Shown here: piece after piece, positions 1 through 64,000 of the stretch | How positions within the stretch are numbered: the first letter of the stretch is position 1 | Layout of the letters: every line of letters begins with the position of its first letter | NCBI RefSeq assembly: GCF_037976825.1 | Contig: NZ_CP150269.1 | Location: forward strand, 2,369,501-2,433,500 | Direction: 5' to 3' | From: Paenibacillus sp. FSL K6-1330 | GTDB taxonomy: Bacteria > Bacillota > Bacilli > Paenibacillales > Paenibacillaceae | Length of the DNA stretch: 64,000 nucleotides | Translations under genes and position numbers: made by a program | The notes under the pieces: generated by a model | Told to the model about the DNA's origin: nothing | Databases searched by the model: none | What the model saw: the letters and a program-made list of their open reading frames with translations, nothing else

Positions 1-1190
1 TTGGAGTTGGATCTGCCGACTCGGAGGGAATTCGCAAAGGTGCAATTGTAGATATCGACCAGACCGTACAATCCATTCGCAGCGCTGTTGATCATGCGGA
101 GCGTATGGTCGGTATTCAAATATCCGAAGTATATGTCGGCATTTCTGGAAATCATATCGGACTTCAATCCAGCCATGGAGTTGTGGCAGTATCGAACGAG
201 GATCGCGAAATTGGTGAAGAGGACATCGACCGCGTGCTGAAAGCAGCGGAAGTCGTGGCGCTTCCTCCGGATCGTGAAATTATCGATGTGGTTGCTAAAC
301 AGTTTGTAGTTGACGGTTTGGAAGGAATCTCTGATCCGCGAGGAATGATCGGCGTAAGACTGGAAGTTGAAGCGACGATTATTACTGGCGCCAAAACGGC
401 AATACATAACCTGTTACGTTGTGTGGAGAAATCAGGCCTGAAAGTAAAGGATCTGGTGCTGATTCCGCTTGGTGCCGGACAGCTATCCTTGTCCAAGGAC
501 GAGAAAACGATGGGTTCGGTGCTGGTTGACGTCGGGGCGGGCTCAACCACGTTGGCTGTGTTCGAGGGAGGCAGTATTGCCGCAACTTCGACGCTCCCGG
601 TTGGTGGAGATTTCGTTACGAATGATATCGCTTATGGCCTGCGAACGCTAACGGATCAAGCAGAGAAGGTTAAGCTGAAGTACGGATGCGCGCTGATCGA
701 GAGTGCCGCACACGAAGTAACGTTTAAAGTAACGAGAATTGGAAGCAATGTGGACAAGGAGTTCACCCAAGAAGATCTGGCAGCTATCATAGAACCTCGC
801 GTTCAGGAAATTTTCCAATTGGTGCGCCAAGAAATTAAGCGCTTGGGTTACAGTGAGCTTCCTGGTGGTTATATACTTACTGGGGGCACTATGTCCATGC
901 CTGGTGTGCTGCAGGTGGCACAAAATGAGCTGGCGACTTCCGTACGGATTGCGGTTCCCGATTTCATCGGTGTTCGTGATCCGGGATACTGCAGCGGAGT
1001 CGGCATCCTCCATAATGCAATCCGGAATGTACGTGTACGCAATACAGGAGGAAGCAACAACAGCAGCGGAAATAGCAAGAAACCGGTGAACCGCGCTAAG
1101 CAGCAAAATCCTGTCGCAGCAACTCAGGAGACCAGCCAGAAGCCGGGATTTATTGAACGCTTGAAAAAGATGTTCAGCGAGTTTATATAG
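1..1190 (+). CDS. ftsA: Cell division protein FtsA (5' truncated)
   Basis: FtsA is the actin-like ATPase that anchors FtsZ filaments to the membrane. The reading frame is open from base 3 at the left edge (GVGSADSEGIRKG..., typical of the FtsA N-terminal third), so the true start lies outside the window. Actin-fold phosphate-binding signatures are visible (VDVGAGSTTLAVF and LTGGTMSMPGV). The C-terminus is a Ser/Asn/Gln-rich linker followed by GFIERLKKMFSEFI, an amphipathic membrane-targeting helix as expected for FtsA. It lies 57 bp upstream of ftsZ in the same direction, the standard ftsAZ operon. Identification is very secure; only the N-terminus is missing. Confidence 0.97.
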   Translation, partial: GVGSADSEGIRKGAIVDIDQTVQSIRSAVDHAERMVGIQISEVYVGISGNHIGLQSSHGVVAVSNEDREIGEEDIDRVLKAAEVVALPPDREIIDVVAKQFVVDGLEGISDPRGMIGVRLEVEATIITGAKTAIHNLLRCVEKSGLKVKDLVLIPLGAGQLSLSKDEKTMGSVLVDVGAGSTTLAVFEGGSIAATSTLPVGGDFVTNDIAYGLRTLTDQAEKVKLKYGCALIESAAHEVTFKVTRIGSNVDKEFTQEDLAAIIEPRVQEIFQLVRQEIKRLGYSELPGGYILTGGTMSMPGVLQVAQNELATSVRIAVPDFIGVRDPGYCSGVGILHNAIRNVRVRNTGGSNNSSGNSKKPVNRAKQQNPVAATQETSQKPGFIERLKKMFSEFI

Positions 1191-1247
1191 CGGATTCATT
1201 CGACTGTGGACGTGCCATCCACGCACATTGAGGGGGAGATGGATTAG

Positions 1248-2378
1248 ATGTTGGAATTTGATTTTGAAATGGAGAGCTTAGCTCAAATAAAAGTAATCGG
1301 AGTAGGTGGCGGCGGAAGCAACGCCGTTAACCGAATGATTGAGAATGGTGTGCAGGGTGTTGAATTTATTACAGTCAATACGGATGCTCAGGCACTCCAC
1401 CTTGCCAAATCAGAACATAAACTGCAAATCGGGGATAAGCTGACTCGCGGTCTTGGTGCCGGCGCCAATCCTGACGTAGGCAAGAAGGCTGCGGAAGAAT
1501 CCCGCGATTTGATCATGAACACCCTGAAGGGTGCCGATATGGTATTCGTTACGGCCGGTATGGGTGGCGGAACCGGAACGGGTGCTGCACCTGTCATTGC
1601 TGAAATCGCAAAGGAATGCGGTGCACTGACCGTAGGCGTGGTGACTCGACCGTTTACCTTCGAAGGCCGCAAGCGTGCTTCCCAAGCGGAGCTTGGCATT
1701 GAAGCATTGAAAGAGAAAGTGGATACACTCATCGTCATTCCGAATGATCGCTTGCTGGAGATCGTGGATAAGAAGACACCGATGCTGGAAGCGTTCCGAG
1801 AAGCTGATAACGTATTGCGCCAGGCCGTTCAGGGCATTTCTGATCTGATCCAAGTGCCGGGTCTGATCAACCTTGACTTTGCCGACGTGAAAACGATCAT
1901 GACAGAACGTGGCTCGGCCCTGATGGGTATTGGACTGGCTACTGGTGAGAACCGTGCCTCCGAGGCTGCCCGCAAGGCAATCATGAGCCCACTGCTGGAA
2001 ACCTCTATCGAAGGTGCGCGTGGTGTGATCATGAACATTACGGGAGGAACCAATCTCTCCTTGTATGAAGTAAATGAAGCGGCCGAAATCGTAACTTCAG
2101 CTTCCGATCCGGAAGTGAACATGATCTTCGGTGCGATTATTGAGGAAAACATGAAGGATGAAATCAAAGTAACGGTTATCGCTACCGGCTTTGAAGGCAA
2201 ACCTGCTCCAATCCCTCCTGGACGTCGTCCTGTGCCTCAAGAGGAACAGCAGCAACAACAACAGCAGTCGGCAACGGACAAGAGTAATGTGAATCTGAAG
2301 CCATTTGGCAACCAGAACAGCAATGATCAGCTTGATATTCCCACTTTCCTTCGCAATCGTTCCCGCAATAATGATTAA
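1248..2378 (+). CDS. ftsZ: Cell division protein FtsZ
   Basis: FtsZ is the tubulin-like GTPase that polymerises into the Z ring at midcell. The protein has 376 residues, a usual length. The tubulin signature [10 protein letters not shown] lies at about residues 106-115, preceded by the N-terminal nucleotide loop [12 protein letters not shown]. After the GTPase core comes a Gln-rich flexible linker (EEQQQQQQQ) and then the conserved C-terminal peptide [10 protein letters not shown], which binds FtsA and SepF. The start is the ATG 8 nt after a GGGGGAG ribosome-binding site. It is the last gene of the ftsAZ unit, since an intrinsic terminator follows at once. Confidence 0.98.
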
Positions 2379-2382
2379 TATA

Positions 2383-2428
2383 AATAAGCCTGGGCTTCGT
2401 CATCATGATGAAGACAGGCTTATTTTTG
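2383..2428 (+). terminator. Intrinsic terminator after ftsZ
   Basis: A perfect 11-bp inverted repeat (aaataagcctg / caggcttattt) with a partly self-complementary loop ends in a T-run. It begins 5 bp after the ftsZ stop codon and separates ftsAZ from the spoIIG operon. Confidence 0.85.
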
Positions 2429-2628
2429 TATTCAAACCTCGTTCTCTTCCTTTTGTTTCATTTGTAGGATCATACAGCTAATGCTGTCACACTTTCACGA
2501 ATAAGAACCCGCCGATGGGTAAATACCGCAGAATTTAAGGATATTCCCCAAGCTTTCCTTCCAAGATAGAGATTGCTGATAACGCCAAGTGGCTGCTCTT
2601 GGTTCGGGTCTTTTAAAAACTGCCCTTC

Positions 2629-2696
2629 ATCGACAAAAAAAGTCTATAAACCGCCCACAGGTTTAGACAGACTTTGAATTCTATTCTTCTTATACT
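2629..2696 (+). promoter_or_regulatory. Putative Spo0A-controlled spoIIG promoter
   Basis: ATCGACAAA at 2629-2637 matches 8 of 9 bases of the reverse-complemented Spo0A box (TTCGACAAA). TTAGACAGA at 2663-2671 matches 7 of 9. A perfect sigma-A -10 hexamer TATACT lies at 2691-2696, and the best -35-like hexamer (TTAGAC, 2663-2668) sits 22 bp upstream. That abnormally long spacer with a Spo0A box over the -35 is the known architecture of the Bacillus subtilis spoIIG promoter. The boxes lie in or beside a hairpin (2639-2675). Assignment is by pattern only. Confidence 0.55.
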
Positions 2697-2761
2697 AGTA
2701 ACATCTCCCATTGCCCAGCAAACAACAGAAGGATAACCGAAGTCATTCTTCGACTAGGCAG

Positions 2762-3787
2762 GTGAACAACCTGGTTGTTTATATTGATCTCATATTTTTG
2801 GCAAACCTCGTCATTGACGGCATTTTGCTGGCTTTGACCGCCTGGATGCGCAGGGTTCGGCCAAGGTGGTGGAGACTTGCATTATCCTCTGTGGTAGGCG
2901 CACTGTATGTCGTCATGATGTTTGTCCCGCAGCTGTCATTTTTGTTTACCTTTCTCATCAAATTTGGACTTTCGTTGATCATGTTATGGATAGCTTTCGG
3001 CTTTGCAAGTTTACAGAGTTATCTGCGGAATTTGGGAGCATTTTATATGGTGAATTTTGCCGCGGCCGGAGGCATTATCGGTGTTCATTACTTGGTCCAA
3101 AATTCGGGAGAATTGTTCAGCGGGATATGGTATACGACGTCGGGAGGGCTATCGTTTGAATTGAAGGTGGGATTCTGGTTTGCGTGCATTACCTTTTTTG
3201 TAGTTGTATTCGCGTTTAAAGCCGTTCAGACCACGAAACGTAAAACCGAGAACCGGGAAGCCTTATTGGGAGAGGTGTCCGTATGGATCGGCAGCGCCAA
3301 AATATGCTGTGTGGGGCTCCTGGATACAGGTAACCAATTGAGTGATCCCTTAACGCGCACACCGGTTATGGTGATGGAAGCAGCACTGTGGGAAGCCCAC
3401 CTGCCCCAGGGATGGAGTAAACAGTTGATGGAGGGGGAACCGGACAAATTAATCATGGGGCTGGAGGCAGAGGAATTTGAATGGCAAGACCGTCTGCGGC
3501 TTGTTCCGTATCGCGGTGTTAACCGGGGGGCTGCCTTCATGCTCGCGCTAAAGCCCGACATGGTACGGATCGAACTGGGAGGATTTGAATATTCGGCATC
3601 CAAAGTGTTGATTGGTCTTGATGGCGGGACGCTCTCGGGTGACAGGGCATACAGGGCCATCATACATCCGGCGTTGACGGAAGGAGAAGGTACCCCGAAG
3701 ATGAATGGACATTCTACCGAAATGGGCGCTTCATCGCTCAATGGAGGAACCGGTCCGGAATCAGGTGAAGCCGAGAATGCAGGATGA
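2762..3787 (+). CDS. spoIIGA: Sporulation sigma-E processing peptidase SpoIIGA
   Basis: SpoIIGA is the septal-membrane aspartic protease that removes the pro-sequence of sigma-E in the mother cell after a signal from the forespore. The N-terminal half carries five hydrophobic segments (starting VVYIDLIFLANLVIDGILLAL). The C-terminal half holds the protease motif LLDTGNQL, with catalytic Asp at about residue 188. I chose the GTG at 2762 because the family begins at this point and because the upstream alternative, TTG at 2711, would sit almost on the predicted transcription start. The ribosome-binding site (AGG, close to the GTG) is weak, so the start is uncertain. A Ser/Gly-rich tail of about 30 residues is unusual. 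It is followed by sigE, its substrate. Confidence 0.93.
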   Translation: MNNLVVYIDLIFLANLVIDGILLALTAWMRRVRPRWWRLALSSVVGALYVVMMFVPQLSFLFTFLIKFGLSLIMLWIAFGFASLQSYLRNLGAFYMVNFAAAGGIIGVHYLVQNSGELFSGIWYTTSGGLSFELKVGFWFACITFFVVVFAFKAVQTTKRKTENREALLGEVSVWIGSAKICCVGLLDTGNQLSDPLTRTPVMVMEAALWEAHLPQGWSKQLMEGEPDKLIMGLEAEEFEWQDRLRLVPYRGVNRGAAFMLALKPDMVRIELGGFEYSASKVLIGLDGGTLSGDRAYRAIIHPALTEGEGTPKMNGHSTEMGASSLNGGTGPESGEAENAG

Positions 3788-3958
3788 TAACGGTGAAGCC
3801 ATTTTCATAGTGCTCGCATGCTGCCGTCCTTGCAGCGAACCGCATGGATAAGTCTTTGAAAACCTTTATGACATTTCCAATGCATGCCGAACTAGAAGAA
3901 TGAAAATTACGCTATGAAGTCAGTTATCCCTACGGGAAAACGTTTAGGAGGATAAGAG

Positions 3959-4681
3959 ATGCCCGTTAAATGGAGATTAGCATTGCAGCTGCAGTATTAT
4001 CGCGTACTTTTTTTGCTAGGCCTGAAGAGTCAGGAAATCTACTATATCGGAGGAAGCGAGGCGCTCCCGCCGCCGCTTACAAAAGAGGAAGAGGAGTTCT
4101 TGCTCAAGAAGCTGCCTACAGGTGATGCGGCCACCCGTGCCATGCTTATCGAACGTAACCTGCGTCTGGTTGTTTACATTGCCCGCAAGTTCGAGAACAC
4201 CGGCATTAACATCGAGGATTTGGTATCGATTGGTGCCATCGGTTTGATTAAAGCGGTGAATACGTTTGACCCGGAGAAAAAAATCAAGTTGGCTACATAC
4301 GCCTCGCGCTGCATTGAGAACGAAATTTTGATGTATTTGCGCCGGAATAACAAAACCCGCAGCGAGGTTTCTTTTGACGAACCGCTGAATATCGATTGGG
4401 ACGGCAATGAATTGCTTCTGTCCGACGTATTGGGTACTGAGAATGACACCATTTACCGTAACATCGAGGAGCAGGTCGACCGGAAGCTGCTGCAAAAAGC
4501 ACTCGATAAATTAAGCGACCGGGAACGCATGATTATGGAGCTTCGTTTTGGCCTTCAGGACGGCGAGGAAAAGACGCAAAAAGACGTGGCAGATCTGCTT
4601 GGAATCTCACAATCCTACATTTCCCGATTGGAGAAGAGAATTATAAAGAGGCTCCGTAAAGAATTCAACAAGATGGTGTAA
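3959..4681 (+). CDS. sigE: RNA polymerase sporulation sigma factor SigE (pro-sigma-E)
   Basis: This is the early mother-cell sigma factor, made as an inactive precursor. The 240-residue protein begins with an amphipathic pro-sequence of roughly 27-29 residues ([22 protein letters not shown], then [10 protein letters not shown]), which the SpoIIGA encoded just upstream cleaves. Sigma-70 region 2 follows ([38 protein letters not shown]) and then region 4 with its helix-turn-helix ([22 protein letters not shown]). Similarity to B. subtilis SigE runs along the whole length. The ATG is preceded by an AGGAGG ribosome-binding site. The 171-bp gap after spoIIGA shows no terminator, so the two genes are probably co-transcribed. 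Confidence 0.98.
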
Positions 4682-4695
4682 CTGGAAATCGTAAG

Positions 4696-4723
4696 GAATA
4701 AAATAGCCCCCCTCGGAGATAAT
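4696..4723 (+). promoter_or_regulatory. Possible sigma-F/sigma-G type promoter before sigG
   Basis: GAATA (4696-4700) and GGAGATAAT (4715-4723), separated by 14 bp, resemble the forespore sigma-F consensus (-35 GnATA, -10 GGnnAnAnT). In B. subtilis spoIIIG (sigG) is transcribed from a sigma-F promoter at this place. The spacer is 1-2 bp shorter than usual, so this remains a candidate. Confidence 0.4.
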
Positions 4724-4758
4724 GTACAGTAATGTTTCTCCTTGGGAGGTTAGTCATC

Positions 4759-5541
4759 ATGACGCGAAACAAAGTTGAAATTTGTGGTGTGGATACGTCA
4801 AAACTGCCTGTTCTGACGAATGTGGAAATGAGGGAACTGTTTCATAATCTGCAGCAGAACAATGAACGATCGGCTCGAGAAAAACTGGTGAACGGCAACC
4901 TGAGACTGGTGCTCAGTGTCATCCAAAGGTTTAACAATCGGGGAGAGTTTGTTGATGATCTGTTTCAGGTAGGCTGCATCGGATTGATGAAAGCCATTGA
5001 CAATTTTGATTTATCGCAAAATGTTAAATTTTCCACGTATGCCGTACCGATGATTATCGGAGAAATACGTCGGTACTTAAGGGACAATAACCCGATTCGC
5101 GTCTCCCGATCACTGCGTGATATTGCTTACAAGGCGCTTCAGGTCAGGGATCAGCTGACAAATGCGAACTCGCGTGAACCGACGATTTTTGAAATTTCCG
5201 AAGCGCTGAACGTGCCCAAGGAAGACGTTGTTTTTGCACTTGATGCTATTCAGGATCCCGTTTCGCTGTTTGAGCCGATTTATCATGATGGTGGCGATCC
5301 GATATATGTGATGGATCAAATCAGTGATGATAAGAACAAAGATGTGTCCTGGATTGAGGAAATAGCCCTCCGGGAAGCGATGCACAAGCTCGGACAACGC
5401 GAGAAAATGATTTTATCCATGCGCTTTTATGAAGGCAAGACCCAGATGGAAGTTGCGGATGAAATCGGCATCTCCCAAGCTCAAGTGTCCCGCCTGGAGA
5501 AGTCAGCGATCAAGCAGATGCAGAAACACGTCAAAACGTAA
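4759..5541 (+). CDS. sigG: RNA polymerase sporulation sigma factor SigG
   Basis: This is the late forespore sigma factor. With the ATG at 4759 the product has 260 residues beginning MTRNKVEICGVDTSKLPVL, a N-terminus almost identical to B. subtilis SigG. A GGGAGG ribosome-binding site ends 10 nt upstream and rules out the in-frame ATG at 4732, which would place the ribosome-binding site inside the gene. Region 2 (NLRLVLSVIQRFNNRGEFVDDLFQVGC), region 3 (RVSRSLRDIAYKAL) and region 4 (TQMEVADEIGISQAQVSRLEK) are all present. It directly follows sigE, as in other Bacillales, and ends at a strong terminator. Confidence 0.98.
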   Translation: MTRNKVEICGVDTSKLPVLTNVEMRELFHNLQQNNERSAREKLVNGNLRLVLSVIQRFNNRGEFVDDLFQVGCIGLMKAIDNFDLSQNVKFSTYAVPMIIGEIRRYLRDNNPIRVSRSLRDIAYKALQVRDQLTNANSREPTIFEISEALNVPKEDVVFALDAIQDPVSLFEPIYHDGGDPIYVMDQISDDKNKDVSWIEEIALREAMHKLGQREKMILSMRFYEGKTQMEVADEIGISQAQVSRLEKSAIKQMQKHVKT

Positions 5542-5567
5542 GAAGACCAGCCATCAATCGAACAGAT

Positions 5568-5596
5568 AACGATCCCGTTCATGGGATCGTTTTTTT
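5568..5596 (+). terminator. Intrinsic terminator after sigG
   Basis: Perfect 9-bp stem aacgatccc / gggatcgtt with a 6-nt loop, followed by a run of T. It closes the spoIIG-sigG region. Confidence 0.9.
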
Positions 5597-5737
5597 AATT
5601 TTAAATAAGCTATTTTACCCAATCGGCTCATATATTGAACAGAGGGATATGGAATGAAAACGGATGGACGGCTAACCTTCAAATACATCTAAGGTGTGAT
5701 GTGCATGATACCTGATAATCAAATGGTGGGGAAAAAG

Positions 5738-6037
5738 ATGAAAATTTCCGATTTTCAAACGAAGGATGTTATTAATATCATTGATGGCAAGCGGCTCGGA
5801 CAGATCAGCGATCTGGAGCTGGACTTGCGGCAGGGCCGGATTGAAGCGATTGTGGTGCCAAGCTACGGTAAATTCATGGGGCTGTTCGGCGGCGGGAGCG
5901 ACCTGATCATTCCGTGGCGGAATATCGTCAAGATTGGCTCGGATGTCGTCCTTGTCAAAATGGAGGAATTGCGAAGAACGCCCGATGATCCGGAATCGGT
6001 GGAATACCTTGAACGACCGGACCGGCGATCCTTCTAA
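5738..6037 (+). CDS. ymxH: YlmC/YmxH family sporulation protein (PRC-barrel)
   Basis: A small PRC-barrel-like protein of 99 residues (MKISDFQTKDVINIIDGKRLGQISDLELDL..., then LIIPWRNIVKIGSDVVLV). The family is a conserved neighbour of sigG and pgeF in spore formers and is linked to sporulation, but its biochemical role is unknown. I start it at the ATG at 5738, preceded by GGTGGGG, because the homologous family begins with M(K/R)ISxxQTKDV. The in-frame ATG at 5696 would add 14 residues not seen in the family. It is the first gene of the run to divIVA; the previous gene is separated by a terminator. Confidence 0.9.
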   Translation: MKISDFQTKDVINIIDGKRLGQISDLELDLRQGRIEAIVVPSYGKFMGLFGGGSDLIIPWRNIVKIGSDVVLVKMEELRRTPDDPESVEYLERPDRRSF

Positions 6038-6100
6038 ACAGACGGATGGGTTAATGTGTCTCCGGCGTAGGTTTTCTGTTACACTGGTCATAGAGGTGGG

Positions 6101-6964
6101 ATGCTCATGGAACCGTTTGTTAGGCAGAATCAGCAGACACCGAGTCTGTTTGTGCTCGAAAAATGGAGTGGGGGATTGGGAAGCGCCGCACTCACGGCCG
6201 GTTTTACAGGCCGGCATGGCGGCGTTAGCCAGGCCCCCTATGATAGTTTGAATTTAGCCTTTCATGTCGGAGACGAGCCGGGTGACATTGTAGAGAACCG
6301 GAAACGGACCGCTACCGCGCTTGGCTTTTCTCTGGAAGACTGGACTTGCGGTGAACAGGTCCATGATGTTCAGATTGGCGTGGTTCATGATAAGGACAGA
6401 GGCAGAGGGAGCTTGGACCGGGCATCGGCTTTTCAAGATACGGACGGACTTGTAACCAATGTTCCCGGCGTTTTATTGACGTCCTTTTACGCGGACTGCG
6501 TGCCGCTTTATTTTTGGGATTCGGTTACGGGTGCTGTTGGTTTGGCACACGCCGGGTGGAAGGGGACCGTGGGAAGCATCGCTGAGAAAATGGTCGACAG
6601 GATGGCTGTGGAATACGGAAGTTTGCCTCAGCACATTCACGCAGCGATTGGTCCATCCATAGGCGAGTGCTGTTACGAGGTAGATGATCGGGTCATGGAT
6701 CGTGTCCGTGATATTGGAATCGGGGAGTTTATATCCGAGGAAGTTACAAATTCAGCTGTTTATATCGACAAGGGACACGGGAAATACATGCTGAACTTGA
6801 AAGAAATAAACAGACACATTATGATTAAAGCAGGAATATTGGCGGAACATATCGAATGTACATCATGGTGTACAAGCTGCAATCACGATCTGTTCTTCTC
6901 CTATCGTAAAGATGGAGGGACTACGGGTCGTATGGCGAGTTGGATCGGGATGAGAAAGAGGTGA
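6101..6964 (+). CDS. pgeF: Peptidoglycan editing factor PgeF (YlmD)
   Basis: PgeF is a cytoplasmic multicopper-oxidase-fold enzyme that prevents misincorporation of L-Ser instead of L-Ala in peptidoglycan precursors. It was formerly annotated as laccase or polyphenol oxidase. Diagnostic motifs are FYADCVPLYF, HAGWKGTVGSIA near residue 150 and CTSCNHDLFFSYRKDGGTTGR at the C-terminus, which supply the His/Cys metal ligands. Length is 287 residues, normal for the family. AGAGGTGG ends 7 nt before an in-frame ATG at 6107, so the protein may start two codons later than given. The stop overlaps the region where ylmE initiates, which implies translational coupling. Confidence 0.95.
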   Translation: MLMEPFVRQNQQTPSLFVLEKWSGGLGSAALTAGFTGRHGGVSQAPYDSLNLAFHVGDEPGDIVENRKRTATALGFSLEDWTCGEQVHDVQIGVVHDKDRGRGSLDRASAFQDTDGLVTNVPGVLLTSFYADCVPLYFWDSVTGAVGLAHAGWKGTVGSIAEKMVDRMAVEYGSLPQHIHAAIGPSIGECCYEVDDRVMDRVRDIGIGEFISEEVTNSAVYIDKGHGKYMLNLKEINRHIMIKAGILAEHIECTSWCTSCNHDLFFSYRKDGGTTGRMASWIGMRKR

Positions 6965-6972
6965 GTCGTCCC

Positions 6973-7662
6973 TTGAGTTTGAAGGAACGTATCGATCAAG
7001 TGGAACAGCGAATAACGGAGGCTTGCGCAAGAAGTGGCAGGGACCGAAATGATGTAAATATCATTGCGGTCACTAAATATGTCTCCTTGGATATGACAGC
7101 TTCGGTACTGGATCAGGGTCTGCAGCATATTGGCGAGAATCGCTGGCAGGATGCCCAGGCGAAGTGGGAAGCTCTTGGAGATCGCGGCACATGGCATTTC
7201 ATCGGCCATCTTCAGACTAATAAGGTCCGGGATGTCATTGATAAATTTCAATATATTCATTCGCTCGACCGCTTGTCCTTGGCCCATGAGCTGGAGAAGA
7301 GGGCTGCTGCGCTGAATCTGCAGGTATCCGCCTTTATGCAGGTCAATATCTCGGGTGAGGAATCCAAGTATGGCTTGCCTCCTGAGCAAGCAGCCGAGTT
7401 TTTGAAGGAAATCAACAGTCTTTCACACGTAAAGGTGACCGGACTCATGACCATGGCTCCATACGAATCGTCGGCGGAGCAGACGCGTCCTGTATTTCGT
7501 GGTTTAAGACAACTAAGAGATGAGCTGAACAAGCAGGCGCTTACGGCGGAGCCATTGACTGAATTGTCCATGGGCATGTCCAATGACTTTGAAGTAGCCA
7601 TAGAGGAAGGGGCGACCTGGGTGCGTCTCGGCTCGATTTTAGTAGGGAAAGAGGAGGATTGA
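6973..7662 (+). CDS. ylmE: YggS/YlmE family PLP-binding protein
   Basis: A pyridoxal-phosphate homeostasis protein of the YggS/PROSC family, a single TIM barrel without a known catalytic reaction. The PLP lysine lies in IIAVTKYVS (about residue 35). Further family motifs are GENRWQDAQAK, WHFIGHLQTNKV and LSMGMSNDFEVAIEEGATWVRLG. I chose TTG at 6973, 9 nt after GAGGTG. GTG at 6961 and ATG at 6940 are in-frame alternatives, but both have the ribosome-binding site too near or inside. The gene overlaps or abuts pgeF and is followed within 2 bp by sepF, typical of the dcw-distal cluster. Confidence 0.95.
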   Translation: MSLKERIDQVEQRITEACARSGRDRNDVNIIAVTKYVSLDMTASVLDQGLQHIGENRWQDAQAKWEALGDRGTWHFIGHLQTNKVRDVIDKFQYIHSLDRLSLAHELEKRAAALNLQVSAFMQVNISGEESKYGLPPEQAAEFLKEINSLSHVKVTGLMTMAPYESSAEQTRPVFRGLRQLRDELNKQALTAEPLTELSMGMSNDFEVAIEEGATWVRLGSILVGKEED

Positions 7663-7664
7663 CG

Positions 7665-8111
7665 ATGGGCGTGATGAACCGGTTTATGAATTTCTTGGGA
7701 CTGCAAGAGGAAGAAGAAGTTGTGGAACGCGAGGTTCTGGCCTCGCAGGATGAGCCGGTGGAGGCAACGCCGTTTGATCATCGGAAGAACCAAAAGAGCG
7801 GCAATATTGTCAGCATTCATTCACAGAAGAACGTTAAGGTGGTATTAGTGGAGCCTCGTTCATATGATGAAGCACAGGAGATTGCAGATCATCTGCGCTC
7901 CTTCCGAACCGTTGTGGTCAACCTGCAGCGTGTAAGGAATGATCAAGCGCTGCGCATTATCGATTTTCTAAGCGGAACCGTGTATGCGCTTAGCGGCGGA
8001 ATTTCAAAGGTGGGCGGGAACATCTTCCTATGCACGCCGGACACCGTGGAGATCCAAGGTTCAATCTCGGAGATTCTAGCGGACGAGCATGAATATAACA
8101 GAATGAGGTGA
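7665..8111 (+). CDS. sepF: Cell division protein SepF
   Basis: SepF is a membrane-associated division protein that binds the FtsZ C-terminus and forms arcs on the membrane. The 148-residue product has the N-terminal amphipathic membrane-binding helix (MGVMNRFMNFLGL), an acidic linker (EEEEVVERE), and the C-terminal SepF/DUF552 core (VVLVEPRSYDEAQEIADHL..., DFLSGTVYALSGGISKVGGNIFLCTP). The ATG at 7665 is preceded by a strong GAGGAGG 7 nt upstream; an in-frame TTG at 7659 is too close to it. It sits in the ylm run, where it is always found in Bacillales. Confidence 0.97.
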   Translation: MGVMNRFMNFLGLQEEEEVVEREVLASQDEPVEATPFDHRKNQKSGNIVSIHSQKNVKVVLVEPRSYDEAQEIADHLRSFRTVVVNLQRVRNDQALRIIDFLSGTVYALSGGISKVGGNIFLCTPDTVEIQGSISEILADEHEYNRMR

Positions 8112-8119
8112 TTTAGGCT

Positions 8120-8389
8120 TTGACCTACGAAATTTACAGTATAGTCGGAACGCTGTTCCAAATTTATTTTTATATGATCTTGGTCTACGTTTTAATGTCA
8201 TGGCTTCCGAACGTGAGAGAAAGCTTTATCGGTGAGCTGCTTGGCAAGTTAGTGGAGCCGTATCTATCACCTTTTCGCCGCTTCATTCCGCCGATCATGG
8301 GTATGATCGATATTTCCCCGATCGTCGCACTGTTTGTGCTTCAACTGGCACAGCGCGGCGTGTACGCTATTCTCGGATATTTCCTGTAA
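8120..8389 (+). CDS. ylmG: YggT family membrane protein YlmG
   Basis: A small integral membrane protein of 89 residues with two hydrophobic helices (FQIYFYMILVYVLMSWL and the C-terminal IDISPIVALFVLQLA) separated by the YggT signature VEPYLSPFRRFIPPIMGMIDISP. The family accompanies sepF in Firmicutes, cyanobacteria and plastids and is implicated in division or nucleoid positioning. The precise role is not established. The start is TTG, 9 nt after GAGGTG; there is no in-frame ATG nearby. It is tightly packed between sepF and ylmH. Confidence 0.92.
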   Translation: MTYEIYSIVGTLFQIYFYMILVYVLMSWLPNVRESFIGELLGKLVEPYLSPFRRFIPPIMGMIDISPIVALFVLQLAQRGVYAILGYFL

Positions 8390-8404
8390 GCAGGTGAATC
8401 AGCG

Positions 8405-9187
8405 ATGAGACTGGACATCTATGATCATTTTCACAAGGATGAACGGGAATTTGTGGACCGGGCTTGGGAGTGGGTTGTCAATGCCGGACAATACCATGAA
8501 GCAAAACTGACGGATTTCCTGGACCCTCGGCAGCGATTCATTCTGGAATCGCTCGTGAATCGTCATCCGGATGTGCATGCCATGTTTGATGGTGGACATG
8601 CTGATGCAGAACGCGTGCGGGCGTTGATCGCTCCGGATTACCGAACGCTTGAAGGCGAGGATTTCAAGATGAAGGTGCTCAGCATCTCTTCCGGAGATCA
8701 GAAGTTTTTGGAGCTGGAGCATGGCGATTATATGGGTTCGATATTGGGTCTTGGCATTAAAAGATCGAAGATCGGTGACATCCATGTGCTCGCGGACGGC
8801 TGCCATGCGGTCGTTGCCGACGACATTAGCGCGTTCCTCCATCTGAATCTCAGCCAGGTCCACCGGGTGCATGTGATGACGGAACTGCTGCCGCTGGACA
8901 AGCTTCAGGTTGCCCGCACGAATTTTGAAACGATGGACATTACGGTATCTTCCATGAGACTCGACGGGATCGCCAGTGATGCATACCGCATCAGCCGTAC
9001 GAAAATCGTGGTGCCGATCAAGGCTGGCCGATGCCGCGTGAACTGGAAAGTGGAAGAGGATCCCTCAACGAATTTAAAAGAAGGCGATGTCGTTTCCATC
9101 CAAGGATTTGGGCGGTTTAAAGTTTTGGAGACAGGAAGCCTGACGAAAAAAGGGCGGTACCGTATCAAGGTTGGGAAATATGCCTGA
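8405..9187 (+). CDS. ylmH: S4 domain RNA-binding protein YlmH
   Basis: This 260-residue RNA-binding protein ends in an S4 domain (about residues 180-255: MRLDGIASDAYRISRTK..., GDVVSIQGFGRFKVLE). B. subtilis YlmH has been linked to rescue of stalled or split ribosomes and to division-gene neighbourhoods. The N-terminal region (YDHFHKDEREFVDRAWEWV..., FLDPRQRFILESLVNRHP) matches the YlmH family. The ATG is 9 nt after AGGTG. It is the last gene before a 172-bp gap and divIVA. Confidence 0.93.
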   Translation: MRLDIYDHFHKDEREFVDRAWEWVVNAGQYHEAKLTDFLDPRQRFILESLVNRHPDVHAMFDGGHADAERVRALIAPDYRTLEGEDFKMKVLSISSGDQKFLELEHGDYMGSILGLGIKRSKIGDIHVLADGCHAVVADDISAFLHLNLSQVHRVHVMTELLPLDKLQVARTNFETMDITVSSMRLDGIASDAYRISRTKIVVPIKAGRCRVNWKVEEDPSTNLKEGDVVSIQGFGRFKVLETGSLTKKGRYRIKVGKYA

Positions 9188-9359
9188 CCTTTGAAGGAAT
9201 TGCCGTTTTTTTGTCGAATGAGTACAAAGTAACATTCAAAATTACAATGGATTTACCGATAAATCGTAAATGACCGCTATTGTCTTCACGGACGGGTGGT
9301 TTGGCTAACACAGCGGATGAACCGTCCTGTAAGGCCCATATATTTAGGAGGTGCACACC

Positions 9360-9854
9360 ATGCCATTGACGCCGCTTGATATACATAACAAGGAATTTGC
9401 CCGTCGAATTCGGGGTTATGATGAGGACGAGGTCAACGAGTTTTTGGATCAGATTATTAAGGATTATGAAAGTGTGATCCGGGAGAACAAAGAGTTGGGT
9501 AACCAGCTTATGACGATGCAAGAAAGACTGGATCATTTTTCGAATATTGAGGAAACCTTGTCTAAGACCATCATTGTCGCTCAGGAGGCGGCGGATGAGC
9601 TGAAGAACAACGCGAAGAAGGAAGCTCAGCTGATCATTAAGGAATCCGAGAAGAATGCGGACCGGATCATTAACGATGCGCTAGGTAAATCCCGCAAAAT
9701 CGCGCTTGAGGTTGAAGAGCTGAAGAAGCAGGCTTCCATCTACCGCACCCGCTTCCGTTCCTTGGTTGAGGCGCAGCTGGAACTTTTGAAACAAGAAGGC
9801 TGGGAGACGCTGGAGAACCGTGAACCGAGTCTTGAACCTAAAGAGGTATACTAG
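9360..9854 (+). CDS. divIVA: Cell-pole/septum determinant DivIVA
   Basis: DivIVA is a coiled-coil protein that binds negatively curved membrane at poles and septa. It recruits MinCD-type proteins and, at sporulation, chromosome-anchoring factors. The product has 164 residues: a lipid-binding N-terminal domain (MPLTPLDIHNKEFARRIRGYDEDEVNEFLDQI) and then a long coiled coil. The ATG at 9360 follows AGGAGGTG by 6 nt; the GTG inside that ribosome-binding site at 9351 is rejected as a start. It is the last gene of the ylm run. A new promoter and T-box for ileS begin just downstream. Confidence 0.96.
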   Translation: MPLTPLDIHNKEFARRIRGYDEDEVNEFLDQIIKDYESVIRENKELGNQLMTMQERLDHFSNIEETLSKTIIVAQEAADELKNNAKKEAQLIIKESEKNADRIINDALGKSRKIALEVEELKKQASIYRTRFRSLVEAQLELLKQEGWETLENREPSLEPKEVY

Positions 9855-9867
9855 GCGGGTATCCGGT

Positions 9868-9896
9868 TGACTTTTCTCGCGAAAGAGTCTATAACT
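9868..9896 (+). promoter_or_regulatory. Sigma-A promoter of ileS
   Basis: TTGACT (9868-9873), a 17-bp spacer and TATAAC (9891-9896) form a near-consensus vegetative promoter. Transcription should start near 9903, just upstream of the T-box leader. Confidence 0.8.
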
Positions 9897-9903
9897 AATA
9901 ACA

Positions 9904-10218
9904 TATTGTTGATTTATACAAGAATTCGTTGATGGGAATAGTACGCGAAGGATCTGTCCCTCAGAGAGCCGGCAGTTGCTGAAAGCCCGGCGTTCAGACC
10001 AAGCAGAAGATCATCCCGGAGAAGTGAAGCTGAAGCGTGTAACCGCGTGCGTAAGCTGAACCGTCAGCCGAACGTTACATCGGACCTTGCCTATTACACA
10101 CAGGCATGGACATTGAGGTGTCGCTTGCGCAGGCTTTTTAGCGAAAAGTCGGTTAAGCGAAATTAGGGTGGTAACGCGAGAACAGGTTCTCGTCCCTTGG
10201 GGGATGAGGCCTTTTTTT
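9904..10218 (+). promoter_or_regulatory. T-box riboswitch, isoleucine type
   Basis: This leader lies between its own promoter and ileS and carries the T-box sequence AGGGTGGTAACGCG (10166-10179). Its TGGT bulge is complementary to the ACCA end of uncharged tRNA. An isoleucine specifier ATC (10010-10012, or the adjacent 10013-10015) sits in the expected position on the 3' side of Stem I. The competing terminator has the stem CTCGTCCC / GGGATGAG (10189-10208) and a T-run at 10212-10218. Uncharged tRNA-Ile is expected to stabilise the antiterminator and switch on ileS. One base deviates from the commonest T-box consensus (AAC for ACC). Confidence 0.93.
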
Positions 10219-10261
10219 ATTTTCACAGAACTTTACGAAAAAGGGCGAAAGGAAGATCTGC

Positions 10262-13200
10262 ATGAACAAAGTAGATGTCAAGGAGAAGGCGCGGGCAAGA
10301 GAACTGCGCATCTTGAACAAATGGAACGAGGAGAATACGTTCAAGAAATCAATCGAGCTGCGGGCCGGCAAGCCGAACTATGTATTCTACGAAGGTCCCC
10401 CAACCGCAAACGGCGCGCCCCATATCGGTCATGTGCTCGGCCGGGTTATCAAGGATTTTGTGGGCCGTTATCAGACGATGAAAGGCTTCCATGTCGTTCG
10501 GAAAGCGGGCTGGGATACGCACGGACTTCCGGTGGAGCTTGGCGTAGAGAAGCAGCTTGGCATTTCCGGCAAGCAGGAGATCGAGAATTATGGCGTTGAA
10601 GCTTTTATCAAAAAGTGTAAATCCAGCGTATTTGAATATGAGCATAAATGGCGCGAGCTGACTGAAGCGATCGCTTATTGGACCGATCTGGATCATCCGT
10701 ACATCACGCTCGAGAACAACTATATCGAGAGCGTATGGAACATTTTGGCGACGATTCATGATAAAGGCCTTCTGTATCGTGGTCACCGCGTAAGCCCATA
10801 CTGCCCTTGCTGTCAGACCACGCTCAGCTCCCACGAAGTGGCACAGGGTTATGAGGATGTTAAAGACCTTAGTGCAACGGCGAAATTTAAGCTGCATGAC
10901 AGCGGAGAGTATGTACTGGCATGGACGACGACGCCTTGGACGCTTCCGTCCCACGTAGCACTGGCCGTTAATCCGGATATGGATTATGCCCGCGTCGAGC
11001 AGGAGGATGGCATCTATATCGTGGCTAAGAATCTGGTAGAGGATGTCATGAAGGGCGACTTTACCGTTCTATCGACGCTGAAAGGTTCTGAACTGGTCGG
11101 CAAGACTTACGATCCTCCGTTCCCGTATGTACAAGCGGAGAAAGTAAATCTCATCGTCGGCGCATCCTTTGTTACCGATGCAAGCGGTACGGGGATTGTA
11201 CACATGGCGCCTGCACACGGTGAAGATGACTATCGCGTGTGCCGCGAGAATGGCATCAGCTTCGTGAGTGTCGTGAACGGCCAAGGCCGTTACACCGATG
11301 AAGTGACGGATTTTGCCGGACGCTTTGTCAAGGATTGCGATCTGGACATTGTGAAGGCATTGTCTGAAAAAGGACTGCTGTACAGCAAGGAGAAATACGA
11401 GCACAGCTATCCATTCTGCTGGCGCTGTAAGTCCCCTCTGCTCTATTATGCAATGGAGAGCTGGTTTATCGAAACGACAGCGGTTAAGGATCAACTAATC
11501 GCGAACAACAATGAGGTAACCTGGTATCCGGGCCATGTGCGCGACGGCCGCTTCGGCAAATTCCTTGAAGATCTGGTCGATTGGAACATCAGTCGAAACC
11601 GTTATTGGGGAACGCCGCTCAATGTATGGGTCTGCGATTCTTGTGAAGGACAATTCTCGCCGCACAGCATTGCGGAGCTTCGCGCCAACGCGGTAGGTGA
11701 GGTAGCGGAGGATCTGGAGCTGCATAAACCTTATGTGGATGATGTGAAAGTGAAATGCCCTCACTGTGAAGGCGGCGTGATGGAGCGGACCTCGGAAGTT
11801 ATCGACGTATGGTTTGACAGCGGATCGATGCCGTATGCGCAATACCATTATCCGTTCGAGGACAAGGAGAAATTCGAACAGCAGTATCCTGCCGATATGA
11901 TCTGCGAAGGGATTGACCAGACGCGCGGCTGGTTCTACAGCTTGCTCGCCGTATCGACGCTCTTCACGGGTAAGGCGCCATATAAAGCGGTTATGGCCAC
12001 AGGTCATATTCTTGATGAGAACGGACAGAAGATGTCCAAATCCAAAGGCAACGTCATCGATCCTTGGGAAATCATCGAAGAGTACGGCACGGATGCGTTC
12101 CGTTGGGCGCTGCTGGCTGACAGTGCGCCATGGAACAGCAAACGCTTCTCGAAGGGAATTGTTGGCGAAGCCAAATCCAAGGTTGTGGATACGCTGGTCA
12201 ATACTCATGCATTCCTGACGCTGTATGCCGGTATTGACGGCTATGATCCGAAGAAGCATGAGTTCAAGGGATCGGACCATAAGCTGGACCGCTGGATTCT
12301 GTCCCGCCTGAACAGCTTAATTCAAGTGGTTGACAAGGGATTGGCTGTGAATGATTTCCTGAATGCGGCAAAAGCAATCGAAGCTTATGTGGATGAGCTG
12401 AGCAACTGGTATATCCGCCGTTCGCGTGACCGTTTCTGGGGCAGCGGACTCGGAGAAGATAAGCTGGCGGCTTATGGAACGCTTACCCATGTGCTGCTGA
12501 CCCTCTCCAAGCTGATGGCTCCATTCACGCCGATGCTGTCTGAAGACATTTTCGTGAATTTGGGTGGAGGAGAAAGCGTGCATCTGGCCGACTTCCCGCA
12601 AGCCGACGAAGCATTGATCGACAAGGCGCTTGAGCAGGACATGGAGACGGCAAGACAGATTGTAGAGCTCGCGCGCAACGTCCGCAACGAGACAGGGATC
12701 AAAACGCGTCAGCCGCTGTCTGAGCTGATTGTGTCGATGGATCGTGAGTTCGATCTTTCCGGTTATCAAGACATCATCAAGGATGAGATTAATGTCAAAA
12801 TGATTGAGGTGGAGACCAGCGATAGTGGTTTCGTCGATTTTACACTCAAAATGAACCTGAAGGTCGCAGGCAAGAAATACGGTAAAAATATCGGTTTCCT
12901 GCAAGGGTTCCTGAAAGGCATGAGCAGTGACGAGACCCGCAAGGTGGTGCAAACGGGCGGCGTGAACGTTACTTCGCCGGAAGGTGAAGAATTACAGATC
13001 ACGTCCGAAGAGCTGCTGGTGGAGAAGAAGGCGAAGGAAGGTTTCGCATCTGCTTCAGGTTATGGTTTAACCGTGGCGCTCAATACAGACATCACGCCAG
13101 AGCTGGAGCAAGAAGGCTGGGTTCGCGAAGTCGTGCGTGCCGTACAGGATACGCGGAAGAAGCTGGACCTTCCGATCGAGAAGCGGGTCAATCTGACCCT

Positions 13201-13351
13201 GGATACAGATGATGAGCTTACAGTTGCGATCACTGCATTTGAAGATGTGCTGCGCGAGAATGTCCTGGTTAACGAATTGCAATTCGGACAAAGCGAAGGC
13301 ATGGAGCGGGTTGAGCTTGGTGGCAAAACCATTGGCATCCAAATCGCATAA
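10262..13351 (+). CDS. ileS: Isoleucyl-tRNA synthetase, eukaryote-like type 2 (IleRS2)
   Basis: This enzyme charges tRNA-Ile. The class Ia signature HIGH lies at residues 54-57 (in GPPTANGAPHIGHV) and KMSKS at 590-594. The length of 1029 residues and the context GPPTANGxPHIGH, VKAGWDTHGLPVE-type and DLDHPYITLENNYIES place it with IleRS2, the long eukaryote-like form. The shorter IleRS1 of B. subtilis has GPPYANGDIHMGH and about 920 residues. Between the motifs lie the CP1 editing domain (TTPWTLPSHVALAVNPD, THMAPAHGEDD-like VHMAPAHGEDDYRV) and cysteine pairs (CPCCQ, CDSCEG, CPHCEG). IleRS2 enzymes are known to be intrinsically less sensitive to mupirocin; that this holds here is inference. Confidence 0.96.
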   Translation: MNKVDVKEKARARELRILNKWNEENTFKKSIELRAGKPNYVFYEGPPTANGAPHIGHVLGRVIKDFVGRYQTMKGFHVVRKAGWDTHGLPVELGVEKQLGISGKQEIENYGVEAFIKKCKSSVFEYEHKWRELTEAIAYWTDLDHPYITLENNYIESVWNILATIHDKGLLYRGHRVSPYCPCCQTTLSSHEVAQGYEDVKDLSATAKFKLHDSGEYVLAWTTTPWTLPSHVALAVNPDMDYARVEQEDGIYIVAKNLVEDVMKGDFTVLSTLKGSELVGKTYDPPFPYVQAEKVNLIVGASFVTDASGTGIVHMAPAHGEDDYRVCRENGISFVSVVNGQGRYTDEVTDFAGRFVKDCDLDIVKALSEKGLLYSKEKYEHSYPFCWRCKSPLLYYAMESWFIETTAVKDQLIANNNEVTWYPGHVRDGRFGKFLEDLVDWNISRNRYWGTPLNVWVCDSCEGQFSPHSIAELRANAVGEVAEDLELHKPYVDDVKVKCPHCEGGVMERTSEVIDVWFDSGSMPYAQYHYPFEDKEKFEQQYPADMICEGIDQTRGWFYSLLAVSTLFTGKAPYKAVMATGHILDENGQKMSKSKGNVIDPWEIIEEYGTDAFRWALLADSAPWNSKRFSKGIVGEAKSKVVDTLVNTHAFLTLYAGIDGYDPKKHEFKGSDHKLDRWILSRLNSLIQVVDKGLAVNDFLNAAKAIEAYVDELSNWYIRRSRDRFWGSGLGEDKLAAYGTLTHVLLTLSKLMAPFTPMLSEDIFVNLGGGESVHLADFPQADEALIDKALEQDMETARQIVELARNVRNETGIKTRQPLSELIVSMDREFDLSGYQDIIKDEINVKMIEVETSDSGFVDFTLKMNLKVAGKKYGKNIGFLQGFLKGMSSDETRKVVQTGGVNVTSPEGEELQITSEELLVEKKAKEGFASASGYGLTVALNTDITPELEQEGWVREVVRAVQDTRKKLDLPIEKRVNLTLDTDDELTVAITAFEDVLRENVLVNELQFGQSEGMERVELGGKTIGIQIA

Positions 13352-13371
13352 GTAATAAATTGGTTATATAC

Positions 13372-13407
13372 AACACTGCCCTTATCTACAAGGGGCAGTG
13401 TTTTTTT
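13372..13407 (+). terminator. Intrinsic terminator after ileS
   Basis: Ten-base-pair stem aacactgccc / gggcagtgtt with an 11-nt loop and seven T, 20 bp after the ileS stop. Confidence 0.9.
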
Positions 13408-13594
13408 CGTGTTCAAAAAAGTATCGGTTTTCGACAAGGTGATTCTCACGAACGAATGGGATTCTTCCAATTGATGCATAATAATCAGCGAAATCAAAAG
13501 TAATGATAAACAGGCTGCGACCACACATGGTGATGGAGCTGCTCTTGATCTCATTTATTTGATGTCGATTAGTTTAGGCAAAGGGGCGGTGGAC

Positions 13595-13942
13595 ATGGCG
13601 GAGAAGCCGGATGCTGGGGTGTCAACTGAACAAAAAAAGCCGTTGGAGGATGAGCAGGACCAATTGAGCGCCATACACCGCATGACCACGGACATTGCAG
13701 AGCAGCTGGAGAAGGCCCGAATCGCTGAATACACCCAGCTGCTGAACCGCCCATGGAAATTGATATGGACCAATCTGCTGGCCGGGTCGGCCCGGGGTGT
13801 GGGAATCGCGATTGGCTTTACCTTTTTTGCGGCGACCATTATATACGTCCTGCAGGCGCTTGGCGCGTTGAACTTGCCAATTATCGGCGACTACATTGCG
13901 GATATTGTTCGGATCGTTCAGCGTCAGCTTGAACTAACGTGA
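13595..13942 (+). CDS. DUF5665 domain protein (small membrane protein)
   Basis: A 115-residue protein with a charged N-terminus, a conserved central block (MTTDIAEQLEKARIAEYTQLLNRPWKLIWTNLLAGSARGVG) and one strong membrane segment (GVGIAIGFTFFAATIIYVLQAL), followed by a short amphipathic tail. This pattern fits the DUF5665 family, whose function is unknown. The ATG at 13595 is 8 nt after AAGGGG; the in-frame ATG at 13559 lacks a ribosome-binding site. It stands alone between the ileS terminator and the convergent zinc-finger gene. A hairpin (ccggcagca / tgctgccgg, 13958-13990) between the two genes may serve both as a weak terminator. Confidence 0.8.
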   Translation: MAEKPDAGVSTEQKKPLEDEQDQLSAIHRMTTDIAEQLEKARIAEYTQLLNRPWKLIWTNLLAGSARGVGIAIGFTFFAATIIYVLQALGALNLPIIGDYIADIVRIVQRQLELT

Positions 13943-14004
13943 GTTTGTATGTAATGCCCGGCAGCACTGCATCCAATTTTATGCTGCCGGTCGTAAAGAC
14001 TTAT

Positions 14005-14745
14005 TTAACTTAAAGATTCATCATCAGGGTCGGCATGGGGATCCAGCAGGTAACTTCCTTCGCCCCGGTTTAGGTAATCGATATATTGCGGACTTCGAAC
14101 AATAAACACTTCGGAGCCATCGATATTGGTTGCAACGAAATTTTCATACACTTCAACAAATCCGCCTTGATCATCGCCATTCTCGATATCCATCTCGTTA
14201 TAGCTGTCAATTTCGTTGCCTTCCGCCAGAGCAGGGGAATTGGAGCTACCCCAGCTTTCAACGATCTGCCAGGCGTCCTCGCCGTCAAACGCAGCATACT
14301 CGTGCTCATCCATACTGGATTTTCCAAAAGCGGGAGCAAGGACTTCCTCCTCAACCGGACGATCACGGGAGACTCGTTGACGAGGCGTGTCTTTTATACA
14401 ATATTGCGTATCCGGGAGAACCTCCAACCGCTCGTACGGAATCGGCTGGCCGCAGGTAAGGCACACACCGTAACGGCCGTGATGAATCGCTTCAAGCGAA
14501 AAAATAACTCGCTGCAGCTCCTGATCCACCCTATCCTGAAGGGCGAGGTCTTTTCCTCTTTCAAACATCTCGCTTGCCAAGTCCCCAGGGTGATTATCAA
14601 TATGGGACAGCTCGCCGGTCATATCTCGCTCCGATTCCCCCAGCCCATGTTGGTCGTTATATACCATGCGCCGTTCAAGCTCAACCTTTCGATCCATCAG
14701 CTTTTGTTGTAAATTATTGAGTTGCTCCTGAGTTAGATGCGACAT
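14005..14745 (-). CDS. TraR/DksA-type zinc-finger protein (YteA/YlyA-like)
   Basis: A 246-residue protein on the reverse strand. Residues 1-90 are a helical hairpin (HLTQEQLNNLQQKLMDRKVELERRM..., SHIDNHPGDLASEMFERGKDLAL). A DksA-type finger follows (YGVCLTCGQPIPYERLEVLPDTQYCIKD). The Cys set is incomplete, with three of the four classical positions. A long acidic C-terminal region completes it. B. subtilis carries a DksA-like gene (ylyA) at the same place, between ileS and lspA; that relative binds RNA polymerase and affects late sporulation promoters. Length and sequence resemble the YteA sporulation-protein family. Its reverse orientation relative to ileS and lspA is notable. Confidence 0.88.
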   Translation of the reverse strand: MSHLTQEQLNNLQQKLMDRKVELERRMVYNDQHGLGESERDMTGELSHIDNHPGDLASEMFERGKDLALQDRVDQELQRVIFSLEAIHHGRYGVCLTCGQPIPYERLEVLPDTQYCIKDTPRQRVSRDRPVEEEVLAPAFGKSSMDEHEYAAFDGEDAWQIVESWGSSNSPALAEGNEIDSYNEMDIENGDDQGGFVEVYENFVATNIDGSEVFIVRSPQYIDYLNRGEGSYLLDPHADPDDESLS

Positions 14746-14954
14746 GTCAGGCTCCTTTCATGGTCCGAAGTTGACCTTCTGGTTCATATGTATAGAGTGC
14801 ACCCATTGAGATGGTTTTACTGACGGAAAATGTTCTCGCCACTGGACAGGAATGGACGGTTTCTGAGCCGCTGTGCTACAATAAGACGAGTTACTGACCG
14901 ATCAGCGAAGTGATCGCGAGATTGGAGAAGACAAGAACGGAGTGACATAAACAA

Positions 14955-15455
14955 GTGGTGTATTATTTGATTGCATTTGTTTTATTTCTTATCGATCAGG
15001 GAACCAAGTACTTGATTGCCTCGAAGCTGGAGCTTTATGAACAGATCCCTGTGATCGGAGACTTCTTCCTGATTACCTCGAGCCGAAACCGGGGAGCCGC
15101 GTTTGGCATACTGCAGGATCAATTATGGTTCTTCATAGTGGTGACGCTAATCGTTGTGGGCGGGATTGTCTGGTACCTGCGGAAGGTATCGAAAGAAGGA
15201 CGTAAGCTGCTGCCTACGGCTCTTGCGCTTGTACTTGGCGGGGCAATTGGGAACTTCATCGATCGGTTGGTGATGGGAGAGGTTGTCGATTTCCTGCAAT
15301 TTAATTTTGGCAGCTACACATTCCCGATTTTTAATATTGCCGATTCTTGTATTGTCATCGGTGTGGGATTGATCATATTGGATACGCTTCTGGAAGGAAG
15401 ACGCGAGAAGATACAGACAACAAGTGAAGTTTCTGGCACAGAAGGGAATGAATAA
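14955..15455 (+). CDS. lspA: Lipoprotein signal peptidase II
   Basis: LspA is the integral membrane aspartic peptidase that removes signal peptides from prolipoproteins. The 166-residue product has four hydrophobic helices. The catalytic Asp residues lie in GNFIDRLVMGEVVDFL and FNIADSCIVIGVGLII, and the family box SRNRGAAFGIL is present. The start is GTG at 14955, and the candidate ribosome-binding site (CGGAGTG) is about 11 nt upstream. The stop overlaps the start of rluD by one base (TAATG). Its substrates here would include the sugar-binding lipoprotein encoded at 46795. Confidence 0.95.
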   Translation: MVYYLIAFVLFLIDQGTKYLIASKLELYEQIPVIGDFFLITSSRNRGAAFGILQDQLWFFIVVTLIVVGGIVWYLRKVSKEGRKLLPTALALVLGGAIGNFIDRLVMGEVVDFLQFNFGSYTFPIFNIADSCIVIGVGLIILDTLLEGRREKIQTTSEVSGTEGNE

Positions 15456-16426
15456 TGTTGCAAGACGGTATGGATACAGATACGGAATGGACAGGCGAAA
15501 CAGGGCACGAATCCGAAACCTATGAGTGGACGGTGGATGCAGAATCCGCCAAAACCCGTATAGATAAATACATAACAGAGAACCTCGGTGAGAATGTTTC
15601 ACGCTCCCAGGTGCAGTTATGGATTACCGATGGACATGTCATCGTTAATGAAGGTCCGGTTAAGTCTAATTACAAAGTGAGTCAGGGTGACCGCATCCTG
15701 CTGAAGGTTCCTGACCCATCGGCAGTAGAGATTATTCCGGAGGACATCCCGCTAGAGATCGCGTTTGAAGATGCAGACGTCATTGTTGTGAACAAGCCAA
15801 GAGGGATGGTTGTTCATCCGGCTCCTGGTCATTCCTCGGGCACTCTTGTGAACGCATTAATGTTTCACTGCAAGGATTTGTCAGGCATTAACGGTGAACT
15901 CCGGCCTGGCATCGTGCATCGGATTGATAAAGATACAACGGGTCTTATTATGGCAGCGAAGAATGATAAAGCTCATGCTTCTCTTGCGGCTCAGTTGAAG
16001 GATCACAGCGTGAACCGTCGTTATCTGGCTTTGGTTCATGGCAATATGAGTCATGATCAAGGGACCGTTGACGCGCCAATCGGGCGGGATGCACATGATC
16101 GTAAATTGTATACGGTCACGGACCGGAACAGCAAGCATGCGGTAACCCATTTTACCGTCATAGAACGCTTCGGCGATTACACTCTTCTTGAGCTGAAGCT
16201 GGAGACTGGGCGTACGCATCAAATCCGCGTGCATATGAAGTATATCGGCCATCCTCTCGTGGGCGATCCCGTATACGGCAAGAGCAAGGGCATAAAATTG
16301 GACGGCCAAGCCCTTCACGCAGCCGTTTTGGGTTTTGTCCATCCTTCGAGTGGTGAGTATATGGAGTATTCGGCGCCGATGCCGAATGATATGGAAGAAC
16401 TTTTGACGATTCTAAGGGGCCGCTAG
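15455..16426 (+). CDS. rluD: RluA/RluD family pseudouridine synthase (YlyB)
   Basis: This enzyme isomerises uridine to pseudouridine in 23S rRNA. It has an N-terminal S4 domain (TRIDKYITENLGENVSRSQVQLWI) and a catalytic domain with the catalytic Asp at about residue 158 in HRIDKDTTGLIM. The motif EDADVIVVNKPRGMVVHPAPG and the C-terminal TGRTHQIRVHMKYIGHPLVGDPVYG are diagnostic. The 323-residue length is usual. Translation is coupled to lspA through TAATG overlap. The stop codon lies inside a predicted terminator hairpin. Confidence 0.95.
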   Translation: MLQDGMDTDTEWTGETGHESETYEWTVDAESAKTRIDKYITENLGENVSRSQVQLWITDGHVIVNEGPVKSNYKVSQGDRILLKVPDPSAVEIIPEDIPLEIAFEDADVIVVNKPRGMVVHPAPGHSSGTLVNALMFHCKDLSGINGELRPGIVHRIDKDTTGLIMAAKNDKAHASLAAQLKDHSVNRRYLALVHGNMSHDQGTVDAPIGRDAHDRKLYTVTDRNSKHAVTHFTVIERFGDYTLLELKLETGRTHQIRVHMKYIGHPLVGDPVYGKSKGIKLDGQALHAAVLGFVHPSSGEYMEYSAPMPNDMEELLTILRGR

Positions 16427-16437
16427 CGGTTCCTTTT
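16414..16437 (+). terminator. Terminator overlapping the rluD stop codon
   Basis: aaggggccgct / agcggttcctt can form an 11-bp stem with two G-U pairs and a T-run directly after. The TAG stop (16424-16426) is inside the stem. The tight turn makes it less certain than the hairpin that follows. Confidence 0.45.
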
Positions 16438-16491
16438 TGCATTTATATGTTTTGGGGTCACCGCAAAGTATTTGGAGTAAGTATCGAAGCA

Positions 16492-16519
16492 TAGGCTCCA
16501 CTTTGTGGGGCTATTTTTC
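16492..16519 (+). terminator. Second terminator after rluD
   Basis: atag(g)ctccac / gtggggctat forms a hairpin with one bulged base and a 3-nt loop, followed by TTTTT. It insulates the leader-ORF/ABC-F unit from rluD. Confidence 0.6.
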
Positions 16520-16549
16520 TTGCCATTCCATCCCGGGATATGTTATAGT
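16520..16549 (+). promoter_or_regulatory. Extended -10 promoter of the leader ORF/ABC-F unit
   Basis: TTGCCA (16520-16525), an 18-bp spacer and TATAGT (16544-16549) preceded by TGT give a good sigma-A promoter with an extended -10. Transcription would start near 16556, about 10 nt before a strong ribosome-binding site. Confidence 0.65.
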
Positions 16550-16581
16550 GACGATAACTTTTGATGAAGGAGGTGAGCAGG

Positions 16582-16737
16582 ATGAATATCGAGATGGTTA
16601 ACAACCGTATTAGCCAGCTGCCTTTAGCTATGGCTGGCATTGTTCATGCATTTCTCTACAACGGGAGAGGTCTGTCCAATTTTACCAATACGGTTTGTAC
16701 CATCGCGAGAAGTCACCTGCCTGCCTGCACGGATTAA
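16582..16737 (+). CDS. Putative 51-residue leader peptide upstream of ABC-F gene
   Basis: A short ORF starting ATG AAT ATC with a textbook ribosome-binding site (GAAGGAGGTGAG, ending about 4 nt upstream) just after a good promoter. The predicted peptide begins MNIEMVNNRISQLPLAMAGI and ends TARSHLPACTD-like (IARSHLPACTD). I recognise no domain. Its TAA stop is the first base triplet of a perfect 8-bp hairpin (16735-16752), and a strong intrinsic terminator follows before the ABC-F gene. This order (promoter, short ORF, terminator, ABC-F gene) is the layout of ribosome-mediated attenuation in known antibiotic-inducible ABC-F genes. That it works so here is inference. Confidence 0.55.
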   Translation: MNIEMVNNRISQLPLAMAGIVHAFLYNGRGLSNFTNTVCTIARSHLPACTD

Positions 16738-16796
16738 GCCTATCTAGGCTTACAATTCTTGAAGGGTCCGCGGAGCTTGCTCTGTGGGCCCTTTTT
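16735..16796 (+). terminator. Attenuator-like hairpin pair before ABC-F gene
   Basis: taagccta / taggctta (16735-16742 with 16745-16752) is a perfect 8-bp hairpin starting at the leader stop codon. It is followed by aagggtccgcggag / ctctgtgggccctt (16762-16775 with 16780-16793), a 14-bp stem with three G-U pairs and a T-run. The latter is a convincing intrinsic terminator lying 84 bp upstream of the ABC-F start codon, so transcription into the gene would need antitermination. Confidence 0.75.
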
Positions 16797-16879
16797 GCGT
16801 TTGCAGTCCGGGTCTTCTCCCTAATCTATACGCTCTTCGAACAGGTTGAATGTTCGCAGCATACAGGAGGAAACCTAGA

Positions 16880-18844
16880 ATGAATATAATCAATGTACAG
16901 AAAATGACGCAATACCACGGTGCTCATCTGGTACTGGACCAGATATCGTTTGAAATACAGGAAGGCGAGAAGGTTGCGCTTATTGGAAGGAACGGCAGCG
17001 GGAAGTCGACGCTGATGCGCCTGCTTGCCGGTTTGGATCAGCCAAACGAAGGGCAGCTGGCTATAAAGAAGGGGGCAAAAATCGGATATTTAGAGCAGAT
17101 TCCGAGCCATATGGATACCTGGACGGTGCTGGATGTATTGTCACAGGGGTTGAGTCACTTGAAGGATTACCGAGCGGAAATGACGGAGCTTGAGGAGAAA
17201 ATGAGTGACCCGGACACCGCTGGAAATCCGGAACTGCTCGATCGAGTGCTGCGGAAATACTCAGCGCTTCAGGAGCGGTTTGAAACAGAGGGTGGTTATG
17301 AGCTGGAAGCGAGCATCGACAAAATCGCTTCCGGGCTGCAAATACCCAAGAGCGAGTACGGACTGGCCTTTGGCTCGTTGTCCGGTGGAGAACAAACCCG
17401 TGTCGCGCTGGCATCGCAGCTGATCGTACAGCCGGATTTGCTCTTGCTTGATGAACCGACCAACCATCTGGATTTGGCACGTACGGAATGGCTGGAGGAA
17501 TTCTTACGCGAATATCCGGGAACCTGCGTCATAATCTCTCACGACCGATATTTTCTGGATCGGGTCGTGTCCAAAACGATTGAGCTTGAAGATGGCGAAG
17601 CTTTTACAGCCCATGGTGGCTACACCGCGTTCATGAAAGATAAGGAAGAGCGTTTGTTGCAGCAGTTTGCCGAATATCAGGAGCAGCAGAAAGTAATCAA
17701 GAAGATGAAGGAATCCATCAAGCAGCTTGAAGAGTTCGGCCGGATTGGCGGCAATGAGAAGTTTTTCAAGCGCGCGGCTTCCATGAGACGGGCGCTGGAG
17801 CGGATGGAGCGGGTAAAGAGACCCGTGCTGGAACGAAGACAGGCTGATTTTGAACTGAATCCTCAGGATCGTTCCGGTCGCCGCGTGGCATACTTTGAGC
17901 AAGTTGAGGTTTCTTATGGGAATCAGGCGGTGCTGAGGGGAGCATCCGGTCTAATCGAATTTGGCGAGAAAATTGCACTGATGGGCTCGAACGGTAGCGG
18001 GAAAACAACGCTATTCAAAGTGCTGTTGCGCGAGCTTACGCCTGATTCCGGTTCGCTTGAATGGGGTTCGCGTGTCGATGTAGGCTACCTCGCTCAGCAG
18101 GAGGAACCGGACAATCCGAAGGAAACGGTGCTTCAATATTTCCGGGAGAAGGCTGGAGTAGAAGAGGGAGAAGCTCGAGGAATACTGGCAAGGTATCTGT
18201 TCTATGGTGCGGCCGTGTTCAGATCGGTGGGGCAGTTGTCCGGAGGGGAATGGACACGATTGAGACTCGCGCTGCTAATCCATCAGAAGCCGAACCTGCT
18301 GCTTCTGGATGAACCCACGAACCATCTGGATATTGCCTCCCGTGAAGCATTGGAGGACGCACTGCAGGATTATGCGGGGACCATTCTTGCCATTTCCCAT
18401 GACCGTTATTTCGTGAATCAAGTGTCTCGCAAAGTGTGGGATTTGAATCAAGGGAAGCTGACTGTCTATCATGGGAATTATGATGATTTCCGAGCTAAGA
18501 AAGAACAGCTTGAAGCGGCATTGATAGGAAGGGAGCTATCAGCGGGGAGTGAAGGTATTACCAAACAGAAGGTGGCGCAGCAGCCCCAAGCGAAGGATAG
18601 CCCTGCTCCGCTTTCCAAACGCGTAAACGCGGATCGCTCTTCCGCCGTAAGGTCCAAATGGTTGGAGGAGGAAATTGCTCGTATAGAGTTCCGCATCCGG
18701 CAGCTTGACGACTGGCTCGAGACGGAAGGCGATGATTTACACGAGGATACGGATCTGTCGCTGCTCGAGCAGCGCTGGAACGAGCGGGAGTTGCTATCCG
18801 CGAGTCGTGACGAGCTCCTTGCGGAATGGCTGGAGCTGACTTAA
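16880..18844 (+). CDS. ABC-F family ATPase (ribosome-associated)
   Basis: ABC-F proteins carry two ATPase domains and no membrane part, and act on the ribosomal E site. This 654-residue protein has Walker A GRNGSGKST and GSNGSGKTT, signature LSGGEQTR and LSGGEWTR, and Walker B LLLLDEPTNHLD in both halves. A basic interdomain linker (NEKFFKRAASMRRALERMERVK) and a C-terminal coiled-coil extension are also present. The ATG at 16880 has AGGAGG 9 nt upstream. The length resembles housekeeping YdiF/YfmR/YfmM types rather than the about 500-550 residues of Vga/Lsa/VmlR. The attenuator-like leader, however, argues for inducible expression. The subfamily cannot be fixed by eye. Confidence 0.93.
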   Translation: MNIINVQKMTQYHGAHLVLDQISFEIQEGEKVALIGRNGSGKSTLMRLLAGLDQPNEGQLAIKKGAKIGYLEQIPSHMDTWTVLDVLSQGLSHLKDYRAEMTELEEKMSDPDTAGNPELLDRVLRKYSALQERFETEGGYELEASIDKIASGLQIPKSEYGLAFGSLSGGEQTRVALASQLIVQPDLLLLDEPTNHLDLARTEWLEEFLREYPGTCVIISHDRYFLDRVVSKTIELEDGEAFTAHGGYTAFMKDKEERLLQQFAEYQEQQKVIKKMKESIKQLEEFGRIGGNEKFFKRAASMRRALERMERVKRPVLERRQADFELNPQDRSGRRVAYFEQVEVSYGNQAVLRGASGLIEFGEKIALMGSNGSGKTTLFKVLLRELTPDSGSLEWGSRVDVGYLAQQEEPDNPKETVLQYFREKAGVEEGEARGILARYLFYGAAVFRSVGQLSGGEWTRLRLALLIHQKPNLLLLDEPTNHLDIASREALEDALQDYAGTILAISHDRYFVNQVSRKVWDLNQGKLTVYHGNYDDFRAKKEQLEAALIGRELSAGSEGITKQKVAQQPQAKDSPAPLSKRVNADRSSAVRSKWLEEEIARIEFRIRQLDDWLETEGDDLHEDTDLSLLEQRWNERELLSASRDELLAEWLELT

Positions 18845-18960
18845 GCTCCGCCCAGCCGAAAAAGTACAAATCATTTGATATATAATGCATGGCTCCAGTT
18901 GTGATTTTCCTGCATATTTAGGATGAGTATGAAAGCATGAGTAGGAGATGAATACAAATC

Positions 18961-20214
18961 ATGAGTATGGATAAATATCAGGAAACGTACATTCAACAGA
19001 GCTTCGCCAACCGGATCGGCGGTGCTAATTATGGCAAAGATACAGCCATTTATAAATTCGAGAAGATCAAAAGAGCGAAGGCTGCTGCGAAGCAGGAACA
19101 CCCTGGCACGGAGCTGATCGATATGGGAGTTGGCGAGCCGGATGAGATGGCGGATGCAGGCATCGTGGCGAAGCTGGCAGAAGAAGCGGCAAAGCGGGAA
19201 AACCGCGGTTATGCGGATAACGGAATTCCGGAGTTCAAGGAAGCGGCTGTTCGCTACTTGAAGAATGTATTTGGTGTTGAAGGCATTGATGCCGCTACAG
19301 AAGTTCTGCACTCCATCGGTTCCAAGCCGGCACTGGCCATGCTGCCGTCCTGCTTCATTAATCCTGGGGACATCACCATCATGACGGTTCCCGGATATCC
19401 TGTACTCGGCACGCATACCAAGTACTTGGGCGGCGAAGTTTACAATGTGGAGCTGAAAAAAGAGAATGGATTTCTGCCGGATCTCAACTCGATCCCTGAG
19501 GACATTGCACGCCGTGCCAAACTGCTCTACCTGAACTATCCGAACAACCCGACGGGTGCCAGCGCAACGGCCGAGTTTTTCACCGAGGTTGTCGAGTGGG
19601 CCCGCAAGTATGGCGTTGTTGTTGTCCATGACGCTCCTTATGCAGCGCTCACTTACGATGGCTTAAAGCCGCTCAGCTTTCTCTCCGTCCCCGGCGCGAA
19701 AGATGTTGGGGTAGAGCTTCACTCCCTGTCCAAATCTTATAACATGACAGGATGGCGCATTGGTTTCATCTCCGGTAACCCGCTAGTAGTTAAGGCCTTT
19801 GGTGATGTGAAGGACAACAACGATTCCGGACAATTCATAGCCATTCAAAAAGCTGCCGCATACGGTCTGGACAATCCGCAAATTACGGAGAAGATTGCTG
19901 AGAAGTATTCCCGTCGCCACAACATGCTGGTAGACGTGTTGAACGGACTTGGTTTTACGGCCGAGAAGCCGAAGGGTTCCTTCTTCCTCTACGTTGAGGC
20001 TCCAAAAGGCGTTAAAGGCGGACGCCGTTTTGAATCCGGCGAAGATTTCTCACAATATCTGATTCGCGAGAAATTGATCTCGACCGTACCATGGGATGAT
20101 GCGGGACACTTCGTACGCTTCTCCGTAACCTTTATTGCTGATGGCGAGGAAGAAGAGAAACGCGTCATTTCCGAAATTCGCAGAAGACTTAGCGATGTAG
20201 AATTTGAATTCTAA
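18961..20214 (+). CDS. dapL: LL-diaminopimelate aminotransferase
   Basis: DapL converts tetrahydrodipicolinate directly to LL-diaminopimelate with glutamate as amino donor, a one-step branch of lysine and peptidoglycan precursor synthesis. The 417-residue class I/II aminotransferase has the PLP lysine at about residue 258 in SLSKSYNMTGWRIG, plus DMGVGEPDE, GYADNGIPEFK and LYLNYPNNPTGA. These substrate-pocket motifs separate DapL from aspartate or alanine aminotransferases. The ATG at 18961 has AGGAGATG about 12 nt upstream, a longer than ideal spacing. B. subtilis uses the acetylated dap route instead, so this gene is a marker for Paenibacillus-like lineages. Confidence 0.93.
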   Translation: MSMDKYQETYIQQSFANRIGGANYGKDTAIYKFEKIKRAKAAAKQEHPGTELIDMGVGEPDEMADAGIVAKLAEEAAKRENRGYADNGIPEFKEAAVRYLKNVFGVEGIDAATEVLHSIGSKPALAMLPSCFINPGDITIMTVPGYPVLGTHTKYLGGEVYNVELKKENGFLPDLNSIPEDIARRAKLLYLNYPNNPTGASATAEFFTEVVEWARKYGVVVVHDAPYAALTYDGLKPLSFLSVPGAKDVGVELHSLSKSYNMTGWRIGFISGNPLVVKAFGDVKDNNDSGQFIAIQKAAAYGLDNPQITEKIAEKYSRRHNMLVDVLNGLGFTAEKPKGSFFLYVEAPKGVKGGRRFESGEDFSQYLIREKLISTVPWDDAGHFVRFSVTFIADGEEEEKRVISEIRRRLSDVEFEF

Positions 20215-20267
20215 TGAACACCATATAAACTCCGCTTGGCACACGACATTACTCGACATGATTGCTG

Positions 20268-20296
20268 TTGACATCTCCTGTAGGGTCTGTCATAAT
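20268..20296 (+). promoter_or_regulatory. Sigma-A promoter of the pyr operon
   Basis: TTGACA (20268-20273), a 17-bp spacer and CATAAT (20291-20296) form a strong vegetative promoter directly upstream of the PyrR-binding leader. Confidence 0.85.
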
Positions 20297-20312
20297 GGGA
20301 TCAATCGAATAG

Positions 20313-20462
20313 CACCTTTAAATCAGTCCCGTGAGGCTGGCAAGGTAACGTGAACCGAGGTTCATTAACAGGAGGCATGGCTCTGTCTGCGGATAGATGC
20401 TGCGCTTTCGACACTATCTCTATGAGATCAACTCCTTGTCCAGCCGGGCAAGGAGTTTTTTT
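20313..20462 (+). promoter_or_regulatory. PyrR-dependent pyr attenuator
   Basis: The conserved PyrR-binding loop AGTCCCGTGAGGCT (20325-20338) is presented on a stem closed by acctt / aaggt (20314-20345); this is the anti-antiterminator. Downstream, aactccttg / caaggagtt (about 20430-20457) followed by eight T is the terminator. With UMP bound, PyrR should stabilise the binding loop and favour termination before pyrR. I see no second copy in the pyrR-pyrB junction, which is only 2 bp, so the operon appears to have one attenuator rather than the three of B. subtilis. Confidence 0.92.
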
Positions 20463-20517
20463 GTGTGTAATGAACTCACGGATCGTCTGAACTAAAGAGG
20501 GCTAATCAAACGTTTAG

Positions 20518-21093
<576 letters not shown>

Positions 21094-21095
21094 TC

Positions 21096-22004
21096 ATGAC
21101 AACAGCCATTTCATTGAAAGAACGTAGCCTCTTAGGTTTGAAGGATATTAGCAGAGACGAGATTGGATCGATCCTGAGTCGGGCGTCATATTGGGAAGCA
21201 CAGTCCGAGAAAGTGGTGCCGGTACTTAAATCGAAATTTGCGGTTAATATGTTCTTCGAGAACAGCACCAGAACGAGATTTTCGTTTGAAATGGCTGAGA
21301 AAAGACTCGGCGCCGAGGTCATGAACTTTGCAGCGGCAGCCTCCAGCGTCGAGAAGGGCGAGTCCATCTACGATACCGTAAGAACACTGGAATCCATGGG
21401 AATCGATGCCGGCGTCATCCGGCTGAAACCCTCCGGAGTGCTTCAGGAGCTTGGGGAGCGGATCTCGATCCCGCTAGTCAATGCGGGTGATGGCAACAAC
21501 GAGCATCCTACCCAGGCGCTGCTCGATCTGTATACGATGAAGAAAAGCTTCGGAGAGCTTAAAGGATTGACGGTATCCATTATCGGAGACATCAAGCATA
21601 GCCGGGTTGCGCGTTCGGACCTGTGGGCACTGCAGAAGTTCGGAGCCCATGTGCAATTCTGCGCACCGGAAACGATGCAGGCTCCAGAGCTGGCTCAGTA
21701 TGCGCCCTATGTATCAATGGAGAAGGCACTAAAGGCAGATGTGGTGATGATGCTGAGGGTTCAGCTGGAACGCCATAGCGAAGGTGCATTCAAATCCAGC
21801 GCGGAATACCGGCAGCAGTATGGTTTGACGGAAGAACGGGCGGCCAAGCTGTCAGAGCACACGATGATTATGCACCCGGCACCGGTGAACCGCAATGTTG
21901 AAATCGACGATGCGGTCGTGGAAAGTCCTAAATCGATGATATTCAAGCAGATGGCGAACGGAGTGCCCATTCGCATGGCGGTTATGGAACGGGCGATGGG
22001 CTGA
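21096..22004 (+). CDS. pyrB: Aspartate carbamoyltransferase catalytic subunit
   Basis: PyrB condenses carbamoyl phosphate with L-aspartate, the first committed step of pyrimidine synthesis. The carbamoyl-phosphate motif FFENSTRTRFSFE and the aspartate-side motifs HPTQALLDLYT and MHPAPVNRNVEI are intact. The 302-residue length is normal for the stand-alone bacterial enzyme. It starts 2 bp after pyrR. No regulatory-subunit gene pyrI is present, as expected in Bacillales. The region downstream (22005-22125) holds several TATAC repeats that I cannot explain. Confidence 0.97.
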   Translation: MTTAISLKERSLLGLKDISRDEIGSILSRASYWEAQSEKVVPVLKSKFAVNMFFENSTRTRFSFEMAEKRLGAEVMNFAAAASSVEKGESIYDTVRTLESMGIDAGVIRLKPSGVLQELGERISIPLVNAGDGNNEHPTQALLDLYTMKKSFGELKGLTVSIIGDIKHSRVARSDLWALQKFGAHVQFCAPETMQAPELAQYAPYVSMEKALKADVVMMLRVQLERHSEGAFKSSAEYRQQYGLTEERAAKLSEHTMIMHPAPVNRNVEIDDAVVESPKSMIFKQMANGVPIRMAVMERAMG

Positions 22005-22125
22005 TTGGAAAACGTGATATACGGTGTATAGAATGAATATACGCTAATATTTATACACAAAAGTGAATTTTTATTATACAATATACAAAGAAGCGAATGG
22101 TGCTTCTGCTGCGGAGGGAATCAAG

Positions 22126-23427
22126 ATGCAAATGCAAGTGATAAAGAATGCCAAAGTGATCAATGAACGAGGACAGCTCGAAGATAAACATATCGTCATT
22201 GCAGACGGATTGATTCAGTCGGTTGCAAGTGATATCGCAGCTTTGCCGGAAATGGACGATAACGTTCAACTAATCGATGCCGAGGGCAAACTGGTCACAC
22301 CGGGATTCATCGATATGCATGTGCACTTGAGAGAGCCGGGTTATGAGCACAAGGAAACGATCGAGAGCGGCAGCCGCTCGGCAGTGAAAGGCGGCTTTAC
22401 AACCATTGCCTGCATGCCGAACACAAGACCAGTGACCGATTCGCCGGAAACGGTGAAGGTTGTGCTGGATAAGGCTAGCGAAGCGGGTCTGGCCAAGGTG
22501 CTGCCTTACGCAGCCATTACCAAAAACGAGCTGGGCCGCGAACTGACGGATTTTGAGGCCTTGAAGGCAGCGGGTGCGATCGGGTTTACGGATGACGGCG
22601 TTGGTGTGCAGAACGCACAGATGATGAAAGATGCCATGAACAAAGCGAAGGCGCTGGGCATGCCGGTCATTGCTCATTGTGAGGATGACTCGCTGGTAAA
22701 AGGGGCTTGCGTGACGGAAGGAAAGTTCGCTCAGAAGCACGGCCTGAAAGGTATACCCAATGAGTCGGAAGCGATCCATGTCGGACGGGACATTCTGCTC
22801 ACCGAAGCCACCGGCGTACATTACCACGTATGCCATGTGAGCACAGAGCAGTCCGTACGCTTGATCCGCCAAGCTAAAGCAATAGGCATCTCGGTAACGG
22901 CCGAAGTATGCCCGCACCATCTGGTTCTCTCTGACGAAGATATTCCCGGTCTGGACGCCAACTGGAAAATGAATCCGCCGCTGCGCACCCCGCGTGATGT
23001 GGAGGCTTGTATAGAAGGTCTGCTGGATGGAACGCTCGATATGATCGTAACGGACCACGCGCCGCACAGCCCGGAAGAGAAGGCGAAAGGCATGGAGCTT
23101 GCACCATTCGGTATTGTAGGATTCGAAACAGCATTCCCGCTGCTCTATACCCAATTTGTCGCTACAGGCAAATGGGATCTTGGCTTGCTGGTGAAGCGGA
23201 TGACCAGCGACCCGGCAAGAGTATTTGGTCTTGCAACGGGTGTGCTGGAAGCTGGTAAAGCAGCAGATCTGACCATGATTGACCTCGAAGCAGAGAAAGA
23301 AGTGAATCCGGAAGAGTTCGCAACGAAAGGCCGCAACACTCCATTTACAGGCTGGAAGCTGAAAGGCTGGCCTGTGATGACTTGGGTGGACGGCGAAGTG
23401 AAATGGTCGGAGCAGCACGGATTTTAA
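22126..23427 (+). CDS. pyrC: Dihydroorotase
   Basis: PyrC cyclises carbamoyl aspartate to dihydroorotate. It is a zinc amidohydrolase of 433 residues with ligand His residues at 65 and 67 (DMHVHLREPG), further metal ligands in AEVCPHHLVLSDED and DHAPHSPEEK, and the class I dihydroorotase layout. I start it at the ATG at 22126, which has GGAGGGA 8 nt upstream. An in-frame start at 22063 would add 21 residues encoded by an AT-rich repeat-like spacer. It lies in the pyr operon between pyrB and carA. Confidence 0.96.
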   Translation: MQMQVIKNAKVINERGQLEDKHIVIADGLIQSVASDIAALPEMDDNVQLIDAEGKLVTPGFIDMHVHLREPGYEHKETIESGSRSAVKGGFTTIACMPNTRPVTDSPETVKVVLDKASEAGLAKVLPYAAITKNELGRELTDFEALKAAGAIGFTDDGVGVQNAQMMKDAMNKAKALGMPVIAHCEDDSLVKGACVTEGKFAQKHGLKGIPNESEAIHVGRDILLTEATGVHYHVCHVSTEQSVRLIRQAKAIGISVTAEVCPHHLVLSDEDIPGLDANWKMNPPLRTPRDVEACIEGLLDGTLDMIVTDHAPHSPEEKAKGMELAPFGIVGFETAFPLLYTQFVATGKWDLGLLVKRMTSDPARVFGLATGVLEAGKAADLTMIDLEAEKEVNPEEFATKGRNTPFTGWKLKGWPVMTWVDGEVKWSEQHGF

Positions 23428-23487
23428 GTAACACTTAGGCAAAAGACTTATAAAATAAATTACACATAGATGACAGGAGTGATCGGG

Positions 23488-24624
23488 ATGCAGGCAAGAT
23501 TGTTACTGGAGGACGGAACGCTGTTCAGCGGAAAATCCTTTGGCGCGGATGCTGAAATGACCGGAGAGGTTGTTTTCAATACAGGGATTACAGGATATCA
23601 AGAGGTGCTGAGCGACCCGTCTTACTGTGGACAGATCGTGACCATGACGTATCCTTTGATTGGAAACTACGGCATCACGCGGGATGACTTTGAATCCATT
23701 CGGCCGTTCGTCCACGGATTCGTTGTTCGTCGTCATGAGCCTGTTCCTAGCAATTGGCGTGCAGAATATAGCGTTGACAGCTTATTGAAGGAATACGGTA
23801 TTCCAGGTATCAGCGAGATTGATACCCGGATGTTGACCCGGATCATTCGTCACTACGGTACGATGAAGGGGATTCTGACCACTTCCAACAAGCCAGTGGA
23901 AGAGCTTAAGGAGATGCTCGGTGATACGACGATCGCCGAACTCCGCAACCAGGTGGCAAAAACCTCAACGCCGCAAATGTTTACAAGCCCAGGCTCCAAG
24001 GAGCGGATCGTTCTGGTTGACTTCGGTGCAAAAAGCGGAATTCTGCGCGAACTGACTTCCCGCGGCTGCGATGTGATGGTCGTTCCGCATGACACGACGG
24101 CTGATGAAATCCGCAGACTTCACCCGGACGGCATTCAGTTGTCCAACGGCCCTGGGGACCCGAAAGACGTTCCGTATGCGGTCGATATGGTCAAAGAACT
24201 CCTTGGCGAATATCCGATCTTCGGCATCTGCCTTGGCCACCAATTGTTTGCACTGGCTGCTGGCGCTGATACCGAGAAGCTGAAATTCGGCCACCGCGGC
24301 GGGAACCACCCGGTAAAAGAGCTTGCCAGCGGACGCTGTTACATCACTTCCCAGAATCATGGCTATACGGTAAATGAAGATTCCGTCAGAGGTACGGATC
24401 TGGAAGTTACACATATCAACAATAACGATAAAACGATTGAAGGCTTGAAGCACTCGAAATTCCCGGCCTTCTCCGTGCAATATCATCCTGAAGCTGCACC
24501 TGGTCCGCAAGACAGCAGCTATCTGTTCGATCAATTTCTTGAGATGATAAGAGACCATAAACAGAATGAAATCCGGAAACCGCGCCAAGCGGTTCTGGCC
24601 GCAGCCGTGAAAGGAGCTCATTAA
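23488..24624 (+). CDS. carA: Carbamoyl-phosphate synthase small (glutaminase) subunit
   Basis: CarA hydrolyses glutamine and passes ammonia to CarB. The 378-residue product has the N-terminal CPSase domain ([15 protein letters not shown]) and a class I glutamine amidotransferase domain with nucleophile Cys at about residue 248 (GICLGHQL) and the His/Glu pair in [10 protein letters not shown]. The ATG at 23488 follows AGGAGTG by 6 nt. It is separated from carB by one base. Membership of the pyr operon marks it as the pyrimidine-regulated enzyme (pyrAA in B. subtilis). Confidence 0.97.
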
Positions 24625-24625
24625 T

Positions 24626-27600
24626 ATGCCTAAAAATGATACATTGAAAAAAATTCTCGTCATCGGCTCCGGTCCGATTGTCATCGGGCAAGCAGCGGAA
24701 TTTGACTACGCTGGAACCCAAGCCTGCCAAGCATTGAAAGAAGAAGGTATCGAGGTTGTGCTGATTAACAGCAACCCGGCGACCATCATGACGGACACGA
24801 ACATGGCGGATAAAGTATATATCGAGCCAATTACGCTCGAATTTGTTACACAGATCATCCGTCAAGAGCGTCCGGACGGATTGCTCCCGACGCTTGGAGG
24901 GCAAACGGGCCTGAATATGGCCGTTGAGCTTGCACGCGCAGGTATTTTGGAGCAGGAGAATGTGAAGCTGCTCGGAACGCAGCTGGAGTCCATCGAGAAA
25001 GCGGAAGACCGCGACTTGTTCCGTGAGCTGATGCGTGAACTCGATCAGCCCGTACCGGAAAGCACGATTGTAACGACTCTGGAAGAGGCGCTTGACTTCG
25101 CAAATGAGATTGGATATCCGCTGATCGTGCGCCCGGCATACACTTTGGGCGGCACCGGCGGCGGTATCTGCGCAACCGAAGAGGAACTGCGTGAAACGGT
25201 CAGCTCCGGACTTCGTTACAGCCCGATCACGCAATGTTTGGTCGAGAAGAGCATCGCAGGTATGAAAGAAGTCGAGTATGAGGTTATGCGCGACGCGAAC
25301 GACAACTGCATCGTGGTATGTAACATGGAGAACTTTGATCCGGTCGGCGTTCATACTGGCGACAGCATCGTCGTGGCACCAAGCCAGACTCTGTCCGATC
25401 GCGAGTATCAAATGCTCAGATCCGCATCGCTGAAAATCATCCGCGCCCTGAACATTGAGGGCGGTTGTAACGTGCAATTCGCGCTGGATCCAAACAGCTA
25501 TCAATATTATGTCATCGAGGTAAACCCTCGGGTCAGCCGCTCTTCTGCCCTTGCTTCCAAGGCAACGGGCTACCCGATCGCGAAGATGGCAGCAAAAATT
25601 GCGATGGGTTACACCCTGGACGAGATCGTCAACCCGGTAACGGGACAGACTTATGCTTGCTTTGAGCCTACACTGGACTATATCGTCAGCAAAATTCCAC
25701 GCTGGCCATTCGACAAGTTCATCCACGCAAACCGGAAGCTGGGAACTCAGATGAAGGCAACCGGCGAAGTGATGGCGATTGGCCGCACCTTCGAAGAGTC
25801 GATCCATAAAGCAGTTCGTTCTCTGGAGATCGGTGTGCACCGCCTTTACTTGAAGGGCGCTAATGAGCTGAGCGATGAAGTGCTTCAGCAGCGTCTGATC
25901 AAAGCCGACGATGAGCGGATGTTCCTGATTGCAGAAGCGTTCCGCCGGGGGTATGGACTCCAGCAGATTCAGGACCTGACAAAGATTGACTGGTGGTTCC
26001 TGGACAAGATCGAGCGCCTGATCCAATACGAAGATCACATTCGCAGCGAAGCGTCACTGACTTACGAAACGCTGTACGAAGCGAAGCGACTCGGCTTTAC
26101 GGATCGTGCGATAGCCGAACTTCGCGCAGAAGGCAATGCCAGCACGCATACAACTGAGGAGTCGATCGGATTCCTGCGTCGCGAGCATGGATTGCGCCCG
26201 GTTTACAAAATGGTGGATACTTGCGCAGCGGAGTTTGAAGCAACGACGCCGTATTACTACTCGACGTACGAAACGGAGAATGAAGTCATCGAATCCGCCA
26301 AGGAGAAGGTCATCGTGCTGGGCTCCGGACCGATCCGGATCGGTCAAGGGATCGAGTTCGACTACTCCACAGTGCACGCTGTATGGGCGATCCAGAAGGC
26401 GGGATACGAAGCGGTTATCATTAATAACAACCCGGAGACCGTCTCCACTGACTTTAATACGTCGGACCGACTCTACTTCGAACCGCTCTTCCTCGAAGAT
26501 GTCATGAACGTCATCGAGCAGGAGAAACCGATCGGTGTCATCGTACAGTTTGGCGGGCAGACAGCAATTAACCTCGCTGAGCCGCTCAGCAAAGCGGGCG
26601 TGAAGATTCTGGGTACCAGCTTGGAAAGCATTGACGAAGCTGAGGACCGTAAAAAATTCGAAGCGCTTCTGTCCAGACTCGAGATTGCCCAACCGAAAGG
26701 CAAAACTGTAATTTCAGTTGATGATGCTGTAGAAACTGCGCAATCACTGGGTTATCCTGTTCTGGTAAGACCATCTTATGTACTCGGTGGACGCGCGATG
26801 GAGATTGTATACTCCGACAGCGAGCTGCTGAGTTACATGAAAGAGGCGGTTAAGATTAACCCGGACCATCCGGTTCTGATCGACCGTTACATGATGGGTA
26901 AAGAAGTGGAAGTAGACGCGATCTGCGATGGCGATACGGTGCTGATTCCAGGCATCATGGAACATGTAGAGCGCGCGGGCGTTCACTCCGGTGACTCGAT
27001 TGCGGTATACCCTCCACAGTACTTGTCCCAGGGGCTGAAAGATAAGATTGCCGAAATTACGATCAAAATTGCCAAAGAGCTGAATACACGCGGACTTGTT
27101 AACATCCAGTTCGTTATCTATAAAAATGAAGTGTACGTGATCGAGGTGAATCCACGTTCTTCCCGGACGGTTCCGTTCCTGAGCAAGGTAACAGGCATTC
27201 CGATGGCGAACCTGGCAACACAGGCGATCATGGGCAGCAAGTTGAAGGATCTTGGATACGAGGAAGGCATGTGGCCGGAAAGCGAGCATGTATCGGTTAA
27301 AGTACCGGTCTTCTCCTTTGCTAAACTTCGCCGCGTTGAGCCTACACTTGGACCGGAAATGAAATCCACCGGTGAGGTTATGGGCCGTGACGTGAAGTAT
27401 GCCAAAGCGCTGTACAAAGGTCTGATCGGTGCAGGCATGAAAATTCCTTCAACGGGTGCGATCATCGCTACCATCGCAGATAAAGATAAAGCTGAAGCTG
27501 CAGCACTGCTGAAAGGCTTCCATAAGCTTGGTTATAAAATCATCGCCACAGGCGGCACGGCTGCAGCATTGAAAGAGGCGGGTCTTAACGTGACCACCAT

Positions 27601-27832
27601 TAATAAGCTGTCCGAGGGAACACCGAACATTTTGGATATGATCCGCACAGGCGAAGCGAATTTCGTCTTCAACACATTGACCAAGGGTAAAACGCCACAG
27701 CGTGACGGATTCCGAATTCGCCGTGAAGCGGTAGAAAACGGTGTGGTATGTATGACCTCGCTCGATACGGTTCGTGAGCTTCTGACGATGCTGGAGACCA
27801 TCAACTTCTCCTCTGAAGCGATGCCGGTTTAA
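24626..27832 (+). CDS. carB: Carbamoyl-phosphate synthase large subunit
   Basis: CarB makes carbamoyl phosphate from bicarbonate, ammonia and two ATP. The 1068-residue protein shows the internal duplication of two ATP-grasp halves: [19 protein letters not shown] in the first and [19 protein letters not shown] in the second. The C-terminal MGS-like allosteric domain is present ([16 protein letters not shown]). Length and domain order are standard. It is co-transcribed with carA, pyrF and pyrE. Large reverse-strand open frames across it are codon-bias shadows. Confidence 0.98.
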
Positions 27833-27851
27833 TCGAGAAGGAGGGATATAG

Positions 27852-28589
27852 ATGAACGCCCGCTACAATGAAATGGCGGGCCGCCTGATGGTGGCCCTGG
27901 ATTACCCCGATGCCGAGCGCGCGAAAGCATTAGTGCAGCAGTTGGAGGGTATCCCGTGTTATATGAAGGTCGGTATGCAGCTGTTCTACGCTGCCGGTCC
28001 CGATTTTGTTAAAGAATTAAAAGCAAAAGGCTATTCCGTGTTCCTGGATGTGAAGATGCATGATATTCCGAACACGGTAAAAGGTGGGTCGAACAGCGTA
28101 ACGCGGCTGGGTGTGGACATGTTTAATGTTCATGCCAGCGGCGGCGCTCTCATGATGCAGGCGGCAAAAGCCGGGGCGGAGGCCGCAGTGGCGGACACCC
28201 CGGGTCTTGCCATGCCTACGATCATTGCGGTAACCCAGTTGACTAGTACGAGTCAGAATGTCATGAATAACGAAATCGGCATCCCGGGTTTGGTAGAGGA
28301 TGCGGTCGTACGATATGCGAAGCTGGCTCAGCAAGCGGGACTGCATGGCGTCGTCGCTTCATCGCTTGAAGTGGAGGCCATTCGGTCCGCATGCGGCCAA
28401 GCGTTTAAGACCGTTATACCGGGTATCCGTCCAGCCGGTGCGGATATCGGAGACCAGACTCGGGTCCTTACACCAGGGGAAGCCATCCGCAAGGGCAGTC
28501 ATTATCTGGTTGTCGGCCGTCCCATTACGGAATCCCCGAGCCCGAGACAAGCTGCAAAACAGATTATTGAGGAGATGATTCAAGCATGA
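27852..28589 (+). CDS. pyrF: Orotidine 5'-phosphate decarboxylase
   Basis: PyrF decarboxylates OMP to UMP, the last step. The 245-residue TIM-barrel protein has the catalytic Asp/Lys array (FLDVKMHDIPNTVKGG) and the phosphate-binding loop VPGIRPAG-like (TVIPGIRPAGADIGDQTR). The ATG is preceded by GAAGGAGGG. It overlaps pyrE by 4 bp (ATGA). Neither pyrK nor pyrD lies between carB and pyrF, unlike B. subtilis. Confidence 0.97.
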   Translation: MNARYNEMAGRLMVALDYPDAERAKALVQQLEGIPCYMKVGMQLFYAAGPDFVKELKAKGYSVFLDVKMHDIPNTVKGGSNSVTRLGVDMFNVHASGGALMMQAAKAGAEAAVADTPGLAMPTIIAVTQLTSTSQNVMNNEIGIPGLVEDAVVRYAKLAQQAGLHGVVASSLEVEAIRSACGQAFKTVIPGIRPAGADIGDQTRVLTPGEAIRKGSHYLVVGRPITESPSPRQAAKQIIEEMIQA

Positions 28590-29227
28590 GTACACTCGCG
28601 AATATTCCACATCAGATCGCATCTTATTTGCTGAAGATTGAGGCCGTTTCTCTTAGACCTCACCAGCCGTTTACGTGGACGTCGGGAATTAAGTCCCCGA
28701 TCTACTGTGACAATCGCTTGACGATGTCCTATCCCGAGATTCGCGACTACATTGCTGAATCGTTCGCAGCCGTCATCCGGGAGCAATATCCGGAGGCCGA
28801 GGCCATTGCCGGTACGGCCACAGCCGGGATTCCGCATGCAGCCTTTGTATCCCAGAAGATGAACCTGCCCATGTCCTATATTCGGGACAAAGCAAAGGGG
28901 CATGGCAAGGAAAACCTAATCGAAGGCTTGATCAAGCCAGGTCAGAAGGTGGTTGTGATCGAGGATTTGATCTCCACGGGCGGCAGTTCGCTCAAAGCGG
29001 CGCAAGCGGTCAAGGATGCAGGGGCAGAGCCGCTGGTGGTATTGGCTATATTCAGCTACCAGCTGGATAAAGCGGTACAAGCTTTTGCTGAAGCCGGTAT
29101 TCCACTGCAGAGCTTGTCCAATTACGGAGCGCTGATTGATGTTGCGCTATCCGAGAATCGGATTCAGGAACAGGATGTGGAGCTTCTTCAATCCTGGAGA
29201 TCGAATCCAACTTCCTTTGGCGTGTAA
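28586..29227 (+). CDS. pyrE: Orotate phosphoribosyltransferase
   Basis: PyrE adds PRPP to orotate. The 213-residue product contains the PRPP loop VVVIEDLISTGGSSLKAA, the orotate/PRPP contacts FTWTSGIKSPIYCDNR, and the flexible loop residues in YIRDKAKGHGKENLIEG. It starts inside the pyrF stop (ATGA overlap), so the two are translationally coupled. It is the last gene of the operon, and a terminator follows. Confidence 0.97.
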   Translation: MSTLANIPHQIASYLLKIEAVSLRPHQPFTWTSGIKSPIYCDNRLTMSYPEIRDYIAESFAAVIREQYPEAEAIAGTATAGIPHAAFVSQKMNLPMSYIRDKAKGHGKENLIEGLIKPGQKVVVIEDLISTGGSSLKAAQAVKDAGAEPLVVLAIFSYQLDKAVQAFAEAGIPLQSLSNYGALIDVALSENRIQEQDVELLQSWRSNPTSFGV

Positions 29228-29252
29228 ACAACTTATACCAGCTAAGATCATC

Positions 29253-29297
29253 AGGCTGTCGTCTTTGTGAGTTATCGCAGAGCGACGGCTTTTTTTA
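29253..29297 (+). terminator. Terminator of the pyr operon
   Basis: aggctgtcg pairs with cgacggct-type bases across a loop of about 20 nt, with G-U pairs, followed by seven T. It lies 25 bp after pyrE. Confidence 0.75.
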
Positions 29298-29335
29298 TTG
29301 TAATGTGGCGAAGACAATCCATGGTGGGTGCCGGG

Positions 29336-29364
29336 TTGACAGCGGCAGGCTGGATCGTTACATT
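29336..29364 (+). promoter_or_regulatory. Putative promoter of tetR-type gene
   Basis: TTGACA (29336-29341), a 17-bp spacer and TACATT (29359-29364). The -35 is perfect and the -10 matches 4 of 6. It would give a leader of about 65 nt containing the inverted repeat at 29377. Confidence 0.5.
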
Positions 29365-29376
29365 AGGACTGTATGC

Positions 29377-29391
29377 GGCTGGTAGCCAGCC
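29377..29391 (+). promoter_or_regulatory. Perfect inverted repeat, possible TetR operator
   Basis: GGCTGG TAG CCAGCC is a perfect 6-bp inverted repeat just downstream of the predicted transcription start of the TetR-type gene. Position and symmetry fit an autoregulatory operator; it is not identical to the operators of the second TetR gene at 38 kb. Confidence 0.4.
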
Positions 29392-29434
29392 ATCGGTGTC
29401 CTTATGCTGATATAGAAGGGATATAGTCTAACAG

Positions 29435-30019
29435 ATGAATGCTAAGAAAGAAGCAGTGCTTGAAGCCGGGAAGCGGTTGTTTTTGGAGCAGGGGATTTTA
29501 CAGACGAGTATGGAGCAGATTGCCGAAGCGGTCCCCGTTTCCAAGATGACGATTTATAACTACTATCAGAGCAAAGAGGGCTTACTGGATCATGTCGTGG
29601 ACCGGATGGTTGACGAGCTCATGGCGATTTACCGCGATATGATGGACCAGGCAAAAGATCCGCTTGAGGCGTTAACCGTCTTCTACAAGGATCAGCACAA
29701 ATTTTCGGCGTTTGTCTCGCAGAAATTTGTGGCGGATCTGGCCAAATTCCCGGAGCAGATGGACAAGCTGCTCCAATTCAACCAGAAATTCGTTGTTCCG
29801 GAATTTGAAATGCTGATCTTTAAAGGCCAGCAGCTTGGACAGATACGGAAAGACATCTCTCCCCAGGTATTGGTTGCGTTCCTTACTTTTATCAAGGAAT
29901 TTACAGCCCGGAACGAATGGTACCATGGTCTGGGGAGCCTGAACGTGATCAGTGAACAGCTGATGACGATTCTTTATCACGGTATTATCCAGCAGGAAGA
30001 TCCGTCTAATCTAACATGA
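29435..30019 (+). CDS. TetR/AcrR family transcriptional regulator
   Basis: A 194-residue repressor. The N-terminal TetR helix-turn-helix is clear (ILQTSMEQIAEAVPVSKMTIYNYYQSKEGLL, residues about 20-50). The C-terminal ligand domain is of unknown specificity. The ribosome-binding site is weak (GAAGGG about 15 nt upstream of the ATG). It stands between the pyr terminator and its own terminator, so it is monocistronic. No adjacent transporter suggests a target, and the ligand is unknown. Confidence 0.88.
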   Translation: MNAKKEAVLEAGKRLFLEQGILQTSMEQIAEAVPVSKMTIYNYYQSKEGLLDHVVDRMVDELMAIYRDMMDQAKDPLEALTVFYKDQHKFSAFVSQKFVADLAKFPEQMDKLLQFNQKFVVPEFEMLIFKGQQLGQIRKDISPQVLVAFLTFIKEFTARNEWYHGLGSLNVISEQLMTILYHGIIQQEDPSNLT

Positions 30020-30026
30020 GTACAAG

Positions 30027-30065
30027 AACATTCCAGAGGTGATTTCGACCCGGGAATGTTTTTTT
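30027..30065 (+). terminator. Terminator after tetR-type gene
   Basis: aacattcc / ggaatgtt with an 18-nt loop and a T-run, 8 bp after the stop codon. Confidence 0.8.
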
Positions 30066-30237
30066 ATGAAATTTTACTGTTGAGCAGTTTGAAAATCGGC
30101 TGATTTGAGTATATGTTCCTATAAATTTAGGGCCACGACTTGGTAGAGGGCAAGGAGATGTCTCACCTATAATAGTAATGATAACGTCAGATTTTAACAC
30201 AAAAATAGGCGGGGCTGACCGTAAGGAGGAGAGATCT

Positions 30238-31032
30238 TTGGAAATTCCGTCAAGGATCCAACTGACCGGCAAACAATTCTTTGTACTTACTGGCATTGTC
30301 GGTGCGCGGGCTGTTATTGGGTTAGAGGACCCTTTTCGTGGAACGTTGACCGAGGAGATGCCCATAGAAGTGGCCAAGATTGAGCAGGAGCTGCAGGAGA
30401 AAGACTTGATTGATACGGGTGACAGCGAGCCGGTTCTTGTGCAGGAACTGCTGGAATACATAAAAGTATGCAGCCGGACCCTGTTAACGATACATATGAG
30501 GGTGTCCGGTTCCGACAAGGAGCCGAAGGAGTGTTTCATTTATTACAGTTCAAGTCTGGTGGTAAAGGCCGATATTGAAAGCGAGCCTGACGGTGAGAGA
30601 GTCTATGTGCTGGAAGCGCTGGGAACCCCTTCGGAAGCTTGGCTTAAAATCATCAATCATCTGCAGCTGGAGGATCGGAAGAACCGTGATACAGCTCTAT
30701 TGGCAATGCCTAAAGGCTGGTTTCAGCAATGGATGAGTGCCGAGCAAGGGGAGCAGGAGCCTCGCAAGTACTTGCTTGCCCAAGGCTACCCGGAATCGGT
30801 TGTCTCCGCCTTGGCCGATTGTGTCAGCCATCCGGAGAGATACGCTACCTTTACAGCGTACTATTGTCCGGATCTGAACTGCCGAATACAGGGAATCGAA
30901 CTGTTGAGAGGACAGCATTCCAATTGGCTAATTCGCAATGAAGGCGAACAGGATCAAATTTGGGGCGCCACGGTAACGGAAATCATACGGGAGCTTGGCG
31001 CGGTGATTGAGCGCATTAAGTGTAGTACCTGA
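30238..31032 (+). CDS. Unrecognised soluble protein
   Basis: A 264-residue protein that I cannot assign. It starts at TTG 30238, 8 nt after AAGGAGGAG; in-frame ATG 30178 lacks a ribosome-binding site. The N-terminal about 90 residues (LTGKQFFVLTGIVGARAVIG..., LQEKDLIDTGDSEPVLVQELLEYI) look like a helical, winged-helix-like arrangement. The remainder alternates strand-like and helical segments. There is no signal peptide or membrane segment. The overall length and alpha/beta pattern recall ESX-secretion chaperones of the EspG type, but no motif supports that and no type VII genes are adjacent. It is followed at 132 bp by a membrane protein gene. Confidence 0.7.
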   Translation: MEIPSRIQLTGKQFFVLTGIVGARAVIGLEDPFRGTLTEEMPIEVAKIEQELQEKDLIDTGDSEPVLVQELLEYIKVCSRTLLTIHMRVSGSDKEPKECFIYYSSSLVVKADIESEPDGERVYVLEALGTPSEAWLKIINHLQLEDRKNRDTALLAMPKGWFQQWMSAEQGEQEPRKYLLAQGYPESVVSALADCVSHPERYATFTAYYCPDLNCRIQGIELLRGQHSNWLIRNEGEQDQIWGATVTEIIRELGAVIERIKCST

Positions 31033-31164
31033 AATGCTGAACCAACAAGGGTGTCTGGCTTGAGAAAGACAGGCGCGGATATGCGAGCCAATGTGACAAA
31101 CGGCGGGGAATCTGGTCACGAATATCAACGTGAACAAGAGCGGGGCAATAAGGGGAGTGGCAAG

Positions 31165-31929
31165 ATGAGCACAAAGATTTCAGAGGAAGAACAGTTTCAT
31201 TTCCGGCTAATCCCTGCCGAGCAGATTCGGGGCGGCATTGTATGTTTTTTATTCATTATGCTGATCCCTGCACTGGTCACGTTGGCGGCGCCGATGATGT
31301 CGATATACATGTATGTAGCTGCGGCGCTGTGGGTGGTTATGCTGCTATGGGGGATTGGCCTGAGTGTAAATCCGTACCGGTCTGAGGTCGGTTTTGTGCT
31401 GTACTTGGGGATATACGGGTTGGCGGTGGCGGTCACTTGTGAGATCGCTATACTCAAAATGATGTATGACATGGCCCGAGTTGAATCCATCGGGTATGGG
31501 CTTAGCTCGGCAGCGGTGATGCTTTTGCTCATCCTCGTTTTTTATGTGTTGTATTTCAGAGCACTGCAGCAAGGGGCTTACCAGTCCATGGAGCGCAAAG
31601 GCGGCGTTGGAAAAGCGGGCAAAGCGGCCCTGCTGTTTGCGGCTATCGGTTACACTGGGTATTACGTAGTGGTTGCGGTAACCGGCGATCTTGGCGGATT
31701 TGTGATGGGGATAGCGGCCTTTTCTGTTCTGTTAATTCTCGGTCTGTACATGGCCGTTGTTTTCATTCATCGGTATAAGTTCATCCAGGACAATATGGAT
31801 AAGCTGAAAGCTCATTATCCCGTACTGGGATTGCCGAAGAAGCAGCGGAACGCCGCGTTTCTGAACAAAATGAACCGGGGCCGTATGCCTGCGGCACCGC
31901 ACCGGAGGAGCAAGAAAAGGAGAGGATAA
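31165..31929 (+). CDS. Unrecognised polytopic membrane protein
   Basis: A 254-residue protein with about six to seven hydrophobic helices (for example GGIVCFLFIMLIPALVTLAAPMM and AAVMLLLILVFYVLYF) and a strongly basic C-terminus (GRMPAAPHRRSKKRRG). I chose ATG 31165 with GGGGAG 6 nt upstream; the upstream in-frame GTG at 31051 has no usable ribosome-binding site and would add a charged, low-complexity leader. No family is recognised. The positively charged tail would lie in the cytoplasm. It is probably co-transcribed with the preceding unknown gene. Confidence 0.7.
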   Translation: MSTKISEEEQFHFRLIPAEQIRGGIVCFLFIMLIPALVTLAAPMMSIYMYVAAALWVVMLLWGIGLSVNPYRSEVGFVLYLGIYGLAVAVTCEIAILKMMYDMARVESIGYGLSSAAVMLLLILVFYVLYFRALQQGAYQSMERKGGVGKAGKAALLFAAIGYTGYYVVVAVTGDLGGFVMGIAAFSVLLILGLYMAVVFIHRYKFIQDNMDKLKAHYPVLGLPKKQRNAAFLNKMNRGRMPAAPHRRSKKRRG

Positions 31930-32129
31930 TTACGACGCAACAACAGCAGCCAAACGGATCGATTGTCATTTTTGAAAGAAGGCAAGAAGAAGCTGGTGAT
32001 CTACGGTCGCAAGCAAATTCTGGCGCTTGAGCAGCCGCAAAAGAAGTTTGTTGGATTTCGGTTTTTTTGTGGAAGTTTGGATATAATATGACAGCATTAC
32101 ATTATCATTCGGGTAAGGAGTCGCATAGG

Positions 32130-32294
32130 ATGAACTGGGTATATTACGGAAAGCTGTATACAAGCAAATTTCAGGCGGGCTGCTTCGCTAAACGTTTGGA
32201 GCAGGATGGCTGGCTGTTCGGGTACCATGATCCGCGGATGGTGGAGGTTTACCGTTCCAAAAAGGGTCGCTATGGCGTGCGGTTTATGCCTTGA
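32130..32294 (+). CDS. Small conserved-looking protein, 54 residues
   Basis: ATG 32130 follows TAAGGAG by about 9 nt. The product (MNWVYYGKLYTSKFQAGCFA..., RMVEVYRSKKGRYGVRFMP) is aromatic-rich and basic, without membrane segments. It ends 12 bp before a spacer leading into the tRNA genes. I do not recognise it, but the strong ribosome-binding site and coding-like composition support it as a gene. Confidence 0.55.
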   Translation: MNWVYYGKLYTSKFQAGCFAKRLEQDGWLFGYHDPRMVEVYRSKKGRYGVRFMP

Positions 32295-32376
32295 GAAAAT
32301 TCCATTAAAACAGCACTTGACTTGTTGTAGGGGAATGGTGTATATTTATTCTTGTCGCTGTTTGATACAGCATTGA

Positions 32377-32457
<81 letters not shown>

Positions 32458-32508
32458 TTAAACGATGTATGTATGACGTCCTTATGTTTATGTGTACATG
32501 TATGTTCA

Positions 32509-32582
32509 GGGCCCTTAGCTCAGTTGGTTAGAGCGGTCGGCTCATAACCGACTGGTCGGGGGTTCGAGTCCCTCAGGGCCCA
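32509..32582 (+). tRNA. tRNA with CAT anticodon, probably tRNA-Ile2
   Basis: A 74-nt cloverleaf: acceptor stem GGGCCCT / AGGGCCC, D-loop AGCTCAGTTGGTTAGAGC, anticodon loop CTCATAA, T-arm GGGGG TTCGAGT CCCTC. The 3' CCA is not encoded. Anticodon CAT is shared by Met and by the lysidine-modified tRNA-Ile2. The body resembles bacterial tRNA-Ile2 (TTAGCTCAGTTGGTTAGAGC, CTCATAAC) more than elongator tRNA-Met, but the two cannot be separated with certainty by eye. A degenerate copy lies at 35271. Confidence 0.88.
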
Positions 32583-32621
32583 CTTTATCGAAAACCCTTG
32601 CGATGCAAGGGTTTTTTGCTG
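32513..32621 (+). repeat. 109-bp direct repeat, left copy (tRNA body plus terminator)
   Basis: This stretch, from base 5 of the CAT-anticodon tRNA through its terminator, recurs at 35275-35383 in the same direction with only three substitutions. The repeat boundaries bracket a 2,653-bp AT-rich islet. Confidence 0.92.
32591..32617 (+). terminator. Terminator after tRNA genes
   Basis: aaaacccttgc / gcaagggtttt, an 11-bp perfect stem with a 3-nt loop and six T. Confidence 0.92.
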
Positions 32622-32937
32622 TTTATAGGACTGTTTAGTTGAGTGAAAAACTATGGTGAAAAACGCATTTGCTAACGGCAGCTATTGATCGACAGTATCG
32701 TTCATTGAACATTGCTGTGGTCATTCCAAGGTGTTCAACTGCGACTTTCAGATAGCTGAAGGCACTGAGAGTATGGCTAATACGTCCGTTCTTCAAGTAG
32801 ACCGCGATGTGAGGAACCCCTCCCAGTCCTATTTATGGTACATTAGCACATTCTGATCATGATTGCCGAAATGTCCAGACTAAGTCCGTCTATGTACATA
32901 AACTGTACCATTCCACAAAACAAGGAGGTAAATATCG
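32622..32937. other. 316-bp stretch without recognised feature
   Basis: Left part of the tRNA-bracketed islet. I see no coding region with a ribosome-binding site, no clear promoter and no RNA gene until the YjcZ-like ribosome-binding site at 32922. Confidence 0.5.
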
Positions 32938-33042
32938 GTGAGTTACGAAAAATCTTGTTACGGCGGATACGGGAATCCAGTAGGTACTGTTCTGGTTTTA
33001 TTTATTCTCTTGGTTATTATCTTGGGAACTTTTTGGATTTAA
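32938..33042 (+). CDS. YjcZ-family-like small sporulation peptide
   Basis: A 34-residue peptide starting GTG, 8 nt after a perfect AAGGAGGT. The Gly/Tyr/Cys-rich head (SYEKSCYGGYGNP) is followed by a single hydrophobic helix (VGTVLVLFILLVIILGTFWI). This head-plus-helix layout is that of the YjcZ family of tiny sporulation or spore-membrane proteins, which are often missed by gene finders. A strong terminator follows at 33132. Confidence 0.75.
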   Translation: MSYEKSCYGGYGNPVGTVLVLFILLVIILGTFWI

Positions 33043-33131
33043 CTAAGCACCTGAATGAAGCATTCATTGATTTGATTTAATTTAATTCAGCAATTACGAT
33101 ACTGCACCCATGCGGTATCCCCAATTCGGTA

Positions 33132-33163
33132 AACGGGGACGGCTACTTTCCGTCCCCGTTTTT
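33132..33163 (+). terminator. Terminator after YjcZ-like gene
   Basis: aacggggacgg / ccgtccccgtt, 11-bp perfect stem with a 7-nt loop and five T. Confidence 0.9.
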
Positions 33164-33278
33164 GGATTAAGTTCATTGTACATAAACCGAACATCAAACA
33201 ACGAGGAGATCAGTGCTGTAAGGCATGTTTATTTGTCTGCGAACACATGAATCGTGACAAGGGCAGAAAATAGTAGAG

Positions 33279-33307
33279 AAGGGGCACAGCGTTGGCGTGT
33301 GCCCCTT
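33279..33307. other. Strong hairpin, weak T-tract
   Basis: aaggggcaca / tgtgcccctt is a perfect 10-bp stem with a 9-nt loop. Only ATTTGT follows, so it may be a poor terminator or another structured element. No gene lies immediately upstream. The 284 bp that follow (33308-33591) show no supported gene before the ribosome-binding site of the next CDS. Confidence 0.45.
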
Positions 33308-33591
33308 ATTTGTCGTGCATCCATATATAGAAACCAACAGGGCATCAACGGTATAAGATCATGGTTCATGAGCTGGGCTATCAGAGCTGGAGGTGTCAGT
33401 TGTTGACCTGGACGATCGGCAAGAACTCTATGTAGCTGGTTGCAAAATGTGAGACAGATCTCCGTTTTTACGGGGGACTATTTTCATTTGAGGAAATTGA
33501 GCGATTTGACTAATCATTTGTCCATATCCATTGAATCCATGTACTCATATATATGTTAAGGATTTGATAATTAAAAAGGAGGGAACACGAA

Positions 33592-34179
33592 TTGCCAAAA
33601 AGAACAGTCAGAAAAATGGGAAATCATACGGTGAAACAACTGCATGCACCTAAGAGACATTCCGGAATCCGTTCGAGTAGCGTTGCAAAGGCAATGAGGA
33701 CGATGATTGCCGCGCAAAGAGCATTGAATGCACAAGTACCAGTTGTTATTAACCAAAGAAATAGGATAATCAGCACGAATCGAAATTGGGTAAACGCACT
33801 TGAAATCGAGCGGAATCCTGCCTGGGTAGCGCCACAAGCTGGTGAATCCTACGTTTGGGGAAGAAATGACCCTAACGGTCCCGCTGCTGTGGTCGCCAGA
33901 AGATTTACGATTAGAGACGATATTGAGAGAGCTAGCTTATTCCTGTCCGTTGATAACTTTGCCATCGTTTTAATAAATGGACGGCCGGTAGTTATCGACA
34001 ATCCGCAGGGCAATGTTTCATTCTTTAATCCGGGAAGAACGTTTAATATTAGGCGTTTCCTTCGGAGAGGTACAAATGATATTGTGATCGCCGCCTTTAA
34101 CTTCCCGTCAAACGCAAACAGAAGCGGAGATAATCCAGCTGGTGTCCTTGCACGTATCGCAATTGAGCTAGAAGATTAG
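33592..34179 (+). CDS. Unrecognised protein with basic N-terminus and beta-rich C-terminus
   Basis: A 195-residue protein starting TTG, 8 nt after AAGGAGGG. Residues 1-60 are very basic and Arg/Lys/His-rich (MPKRTVRKMGNHTVKQLHAP). Residues about 85-195 read as a beta-sandwich, with SLFLSVDNFAIVLINGRPVV and FNPGRTFNIRRFLRRGTNDIVIAAFNF. That alternation resembles carbohydrate-binding or jelly-roll modules (VDNFxxVxINGxxV). There is no signal peptide. It lies in the islet next to a YjcZ-like peptide and a YmaF-like protein. A spore-surface role is possible but is inference only. Confidence 0.7.
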   Translation: MPKRTVRKMGNHTVKQLHAPKRHSGIRSSSVAKAMRTMIAAQRALNAQVPVVINQRNRIISTNRNWVNALEIERNPAWVAPQAGESYVWGRNDPNGPAAVVARRFTIRDDIERASLFLSVDNFAIVLINGRPVVIDNPQGNVSFFNPGRTFNIRRFLRRGTNDIVIAAFNFPSNANRSGDNPAGVLARIAIELED

Positions 34180-34392
34180 TCCGGTAGTAGCTCTAAGTTC
34201 AATCGGTTGCGAACGCTAAAGCATTTGCCGACATCGTAATCATCGCCATGTTCGACTTTAATTCGGCGCAACCGGTATGTTGAATACAAAATAGGAGTAG
34301 ACGACTTTTTTGATGACCGAGTTTTTTCAAATGATGTGCTCCTCATCGACGTACTAAGCTGACTAAGCTAACGGAACACTATAGTTTAGAAC

Positions 34393-34419
34393 AAACCGCC
34401 TAATGATTGGGCGGTTTTT
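34393..34419 (+). terminator. Terminator downstream of the 195-residue protein gene
   Basis: aaaccgcc / ggcggttt with a 9-nt loop and a T-run. It is 213 bp past the stop codon; no gene is seen in between. Confidence 0.8.
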
Positions 34420-34441
34420 CTTATGCAAAGACTTATTAAAA

Positions 34442-34533
34442 GGAGGACGCTGACACGTCCTCCCCTTAGTCCAGGTATCCCCCGGCTGAGATAGCGGCCC
34501 GCCGAGCGCAATTTATCTGACATCCGCTATCTC
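34442..34533. other. Two adjacent hairpins in a gene-free stretch
   Basis: ggaggacg / cgtcctcc (34442-34463) is followed by the 10-bp inverted repeat GAGATAGCGG / CCGCTATCTC (34488-34533) with a 26-nt loop. They sit in the 34420-34750 stretch, which contains no supported CDS before the YmaF-like gene. Function is unknown. Confidence 0.5.
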
Positions 34534-34750
34534 GCATTCCATCATAACTGAAAGCCGAGAGGAACGACAATCGGAACACTTGAGAGTAAGAATTTGCTAA
34601 TGCCGCACGAGCTCTTCAAAGCCGGAATAGCCAAACAGAAGGATGAACTATAAAAACTATTAGAGTAGTCCTAATAATGGCCTTGCACATAACCATGTAT
34701 GTCTAAATAGGATGTTGTAAGTCGTTTAAATTTAAGGAGGCATACAACGA

Positions 34751-35134
34751 ATGCAGACGAAACGGCAAGCAGTAAAGAAGGTTAGAATAACATCTACAAA
34801 ACAGGTGAAGAGACGCGTAAAGGTACAGAGACACGTACATGAATTTGAAGGTAGTACCAAGCTGGCAGAAGAAGGAGCAGATCGGCACAATCATCGGTTT
34901 GCTGGTGTTACAGGGCAAGCGATTCGAGTGGGGAATAGTCATGTCCACGAAATTGAATTAGAAAAAACTGATTTCTTGAACCATTTTCATAATCTGAAAA
35001 AGATTAGAACTGGACCGGCTATTCCAGTAGGAAATGGCAAACACGTACATTTTGTAACTGGTCAGACTACATTAAACGATGGTCACGTACACCAATTCAA
35101 TTTTGCGACATTGATTCAATCACCTCTCGTTTAA
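34751..35134 (+). CDS. ymaF: YmaF family His-rich protein
   Basis: A 127-residue protein with six evenly spaced His-x-His motifs (HVHEF, HNHRF, HVHEI, HFHNL, HVHFV, HVHQF), preceded by a basic N-terminus. The spacing, with GVTGQAI, TGPAIPVGNGKHVHFV and FATLI.SP at the end, matches the YmaF family. The function of that family is unknown, but the pattern suggests metal binding. ATG follows AAGGAGG by 9 nt. It is the last gene of the islet before the degenerate tRNA copy. Confidence 0.8.
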   Translation: MQTKRQAVKKVRITSTKQVKRRVKVQRHVHEFEGSTKLAEEGADRHNHRFAGVTGQAIRVGNSHVHEIELEKTDFLNHFHNLKKIRTGPAIPVGNGKHVHFVTGQTTLNDGHVHQFNFATLIQSPLV

Positions 35135-35270
35135 GAATTATAAAACAATAAACTTTGACGGCTAGTGGTCTAACGCAATTGCTGACAAAAACATAAAAAC
35201 CACGAAAACATTTGCAGTTCTAAACCTATATATAATGAAGTAACTAAACTGGCTGTACCCCGCAAAAACG

Positions 35271-35344
35271 TTTTCCTTAGCTCAGTTGGTTAGAGCGGTC
35301 GGCTCATAATCGACTGGTCGAGGGTTCGAGTCCCTCAGGGCCCA
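35271..35344 (+). pseudogene. Degenerate tRNA (CAT) copy
   Basis: The body is that of the tRNA at 32509, but positions 1-4 are TTTT instead of GGGC, so three acceptor pairs are lost. One anticodon-stem change (C to T) keeps a G-U pair, and one T-stem change (G to A) converts G-U to A-U. The molecule could not form a normal acceptor stem, so I call it a tRNA pseudogene. Confidence 0.8.
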
Positions 35345-35383
35345 CTTTATCGAAAACCCTTGCGATGCAAGGGTCTTTTGCTG
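35275..35383 (+). repeat. 109-bp direct repeat, right copy
   Basis: Copy of 32513-32621 with three substitutions in 109 bp, same orientation. It includes the 3' part of the tRNA and its terminator hairpin (35353-35379). Identity stops abruptly at both ends. Confidence 0.92.
35353..35379 (+). terminator. Copied tRNA terminator
   Basis: aaaacccttgc / gcaagggt with the T-run interrupted by one C relative to the original at 32591. Confidence 0.7.
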
Positions 35384-35509
35384 AGATCACCGATTAATTA
35401 GAAGTTCAATTAGAGTATATTCTTGAAACTTTGCTATCCTTATCGGTTTATTTTTGCGAAAATTGCCCATATATATGTTATACGATGAAAATGGGGTGTA
35501 TGGGCTCAC

Positions 35510-36220
35510 ATGGATGAACATATGATAATTCTGCTTCGTAGTATATCTGCATTTGTGCTTTTGTTGATTATTACGCGATTCTTGGGAAAACAAACGTTAT
35601 CTAACATGAATTTTCATGAGTTTGTTACCGCCGTTATTTTGGGTGCAATTGCTGCAAATTTTGCTTTCAATGAAAAATTGCAGGTAATACAACTACTCAT
35701 CTCGCTTGCTGTTTTTACATTTACATCCTATCTTTTATCAAAGCTCGTTGTGAAGAACCGTAAATTCCGTATGTGGGCTGAAGGGACACCGAGTATACTT
35801 ATAGAGGGTGGGAAGATTCTTGAAGAGAATCTAAAGAAAAATAAATTAACATTAGATACAGTAAATCAGATGTTACGACAAAAAGATATTTTTGACATCT
35901 CGGAAGTTGAGTACGGCGTATTAGAGATCAATGGAATGATATCTGTGATGAAGAAAAAGGAATACCAGAATGTAACTTTAAAAGATATGAAAAAGGGAAT
36001 GAAAGGGAATCAACAGTTTCCGATTGAGCTTATCATGGATGGACAACTTTTAGAGAAGAATCTAAAGGTAAATGATCTTTCCCCCGATTGGGTTCATGAT
36101 AAATTAAAAGACCGGAACAAAAATATTGAAGATGTTTTTTATGCGGTCAAGGGAACCGACGGTCAATTGTATCTCGATTTTTATAAGGATAAGATACAAC
36201 ATCCAATTGACGTAGAGTGA
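35510..36220 (+). CDS. DUF421/YetF family membrane protein
   Basis: A 236-residue protein with three N-terminal membrane helices (IILLRSISAFVLLLIITRFLG, FHEFVTAVILGAIAANFAF, VIQLLISLAVFTFTSYLLS) and a soluble C-terminal DUF421 domain (GTPSILIEGGKILEENLKKNKLT, DISEVEYGVLEINGMISVM). Members of this family in spore formers are found in germination and spore-membrane settings. The ATG has only a weak ribosome-binding site (GGGGTG). Base composition is AT-rich like the neighbouring islet. A 13-bp sequence CATATATATGTTA, 30 bp before the start, also occurs before the gene at 33592. Confidence 0.85.
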   Translation: MDEHMIILLRSISAFVLLLIITRFLGKQTLSNMNFHEFVTAVILGAIAANFAFNEKLQVIQLLISLAVFTFTSYLLSKLVVKNRKFRMWAEGTPSILIEGGKILEENLKKNKLTLDTVNQMLRQKDIFDISEVEYGVLEINGMISVMKKKEYQNVTLKDMKKGMKGNQQFPIELIMDGQLLEKNLKVNDLSPDWVHDKLKDRNKNIEDVFYAVKGTDGQLYLDFYKDKIQHPIDVE

Positions 36221-36298
36221 AGCTGAGCGGCATGATCAGGACCTTAGCGAAACAAACATAACCGAAGCGAAAAACTCCCCGCGGTTCACTTTAACGTA

Positions 36299-36331
36299 AG
36301 ACTCCACCAACAATGCCGGTGGAGTCTTTTT
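36299..36331 (+). terminator. Terminator after DUF421 gene
   Basis: agactccacc / ggtggagtct, a perfect 10-bp stem with a 9-nt loop and a T-run. Confidence 0.9.
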
Positions 36332-36432
36332 CGGTATATATTTTAAGCGAGATTTGTAATCGGGGGCGACATACGGTACATTTTAATAGAATCATTGGGG
36401 ATACGCTTATTTATACAGCTGCTGCTGGGTGG

Positions 36433-36657
36433 ATGCAGCTGATTTTAGATATAGGATGGGGGATTAAGGTGTCAGAGTGGGTGTTAAATCAGTCGTGGGG
36501 ATTGCCTGTGTTGCTTGCCTTCTTGATGGTCGTATTCGTATTTGAGTCACGGAAAGCCTTTAAGGCATATAAAGAAAAAAGACGGTTCGAATTGGGATGG
36601 GCTCTCTTGTTTGCGCTGGTGGCTTTATTGGCGATGATCGTCCTGGTGGCATATTAA
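36433..36657 (+). CDS. Small membrane protein, start uncertain
   Basis: The open frame runs from 36313, but that ATG lies in the loop and 3' arm of the terminator at 36299, so it is not a credible start. The first internal ATG is at 36433 and has no clear ribosome-binding site. The C-terminal part holds two good membrane helices (GLPVLLAFLMVVFVF and WALLFALVALLAMIVLVAY) joined by a basic loop (ESRKAFKAYKEKRRFE). No family is recognised. It ends just before a strong bidirectional terminator. Confidence 0.45.
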   Translation: MQLILDIGWGIKVSEWVLNQSWGLPVLLAFLMVVFVFESRKAFKAYKEKRRFELGWALLFALVALLAMIVLVAY

Positions 36658-36671
36658 AAATACATAACCAA

Positions 36672-36711
36672 AAACAAGACACCGCCAGAAGCTTCCGGCG
36701 GTGTCTTGTTT
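36672..36711. terminator. Bidirectional terminator
   Basis: aaacaagacaccgcc / ggcggtgtcttgttt, a perfect 15-bp stem with a 10-nt loop, lies between convergent genes and can serve both strands. Confidence 0.9.
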
Positions 36712-36752
36712 AATGATTGGCTATAAACGTTGCTGAAGGAAGTTATCCTTCG

Positions 36753-37958
36753 TTACCCTTCACTCATGACAGCCTCTGTTGCGGCCCAGGCTCTGCCAGC
36801 ACGCATGGCCAGGAAGAAGCAGAGGATGAGGACGATGGACGCGGAGATGTAGGGAAAGTTGATGTCCAAATCAAACAGATACCCTGCTACCAGCGGTCCT
36901 GCAATATTCCCCAGGCTGGTATAGGCCGAGTTCAGACCGGCCACGTAGCCTTGCTGATCCTTCGCCAGCTTGGACATTTGCGTACCGATAGCGGGACGTA
37001 AGATGTCGATCGACAGAAAGACCAGGAAGGTAACAAGGAATATCAGCCAGTATTTATGCACAAACAGGGTTAACAGGATACAGATTCCTGCGGTAAGCAA
37101 GCTGAGCGTAATGACTCTTTTCTCACCGAACCGGTTCAGGATCCAACCGAAAATCGTCGCTTGGACGACGGCACCCGCAATCGATCCAAATGTGATGATC
37201 ATGGCAATATCTTTAGGGGTGAACCCAAATTTATGATCCACAAACAGGCCGAACACCGTTTCATAATTGGCAAGGCCGAAAGAGAGCACAAATACAATGA
37301 TCAAACTTAAGAAATAAGGTTCTTTGAAAGAACGTACCAGTTGGACAACCATGCTCTCCTTCTTCCGTCCCAGCAAGGTAGGTGCTTCCTGTTTGGTGGA
37401 TGACTCCGGAAGCAGCAGCAGCGTTACCAGTGCGGCAATTCCTCCCGCAACAGCCGCAGCGTAGAAAGGAACGCGAATGCCAAACTCGGCGATAAACCCT
37501 CCGATGCCCGGTCCGATGATGAAACCTGTCGTAATCGCAGCATTAATGAACCCCATGCCCCTGGCACGTTCCTCATTCGAAGTCACGTCAGCCGTGTAGG
37601 CCATAACAGCAGGCATAATGAGCGCAGCGCCAATACCGCCGAGCATTCTCGATGCAAACAGGAGCGGCGGTGTGCTGGCAGCTCCGAACAACCATTCCGA
37701 TATAGCGAACACAATCATGCCGGAGATGATGATTTTTTTACGACCCATGGTATCCGACAATCTACCCGCAAGTGGCGAGAATAACAGCTGTGTTAATGAA
37801 AAAGCGGCAACGAGCATGCCTACCGTGCTTCCGCTGATATGCAGTTCCGTCATATAGGTTGGCATAATAGGTATGACGAGCCCGATGCCGGTGAAGACTA
37901 GAAATATATTGAACATGAGGAGCAGGATGGCTCCATTGTTTCGCATCAGTAATGACAT
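36753..37958 (-). CDS. MFS multidrug-type efflux transporter (DHA1)
   Basis: A 401-residue, 12-helix major-facilitator protein, with motif A GRLSDTMGRKK after helix 2 and the antiporter motif C-like GPGIGGFIAEFG in helix 5. It belongs with NorA/Bmr/Blt-type drug:H+ antiporters. A GGAGG-type ribosome-binding site precedes the ATG (tccaaaat... on the plus strand). It lies downstream of a divergently controlled TetR gene on the same strand, with its own promoter region containing the operator at 38023. Substrate unknown. Confidence 0.93.
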   Translation of the reverse strand: MSLLMRNNGAILLLMFNIFLVFTGIGLVIPIMPTYMTELHISGSTVGMLVAAFSLTQLLFSPLAGRLSDTMGRKKIIISGMIVFAISEWLFGAASTPPLLFASRMLGGIGAALIMPAVMAYTADVTSNEERARGMGFINAAITTGFIIGPGIGGFIAEFGIRVPFYAAAVAGGIAALVTLLLLPESSTKQEAPTLLGRKKESMVVQLVRSFKEPYFLSLIIVFVLSFGLANYETVFGLFVDHKFGFTPKDIAMIITFGSIAGAVVQATIFGWILNRFGEKRVITLSLLTAGICILLTLFVHKYWLIFLVTFLVFLSIDILRPAIGTQMSKLAKDQQGYVAGLNSAYTSLGNIAGPLVAGYLFDLDINFPYISASIVLILCFFLAMRAGRAWAATEAVMSEG

Positions 37959-38022
37959 GATGATTCCTCCAAAATAAAAGACGATTTAATAATGACATGA
38001 TGAAAATGATGTAATCCGACTA

Positions 38023-38041
38023 TTTATATACTGAACGTTCG
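38023..38041 (-). promoter_or_regulatory. TetR operator before the MFS gene
   Basis: The 19-bp sequence tttatatactgaacgttcg contains the palindrome GAACGTTC and overlaps an AT-rich -10-like element for the reverse-strand MFS promoter. An identical copy lies before the tetR gene at 38716, so both are probably bound by that repressor. Confidence 0.75.
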
Positions 38042-38076
38042 GTTTGTAATAGATTATGAAAAAAGAGTCTTGTTTT

Positions 38077-38676
38077 TCATGATTTCTTTTCAATACCATG
38101 CAGAAATACTTTGATGGCGGCATGATAAAGGGAAAGCGCATTTTCCACCTTCGTTATGCGGGACATTTGGCTTAAACCAACAATGAGGCTCTCAAAGATG
38201 ACGGAAAGCTGCTCCACATTATGATTCTCAAACTCCCCGCGATCAATCCCTTGCTGCAGCAATCTTTGATCGAATTCCAAATGGCTCCGAATAATCTGGA
38301 CGATTCGCTGCTCTACTTCCTCGGTAACATCTCCATTGCTGTTCATAAATTCATCAAGCGCCTTAGAGAAGGGGTGGTTCAGATCATCAAACACCAATTG
38401 ATCCGCTATTCCGTATAGCTTGTCAACGGTGGTGGTGTAATGCTGCTCTTTACTGTTCCATTTCTGTTCCCACTCGAGGTCCCATTCCTCGATCAGATAC
38501 AGAAACAGCCCTTCCTTGCTCTTGAAATGATAATAGATATTCCCTTTACTGCTGCCGGTGGCTTCAACGATTTCCTCTATTGACGTTGATTTGTAACCCT
38601 TCTGCATAAAAAGCGCCTTGGCGGCCTCGGCTATGCGTCGCTTGGTATCTTCCGTTTGTTGTTGTTTTTTATTCAC
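38077..38676 (-). CDS. TetR family repressor of the MFS pump
   Basis: A 199-residue protein starting GTG, with AAGGGGGG upstream on the reverse strand. The N-terminal helix-turn-helix is typical (STSIEEIVEATGSSKGNIYYHFKSKEGLFLYLIEE). The C-terminal ligand-binding domain is of the TetR_C type, with unknown ligand. It sits 118 bp upstream of the MFS gene on the same strand. Identical 19-bp operators precede both genes, which indicates autoregulation plus control of the pump. Confidence 0.93.
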   Translation of the reverse strand: MNKKQQQTEDTKRRIAEAAKALFMQKGYKSTSIEEIVEATGSSKGNIYYHFKSKEGLFLYLIEEWDLEWEQKWNSKEQHYTTTVDKLYGIADQLVFDDLNHPFSKALDEFMNSNGDVTEEVEQRIVQIIRSHLEFDQRLLQQGIDRGEFENHNVEQLSVIFESLIVGLSQMSRITKVENALSLYHAAIKVFLHGIEKKS

Positions 38677-38709
38677 GCATGCACCCCCCTTATACCCTTT
38701 GCGAGCTTT

Positions 38710-38980
38710 TCAAAATTTATATACTGAACGTTCGTTCTGTATCTTACCAAATACAATTAATTTATTCAAGACCTCTTGCTGGAGACCTCCAGGCGTTTTT
38801 AATTCCAGGATATCGCCCTTGAGCGTAAAGGAAGTAGCGGCCTGCTCCGTAACCTGGGTACGAATATTGTCATTCCGCAGAGGAGGAGCTCCATATTGCT
38901 CAGCCGGCGCTCTAGCAAGACATTTCCACTCGAGGAGGATCCGAAATTGAACTCTGTGTTATCGGATCCAATCGGTTTCC
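38710..38980 (-). pseudogene. Possible decayed coding fragment
   Basis: On the reverse strand two adjacent frames read as protein-like segments: one ends around position 38880 (GNVLLERRLSNMELL), the other continues to a stop at 38710 (TEQAATSFTLKGDILELKTP). They would join if one frameshift were allowed. The upstream ATG (38999) lies in the loop of a terminator, there is no ribosome-binding site, and the fragment overlaps the tetR promoter. Family not recognised. This is only a suggestion of a degraded gene. Confidence 0.25.
38716..38734 (-). promoter_or_regulatory. TetR operator before its own gene
   Basis: Second exact copy of the 19-bp sequence described at 38023, 40 bp upstream of the tetR start. 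Confidence 0.75.
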
Positions 38981-39017
38981 CAAAAATAACCGTTACCATG
39001 AGTAGGTAGCGGTTATT
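38980..39017 (-). terminator. Terminator of the polysaccharide deacetylase gene
   Basis: aataaccgttacc / ggtagcggttatt forms a 13-bp stem with one G-U pair. On the reverse strand it is followed by TTTTT. Confidence 0.8.
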
Positions 39018-39038
39018 GTAGAAGTTGATTCATTCCCT

Positions 39039-39803
39039 TTAATGGTTTACTTCAATGAACTTACGCGATTTCTCATGATAGGACAGCAGCCCCGAAACGG
39101 TCACAAATTCGTAGCCTCTCTTTTGCAGCTCCGGCAGAATCACTTTGAGGGCTTCAACTGTCTGTGTACTACCCGGCACAAAATCGTGCATCAGTACAAT
39201 GTCTCCATTATGGGCATTATCCAGCACTTTTTTGGCAATCCGATTAACGCCGGGCTTTCGCCAGTCCAGCGTATCCTGGTGCCATGACCATAATACGGTC
39301 AGCATACCGAAATCCTTGCTTGTGCGGACAATCGCTTCATTATAACTGCCTCCGGGTGGACGAAACAGAACGGTTCGAATGCCGGTTGCATGAAAAATCG
39401 CATCCTGCGTACGGTTCAGTTCGCTCGTTAACTTGCTGACGTTAATATTGTGAAAGGGAGGATGGGAGTATGAGTGATTGCCGATCTCATGTCCTTCCTG
39501 CAGCTCTCGCGCTACGATCTCAGGGTGTTTCTCCACCCGGTTGCCAACAACGAAGAAGGTAGCCTTAGCGTCATATTGCTTTAGCAGATCCAGAATTTGA
39601 ATGGTATTCTGTTCGTCCGGACCATCGTCAAAGGTAAGGGCAATTACTTTGTTTTGTGTGGGGACTTCCCATACAATCTCGCCGCGTTCCTCATAATAAT
39701 CCCTGCCTTTGGAAGCGGATGGTGCATGCTCGGCGTTAACAACTTTCGGATAGCAAAGGGAAATGGAGAGAGCGATTAATACGACGGTTGAGAGTTTTTT
39801 CAT
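39039..39803 (-). CDS. Secreted polysaccharide deacetylase (NodB/CE4)
   Basis: A 254-residue carbohydrate esterase family 4 enzyme with a signal peptide (MKKLSTVVLIALSISLCYPKVVNA). The NodB motifs are intact: TFDDGPDE (catalytic Asp), HSYSHPP (metal His residues), RPPGGSYN and LWSWHQDTLDW. Such enzymes deacetylate peptidoglycan or chitin-like GlcNAc and several are sporulation-linked (PdaA/PdaB type). I start at the MKK at 39803, because the in-frame ATG at 39869 would add 22 residues before the signal peptide. Monocistronic; the terminator is at 38980. Confidence 0.92.
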   Translation of the reverse strand: MKKLSTVVLIALSISLCYPKVVNAEHAPSASKGRDYYEERGEIVWEVPTQNKVIALTFDDGPDEQNTIQILDLLKQYDAKATFFVVGNRVEKHPEIVARELQEGHEIGNHSYSHPPFHNINVSKLTSELNRTQDAIFHATGIRTVLFRPPGGSYNEAIVRTSKDFGMLTVLWSWHQDTLDWRKPGVNRIAKKVLDNAHNGDIVLMHDFVPGSTQTVEALKVILPELQKRGYEFVTVSGLLSYHEKSRKFIEVNH

Positions 39804-39985
39804 GGTGAGGGGTATCCTTTTCTCGGCTGTTCTAGTCTTCGCATATGACAATGCAAGCCTATTTATCATTTGGCGATAACGGTAAAATTATTCTTTATGG
39901 CATACGGAAGCCTTTGAATCGATGAATTAAAGCGGTGGTTCAAGCTATTAAGTAAGGTGATGCCAAAAATTATGAGTTTCATATA

Positions 39986-40015
39986 TTGACATCACATGGT
40001 TGGACATGGTATTAT
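39986..40015 (+). promoter_or_regulatory. Promoter upstream of tRNA-Leu
   Basis: TTGACA (39986-39991), an 18-bp spacer and TATTAT (40010-40015). Confidence 0.6.
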
Positions 40016-40063
40016 CAATTTTGTCGCTAAGACGAAATGTGCACACCTAGATATCGGAATGAG

Positions 40064-40081
40064 ATCGCAATATATTGCGAT
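40064..40081. other. 18-bp perfect palindrome
   Basis: ATCGCAATATATTGCGAT lies between the promoter at 39986 and tRNA-Leu. It may be an operator or an RNA hairpin in the leader. There is no T-run, so it is not a terminator. Confidence 0.6.
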
Positions 40082-40147
40082 TCCCACGCGTACCTTCGGC
40101 TATGTAAGTGAACGTGAACGACGCTAGGAACATGCGCGGATAAATAT

Positions 40148-40233
40148 GCCGGGGTGGCGGAATTGGCAGACGCACAGGACTTAAAATCCTGCGGTAGGTG
40201 ACTACCGTACGGGTTCGACCCCCGTCCTCGGCA
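40148..40233 (+). tRNA. tRNA-Leu (TAA)
   Basis: An 86-nt class II tRNA: acceptor GCCGGGG / CCTCGGC with one G-U-type pair, anticodon loop CTTAAAA (anticodon TAA), long variable arm CGGTAGGTGACTACCG, T-loop TTCGACC. CCA is not encoded. Confidence 0.95.
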
Positions 40234-40258
40234 TTATAACAGCGTCTGGTAAGATGCA

Positions 40259-40298
40259 AAATAAGTCGGCCCCCGTATGGGTGCCGGCTTATTTTTTT
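40259..40298 (+). terminator. Terminator after tRNA-Leu
   Basis: aaataagtcggc / gccggcttattt with one G-U pair and an inner C/G pairing, followed by seven T. Confidence 0.88.
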
Positions 40299-40433
40299 AA
40301 ATCGACATAAGGTCAATTCATGATGAGCGTTGTTATTGGGTTCAAATTGAACGGAAGATGTTATGGTGTTCCGATTATAGAAATCGCATTCTTTATGATT
40401 CCATGCTGGCCTGTGTGAGAGGAGAGAGGAGAC

Positions 40434-41126
40434 ATGCGGATGTTTAACAATGATTGGGACCTTATTCTGCAGGGAGAAATGGATAAGCCTTATTTTCAAG
40501 CTTTGATGGAACGGGTGGACGAGGAATACAGGCGCAGCACGGTGTATCCCCCCAAGGAAGATATATTTCGGGCTCTTCAGCAAACATCGTACCAATCGAC
40601 AAAAGTCGTTATTTTGGGACAAGATCCTTATCACGGTCGTAGGCAGGCGCAGGGACTGAGCTTTTCCGTTTCGCCCGGGGTTACGATTCCTCCGTCTTTA
40701 CGAAATATACATAAGGAGCTTGCTTCGGATCTGGGAATCTCGATTCCCCGTCACGGTTCCTTGCAATCGTGGGCGGATCAAGGAGTACTGCTGCTCAATG
40801 CAGTGCTTACGGTTCGCGAAGGCGAGCCGAACTCGCATAAAGGGATCGGGTGGGAGACATTCACCGATACGGTTATTGCGAAATTGAATGAACGTGATCA
40901 GCCAATGGTTTTTATATTATGGGGCAGTTACGCACAGAAGAAAGGTTCTTTCATAGACCGAAGCCGGCACAAGGTGCTTGAGTCCAGTCATCCGAGTCCA
41001 TTTGCAGCGCATAAAGGATTCTTCGGTAGTCGTCCATTTTCAGCATCGAATGCTTTTTTAATGCAAAAGGGTATGGATCCGGTGAATTGGGACATCCCAA
41101 GCACACCGGGCGATGGAGATGAATAA
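40434..41126 (+). CDS. ung: Uracil-DNA glycosylase
   Basis: Family 1 UDG removes uracil from DNA as the first step of base-excision repair. The 230-residue protein has the water-activating motif GQDPYHG (Asp about residue 64), the uracil-binding block SFSVSPGVTIPPSLRN and the DNA-minor-groove loop HPSPFAAHKGFFGSRPFS. The last is a slight variant of the usual HPSPLS. The ATG is preceded by GGAGAGAGGAG. The next gene starts 19 bp downstream. Confidence 0.96.
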   Translation: MRMFNNDWDLILQGEMDKPYFQALMERVDEEYRRSTVYPPKEDIFRALQQTSYQSTKVVILGQDPYHGRRQAQGLSFSVSPGVTIPPSLRNIHKELASDLGISIPRHGSLQSWADQGVLLLNAVLTVREGEPNSHKGIGWETFTDTVIAKLNERDQPMVFILWGSYAQKKGSFIDRSRHKVLESSHPSPFAAHKGFFGSRPFSASNAFLMQKGMDPVNWDIPSTPGDGDE

Positions 41127-41145
41127 TCCGCGAGAGGTGACCTTC

Positions 41146-41541
41146 ATGAAGCATTGGATTGGTCGTCATGTTGTCATTCAGCGTTTAGACGGGGCGAAAA
41201 GCACGGTTGAAGGTGTGCTGAAAGGGTGGGATCCCGTTCAGGAAAAAGTGATTCTAGGTCCGGGTGAGCTTGTTATACCGTTTCGTGCCATTCATAGAAT
41301 TATGCCAAGAAACGCATACCCTGCCTTGAACTCCATCGGTTATGTCGTGAATCATACCATTCAATTCGATAACGCCATCTATTTTGGATCTTCCGTGATG
41401 ATATGGCGAGGCAATCGACTGGTGTTATCACAGGCCATTCTGACTGCTCACGATGAGGATACCGTTACCTTGTCAAATGGCATGATATTGCGCAAGGATG
41501 AGCATGATTTTGTGGTTCGATCTCTGCGCGGCAATGCGTGA
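41146..41541 (+). CDS. Unrecognised 131-residue protein, small beta-barrel-like
   Basis: ATG 41146 lies 7 nt after GAGAGGTG; the in-frame ATG at 41113 is inside ung. The sequence (MKHWIGRHVVIQRLDGAKST..., VEGVLKGWDPVQEKVILGPG, IPFRAIHRIMP) alternates strands in an Sm- or SH3-like pattern with two similar halves (residues about 5-50 and 80-125, the latter LVLSQAILTAHDEDTVTLSNG). There is no signal peptide. It is probably co-transcribed with ung. No family is assigned. Confidence 0.7.
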   Translation: MKHWIGRHVVIQRLDGAKSTVEGVLKGWDPVQEKVILGPGELVIPFRAIHRIMPRNAYPALNSIGYVVNHTIQFDNAIYFGSSVMIWRGNRLVLSQAILTAHDEDTVTLSNGMILRKDEHDFVVRSLRGNA

Positions 41542-41551
41542 TTCGTTATAT

Positions 41552-41601
41552 AAAGGATGTCCCCAGGAGCCATCGTGAAGTTGGCGGGGACATCCTTTTT
41601 T
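41552..41601 (+). terminator. Terminator of the ung unit
   Basis: aaaggatgtcccc / ggggacatccttt, a perfect 13-bp stem with a 21-nt loop and a T-run. Confidence 0.9.
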
Positions 41602-41641
41602 GTACAAATGTCACTTGTATGTCTGAAGTAACTCGAGTTCA

Positions 41642-42718
41642 TTATGCGTCTTCTACTTTTTCGGCAAGGAACAGTTCGTAAATCCGTACCACGATAATTT
41701 TGACGATCATGTAAGCGGGAATGGCGAGCAGGATGCCAAGCAGCCCGAAGAAGTCGCCGCCTACAAGAATGAGGACAATCGTGGTCAACGGGTGAATATC
41801 CAGCTGTTTCCCGTAGATGACCGGTGTCAGAATATTATCTTGGATCTGCTGTGCGATGACAATGACGACAACAGACCATATCGCAATCGAAGGAGATTCG
41901 ATAAAACCGATGATCACGGCAGGAATGGTAGCCAGCAGCGCTCCGATATACGGGATGAAATTCAAGAAGAAGGAGATCACCGTCAAGAGCAAAGAATAAG
42001 GCAGCCCGATGATCAGAAATCCGATATAGATCATGATGCTAAGTATAAGATTCAGGATCACTTTGCCGATAATAAAATTGCTGAGTGCTGTATCAATCTC
42101 ACCCAGCACTTCATTGCCGTCACGGCGGTATCGTCTTGGTAGGACACTGAGCAGCTTGGGCGGAAGCTTGCTGCCTTCCTTCAGCATGTAGTACAGAATA
42201 ATCGGAATCGTAGCAATAATAACGACAACGCTGGATACAACGGCAATCAGGTTATTGATGGAGTTGCTGATCCAGGTAATGATCCGATTCATGTATTCCG
42301 TCAGTGAGGTAGATAACTCGGATTCCGTTGGTATAAAGCGTGACCAGTATGGATTCTGCTGCAGCTGGTCGATCTGTTGCTGCACACCCTCTACCAGAAA
42401 GGGGGCATTACTGATAAAATTTTCGATCTGCTCGCGAAGTGTCGGCCACACCACAATGCCGAATATGGCGCAGAGACCGGCAAACACGAAATACAGCATC
42501 AGGACGCCTATGGATCGTTTGATTTTCCGCCGCTCCAGGTAGTCCACAATCGGTCTGAGCAGATAATAGAAGAAGCCGGCCATCGCGACGGGAACGATCA
42601 GCATATTGAACATGGAGACGATTGGCCGGAACAAGAAGCTGATTTCGGATCCGAGATAAATGATCAAGAGCAGTGCGATTATGCCAAAGCATGTCCTGAA
42701 ATATTTGCTCTGCATCAT
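41642..42718 (-). CDS. AI-2E family (YdjX/PerM-like) membrane protein
   Basis: A 358-residue polytopic permease with a helical N-terminus (FGIIALLLIIYLGSEISFLF), a central extracytoplasmic region (LREQIENFISNAPFLVEGVQQQID) and the conserved C-terminal block ILTPVIYGKQLDIHPLTTIVLILVGG.FFGLLGILLAIPAY. The last is typical of the AI-2E/PF01594 family. Members act as exporters or Na+/H+ antiporters; substrate unknown here. The ATG at 42718 follows GGAGGGA; the in-frame upstream start at 42805 lacks one. Monocistronic on the reverse strand. Confidence 0.9.
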   Translation of the reverse strand: MMQSKYFRTCFGIIALLLIIYLGSEISFLFRPIVSMFNMLIVPVAMAGFFYYLLRPIVDYLERRKIKRSIGVLMLYFVFAGLCAIFGIVVWPTLREQIENFISNAPFLVEGVQQQIDQLQQNPYWSRFIPTESELSTSLTEYMNRIITWISNSINNLIAVVSSVVVIIATIPIILYYMLKEGSKLPPKLLSVLPRRYRRDGNEVLGEIDTALSNFIIGKVILNLILSIMIYIGFLIIGLPYSLLLTVISFFLNFIPYIGALLATIPAVIIGFIESPSIAIWSVVVIVIAQQIQDNILTPVIYGKQLDIHPLTTIVLILVGGDFFGLLGILLAIPAYMIVKIIVVRIYELFLAEKVEDA

Positions 42719-42817
42719 GGGCAATCCCTCCATACAACGAATAGGTAAATACATTGGTACGATGTAACATTTGTATTTAACCAATTTGGAGGGATTTGAA
42801 ATCACCAGTTTATGCTA

Positions 42818-43156
42818 TCAGTTTCGTATGGTGACCCGGGTATGAATCGGAACGAGGGAGGCAAGCTCAATGACGTCCTCGTTGTACATTCGAATGCAGC
42901 CATGGGAAACGTAGCGGCCGATGGATGAAGGGTCATTCGTGCCATGGATGCCATAATGGGGTTTGGACAACCCTAACCAATAGGCTCCAAAAGGCCCCCC
43001 GGGATTTGGCTGTTTGTTGACGATGGTGTAATTGCCTGGCGGCGTCTGCGTAGCCATTTTACCGATGGCAACCGGGAACGTACGTACCACGGTGTCGCCA
43101 TCCAGCAGGTGCAGCTGAAAATCGGATAAATCGACAATAATGCGGTATTGGGGCAT
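42818..43156 (-). CDS. Compact L,D-transpeptidase (YkuD domain)
   Basis: A 112-residue protein consisting of the YkuD catalytic domain alone, with the motif [19 protein letters not shown] (His71, His85, Cys87). L,D-transpeptidases make 3-3 cross-links or attach proteins to peptidoglycan. There is no signal peptide, LysM or membrane segment, which is odd for an enzyme acting outside the membrane. A good ribosome-binding site (GAAGGAGATG) precedes the ATG. It could act in the spore or leave by another route. A second, signal-peptide-bearing paralogue lies at 63511. Confidence 0.93.
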
Positions 43157-43308
43157 CTTAATTCATCTCCTTCCTGATTATGCTATGAATTAGCGGGAAG
43201 AGCGACCCCTAAATCAACTTAAAATAGGCAAATTACATCTTCATGACTGGTAGAAATTTCATCCATTGATAACGCTCTGCTGATGTTATTATTTAATAGG
43301 TTAAGCAG

Positions 43309-43322
43309 TAACAACGTTTACA
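43309..43322 (+). promoter_or_regulatory. cre-like site before the mannoside sensor kinase
   Basis: TAACAACGTTTACA matches 9 of the 10 specified positions of the CcpA cre consensus TGWNANCGNTNWCA. It lies 18 bp before the kinase start codon and downstream of a TTGATA-type promoter (43266), a road-block position. Confidence 0.5.
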
Positions 43323-43339
43323 TCAGGAAGGGGAAACCA

Positions 43340-45163
43340 ATGTCTCCTGCTAAGTTTTATCAAAAATATATTAAAAATAATATGTTTACCAAAATGCTGC
43401 TGTTAATCTCCTTGATTGCGGTGGTTACCATCGTCACCTTATCTTTTCTCATGTATTACTTCTTGTTTCAATCGGCCGTGCGCAGCGAACTCGACATTCA
43501 GCGAAGAGCGGTTGAACGGGTGGAGCGGCAATTGAATCAAAAATTTGAGAATGAGCAGTCCTATGTAAATGACTTGTACCGCAACAGTTCTCTAGGGATT
43601 GACACTTCCTATTTCCTCATGAACTCGTTTGATGAGTACATGGCCAAGCGAATGGATCGGATCGCGGGCGGCGGGCAGTCCAATTCAGACAGTGTGGTTG
43701 CTTATTTCAAGCAAAGGCTGGACGACGACCCGGATATTGAGAATATCATGCTGTATAGTGCCGAGAAACAATATGTATATGTATACAAGCAGGGCAGCAT
43801 GACAAGGCTCTATCAGGCGAATGCCACGCATTCGTACATTCCTGATGTGATGGCGATGGAGAGCCAGAGCGTCACGCTGCCGAATCTCTGGGTACGTAAG
43901 CTGGCCGGAGATGTGAATTTGCCTTTATTCTCGATCCGGAGCCCGATTAATGATATGACCACATACAAGAATTTGGGGCAGTTGGTTATTTTATATCGAA
44001 CGGAAGCACTGGGTGCTGTCCTGAACAGCGGCGAAGATCCCCTGAAGGGATCCGTGCTGGTCTTGTCGGGTGACGGCCGTGTGATGTTTGATTCTTCCGG
44101 CAAATATTACGGGAAGAAGTATCCTTATGCCGACCGGCTGCTGAATTCCAAAGATACCGTGAACCTGGATGAGGAATCGTACATTACAACAGCGGCTCAC
44201 AATCAGGCAGGGTATACGGTGGTCGGAATCACACCCAAACGTGAGATATCGGAGTCCTTCCATGGTTTGCAGAACACCATCATCATTGCGGCCCTGCTAT
44301 GTATTGTCGTTGCGGTATTCATTCCTTCACTGACAATCGTGAATTACTCCAAGCGCACCGATAACATTATCCGTTTTATGCGCAAGGTAGAGAAGGGGGA
44401 ATTCGTTGCCCGGATGCAGGATACCAAGGAGGATCAGCTAGGGCAAATTGCGGGCAGCTTCAATGAGATGCTGGATGAACTTTCCCGGTATATCGACAAG
44501 GTATATAAGGCAGAGATTAACCAGAAGAACGCGGAGCTGTCTGCACTGCAAGCGAGAATTAACCCGCATTTTTTATACAATACGCTTGAAGTGATTCGGA
44601 TGAGAGCTCTTTCGCAAGGGGCTCAGGATGTCGGTGATATGATCTACAGCTTGTCGATGCTGTTCAAGAATATCGTGCAGCATAAGTCCCACTACACATT
44701 GAAGGATGAGCTGGAGGCGTGCAGGCTCTACCTGGAGCTGTTTCGCATTCGCTATAAGGACAAGTATATTTATAAAATGCACTGTGAGGAACAAATCAAA
44801 CATGTGCCGATGATGAAAATGTCGCTGCAGCCCCTGATTGAAAACTACATCGTTCATGGACTGCGCAGCGACCAGGATGATAACTGGCTAACGGTTAACG
44901 CGTCGCAGCAGGATGATGATGTCGTAATCGAGATCAAGGATAACGGGAAAGGGATCGAGCCAGAGCAGCTTGAGGAGATCAAATCCCGGCTGGAAATGGC
45001 CGAGTCGAGTGGAGAATCATTTGGTCTGCGGAGTGTGAATGAGCGATTAAAGCTGACGTTTGGAAGTTCGTACGGAATGGACATCCAGAGTGAGCCGGGC
45101 AGCGGTACAACGGTGACAGTCAAATTTCCGGTGGCAGAAGGGAAGCTGAATAACGATGTATAA
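43340..45163 (+). CDS. YesM-type sensor histidine kinase
   Basis: A 607-residue membrane kinase: a helix at about residues 18-38 (MLLLISLIAVVTIVTLSFLMYYFLF), an extracytoplasmic sensing region of about 270 residues, a second helix (TIIIAALLCIVVAVFIPSL), a HAMP linker, then the His_kinase domain with phospho-accepting His410 (RINPHFLYNTLEVIRM) and an HATPase domain (DNGKGIEPEQL, FGLRSVNERLKL). ATG 43340 follows GGAAGGGG. Its stop overlaps the response-regulator gene by 8 bp. Such pairs in Paenibacillus sense oligosaccharides and control the adjacent sugar regulon; the ligand here is probably a mannoside. Confidence 0.95.
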   Translation: MSPAKFYQKYIKNNMFTKMLLLISLIAVVTIVTLSFLMYYFLFQSAVRSELDIQRRAVERVERQLNQKFENEQSYVNDLYRNSSLGIDTSYFLMNSFDEYMAKRMDRIAGGGQSNSDSVVAYFKQRLDDDPDIENIMLYSAEKQYVYVYKQGSMTRLYQANATHSYIPDVMAMESQSVTLPNLWVRKLAGDVNLPLFSIRSPINDMTTYKNLGQLVILYRTEALGAVLNSGEDPLKGSVLVLSGDGRVMFDSSGKYYGKKYPYADRLLNSKDTVNLDEESYITTAAHNQAGYTVVGITPKREISESFHGLQNTIIIAALLCIVVAVFIPSLTIVNYSKRTDNIIRFMRKVEKGEFVARMQDTKEDQLGQIAGSFNEMLDELSRYIDKVYKAEINQKNAELSALQARINPHFLYNTLEVIRMRALSQGAQDVGDMIYSLSMLFKNIVQHKSHYTLKDELEACRLYLELFRIRYKDKYIYKMHCEEQIKHVPMMKMSLQPLIENYIVHGLRSDQDDNWLTVNASQQDDDVVIEIKDNGKGIEPEQLEEIKSRLEMAESSGESFGLRSVNERLKLTFGSSYGMDIQSEPGSGTTVTVKFPVAEGKLNNDV

Positions 45164-46667
45164 AGTGTTTATCGTGGACGATGAGCCATTTATTATAGAA
45201 GGATTGGTTGACGTCGTGGATTGGTCGAAGTATGGCATTGAGGTGGTGGGGCATGCGGAGAATGGCCGTCAAGCGCTGGAGAAAATGGCGGTCATTCCGG
45301 TTGATATTCTCATTACGGATATCTCGATGCCTGTCATGACGGGACTTGAATTGATTGAAGGCGCACGAAAATTGAACCGCAATTTGAAGGTAATCATCCT
45401 GAGCGGCTTCGACGATTTTGCCTATTTGAAGGAAGGCATGCGTCTGGGGATCGAGAATTATTTGCTCAAGCCGATCAATCTAAAGGAATTGGAAGAAACG
45501 ATTGCCAGCACAACGGATAAAATGAACAAATCCAGAAGAGAGATGAGACTGGACGAGTACGACATTAACGTATTGCGGAGCAATATCCTGTACCGCTGGA
45601 TCACGGACCGGATTGAGCCGGAGGAACTGGAGGAGCGCACGACCCTTCTGGGGCTGAATCTGAATTTGCCGTATGTCATGGCGTCTATCCTGAGAGCGGA
45701 TTTCACGCCGCTGGAGAATAGCCTGTATCAATTAATGGATCAGGAGCCGGGTGTCCTGTATTTCCGGGACAACGACGGCGATCACGTGGTGATTTTTATG
45801 ATGAAAGATCCGGACACGGAAAAAGCGAGAGCCATTCGGCTGCTGCAGCAGGTGCGCGAGCAATGCTATGAAGAGGAGCTGTCCATCTCGCTTGGCAGCG
45901 TGGAAAGTCTCGGCGGAAATTATAAGGACAGTTATCTTCATGCCAAGGAGGCGCAGGAATACTATCTTGTTCTGGAGCAGCCCTCCTACGTGGATTATGT
46001 TGATGTTCAAGCCAAGAAGGGGGAAGCGGCGGAATCCTATTCCGTGCAGTGGCCCGAGTATGCCAAAGGCATCGCCGGTAGGGACAAGCAGGTGCTGTTT
46101 GATTTGATCGATAGTGATTTTGATCGGCTTCGCCATACGCAGGGGATGATCCCGACGACACTCAAGAGCATCGCGGTCGAGATGGTCATTCGCCTGAAAC
46201 TGGAGCTGAACGATATCCAATACACGGCTGCCCCTGATTTTGTGAAAAATACGATTACGGACATTATGGATTCCGTATCGATCGACGATCTGATTACGGC
46301 TGTGAAGGATGGGGTAGGCGGGCTGGTTGATTCGCTCAACAATGATGTGAAGAGCCCTGTCATCCAGCAGATTCTGCATCATATCCAGCACCATTATAAT
46401 GAGGATTTGTCGCTGAAGGTGTTGGGCGCTCAGTATCATATTCATCCCGTCTATCTGGGGCATCTGTTCCATAAAGAGACGGGAGAGAACTTTACGGAGT
46501 ATATTAACCGGTACCGGATTGAAAGAGCGAAGGAGTTGCTCCGAAACTCTTCAACGAAAGTACAAGATATCGCAAAAAATGTAGGTTATTGGGAAACCGG
46601 TTATTTCTATAAACAGTTCAAAAAATTTGTCGGCGTATCGCCGAGGGATTTCCGAGGAATGCTCTGA
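45156..46667 (+). CDS. YesN-type AraC family response regulator
   Basis: A 503-residue protein with an N-terminal receiver (phospho-Asp about residue 55, DILITDISMPVMTG; K in YLLKPINLKELEE) and a C-terminal AraC/XylS DNA-binding domain (YHIHPVYLGHLFHKETGENFTEY, KVQDIAKNVGYWETGYFYKQFKKFVGVSP). It is the partner of the kinase just upstream (8-bp overlap) and probably the activator of the transporter/glycosidase genes that follow. Its stop codon lies inside the terminator stem. Confidence 0.95.
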   Translation: MYKVFIVDDEPFIIEGLVDVVDWSKYGIEVVGHAENGRQALEKMAVIPVDILITDISMPVMTGLELIEGARKLNRNLKVIILSGFDDFAYLKEGMRLGIENYLLKPINLKELEETIASTTDKMNKSRREMRLDEYDINVLRSNILYRWITDRIEPEELEERTTLLGLNLNLPYVMASILRADFTPLENSLYQLMDQEPGVLYFRDNDGDHVVIFMMKDPDTEKARAIRLLQQVREQCYEEELSISLGSVESLGGNYKDSYLHAKEAQEYYLVLEQPSYVDYVDVQAKKGEAAESYSVQWPEYAKGIAGRDKQVLFDLIDSDFDRLRHTQGMIPTTLKSIAVEMVIRLKLELNDIQYTAAPDFVKNTITDIMDSVSIDDLITAVKDGVGGLVDSLNNDVKSPVIQQILHHIQHHYNEDLSLKVLGAQYHIHPVYLGHLFHKETGENFTEYINRYRIERAKELLRNSSTKVQDIAKNVGYWETGYFYKQFKKFVGVSPRDFRGML

Positions 46668-46689
46668 TTGATTTAATCAGAGTTTTTTT
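46662..46689 (+). terminator. Terminator overlapping the regulator stop codon
   Basis: CTCTGATT / AATCAGAG with a 5-nt loop and seven T. The TGA stop (46665-46667) is part of the 5' arm. It separates the two-component genes from the transport/catabolic operon. Confidence 0.85.
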
Positions 46690-46728
46690 CTTTATTTTCA
46701 CCATAATACCTTTAATTTTTCGCCTATG

Positions 46729-46742
46729 TGAAACTGCTTTCA
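46729..46742 (+). promoter_or_regulatory. cre-like site before the binding-protein gene
   Basis: TGAAACTGCTTTCA matches 9 of 10 specified cre positions and is a near-perfect palindrome. A -10-like TATAAG lies at 46754-46759, so the site would overlap the -35 region. Confidence 0.55.
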
Positions 46743-46794
46743 TGGGATAACCTTATAAGTGTAGAGACACAAGGATTCAAAAGGGAGGATAAAC

Positions 46795-48270
46795 ATGAGT
46801 AAATCGAAAAAGAAATGGCTCCTGCCCCTAACGCTTTTATTGTCCGCATCCATGCTGTTGTCGGCATGCGGGGGCAACAAAGAGAGTGCAGGAAACGGCG
46901 GGGGAACTGCCGAGAAACCGGTTGAGCTGATCTGGTACACCATCGGAACACCTCAAAAGGATGTTGACAAGGTTGAGGAAGAAATCAATAAATACACTGC
47001 TGAGAAGATTGGTGTAACCGTTGACATGAAAATGATCGACTTCGGTGATTACAACCAGAAGATGCAAGTAATGGCAGCTTCCGGCGAACCGATGGATATC
47101 TTGTTCACAAGCTCATGGGCGTTTGACTATGTGCAAAATGCACGTAAAGGCGCATTCATGGAAATGGACGAGCTGATTGAAAGTCATGGACAAGGCATTA
47201 AAGACGCGATTGACCCTGCGTTCCTGGAAGGTTCCAAGGTTGATGGTCACAACTATGCGATTCCGGCAAACAAAGAGCTTCCTGCTCAAGAAGCATGGCG
47301 CTTTAATAAAACATTGCTTGATAAGTACAACCTCGATATTTCGAACGTGAAATCGATGGAAAGCTTGGAGCCACTGCTGAAAACGATCAAGGAAAAAGAA
47401 CCGAACGTCGTTCCTTTGGCACTTAGCAAAGACTTCGGTCCATTGCTTCCGTTTGACTACATCATCGAAAAAATGCCAATGGCCGTTTACCTGGATGACA
47501 AGGAAGATCTGAAAGTTGTGAACTTCCTCGAAATGCCAGAAACAATGGACATGCTTAAATTGATGAACAAGTACTACAAAGCGGGATACATTTCCCCAGA
47601 AGCAGCTACAACAACTTCGACGCAAGATCTGATGACTTCTGGCAACTGGTTCGCAGACCGTGCGGCAACGCAGCCATTCGCAGATAATCTGTGGAGCCAA
47701 AGCTACGGCTATCCGGTAGTGTCCACTCCGGCTGGCGATGCAACGATCTTCAACTGGTCGGTAATGGGTTCGATGCAAGCGATTTCCGCTAACTCGAAAT
47801 ACCCTGAGAAAGCCATGGAGTTCCTGAACCTGCTGAACACAGACGTATATCTTCGTAACCTGGTTGACTCCGGTATCGAAGGCGTACACTACAAAAAGCT
47901 TAGCGAGAACGTAATGGAAAACTTGCCAGAATCGAAAAACTACGACATGCCTACCTTCGCGCTTGGTAATGTCATGCTGACTTACTTGAATCCTGAGGAT
48001 CCTGAGAACAAATGGGAAGAGTTCAAGAAGTTTAACGAGTCCGGCCAGGCTGCTCCGCTTCTCGGTTTCAACTTTGATCCAACCAAAGTATCCACAGAGC
48101 TCGCAGCAGTCAACAACGTAAAAGAAGAGTTCTGGGCGCCGCTGATGACAGGTACCGTAAATCCTGAAGAGTTCCTGCCAAAAGCGAATCAAAAGCTGAA
48201 AGCCGCTGGTCTGGACAAGATCATCGCTGAAGCACAAAGCCAAATTGATGCTTGGAAAGCAAGCAAGTAA
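46795..48270 (+). CDS. Oligosaccharide-binding lipoprotein of ABC transporter
   Basis: A 491-residue extracellular solute-binding protein (LplA/YtcQ type) with a lipoprotein signal peptide ending LLSACGGN, lipidated Cys at residue 25. LspA encoded at 14955 would cleave it. The body is a type I/II sugar-binding fold (LIWYTIGTPQKDVDKVEEEI..., YAIPANKELPAQEAWRFNK). It is the first gene of the transport/glycosidase operon, with its own promoter region and cre-like site. A hairpin between it and the first permease gene could raise its relative expression. Ligand probably a mannose-containing oligosaccharide, by context. Confidence 0.93.
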   Translation: MSKSKKKWLLPLTLLLSASMLLSACGGNKESAGNGGGTAEKPVELIWYTIGTPQKDVDKVEEEINKYTAEKIGVTVDMKMIDFGDYNQKMQVMAASGEPMDILFTSSWAFDYVQNARKGAFMEMDELIESHGQGIKDAIDPAFLEGSKVDGHNYAIPANKELPAQEAWRFNKTLLDKYNLDISNVKSMESLEPLLKTIKEKEPNVVPLALSKDFGPLLPFDYIIEKMPMAVYLDDKEDLKVVNFLEMPETMDMLKLMNKYYKAGYISPEAATTTSTQDLMTSGNWFADRAATQPFADNLWSQSYGYPVVSTPAGDATIFNWSVMGSMQAISANSKYPEKAMEFLNLLNTDVYLRNLVDSGIEGVHYKKLSENVMENLPESKNYDMPTFALGNVMLTYLNPEDPENKWEEFKKFNESGQAAPLLGFNFDPTKVSTELAAVNNVKEEFWAPLMTGTVNPEEFLPKANQKLKAAGLDKIIAEAQSQIDAWKASK

Positions 48271-48338
48271 TAACAATGCATGAAGCGGTCTTTCTTGTCC
48301 CAAGGACAGCAGAAACCGCTGCAGTATGAACAAGGACG

Positions 48339-48365
48339 GGGCGGCGGATGTTCACCGCCCTTCTT
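48339..48365 (+). terminator. Possible internal attenuating hairpin
   Basis: gggcgg ... ccgccc (48339-48344 with 48355-48360) followed by TTCTTTT, between the binding-protein gene and the first permease gene. Weak terminators here are common in sugar ABC operons and allow partial read-through. Confidence 0.45.
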
Positions 48366-48400
48366 TTGTTCATTCATGCACATCACGAGGAGGGGTAAGC

Positions 48401-49339
48401 GTGAGAGCGATCGGACAGTTTTTCAAAAATATTATGACGAATAAGGCCATGCTGTTCATGGTTTTGCCGGGGACCCTATGGTTTCTCTTATTCTCATATT
48501 TGCCCATGTTCGGGACCATTATTGCATTTAAGGAATACCGCTTTAGCCGGGACGGCTTCTGGGCAAGTATCGTTAATAGTGAATGGGTAGGATTCCAAAA
48601 CTTTAAATTCCTATTCAGTACCAACGATGCTTACATCATTACGCGCAACACGGTACTTTATAATTTCGTGTTCATCATTTTGGGTCTCATTCTATCCGTA
48701 GTACTGGCTATCGTGTTGTCCGAAATTGTGAATAAGAAATTGGCTAAAGTCTATCAAACGGGTATGTTTCTGCCGTACTTCTTGTCTTGGGTTATTGTAG
48801 GTTATTTTGCATTCAGTTTCCTGAGCATGGATAAAGGGATGTTGAATCAAATCCTGGGATGGTTTGGCATGGAGCCGGTTCAATGGTATTCCGAAGCCAA
48901 GTATTGGCCGATATTCCTGACGTTAATCAGTTTGTGGAAATCCGTTGGTTATAACAGTGTCGTTTATCTGGCGGCGATTATGGGGATCGACAAATCCTTG
49001 TACGAAGCGGCGATGATTGACGGCGCGAACAAATGGCAGCAGATTAAAGCCATCACGCTTCCGATGCTGAAACCGCTGATGACCATTTTGACTCTTCTTG
49101 CGATCGGTAAAATCTTCTACGCTGACTTTGGTCTCTTCTATCAAGTGCCAAGGGATTCGGGAACCTTGTATTCCGTAACGAACGTTATCGATACCTATGT
49201 ATATCGTGGTCTGAAGACAACAGGCGAGATCGGAATGAGTACTGCTGCGGGTCTGTACCAGTCGGTAGTCGGATTTATTCTCGTTATGGTATCGAACTAT
49301 ATCGTTCGTAAATATGACAAGGATAATGCATTGTTCTAA
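48401..49339 (+). CDS. Sugar ABC transporter permease (LplB type)
   Basis: A 312-residue inner-membrane permease with six helices and the EAA loop (YEAAMIDGANKWQQIKAITLPMLKP), the docking site for the ATPase. GTG 48401 follows AGGAGGGG; the in-frame ATG at 48326 would include the hairpin region. It pairs with the next gene. No ATPase gene is present in the operon, so a shared MsmX-type ATPase encoded elsewhere is probably used, as in many Bacillales CUT1 systems. Confidence 0.94.
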   Translation: MRAIGQFFKNIMTNKAMLFMVLPGTLWFLLFSYLPMFGTIIAFKEYRFSRDGFWASIVNSEWVGFQNFKFLFSTNDAYIITRNTVLYNFVFIILGLILSVVLAIVLSEIVNKKLAKVYQTGMFLPYFLSWVIVGYFAFSFLSMDKGMLNQILGWFGMEPVQWYSEAKYWPIFLTLISLWKSVGYNSVVYLAAIMGIDKSLYEAAMIDGANKWQQIKAITLPMLKPLMTILTLLAIGKIFYADFGLFYQVPRDSGTLYSVTNVIDTYVYRGLKTTGEIGMSTAAGLYQSVVGFILVMVSNYIVRKYDKDNALF

Positions 49340-49371
49340 TCGATCAATCTACCAAGAAGGGGGTATGTGAC

Positions 49372-50289
49372 GTGTTCAAATCTAAAAGCAAGATGAAAGA
49401 TTTCCATCAGCTTTCATCCGGGTGGAATGTCGTGTTCAACCTGATTGCCGGTATTTTCTCGTTCCTGTGTGTATTTCCGTTTTTGTTCGTCATGATCATT
49501 TCATTTACGGATGAAGGCGCCCTTGCCCGCAACGGATATCAAATCTGGCCGGAAAAATGGAGTCTGGAAGCCTATAAATATGTATTCCAAACGGGCGATA
49601 CACTCCTTCGTTCCTATGGCGTTACGATCTTTGTAACGGTAGTGGGGACGTTGATCAGCTTGTTTATTATCTCGTTGTATGCTTATGCCATCTCTCGTAA
49701 AGGATTCAGATATCGGAACTTCTTCGCGTTCTTTGCGTTTTTCACGATGCTGTTTAACGGGGGTCTGGTACCGACTTATATCGTTGCAACACAATTGCTC
49801 GGTCTGAAAGATTCCATCTGGGCTTTGATCCTGCCATTGGCACTCAACGCCTTCTATATTATGATACTTCGTACGTTCTACAGCACCAGCGTTCCGGATG
49901 CTATCATTGAATCCGGTAAAATCGACGGTGCGAGCGAGTTTAAAATTTTCTACAAGCTGGTATTGCCGCTATCCTTGCCGGGTCTGGCAACCATCGGGTT
50001 GTTCAGCACCTTGGGTTATTGGAATGACTGGTTCAACGCATTGCTCTACATTGATGATCCGAACCTGGTTCCGCTGCAATCCATGCTCATGCGGATTGAG
50101 ACCAGCATGCAGTTCATCTTGCAGAACTCTCAGAATTCATCCCTTAGCATGGCCGCTCTGCAGAGCATGCCGCAGGATACTTCGCGGATGGCGATGGTCG
50201 TTCTGGCAACCGGACCGATTATTCTGGCCTATCCGTTCTTCCAGCGCTATTTCATTCAAGGTCTGACCATCGGCGCGGTTAAAGAATAA
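49372..50289 (+). CDS. Sugar ABC transporter permease (YtcP/LplC type)
   Basis: A 305-residue six-helix permease with the EAA loop (IESGKIDGASEFKIFYKLVLPLSLPG) and the C-terminal signature FFQRYFIQGLTIGAVKE that defines this permease type. The start is GTG, 9 nt after AAGGGGG. Second subunit of the importer with the gene before it. Followed 26 bp later by the GH3 gene. Confidence 0.94.
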   Translation: MFKSKSKMKDFHQLSSGWNVVFNLIAGIFSFLCVFPFLFVMIISFTDEGALARNGYQIWPEKWSLEAYKYVFQTGDTLLRSYGVTIFVTVVGTLISLFIISLYAYAISRKGFRYRNFFAFFAFFTMLFNGGLVPTYIVATQLLGLKDSIWALILPLALNAFYIMILRTFYSTSVPDAIIESGKIDGASEFKIFYKLVLPLSLPGLATIGLFSTLGYWNDWFNALLYIDDPNLVPLQSMLMRIETSMQFILQNSQNSSLSMAALQSMPQDTSRMAMVVLATGPIILAYPFFQRYFIQGLTIGAVKE

Positions 50290-50315
50290 ATTCTTCATGT
50301 ACCGGAGGGTATGAG

Positions 50316-52613
50316 ATGACTTATAAAGATTCCAGTAAACCCATTGCGGAAAGAGTGGAACATCTTCTTGGCCTGATGAACCTGAAGGAAAAGGTTGGGC
50401 AGCTGATTCAGCCGTTCGGCTGGAAGACCTATGAAGTGAATAAAGGTCGGATTACATTAACGGATTCATTTAAAGAGCAAGTGAAAAATGGCGGCGTCGG
50501 ATCCCTTTACGGGACCCTGCGCGCCGATCCATGGACCGGTGTAACACTTGAGACCGGTCTTTCTCCGCGTGAAGGAGCAGAAGCCGTCAATCACATCCAG
50601 CGGTACGCCATTGAGGAATCACGTCTGGGTATTCCGATTCTGATCGGGGAGGAATGCTCGCATGGGCACATGGCCATCGGCGGCACGGTTTTCCCGGTCC
50701 CGCTGTCCATTGGAAGCACATGGAACGTGGATTTGTACCGGGATATGTGCCGTGCCGTGGCGCTCGAAACGCGCAGCCAAGGCGGTGCTGTCACCTATTC
50801 CCCGGTCCTCGACGTCGTGCGCGATCCAAGATGGGGCCGTACCGAGGAATGCTTCGGCGAAGATCCATACCTGATCAGCGAATATGCGGTCGCATCGGTT
50901 GAAGGCCTTCAAGGCGATTCATTGGACAGCCCGAACAGTGTTGCTGCGACATTGAAGCATTTTGTGGGTTATGGGAGTTCCGAAGGCGGGAGAAATGCGG
51001 GTCCCGTGCATATGGGAACACGTGAATTGATGGAAGTGGATATGCTGCCTTTCAAGAAAGCCGTGGAGGCAGGAGCTGCATCCATTATGCCGGCCTATAA
51101 TGAAATTGACGGTGTGCCTTGCACCGTTAATACCGAGCTCCTTGACGGCATTCTCCGCAAGGAGTGGGGTTTTGACGGCATGGTAATTACCGACTGCGGT
51201 GCCATCGATATGCTGGCCAGCGGCCATGATACTGCTGAAGACGGAATGGATGCCGCTGTTGAGGCGCTTCGTGCCGGTATCGATATGGAGATGTCAGGCG
51301 AGATGTTCGGCAAGCATCTCCTGAACGCGATCGAGTTAAACAAGCTTGAGATTGCCGTACTGGATGAGGCGGTTCGCCGAGTATTGACCTTGAAGTTCAA
51401 GCTCGGATTATTCGAGAAGCCTTACGTGGATCCGCAGGTAGCGGAGGAAGTTATCGGCAGCCAGCAGCATGTCGAACTTGCCAGACAGCTTGCGGCGGAA
51501 GGCATCGTCCTGCTCAAGAATGAAGGCCAGGCGCTGCCGTTATCCAACGAAAGCGGCGTGATTGCCGTCATTGGACCTAACGCCGATCAAGGATACAATC
51601 AGCTTGGAGATTATACGTCTCCGCAGCCGCCGGCAAGCGTGACCACCGTACTGGGTGGAATCCGCGCGAAACTGGAGGATGAAGCTGAACGTGTATTATA
51701 TGCACCGGGCTGCCGCATTAAGGATGACTCCAGGGAAGGCTTTGAATTCGCTCTAGCTTGTGCGGATCAGGCCGATACCGTGGTCATGGTACTGGGTGGT
51801 TCCAGCGCACGCGACTTTGGCGAAGGCACGATCGATTTGCGAACAGGAGCATCGAAGGTCACGGACGACGCTTTAAGTGACATGGATTGCGGTGAAGGCA
51901 TCGACCGGATGACGCTGCAGTTATCCGGCGTTCAATTGGAATTGGCTCAGGAGATTCATAAGCTTGGCAAGCGGATGATCGTTGTGTATATCAACGGTCG
52001 GCCCATTGCAGAGCCGTGGATCGACGAGCATGCGGATGCCATCTTGGAAGCATGGTATCCGGGCCAGGAGGGCGGCCATGCGGTAGCGGACATTTTGTTC
52101 GGCGATGTGAATCCGTCCGGCAAACTGACGATGTCGATACCGAAGCATGTCGGACAGCTTCCGGTTTACTATAACGGCAAGCGGTCGCGCGGTAAGCGTT
52201 ACCTCGAAGAGGATTCCCAGCCGCGTTATCCGTTCGGATACGGGCTCAGCTATACCGAGTTCAGTTATTCGGATATTCAAATTACCCCAGAAGTGATTAG
52301 AACGGGCGAAACGGCTGTTGTCTCCGTGAATGTTACAAACAGTGGCGACAGGGAAGGATCCGAGGTTGTACAATTGTATGTGAGCGATGTGGCCAGCAAA
52401 TATACGAGACCGGCCCGTGAGCTGAAGGGCTTCCGCAAAATCTCTCTGCAGCCTGGAGAGCGGAGCAAGGTGGAATTTACCATCGGTACGGAACAGCTTC
52501 AATATATCGGTCAAAATTACAAGCAAGTGGTTGAACCTGGCTTGTTCCGTATCATGGTTGGCAGACATGTGAACGATACGCTGAGTGCAGATCTGACTGT
52601 ACAGGAGGGTTAA
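50316..52613 (+). CDS. Glycoside hydrolase family 3 beta-glycosidase
   Basis: A 765-residue BglX-like enzyme with GH3 N-terminal TIM barrel (LLGLMNLKEKVGQLIQPFG, IPILIGEECSHGHMAIGGTVFP, WGRTEECFGEDPYL), the nucleophile Asp about residue 293 in MVITDCGAID, a GH3 C-terminal sandwich and a fibronectin-III-like domain at the end. No signal peptide, so it works in the cytoplasm on imported sugar. Specificity (glucoside, N-acetylglucosaminide, mannoside or xyloside) cannot be read by eye. In this mannosidase cluster a beta-linked core residue is a likely target. ATG with GGAGGG upstream; it ends 3 bp before the GH38 gene. Confidence 0.93.
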   Translation: MTYKDSSKPIAERVEHLLGLMNLKEKVGQLIQPFGWKTYEVNKGRITLTDSFKEQVKNGGVGSLYGTLRADPWTGVTLETGLSPREGAEAVNHIQRYAIEESRLGIPILIGEECSHGHMAIGGTVFPVPLSIGSTWNVDLYRDMCRAVALETRSQGGAVTYSPVLDVVRDPRWGRTEECFGEDPYLISEYAVASVEGLQGDSLDSPNSVAATLKHFVGYGSSEGGRNAGPVHMGTRELMEVDMLPFKKAVEAGAASIMPAYNEIDGVPCTVNTELLDGILRKEWGFDGMVITDCGAIDMLASGHDTAEDGMDAAVEALRAGIDMEMSGEMFGKHLLNAIELNKLEIAVLDEAVRRVLTLKFKLGLFEKPYVDPQVAEEVIGSQQHVELARQLAAEGIVLLKNEGQALPLSNESGVIAVIGPNADQGYNQLGDYTSPQPPASVTTVLGGIRAKLEDEAERVLYAPGCRIKDDSREGFEFALACADQADTVVMVLGGSSARDFGEGTIDLRTGASKVTDDALSDMDCGEGIDRMTLQLSGVQLELAQEIHKLGKRMIVVYINGRPIAEPWIDEHADAILEAWYPGQEGGHAVADILFGDVNPSGKLTMSIPKHVGQLPVYYNGKRSRGKRYLEEDSQPRYPFGYGLSYTEFSYSDIQITPEVIRTGETAVVSVNVTNSGDREGSEVVQLYVSDVASKYTRPARELKGFRKISLQPGERSKVEFTIGTEQLQYIGQNYKQVVEPGLFRIMVGRHVNDTLSADLTVQEG

Positions 52614-52616
52614 GGA

Positions 52617-55600
52617 ATGGAACGCATTCGACGTTTTATACGCGAACTTTCGGAGCGGCAGTGGCTCGAGTCAGTAGAGCTTGGAGAGTGGAACATTACC
52701 CGAGCTACGTACATGGTTCCGGGCGTGTATGAAGATAAAGCCCCTTATACGGAAGGACAAGACTTCAACCGATTCCCGAGCACACAGGGGACAACCTATT
52801 TCTTTCGGAGGAACCTTGAATGGCCCACGCACTGGGTGGACGGAGCGATCGGACTTGTGTTCCACTCCGGGGGCGAGGGCTTACTGCGCATAAACGGAGT
52901 ATCTTATCAGGGTTTGGATCGTAATCATACCTTCGTCAAGCTTGATCCGAAACGCACCGGCTTGAATATGGAGCTTGAGATCGAGTTATACGATCCGATT
53001 CCGGAGCCGGTGGACCCGCTGAATCAGCAGGCTGTCATTCAGCCTCCGATTACTAAGGTGCAAAGCTTGCTTGTCAAGGTGAACGTGTCCGTTCAGAGCC
53101 TGATGTACACCGCGACCGTGATTCGGGATTCACTTATCCTGTTGCCGGATAGCGATATGCGGCGCATCCGCTTAATGGAGGCGCTGTATCAGGCGATGGA
53201 CCGCTTTGTCAGCCTGGATGACGCCGCCATCCGGGACGGCGCTCAGGTAACCGGGATTGAGCATGATCTGAAACGGAGCGTTACTGCCATTGGCGGCCAT
53301 ACTGAAGGCACGGAGCATATGGTGGGTCAATCGCATATTGACATCGCTTGGCTGTGGCCCGTCCGGGAAACCGTACGTAAAACAAGCCGGACCTTCTCCA
53401 CCATGGATGCGCTGATGAATGAATATCCCGAATTTAAGTACGCGCAGAGCCAGCCTTTGTTATACCAATTCCTGAAGGATCATGATCCTGAGCTGTACGA
53501 GAGAGTGAAGGCTAGAATCAAGGAAGGACGCTGGGAGCTTGTCGGCGGGATGTGGGTCGAACCGGACCTGAACATTCCGAGCGGGGAGTCCCTCATGCGT
53601 CAATTGCTATACGGGCAAGGCTTCTATCAAGAAGAGTTTGGCCGGACATCGCATATTGAATGGCTGCCGGATACATTCGGATATTGTGCATCGCTGCCTC
53701 AGATCTTGAAGCATGGCGGCATTCGTTATTTCATGACAACTAAGCTTGGCTGGAACGATACGAATGTGTTTCCTTATGACCTGTTCCATTGGGTTGGGAT
53801 CGATGGAACACCGATGTTATCCTATCTCAATCATGGCGTGAACGAGAACACGCTGCCCAAAGATGTTCACGAGCATTGGCAGTCATACCGCCAAAGAGCC
53901 GTTCATCCGGAGCAGATGCTGCTGTATGGACACGGTGACGGCGGAGGCGGCGTAACCCGCGAAATGTTGGAATATATCGACCGTGCCGAGCTTATGGTCG
54001 GTCAACCGGCCAGCAAGTATAGCACAGCTGCCGAGTTTTTCGGCGGGATTGAGGATGCACAGCCGAAGCTGCCCCAGTGGCGCGGGGATTTGTACCTCGA
54101 GCTTCATCGCGGCACCTATACAACGCATGCGCGGAACAAGCGTCATAACCGGAAAGCGGAAATCCTGTACCACGAGGCGGAGTTATGGAATTCGGTGGCA
54201 TTTCCGTCGATGAGCAATGAGCAGCAGCAGGCGATTATGGGCGAGCTGCATGACGGCTGGAAGTTGATTTTGCTGAATCAATTTCATGATATTATCCCGG
54301 GCTCTGCCATTACGGAGTCTTACGTTACTTCTGAGAAGGAATACGCAGAGGTGTTCCAAAAAGGAAATCAAAGCCTCCGTCTTGGGCTTCAGGTATTGGC
54401 GGATCAGGCCGATACAGAAGGGGAAGGCATTCCGTATGTCGTCTTTAACGGACTTGGATGGAGCAGAGATGCCGTCATTTCGATTGAAGGAGAGCAGGGC
54501 CTTGCGCCGTATGATTCGGATGGAGCGCTGCTGCAGTACGATGCGCGAACAGAAGGAAACAGTAAAACTTCTCACCGCTTGAATGTTCATGTTCAATGCA
54601 TCCCGGCTTTGGGATACAAGACCATTTGGTTGAAGCCTTTGGCAGGAAACAAGGCGGTGGCGGAGAATTCTACTACAGTGTTCGCAGATTCCTGGGAAAC
54701 GGATTATTATAAGGTCAGCTTTAATGAGCGTGGGGAAATCACGAGCCTGTGGGATAAAGAGGCCAATCGGGAAGTGGTCAAGCCGGGCGAAGCCGCAAAC
54801 CGCTTCCACTTCTTCCATGACCGTCCGACGCTGTGGGACGCATGGGACATCGATACCCGTTACGAGGAGCAATTAGCCGGAGAGGCGGAGCTGATCGAGA
54901 AGAAGCTCGTGCAAGCGGGTGAGGTACAGGATGTGCTGCGTTTCCGCTGGCGTATCCATAACTCGGAGATCATACAGGATATGATTTTTTATCATCATGA
55001 CCGGCGGATCGACTTCAAGACGCAAGTCAGCTGGAACGAATCACACAAACTGCTGAAAGTCGGCTTCCCAATCGGGGTCGTTGCCGATAAGGCTACGTAT
55101 GAGATTCCGTTCGGAACCATCGAGAGACCGACCCATCGTAATACAAGCTGGGAACAGGCGCAATATGAAGTCTGTGGCCACCGTTTCGCGGATGTGTCGG
55201 AGCATGGATACGGCGTCAGCCTCATCAACGACTGCAAGTACGGGTATGACATTCAGGACAGCACGATCCGGTTATCCCTGCTGCGCGCACCGAAATGGCC
55301 CGATGCCACGGCAGACTTGGGTGAGCATGAGTTCACGTATTCCTTATACCCGCATAACGGAGACTGGAGAAGTGCCGGAATCGTCCGTAAAGCTGCCGAG
55401 CTCAATCATGAGCTTCCTTGCGTAAGAACAAGTTCGAATCAGGGTACCCGGCCTGCTGTTCATTCATTTATTCCGTTCGAGAGCCATCATGTAATCCTGG
55501 ATACGGTCAAACCTGCAGAAGACGGTTCAGGGTATATCCTTCGGATGTACGAATCTGCGGGAGGCAGAGATAATGCAGCAGTGAGCTGGCCTTATCCTTA

Positions 55601-55730
55601 TGAAAGCGTCCATTTATCCAACGCCTTGGAAGAAGAACTCGAACAACTGGATACCGCAGAAGGAAGGTTAACCCTTCGATTCATGCCGTATGAGATCAAA
55701 ACCATCAAATTGACTACACATCATACTTAA
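52617..55730 (+). CDS. Alpha-mannosidase, GH38 (first copy)
   Basis: A 1037-residue GH38 enzyme with zinc ligands His240 and Asp242 (VGQSHIDIAWLWP), catalytic nucleophile Asp352 (WLPDTFGYCASLPQ) and the family blocks GGMWVEPDLNIPSGESL and LHRGTYTTHARNKRHNR. The N-terminal about 230 residues are an extra beta domain, as in the Ams1/cytosolic mannosidase branch. It cleaves terminal alpha-mannose. No signal peptide. It differs strongly in length and N-terminus from the second GH38 at 60229, so the pair is not a recent duplication. Confidence 0.95.
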   Translation: MERIRRFIRELSERQWLESVELGEWNITRATYMVPGVYEDKAPYTEGQDFNRFPSTQGTTYFFRRNLEWPTHWVDGAIGLVFHSGGEGLLRINGVSYQGLDRNHTFVKLDPKRTGLNMELEIELYDPIPEPVDPLNQQAVIQPPITKVQSLLVKVNVSVQSLMYTATVIRDSLILLPDSDMRRIRLMEALYQAMDRFVSLDDAAIRDGAQVTGIEHDLKRSVTAIGGHTEGTEHMVGQSHIDIAWLWPVRETVRKTSRTFSTMDALMNEYPEFKYAQSQPLLYQFLKDHDPELYERVKARIKEGRWELVGGMWVEPDLNIPSGESLMRQLLYGQGFYQEEFGRTSHIEWLPDTFGYCASLPQILKHGGIRYFMTTKLGWNDTNVFPYDLFHWVGIDGTPMLSYLNHGVNENTLPKDVHEHWQSYRQRAVHPEQMLLYGHGDGGGGVTREMLEYIDRAELMVGQPASKYSTAAEFFGGIEDAQPKLPQWRGDLYLELHRGTYTTHARNKRHNRKAEILYHEAELWNSVAFPSMSNEQQQAIMGELHDGWKLILLNQFHDIIPGSAITESYVTSEKEYAEVFQKGNQSLRLGLQVLADQADTEGEGIPYVVFNGLGWSRDAVISIEGEQGLAPYDSDGALLQYDARTEGNSKTSHRLNVHVQCIPALGYKTIWLKPLAGNKAVAENSTTVFADSWETDYYKVSFNERGEITSLWDKEANREVVKPGEAANRFHFFHDRPTLWDAWDIDTRYEEQLAGEAELIEKKLVQAGEVQDVLRFRWRIHNSEIIQDMIFYHHDRRIDFKTQVSWNESHKLLKVGFPIGVVADKATYEIPFGTIERPTHRNTSWEQAQYEVCGHRFADVSEHGYGVSLINDCKYGYDIQDSTIRLSLLRAPKWPDATADLGEHEFTYSLYPHNGDWRSAGIVRKAAELNHELPCVRTSSNQGTRPAVHSFIPFESHHVILDTVKPAEDGSGYILRMYESAGGRDNAAVSWPYPYESVHLSNALEEELEQLDTAEGRLTLRFMPYEIKTIKLTTHHT

Positions 55731-55750
55731 TTAAAGGAGCCAGAACAACC

Positions 55751-57070
55751 ATGGAACAATTCAGACTCCCCAAAATACCAATGCCGGAGCTTGAGCTGCC
55801 GCAATCGATTCAGGCAGTTCTGCAAGAGGCTGAAGAAAAGCTTGCGCACCGTCCCAAGCTGCTTCAGCTGTTCAAGAACTGTTTTCCGAACACGCTGGAG
55901 ACAACAACCAAACTGATGGAGGATGGCACAACATTTGTGATTACCGGTGATATCCCGGCCATGTGGCTGCGCGACTCGGTAGAACAGGTGATCCATTACA
56001 TTCCGTTTGCGAAGAATGATCTGCAGCTGCAGCGGATTTTAAGCGGATTGATCAAACGCCATTTTCAATATATTCATATCGATCCTTATGCCAATGCCTT
56101 TAATGAATCGGCGAATGATTGGCATTGGAACACAACCGACGAAACTGAAATGTCCCCATGGGTGTGGGAGCGCAAATTTGAGATTGATTCGCTATGCTTC
56201 TCTGTTCGCTTGGCCTACCTGTACTGGAAGGAAACCGGCCTTACGGATGTGTTTGACGCCAACTTCAAGTCGGCTATGATTAAGATTATTGAGCTGTTTA
56301 AAACGGAACAATACCATTTCGAGAAATCGCCTTACCGTTTCACACGGGATAACGGAATTCCAACGGATTCCTTGCGCAATAACGGGCTCGGCATGCCGGT
56401 GAATTATACGGGCATGATCTGGTCCGGCTTCCGTTCAAGTGATGACGCTTGCGATTTCCACTACAATATTCCAGGCAACATGTTCGCCGTTGTCGCCTTG
56501 CGTCAAATGCAGGAATTCGCGGAATGGGTATTCCGGGATATGAAGCTGTTGGATGAACTGAAACGACTCGAAGCCGACGTGGATCACGGAATTCAGTTGT
56601 ACGGCATTTACCGTCATCCGGAGTTTGGACCGATTTACGCCTATGAAACAGACGGTTACGGAAATTACTGCTTGATGGATGATGCGGGAACACCTGGATT
56701 GATGTCCATTCCTTATCTGGGTTATTGCTCTGCAGATGATCCGATCTACCAAAACACCAGACGGTTTGCGCTAAGCAAAGAAAATCCTTTCTACTACGAA
56801 GGCGCTGTTGCCAAAGGAATCGGCAGTCCGCATACGCCGCCGGATTATATCTGGCATATGGCCTTGTCCATGCAGGGAATTACGGCACAAACGGCAGAAG
56901 AGAAGCTGCAGATGATTGCATTGCTGGAAGCAACCGATGCCGATACCGGATTTATGCACGAAGGCTTCCATGCCGACGATCCGAAAGTTTTCACCAGATC
57001 ATGGTTTGCCTGGTCCAACAGCCTCTTCTCGCAATTGGTGTATCAGGCGATGAAAGCAGGGATTCTATGA
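55751..57070 (+). CDS. Exo-alpha-1,6-mannosidase, GH125
   Basis: A 439-residue protein of the GH125 (former DUF1237) family. It has the (alpha/alpha)6-barrel motifs FVITGDIPAMWLRDSVEQV, MSPWVWERKFEIDSL, GMIWSGFRSSDDACDFHYNIPGNMF (candidate acid Asp231/232) and GFMHEGFHADD with candidate base Glu404. The family releases alpha-1,6-linked mannose non-reducing ends, which fits trimming of N-glycan or mannan branches. ATG has AAGGAGC upstream. Its stop overlaps the next start (ATGA). Confidence 0.95.
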   Translation: MEQFRLPKIPMPELELPQSIQAVLQEAEEKLAHRPKLLQLFKNCFPNTLETTTKLMEDGTTFVITGDIPAMWLRDSVEQVIHYIPFAKNDLQLQRILSGLIKRHFQYIHIDPYANAFNESANDWHWNTTDETEMSPWVWERKFEIDSLCFSVRLAYLYWKETGLTDVFDANFKSAMIKIIELFKTEQYHFEKSPYRFTRDNGIPTDSLRNNGLGMPVNYTGMIWSGFRSSDDACDFHYNIPGNMFAVVALRQMQEFAEWVFRDMKLLDELKRLEADVDHGIQLYGIYRHPEFGPIYAYETDGYGNYCLMDDAGTPGLMSIPYLGYCSADDPIYQNTRRFALSKENPFYYEGAVAKGIGSPHTPPDYIWHMALSMQGITAQTAEEKLQMIALLEATDADTGFMHEGFHADDPKVFTRSWFAWSNSLFSQLVYQAMKAGIL

Positions 57071-60000
57071 GCGGGCGTCTGATTGTATTTTATGATCCGT
57101 CCTTTCCGGCAGCAGAAGCTGCCGGTTTGCCGGCTAGCGCGGCGGCTCTGAATGCATTCGATGTCGTGTGCCGCGCTGAGAATTTGGCTGAAGCACTGGA
57201 ATCTGCAGGAGGACAGGGCGCAAGCTTTGTCAATTTGCATGCGCCTTACTTCCCGAAAAGCGCCTGGAGAGCGATCCTGGACTTTCTGAGAAATGGCGGC
57301 GGCTTGGTCAGCATTGGGGGCGCACCTTTCAAGCGTCCTGTCCGCATGGAGGACGGCGTTTGGGTGGTGGAGCACGAACAGACGGCATACCATCAGCAGC
57401 TCCACATACATGAAGCGCTGCCAGTGGACAGCGGACGCGTCGACCATCTGACTTCCAGTGACGTTATTCCCCTTATGGAGAGCAGCCGGGAGCGGTTATC
57501 CATAAACGAAACGTGGAACCTGGTTCCACATGTCACCAAAAGCAGTGATTTGCCGCATCAGATGGGATCGGCCGGGCCGATGGATACGCGGATTTATCCG
57601 CTCCTTAAGGGGAGCACAGCGAAGGGAAGAGAAGTCGCGGCTCCTGTCGTTCTGTGGGAAAATGTCGGCGGGCCATTCTTGGGCGGACGCTGGCTGTTTG
57701 TGAATCAGCCTCTCTCTGCTTCATTCTGGGAACAGGATGGAGGCGAAGAGGTGCGCAGCTGGGCGGCATTCTGTGCGAAGGGGATTACCGAGCTGTGGAT
57801 CAAGCCGAATTATGCGACCTATGAGTCTGGCGAGCGTGCGATCCTGACCCTGCAGGCACAACGGCTTGGCCGGAAACTTTCCGAACAAGAGCCGCAGAGC
57901 TGGACGTTCCGCATCTCCGTCCAACACGACCAAGATGAATCCTTATCATGGAATCATTCCGTGAAGGTGGATGTGACCGGACAATTTCATGTACAGCGCA
58001 TTCCGGTTATGCTGGATATCAAGCCAGGGTCTTATCGGGTGGTGTGTGAAGTCGAAGGGCCGGATGGAGAAATCCGCAGGCTGAGACAAGGGTTCTGGGG
58101 AGCGGATTCCGAGCTTTTGCAGGCGGGTACGCCTGTAACCTGCAATCGGGATTACTTCATCAAGGATGGTCGCCCACTGCCTGTTGTCGGGATGACTTAC
58201 ATGACGTCCGATGTAGCGCGTAAGTTCCTGTTCCTTCCGAATACGGATGTGTGGGATCGCGATATGGCGCAAATGCGGGGTGCGGGCATCAATTGGATTC
58301 GTACCGGGATCTGGACCGCGTACCGCAATATTATGCAGGTGGACGGGCATGCATCCGAAGAGGTCTTGCGTTCGATTGACGCCTTCCTGTTAACGGCGAA
58401 GAAGCATGATTTGCAGGTAACATTCACGTTCTTCTCCTTCACGCCGGAGACTTGGGAAGGCCAAAATCCTTACCTCGATCCGCGAAGCGTGGAAGCGCAG
58501 AAGCGTTTCATACGTTCCATCATTAGTAGACATAAAGATACGAAGAATGTGGACTGGGATCTGATTAATGAGCCATCCATGTTCGATCCGCCGCAGATTT
58601 TCTCGGACGGCCCGCGTTCCGCGAAGGATCCGTTTGAGAAACAAGCTTATATCGAATGGCTGAAAAAGCGTCATGGTTCGATTGAGCGTCTGCAGGAACG
58701 TTGGAATATGACAGCGGATCAGCTGCCGGGTTTTGACTCCGTGGTTCCGCCGGAACCTCAAGTCATTAATTTTGATGTTCAAGACATGCATCAAGGGAAA
58801 AAAGGCACACAATGGCTCGATTATGCACTGTTCTCGATGGACATGCATAACCGCTGGGCCAAGGAGTTATATGACGATATCAAAGAGGTATGCCCTGATC
58901 ATATGGTTACCGTTGGACAGGACGAGGCCCTTGGGGCACAGCGTCCATCTCCGTTCTTCTATGCCGAAGCCGTAGACTATACGACGGTTCACTCCTGGTG
59001 GTTCAACGACTATTTGATCTGGGATGGCATATTTGCCAAAACGCCGGATAAACCGAACCTGATTCAGGAAACAGGCATCATGTACGTGGAGACACCGGAT
59101 GGCCGGGCGAAGCGAAGCGAAGCCGAGCTTCGGAATCTGCTGGAGCGCAAGTATGCTTACGCCTTCTCCACAGGAGGCGCTGGAGCCATTCATTGGATCT
59201 GGAACACGAATTTCTACATGGATAATGCCAATGAATCGCATATCGGAGCTGTCCGCGCTGACGGCACGGAGAAACCGGAAGCGGATGTGTCGTATGATTT
59301 CGGTGCCTTCATGGAAGACATCCGGGACATGTTTAAAGGCCGGAAGCTGGAAGAAACCGCGGTCATTTTCCCTTATTCGAACGATTTCTCGAACCGGAAG
59401 CTCGCTTTTGAAGCGACGACCAAGGCGACGCGCGCGCTTGCTTACGAGCTGAACGTGCCGTTCCGTGCTGTCGGGGAGTATGATTTAAGCTCGCTGCGTA
59501 ACCATCCGGTGAAATTCATCATTCTGCCGAGCGCGCACAATGTCGATGACCAGGCGTTTGCTGAGTTGATGGATATCGTGAAGGAAACGGGAGCTACATT
59601 GCTTCTGACGGGTCCAATCGGTCTGGATGCATATTGGCATCAGGTCGATCGAATGACAGAGGAGCTGGGCGAGCGGAAGCTGGCGAATGTGCGCCGGGAA
59701 GAAAGCTTGCGCATTGGGGACCGTACATGGTCTGCATCGTATGGACATCGGAAGATTGCCGAGCTGACCAAAGAAATTCCGGCAGGCAGCGGGGCGAAAC
59801 CGGCCGATATGGCTGGCGATTCCATCGTGGACGTGAAGCTTGGGGCAGGACGTCTTCTCTGGAGCCCGCTTCCTGTTGAATTGAATGATCGAATCGACAC
59901 CATTTCGGCTTTATATCGGTATGCATTGGAGCTATCTGCTGCCGACACAGGGCTCATCTGGAATCAAGGCGGAGAACATTCCGGCGTATATGGACGCAAG

Positions 60001-60207
60001 GTAACGTTTGAAGAAGGAGCACTCTTCGTATTCGGCTCGGAGCAATCGTGGGACACGAACGTCGAGGTAAAGGATCCTTCAACAGGACTCATCTATTCAT
60101 TCGTGCTGGAAGCGGATCGTTCGATCTTGTTTGCAGTAGATGCAAGCGGTGACCTGTTATCGGTGTACCGCCCGGATGAGGTCGAAATCACAGTATCGAA
60201 GGGCTAA
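57067..60207 (+). CDS. Unassigned clan GH-A glycosidase, GH42-like
   Basis: A 1046-residue protein. Residues 1-about 110 look like a GATase-like alpha/beta module (ILDFLRNGGGLVSIGGAPF) and are followed by beta-rich segments. A TIM barrel (about 370-740) has acid/base Glu502 in VDWDLINEPSMFD and nucleophile Glu668 in LIQETGIMYVE. A further alpha/beta region follows (FIILPSAHNVDDQAFAELM...). Spacing of the two Glu residues and the N-E-P motif are those of clan GH-A, nearest GH42/GH2/GH5 types. No signal peptide. I start at ATG 57067, overlapping the GH125 stop. Family and substrate cannot be fixed by eye; context suggests a beta-mannoside or beta-galactoside bond. Confidence 0.85.
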   Translation: MSGRLIVFYDPSFPAAEAAGLPASAAALNAFDVVCRAENLAEALESAGGQGASFVNLHAPYFPKSAWRAILDFLRNGGGLVSIGGAPFKRPVRMEDGVWVVEHEQTAYHQQLHIHEALPVDSGRVDHLTSSDVIPLMESSRERLSINETWNLVPHVTKSSDLPHQMGSAGPMDTRIYPLLKGSTAKGREVAAPVVLWENVGGPFLGGRWLFVNQPLSASFWEQDGGEEVRSWAAFCAKGITELWIKPNYATYESGERAILTLQAQRLGRKLSEQEPQSWTFRISVQHDQDESLSWNHSVKVDVTGQFHVQRIPVMLDIKPGSYRVVCEVEGPDGEIRRLRQGFWGADSELLQAGTPVTCNRDYFIKDGRPLPVVGMTYMTSDVARKFLFLPNTDVWDRDMAQMRGAGINWIRTGIWTAYRNIMQVDGHASEEVLRSIDAFLLTAKKHDLQVTFTFFSFTPETWEGQNPYLDPRSVEAQKRFIRSIISRHKDTKNVDWDLINEPSMFDPPQIFSDGPRSAKDPFEKQAYIEWLKKRHGSIERLQERWNMTADQLPGFDSVVPPEPQVINFDVQDMHQGKKGTQWLDYALFSMDMHNRWAKELYDDIKEVCPDHMVTVGQDEALGAQRPSPFFYAEAVDYTTVHSWWFNDYLIWDGIFAKTPDKPNLIQETGIMYVETPDGRAKRSEAELRNLLERKYAYAFSTGGAGAIHWIWNTNFYMDNANESHIGAVRADGTEKPEADVSYDFGAFMEDIRDMFKGRKLEETAVIFPYSNDFSNRKLAFEATTKATRALAYELNVPFRAVGEYDLSSLRNHPVKFIILPSAHNVDDQAFAELMDIVKETGATLLLTGPIGLDAYWHQVDRMTEELGERKLANVRREESLRIGDRTWSASYGHRKIAELTKEIPAGSGAKPADMAGDSIVDVKLGAGRLLWSPLPVELNDRIDTISALYRYALELSAADTGLIWNQGGEHSGVYGRKVTFEEGALFVFGSEQSWDTNVEVKDPSTGLIYSFVLEADRSILFAVDASGDLLSVYRPDEVEITVSKG

Positions 60208-60228
60208 CATAAGGGGGACTAAGCAGAG

Positions 60229-62964
60229 ATGGATCAATCCAGAAAAGCACATATTATTTCGCATACTCACTGGGACCGCGAGTGGTATTTACCGTATGAA
60301 AAGCACCATGTGCGGCTGATCGAGCTCATGGACAGCTTGCTAGAGACGATGGAGAAGGACTCGGAATACCGCAGCTTTTTCCTTGATGGCCAGACGATTA
60401 TTATCGAAGATTATTTGCAGGTAAGACCTGAGAAGAAAGAGCAGCTTGAGAAGCTGATCACGGACGGACGTATCATTATCGGTCCATGGTACATTTTGCA
60501 GGATGCCTACCTCACGAGCAGTGAAGCTAACGTGAGAAATATGCAGATAGGACACCAGGATGCCGAGCGATATGGCACGGTTGCCAAAATCGGTTATTTC
60601 CCGGATACATTTGGACTTACAGGCCAAATTCCGCAGTTGATGCTGCAGTCCGGCATTGATAATGCCTTCTTCGGCCGGGGCGTAAAGCCAACGGGCTTTA
60701 ACAATACCGTCTCCGACAGCGGCTATGAGTCTTCATTCTCAGAGCTGATGTGGGAAGGCCCGGATGGCTCCAAGGTGCTGGGCATCCTGTTTGCCAACTG
60801 GTACAGTAACGGTAACGAGGTTCCCGTTGATGAAGCGGAAGCGAAGGCATTCTGGGACCGCAAGCTGGCGGATGCCGAGAAGTATGCTTCCACACCTGAG
60901 CTGCTCTATATGAACGGGTGTGACCATCAGCCGATACAGACCGATCTTCCGGAAGGCATCCGTACAGCGAAGAAGCTGTATCCGGATACGGAATTCATTC
61001 ATTCCAATTTTGACGATTACCTGACAGCCGTTCGGGAGAAGCTGCCGCAAGATCTTTCCTCCGTAAAAGGAGAACTGCGCAGTCAGCGTACCGATGGATG
61101 GGGTACACTTGTGAATACCGCTTCGGCACGCGTATACCTGAAGCAGATGAACCAGCGGGGCCAGACCTTGCTGGAAAAAGTGGCCGAACCGCTTGCATCC
61201 TACGCCAGCCTGCTCGGCAAGGAGTATCCGCATCATCTGTTCACCTATGCGTGGAAGACGCTGATGCAGAATCATCCGCATGACAGCATCTGCGGCTGCA
61301 GCGTGGACGAAGTTCACCGCGAGATGGTGACCCGCTTTGAGAAAAGCGCACACGTGGCTGAAAATATCGTGGACGATAGCGTTCGCGTCATTGCCGATGC
61401 GGTTGACACAACCGCCTTCGAACAATGGGGATCCGATCCGCTGCCGCTTGTTGTTTTCAATACGACGGGATGGAGCCGCAGCGGTACGGTCAGCATTGAG
61501 CTGGACGCGAAACGCCTTTATTTCCGGGAAGGTTACTCTTTGGAGGAAACCAGCCGCCGGATGAAGGAAATCGACTTGTCCGGCCGTGTGCTGGTTAACG
61601 CACAAGGTCAAGCTGTGCCTTGCACCGTTGAGGATCTGGGTCTTCAGTTCGGGTACGATCTGCCGGACGACCGTTTCCGCCAGCCGTATATGTGCCGCCG
61701 TGTGAGACTTACCTTCGAGGCAAACGCGATCCCAGCAATGGGCTTAACTACTTATGCTTGGGTGAAGAGCGAAGTGAAGCCTGCCGAGGTAGCATCCTTA
61801 ATTAGTAAGTCCAATGTGATGGAGAATGAGCTGATCAAGATTGAGATCGCTGAGGATGGTTCCTTCTCCTTGACGGATAAAAAGAACGGACAAGTATACC
61901 GGGATCTGGGCGTCTATGAAAATACCGGAGATATCGGTAATGAATATATGTACAAACAGCCGGATGGCGAAGCAGCATTGACCACGAAGGGCCAAACCGC
62001 CCAAGTTTCGGTTCTGGAAGATACGCCTTACCGCGCATCCATTGAAATCGTTCATAACTGGTCCATTCCGGCTATGGCGGACAGCAAGCTGGATGAAGAG
62101 CAGCATGAGCTCATCTATTATCCGAACCGCAAAGCGCAAAGATCGAGCGAAATGGTGCCAATGCGCATTCGTACCGTAATCAGTCTGAACCGCAGCGGTA
62201 AAGGCGTGGAGATCGAAGCGACAATGGATAATCAAGCGAAGGATCATCGGGTGCGTGCATTGTTCCCAACGGATCTGCTGGCATCGTCCCATAACGTGGA
62301 TTCCATGTTTGAAGTGGCAACTCGGGATAATGAACCTGCTGCCGAATGGGAGAATCCAAGCTATACCGCTCATCAACAGGCATTCGTTGATGTCTCGACA
62401 GCTACTGCAGGATTGACAGTAGCTAACCAGGGCTTGAATGAATATGAAGTCCTGCGTGACGGCCGGAATACCATCGCTGTTACATTGCTTCGTTCCGTAG
62501 GCGAGCTCGGTGACTGGGGGTACTTCCCTACGCCTGAAGCTCAGTGCATCGGCGTGCATACGGTACGTATGGAGGTCATTCCGCATCAGGGCGACGGCAT
62601 GAAGTCAGGCGCATACGCCGAGGCTTACCAATTCCAAATCCCATGGACGGTTGCACAGACCGGGGTCCATGCCGGCGCTGTCGCATCGACTTCCGCACCG
62701 TTTGAATGGAGCCATGAAGAACTTGCGTTCTCTTCCCTGAAAGTGAATCCGAAGACCGGGGATCTGATGCTGCGCTGGTTCAATATGGCAGGCACGGATA
62801 CTGAGCTGAAGCTGAAATCTTCTCTACCTTCCCAGGGTGTGTATAAGAGCTCTATTCTGGAAGTAGAGGGAGCGGTTCAAAGCTTTGATGGCGATGGAAG
62901 CTTCACGCAGCCGGTTAAGCCTCACGAAATCGTAACACTGGGAGTTAAAGTTTCGGTCAAGTAA
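60229..62964 (+). CDS. Alpha-mannosidase, GH38 (MngB-like, second copy)
   Basis: A 911-residue GH38 enzyme without the N-terminal extra domain: it opens directly with the zinc motif SHTHWDREWYLPYE (His14, Asp16). Nucleophile Asp126 lies in GYFPDTFGLTGQIPQ, and the family block HDSICGCSVDEVHREM is present. This branch includes MngB-type enzymes acting on small alpha-mannosides. No signal peptide. GGGGGAC precedes the ATG. Last gene of the operon; a hairpin follows at 63016. Confidence 0.95.
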   Translation: MDQSRKAHIISHTHWDREWYLPYEKHHVRLIELMDSLLETMEKDSEYRSFFLDGQTIIIEDYLQVRPEKKEQLEKLITDGRIIIGPWYILQDAYLTSSEANVRNMQIGHQDAERYGTVAKIGYFPDTFGLTGQIPQLMLQSGIDNAFFGRGVKPTGFNNTVSDSGYESSFSELMWEGPDGSKVLGILFANWYSNGNEVPVDEAEAKAFWDRKLADAEKYASTPELLYMNGCDHQPIQTDLPEGIRTAKKLYPDTEFIHSNFDDYLTAVREKLPQDLSSVKGELRSQRTDGWGTLVNTASARVYLKQMNQRGQTLLEKVAEPLASYASLLGKEYPHHLFTYAWKTLMQNHPHDSICGCSVDEVHREMVTRFEKSAHVAENIVDDSVRVIADAVDTTAFEQWGSDPLPLVVFNTTGWSRSGTVSIELDAKRLYFREGYSLEETSRRMKEIDLSGRVLVNAQGQAVPCTVEDLGLQFGYDLPDDRFRQPYMCRRVRLTFEANAIPAMGLTTYAWVKSEVKPAEVASLISKSNVMENELIKIEIAEDGSFSLTDKKNGQVYRDLGVYENTGDIGNEYMYKQPDGEAALTTKGQTAQVSVLEDTPYRASIEIVHNWSIPAMADSKLDEEQHELIYYPNRKAQRSSEMVPMRIRTVISLNRSGKGVEIEATMDNQAKDHRVRALFPTDLLASSHNVDSMFEVATRDNEPAAEWENPSYTAHQQAFVDVSTATAGLTVANQGLNEYEVLRDGRNTIAVTLLRSVGELGDWGYFPTPEAQCIGVHTVRMEVIPHQGDGMKSGAYAEAYQFQIPWTVAQTGVHAGAVASTSAPFEWSHEELAFSSLKVNPKTGDLMLRWFNMAGTDTELKLKSSLPSQGVYKSSILEVEGAVQSFDGDGSFTQPVKPHEIVTLGVKVSVK

Positions 62965-63015
62965 GAATTTATTATGATATAGTGCTGGGAATGTTGTTGT
63001 ACATCCCGGTCCAGC

Positions 63016-63050
63016 AAAGCCCGATTCCGAAATTACAGGGATCGGGCTTT
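63016..63050 (+). terminator. Terminator of the mannoside operon
   Basis: aaagcccgat / atcgggcttt with an inner tcc/gga-type pairing. The T-tract is short. Confidence 0.7.
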
Positions 63051-63101
63051 ACTCCTCTTGCCTAATGACAGGCAATTCCTGAACGCTCTGAAATATATAT
63101 A

Positions 63102-63149
63102 ATGAAAAGGCTGCTCTCCCTAGGTCTTTGCGGACGGCTGGAGGGCAGC
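63102..63149 (-). terminator. Terminator for the small acidic protein gene
   Basis: gctgctctcc / ggagggcagc is a 10-bp stem with one G-U pair. Reading on the reverse strand it is followed by CTTTTC. It lies just past the stop of the gene at 63171. Confidence 0.6.
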
Positions 63150-63170
63150 TCTTTATTGTACTCGGCTTAA

Positions 63171-63332
63171 TTATTGATTTTTCCCTTGGTTTTGGTCTTT
63201 CTCGTAAGCAATCAGGGTGATATCTTTGCCTGTAAGCTCGGCAATCTTGGTCTCGGCGTCTTCAATCGCTTTCAAGGTACCTTCATTCCCATTGAGTGAG
63301 GCAATTTTATATTCCTCCGAATGGATGTCCAT
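63171..63332 (-). CDS. Small acidic protein, 53 residues
   Basis: Reverse-strand ORF with a strong AAGGGGGG ribosome-binding site. The product begins MDIHSEEYKIASLNGNEGTL and contains IEDAETKIAELTGKDITLIAYEKDQ. It is acidic, helix-strand in pattern, without a membrane segment. Proteins of this type (EYKIASLxG...LIAYEK) are familiar as conserved hypotheticals in Bacillales; function unknown. Its good ribosome-binding site, own terminator and coding-like composition support it. Confidence 0.75.
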   Translation of the reverse strand: MDIHSEEYKIASLNGNEGTLKAIEDAETKIAELTGKDITLIAYEKDQNQGKNQ

Positions 63333-63470
63333 GTGAATCCCCCCTTAGATGGTTGATAACAAATATAATGATAAGTTATCCTATACAAGATGGTTACATA
63401 CCTGGTATTCAAAAAATTGGAATGAACTTGAGGAATGGAGCGGAGTATGGTTCCTATGCGTCCAATTTAA

Positions 63471-63504
63471 AAAAGCCAGACACATGAAATGTGTTTGGCT
63501 TTTT
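63471..63504. terminator. Terminator of the L,D-transpeptidase gene
   Basis: aaaagccagacacat / atgtgtttggctttt, a 15-bp stem with one G-U pair and a 3-nt loop, with T/A runs on both sides, so it can act on either strand. Confidence 0.88.
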
Positions 63505-63510
63505 GCGTTC

Positions 63511-64000
63511 TTATTTTTGGATGAGGACGGGGGTACTCATTTTCACCTTGTCGTAAAGCCAGCGTACGTCTTTATTATGCATCCGTATACAACCTGCCGA
63601 CACGTACTTGCCGATCGAGTTGGCGTTGTTGTTTCCATGTATGGCGTACGCGTAGCTAACTCTACCGTTCACTTTCACATTAATGCCGAGCCAGCGATCC
63701 CCAAGCGGATTGCGCGGGTCTCCTCCCTTGATGCCTTCCTTGTAGTAAGGTCTGTTCTTCACTTTTTCGTGAATTCTGAACAGGCCTTCCGGTGTATAGG
63801 AGGGTTTTTTGCCTGTAGCGACGGGAAATGTTTTTATGACCTTACCTTTTTCATAATACGTCAGTTTGTTGGTGGATTTATCAATGACAATAAACTGTGC
63901 GTATTTGGTGTACTTACTGTCCAGCTTCTGTCCGGAAGCGCCTTGGGATACGGCGGGGAAAAAGAAAACCAGCAGTAAGGTGAAGATCAGTATGCGGCTG
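63511..64000 (-). CDS. Secreted L,D-transpeptidase (5' truncated by window edge)
   Basis: Reverse-strand frame open to the right edge. It begins within a signal peptide (RILIFTLLLVFFFPAVSQGAS), followed by the YkuD domain (FIVIDKSTNKLTYYEKGKVIKTFPVATGKK) with catalytic IHGNNNANSIGKYVSAGCIRM. Cross-links peptidoglycan outside the membrane. The initiator codon lies beyond position 64000. This is the exported counterpart of the signal-less enzyme at 42818. Confidence 0.93.
   Translation of the reverse strand, partial: SRILIFTLLLVFFFPAVSQGASGQKLDSKYTKYAQFIVIDKSTNKLTYYEKGKVIKTFPVATGKKPSYTPEGLFRIHEKVKNRPYYKEGIKGGDPRNPLGDRWLGINVKVNGRVSYAYAIHGNNNANSIGKYVSAGCIRMHNKDVRWLYDKVKMSTPVLIQK

Follow-up and report, generated by a model that had tools for sequence, protein, structure and literature searches.

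The ABC-F gene located between rluD and dapL in the window (the whole 64,000 nt stretch of Paenibacillus sp. FSL K6-1330 DNA that was analysed) is preceded by a short ORF and a terminator. This raises the question of whether its transcription is controlled by attenuation and, if so, to what the leader responds.

Organization of the ABC-F locus

The first-pass annotation had described, in this order, a promoter-like site, a Shine-Dalgarno sequence (SD) with a 51-codon ORF, a hairpin at the stop codon of that ORF, a terminator and the ABC-F gene. Inspection of the sequence and dedicated scans confirmed this layout (Table 1). The terminator is indeed present, although its stem has 15 pairs according to the scan rather than the 14 initially counted. 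The leader RNA was predicted to fold more stably than 100 of 100 shuffled sequences (z -5.3).

Table 1. Features of the ABC-F leader and of the adjoining genes (window positions)
Feature	Position	Strand	Remarks
RluA-family pseudouridine synthase (rluD-like), flanking	15455..16426	+	adjoins the ABC-F locus in close orthologs
Promoter-like site TTGCCA-18 nt-TATAGT, TG before the -10	16520..16549	+	consensus match only
5′ arm of helix P1 (SD/start region of the leader)	16569..16597, approximate limits	+	MFE fold, complementarity tests
Leader ORF, 51 codons plus TAA; SD aaggaggtgagcagg; RAxF-45-like peptide	16582..16737	+	
Conserved core AACGGGAGAGGTCTGTCC, predicted RNA polymerase pause signal, followed by AATTTT	16660..16677	+	inside the leader ORF
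3′ arm of helix P1 (anti-SD of the leader), end of the leader ORF	16705..16729, approximate limits	+	fold, complementarity tests
Hairpin H2, AAGCCTATCTAGGCTT, starting at the leader stop codon	16736..16751	+	sequence, fold
Intrinsic terminator hairpin followed by a T-run	16761..16794	+	terminator scan; in every full-length fold
ABC-F gene, 654 aa, ribosomal-protection-like; ATG at 16880 behind aggagg	16880..18844, including stop	+	
LL-diaminopimelate aminotransferase (dapL), flanking	18961..20214	+	NF004937, 730.9 bits

The ABC-F protein scored 475.8 bits against NF000355 (ribosomal-protection-like ABC-F), whose curated cut-off is 380. Its nearest solved sequences were EttA (302 bits), followed by VmlR-type proteins (239) and PoxtA (230); against the curated Vga, Msr, Lsa, Sal, OptrA and CplR subfamilies it remained far under each cut-off. 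An ABC-F match was present in 100 of 100 genus genomes, so that the gene looks chromosomal and common. Within a flank of 1.5 kb, all 13 close orthologs (at least 63% identity) keep rluD upstream and dapL downstream, an arrangement not seen in any of the 17 remaining loci of the comparison.

The scanned stretch contained 6 promoter-like sites, against 3.3 expected, and 4 terminator-like sites, against 3.2 expected. Alone, these scans are not decisive for the leader; its conservation is. An ordinary conserved terminator of rluD, with a constitutively expressed ABC-F gene and an ORF that is incidental, would agree with site numbers about equal to those of shuffled sequence. However, the ORF, the core and helix P1 are also conserved at loci lacking an adjoining rluD or dapL, which makes this explanation extremely improbable. 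In the genus loci read, homologous short ORFs with an SD precede the ABC-F genes. Relatives keep both the short ORF and the structure, which had been proposed as a check; the combination of leader and ABC-F gene, first thought to be unusual, turned out to be present in most genus genomes examined. As in the ABC-F attenuators controlled by an upstream ORF (vmlR, lmo0919, cplR), the window contains a conserved SD with a short ORF, and an intrinsic terminator lies between that ORF and the gene.

Distribution of the core and the genes behind it

Of the 93 genus genomes examined, 88 have the core ahead of the ABC-F gene, with a match at 14 or all 15 of its 15 positions (81 exact), and the other five lack it at the level of 14 of 15; the chance expectation for the core with at most one mismatch is 0.02. 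A longer pattern, AACGGGANNNGTVTGYCCNTTTTT, gave 76 matches in 70 of 398 Bacilli genomes and none when reversed as a control. Outside the Bacilli the 18-mer showed no enrichment (13 matches in 382 genomes, against 11 for the reversed control). Six further 15-mer matches in the genome of the window were judged by eye to be coding or unrelated sequence, and the cores at loci L174, L213, L250 and L271 were not taken as leaders owing to a common unrelated upstream gene end.

A first ORF was found after 111 of the 122 cores scanned. It encoded an ABC-F protein in 78 cases, and an Erm-like (9), RlmA-like (8), Mph-like (4), Mef-like (3) or FexA-like (2) protein in others; the remaining seven were singletons, including one CatB-like. 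NCBIfam names among representatives of the genes behind the core were Erm, Cfr, FexA and Msr. The core stands behind unrelated leader peptides, of the RAxF, RLRFPTLNQ and TGxVCPF types, and the fexA leader containing it is carried on plasmids of staphylococci and enterococci. Leaders with MTHSMRLRFPTLNQ, presumably of the ErmD/ErmK type, likewise combine the core with an SD-complementary stretch, and occur before an ErmD annotation on a B. licheniformis plasmid; their ORF, however, ends ∼39 nt before the core, and their anti-SD arm takes in the T-run.

Every rliI-like match that was found (20, of which 17 came from a single genus) likewise contained the core. Against the Listeria rliI model RF01487, with an Rfam gathering score of 45, the window gave no match, its own genome gave none at an E value of 0.001, and the best relative reached 39 bits, under the gathering score. 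According to the part of PMC8079631 consulted, which cites Dar et al. 2016, term-seq points to rliI, located upstream of the ABC ATP-binding gene lmo2760, as a putative conditional terminator of that gene; unlike the window leader, rliI is annotated in the same source as a small RNA, for which trans targets have been proposed.

The conserved leader, together with the presence of the core ahead of Erm, Cfr, FexA and Msr genes, makes a drug-responsive attenuator, as put forward in the first-pass annotation, the best reading of the locus. Positions 16553-16800 are a conserved leader that probably attenuates transcription of the ABC-F gene by sensing ribosomes, organized around an 18-base core with a predicted pause.

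Codon usage at the core and the RAxF-45 family

Codon counts initially made on loci picked by the core DNA were partly circular, and were replaced by counts on leaders picked by protein criteria only (139 loci; 120 leaders found and 19 not found; 50 nonredundant). In these 50 leaders the residues at the core were encoded by a nearly single codon each: Asn by AAC (39/39), Gly by GGG (48/50), Ser by AGT (23/23), Arg by CGT (20/20), Leu by CTG (30/30) and Phe by TTT (28/28). The core matched at 14-15 of 15 positions in 48 of them, while the remaining two read it in a shifted frame. In two genera the leader ORF ends before the core, which is nevertheless kept, and other leader classes read the core in another frame or hold it outside the leader ORF. 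The near-single codon per residue, and the ORFs that end before the core, indicate that selection on the core acts on nucleotides.

The window ORF is homologous to NF041642, the NCBI family RAxF-45, its copy falling just under the cut-off of 27 (26.5 bits as a protein, 25.8 in a genome search); a genome of the same species, G070, scored 28.8 bits, above it. This family is defined as a protein family, yet its motif is constrained as DNA, and it is largely a translated core element. Besides the C-terminus encoded by the core, the only motif that recurs in the leader peptide, whose N-terminus is variable, is [I/K][F/T/V]H, which occupies codons -7 to -5. The curation of RAxF-45 by NCBIfam would fit a functional small protein encoded upstream of ABC-F genes by happenstance, as would the conserved I, F/T/V and H (-7 to -5) of the protein-picked leaders, whose Ile and Thr codons show some synonymous variation. 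Such a protein is nonetheless very unlikely, given that the C-terminal motif is almost devoid of synonymous variation, that the DNA motif persists where the ORF stops short of it, and that in other leader classes it is translated in a different frame or is not part of the leader ORF at all. One RAxF peptide searched against plasmids gave no match. In a literature search that left out most subscription papers, 'RAxF' appeared only inside other words, and the core strings not at all, among the matches listed.

The variable N-terminus, with no drug-specific arrest motif proven and only [I/K][F/T/V]H recurring, might also suggest that the attenuator is real but senses a general slowing of translation, such as amino-acid shortage or ribosome defects, instead of a drug; an ABC-F gene that looks chromosomal and common would be compatible with this. 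We consider it unlikely, since the core also precedes Erm, Cfr, FexA and Msr genes, all of which confer resistance to ribosome-targeting drugs, and the window ORF has no run of identical regulatory codons.

Helix P1, predicted pausing and the proposed attenuation mechanism

In class-1 leaders, to which that of the window belongs, the SD/start region is specifically complementary to sequence located 3′ of the core, giving helix P1. For 123 nonredundant class-1 leaders the pairing of each leader with its own arm (-25.7 kcal/mol) was stronger than that with swapped arms (-19.8 kcal/mol), and none of 2000 permutations did as well. The same test hardly discriminates in class 2 (325/552). The RNAalifold consensus built from 35 leaders lacks P1, because the register of the helix differs from one subclade to the next; swap tests were therefore used in place of that consensus, and a P1 structure was drafted by hand for a subclade of 16 sequences.

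On balance, we favour the view that the ribosome-drug resistance leaders of Bacilli share one portable nucleotide signal, GGGANNNGUVUGYCC followed by a U-run, which acts together with a clamp on the SD of the leader itself to keep transcription and translation in step. Peptides of the RAxF, RLRFPTLNQ and TGxVCPF types would be plugged into it before ABC-F, Erm, RlmA-like, Mph-like, Mef-like, FexA, Cfr and CatB-like genes. RAxF-45, a curated protein family, and rliI, an orphan RNA of Listeria, would then both be pieces of it and would be reclassified. Leaders that respond to drugs are mostly studied gene by gene, and a shared signal would offer one handle for finding inducible resistance genes from DNA alone; it could also explain ribosome-polymerase synchrony across leaders with different arrest peptides. 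The pausing model could then be tested on a single element in many settings, the plasmid fexA leader among them.

Alternatively, rather than pausing the polymerase, the core could bind a protein or act as a weak intrinsic terminator. Its GG(G) and CC can pair, at least three pairs being possible in 85 of 86 nonredundant cores, and a T-run often follows (TTTTTT in 36 of the 86); the covariation of this pairing was not significant. The invariant GT and TG are unexplained by pairing and suggest sequence-specific recognition. On the other hand, three or four pairs are few for efficient termination, and the T-run of the window is interrupted (AATTTT). A stronger terminator, moreover, lies downstream: 216 of 226 leaders have one no more than 330 nt from the core, whereas dinucleotide shuffling leaves one in 53 of 226. 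In the portion of PMC12288461 consulted, published NusG pauses have a hairpin and, directly against it, a T-rich motif. What counts against the pause is that in the window the TTNTTT motif, which directly follows the hairpin at NusG-dependent pause sites, is not intact. We regard a terminator or protein site as rather unlikely, and retain the predicted pause.

The first-pass annotation had also envisaged mutually exclusive folds. At equilibrium the full-length window RNA retains the terminator whichever ribosome position is masked. With a truncated RNA and the start region masked, an H2-capped pairing with the terminator arm appears, which could be an antiterminator with H2 at its apex. When class-1 leaders were pooled, a duplex test showed no enrichment for this pairing (own -8.75, swapped -8.43, shuffled -8.51; own pairing stronger in only 1178 of 2415 comparisons). 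In constrained class-1 folds at least five bases paired with the terminator arm in 121 of 162 start-masked leaders against 45 of 162 free ones, a modest enrichment, as shuffled arms reach the same pairing in 63%. In the window, shuffled arms paired more (mean 14.0) than the real arm (11), and masking had no effect in class 2 (5/37 masked, 5/37 free). With the pooled test negative, class 1 modest, class 2 without effect and the window negative, the antiterminator was rejected as a general feature and kept only as a proposed step. The mutually exclusive antiterminator/terminator fold is therefore poorly supported, even though attenuation in response to drugs remains the best reading of the leader.

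In the proposed mechanism, a pause of RNA polymerase at the core would precede synthesis of the anti-SD arm of P1, so that a ribosome could load and begin translating the leader ORF while the SD of that ORF is still accessible. Without drug, the ribosome would complete the ORF, P1 would close and the terminator would stop transcription. A ribosome stalled by a drug on the leader would keep P1 open, leaving its 3′ arm free to pair with the 5′ arm of the terminator around H2, so that the ABC-F gene may be transcribed. This antiterminator step is the weakest part of the mechanism.

As a whole, the proposed mechanism mirrors the model published for the B. subtilis vmlR leader, which, in the passages of PMC9226507 on it, comprises an anti-antiterminator, a hairpin at the apex of the antiterminator and a terminator. 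There too an upstream ORF drives attenuation of an ABC-F gene, and the ORF lies within the anti-antiterminator helix, followed by the hairpin and then the terminator, with a pause site between. The vmlR ORF, however, encodes the tripeptide MIN and has its SD in front of the helix, whereas in the window the SD and start of a far longer ORF form a helix arm; those passages do not describe the 18-base core, and the window lacks TTNTTT. The tlrB (yxjB) leader of B. subtilis likewise precedes a resistance gene controlled by transcription attenuation, and pausing allows its leader peptide to be started before the leader-blocking structure is complete, although it has only 9 codons (MIIQFIRYR), as stated in the part of PMC6851288 consulted.

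A sequestration of the ABC-F SD by GGTCTTCTCC, noticed by eye, was discarded: in the window, 76 of 100 shuffles pair as strongly. Among 13 loci inspected for it, L010 and L013 were matched by 8 and 10 of 100 shuffles, and only L012 (0/100) was clear.

Leader and ABC-F gene of the window

The leader ORF and terminator preceding the ABC-F gene had been put forward in the first-pass annotation as a candidate drug-responsive attenuator. All of the features it listed were found again in the window sequence, and the leader RNA folded better than 100 of 100 shuffles.

Features of the leader and ABC-F gene (window coordinates)
Feature	Position	Basis
Promoter-like site	16520-16549	Sequence reading and scans
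SD and leader ORF (51 codons)	16582-16737	Sequence reading and scans
Hairpin (H2)	Starts at leader ORF stop codon	Sequence reading and scans
Terminator (15 pairs)	16761-16794	Sequence scans
ABC-F gene	ATG 16880 to 18844	Sequence reading

The ABC-F protein passed the general ribosomal-protection-like model of NCBIfam (475.8 bits, cut-off 380) and fell far under the cut-off of each named resistance ABC-F subfamily listed there. The closest solved structure was EttA (302 bits), followed by 6ha8 (239 bits), PoxtA (230) and 8buu (229). Entry 6ha8, which carries the listed name ExpZ, is presumably VmlR. Entry 8buu was deposited with PMC10201436. Two ordinary regulators above their Rfam cut-offs lie near the locus, a T-box leader (9920-10200) and a PyrR-binding element (20311-20464).

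The core within the leader

The leader ORF scored 26.5 bits against the NCBIfam peptide family RAxF-45, under the cut-off of 27. RAxF-45 matches at E 0.1 were present in 91 of 100 Paenibacillus genomes, some of them away from an ABC-F gene. An ABC-F gene lay downstream of the RAxF leader in 28 of 30 loci of the genus (L031, L035-L063), the only two without it (L050 and L051) being at contig ends; it was likewise present at all 30 best-scoring loci of Bacilli (L064-L093) and at 29 of 31 further loci from the same list (L143-L173). At L279, an RAxF-type leader containing the core described below precedes an MFS-like transporter in place of ABC-F; an NCBIfam search at E 1e-30 gave no match for this transporter.

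The C-terminus of RAxF leaders is NGxx[LMV][SP]FF, encoded by AACGGGANNNGTVTGYCC and then T-rich sequence. On sequence comparison, this C-terminal motif is a DNA motif, not a protein motif; the DNA signal, termed the core, spans 18 bases in the window (16660-16677). A first codon count was partly circular because its loci had been chosen by the DNA core. For a second, protein criteria alone were used to choose the leaders; 120 were found at 139 loci, 50 of them nonredundant. Among these 50, the core region used AAC for Asn (39/39), GGG for Gly (48/50), AGT (23/23) and TCC (31/33) for Ser, CGT for Arg (20/20), CTG for Leu (30/30), TTT for Phe (28/28) and ATT for Ile (18/18). The core was present at 14 or 15 of 15 positions in 48 of them, and the remaining two had the same core read in a shifted frame. 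In two genera of family f17 the ORF ends just upstream of the core, which is nevertheless kept. Upstream of the ABC-F gene, a census covering 93 of the 100 Paenibacillus genomes found the 15-base core at all positions in 81, at 14 positions in another 7 and with a score of 12 in 5. The 18-mer occurs once in the window (0.02 expected at ≤1 mismatch). A second exact copy in the same genome, AACGGGATAAGTCTGTCC (L347, G000:C1:4695432-4695449), lacks the T-run, apparently lies within a coding start and is probably due to chance.

The T-run after the core was TTTTTT in 36 and ATTTTT in 19 of 86 nonredundant cases, and is AATTTT in the window. The review PMC12288461 gives NusG-dependent pauses a short hairpin with a T-rich motif directly next to it, and lists ribD, with its FMN riboswitch leader, as a case; in the core, GG, T and YG are spaced much as in the elemental pause signal described there (G-10, Y-1 G+1). 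At L186 (1340-1525) the core lies 15 bases past an FMN riboswitch aptamer. Inspected by eye, 20 loci of that genus (L370-L389) kept the GGG...CC hairpin and T-run, several of them with changed core bases. These FMN-riboswitch and NusG-layout parallels support, short of proof, the prediction that the core is a pause signal.

Helix P1 and the proposed switch

The stretch past the core is complementary to the leader SD/start region (helix P1). This 3′ stretch is the ORF end in the window, lies past the ORF elsewhere, and is located on the T-run itself in class 2 (RLRFPTLNQ leaders). For 123 nonredundant class-1 (RAxF) leaders, own pairing averaged -25.7 kcal/mol versus -19.8 for swapped stretches and was the stronger in 13192 of 15006 comparisons, and 0 of 2000 permutations attained its mean; for the window's own P1, 8 of 122 swapped stretches paired equally strongly. 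Class 3 (TGxVCPF) was similar (61 of 72 comparisons, n=9), while in class 2 the test barely discriminates (325 of 552, n=46) because the P1 stretch is nearly invariant there. Of 226 leaders, 216 had a terminator no more than 330 nt from the core, versus 53 of 226 dinucleotide-shuffled stretches; the finder used overlooked the window's own terminator, which a separate scan lists. Conservation in the sequences compared extends to the core, the leader ORF, the P1 complementarity and the terminator.

In the proposed mechanism, RNA polymerase would pause at the core, P1 would sequester the leader SD once transcribed, and P1 would open in a drug-dependent manner. The pause logic comes from tlrB, for which PMC6851288 states that leader translation has to begin before completion of the hairpin that also blocks the leader; the switch logic comes from vmlR, as given in PMC9226507. 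When the window RNA ended at the terminator 5′ arm, masking the start region made the P1 3′ arm pair with the terminator arm, enclosing H2; unmasked, the RNA formed P1. Terminator-arm pairing of at least 5 bases was seen in 121 of 162 class-1 leaders with the start masked versus 45 with it free. Shuffled arms also gave such pairing in 63% of cases in class 1, and in the window they out-paired the real arm (14.0 vs 11). Masking had no effect on this pairing in class 2, a pooled duplex test of antiterminator pairing showed nothing, and the full terminator prevailed at equilibrium in every masked state of the window RNA. Judged by the pooled test, the shuffled arms and the equilibrium folds, antitermination is the weakest part of the mechanism.

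Occurrence of the core across resistance leaders

A longer core pattern, composed from leaders seen beforehand, had 76 matches in 70 of 398 Bacilli genomes, and the reversed control pattern had none in the 398. Some matches fell in a different leader peptide, MTHSxRLRFPTLNQ, which we take to be the ErmD/ErmK leader and which, in a B. licheniformis plasmid, lies upstream of a gene annotated as ErmD. A third group has TGxVCPF, encoded by the core in a different frame. In a scan, named genomes (at least 120 stretches) and two viral contigs together gave a list of 122 cores, 111 of them followed by an ORF of at least 140 codons within 1.5 kb, the first of which was taken as the downstream gene. 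Among the cores listed, these ORFs clustered as ABC-F (78), Erm-like (9), RlmA-like (8), Mph-like (4), Mef-like (3), FexA-like (2) and seven singletons. Erm, FexA and Msr representatives exceeded their own NCBIfam cut-offs, as did Cfr at another locus (L175); those of Mph, Mef, RlmA and CatB fell under theirs, hence '-like'. By leader, the 122 listed comprised 62 of class 1 (followed by ABC-F in 56, MFS in 1, none found in 5), 38 of class 2, 6 of class 3 and 16 left unassigned, the last likely including chance or unrelated matches. The fexA leader region matched 161 PLSDB plasmid records (Enterococcus 105, Staphylococcus 26), and the core was verified in one S. aureus plasmid carrying it. Outside Bacilli the 18-mer was not enriched (13 matches vs 11 for the control, 382 genomes). 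The original observation is sound and larger in extent, the window leader being one of a set across Bacilli with a common nucleotide signal.

Rfam RF01487 (Listeria rliI) gave sub-threshold matches over 3 of 12 leaders searched. At E 0.001, 20 of the 398 genomes had a match, all under the gathering score and 17 from a single genus; each of the 20 carried the core, with 19 to 21 of its 21 positions matching. The link to rliI is made through this Rfam model. The review PMC8079631 describes rliI as a putative conditional terminator, by term-seq, of lmo2760, an ABC ATP-binding gene.

At five loci (L233, L268, L299, L306, L219) the core accompanies other short upstream ORFs (e.g. ...LSTVxxRxLA), or none assigned, and precedes ABC-F-like or CatB-like genes, which suggests further leader classes. 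At L174, L213, L250 and L271 a core-like AACGGGATTCGTATGCCC, with tgtggat/tgtggac in front of it, lies after a gene end common to all four (...ALGRIKE...EKMRSLV in those read), perhaps the end of a mobile element. Finally, CP031730.1 and CP065518.1, labelled as Stenotrophomonas rhizophila plasmids, match an RLRFPTLNQ-type leader region at 86% (about 218126-218275), through either mislabelling or transfer.
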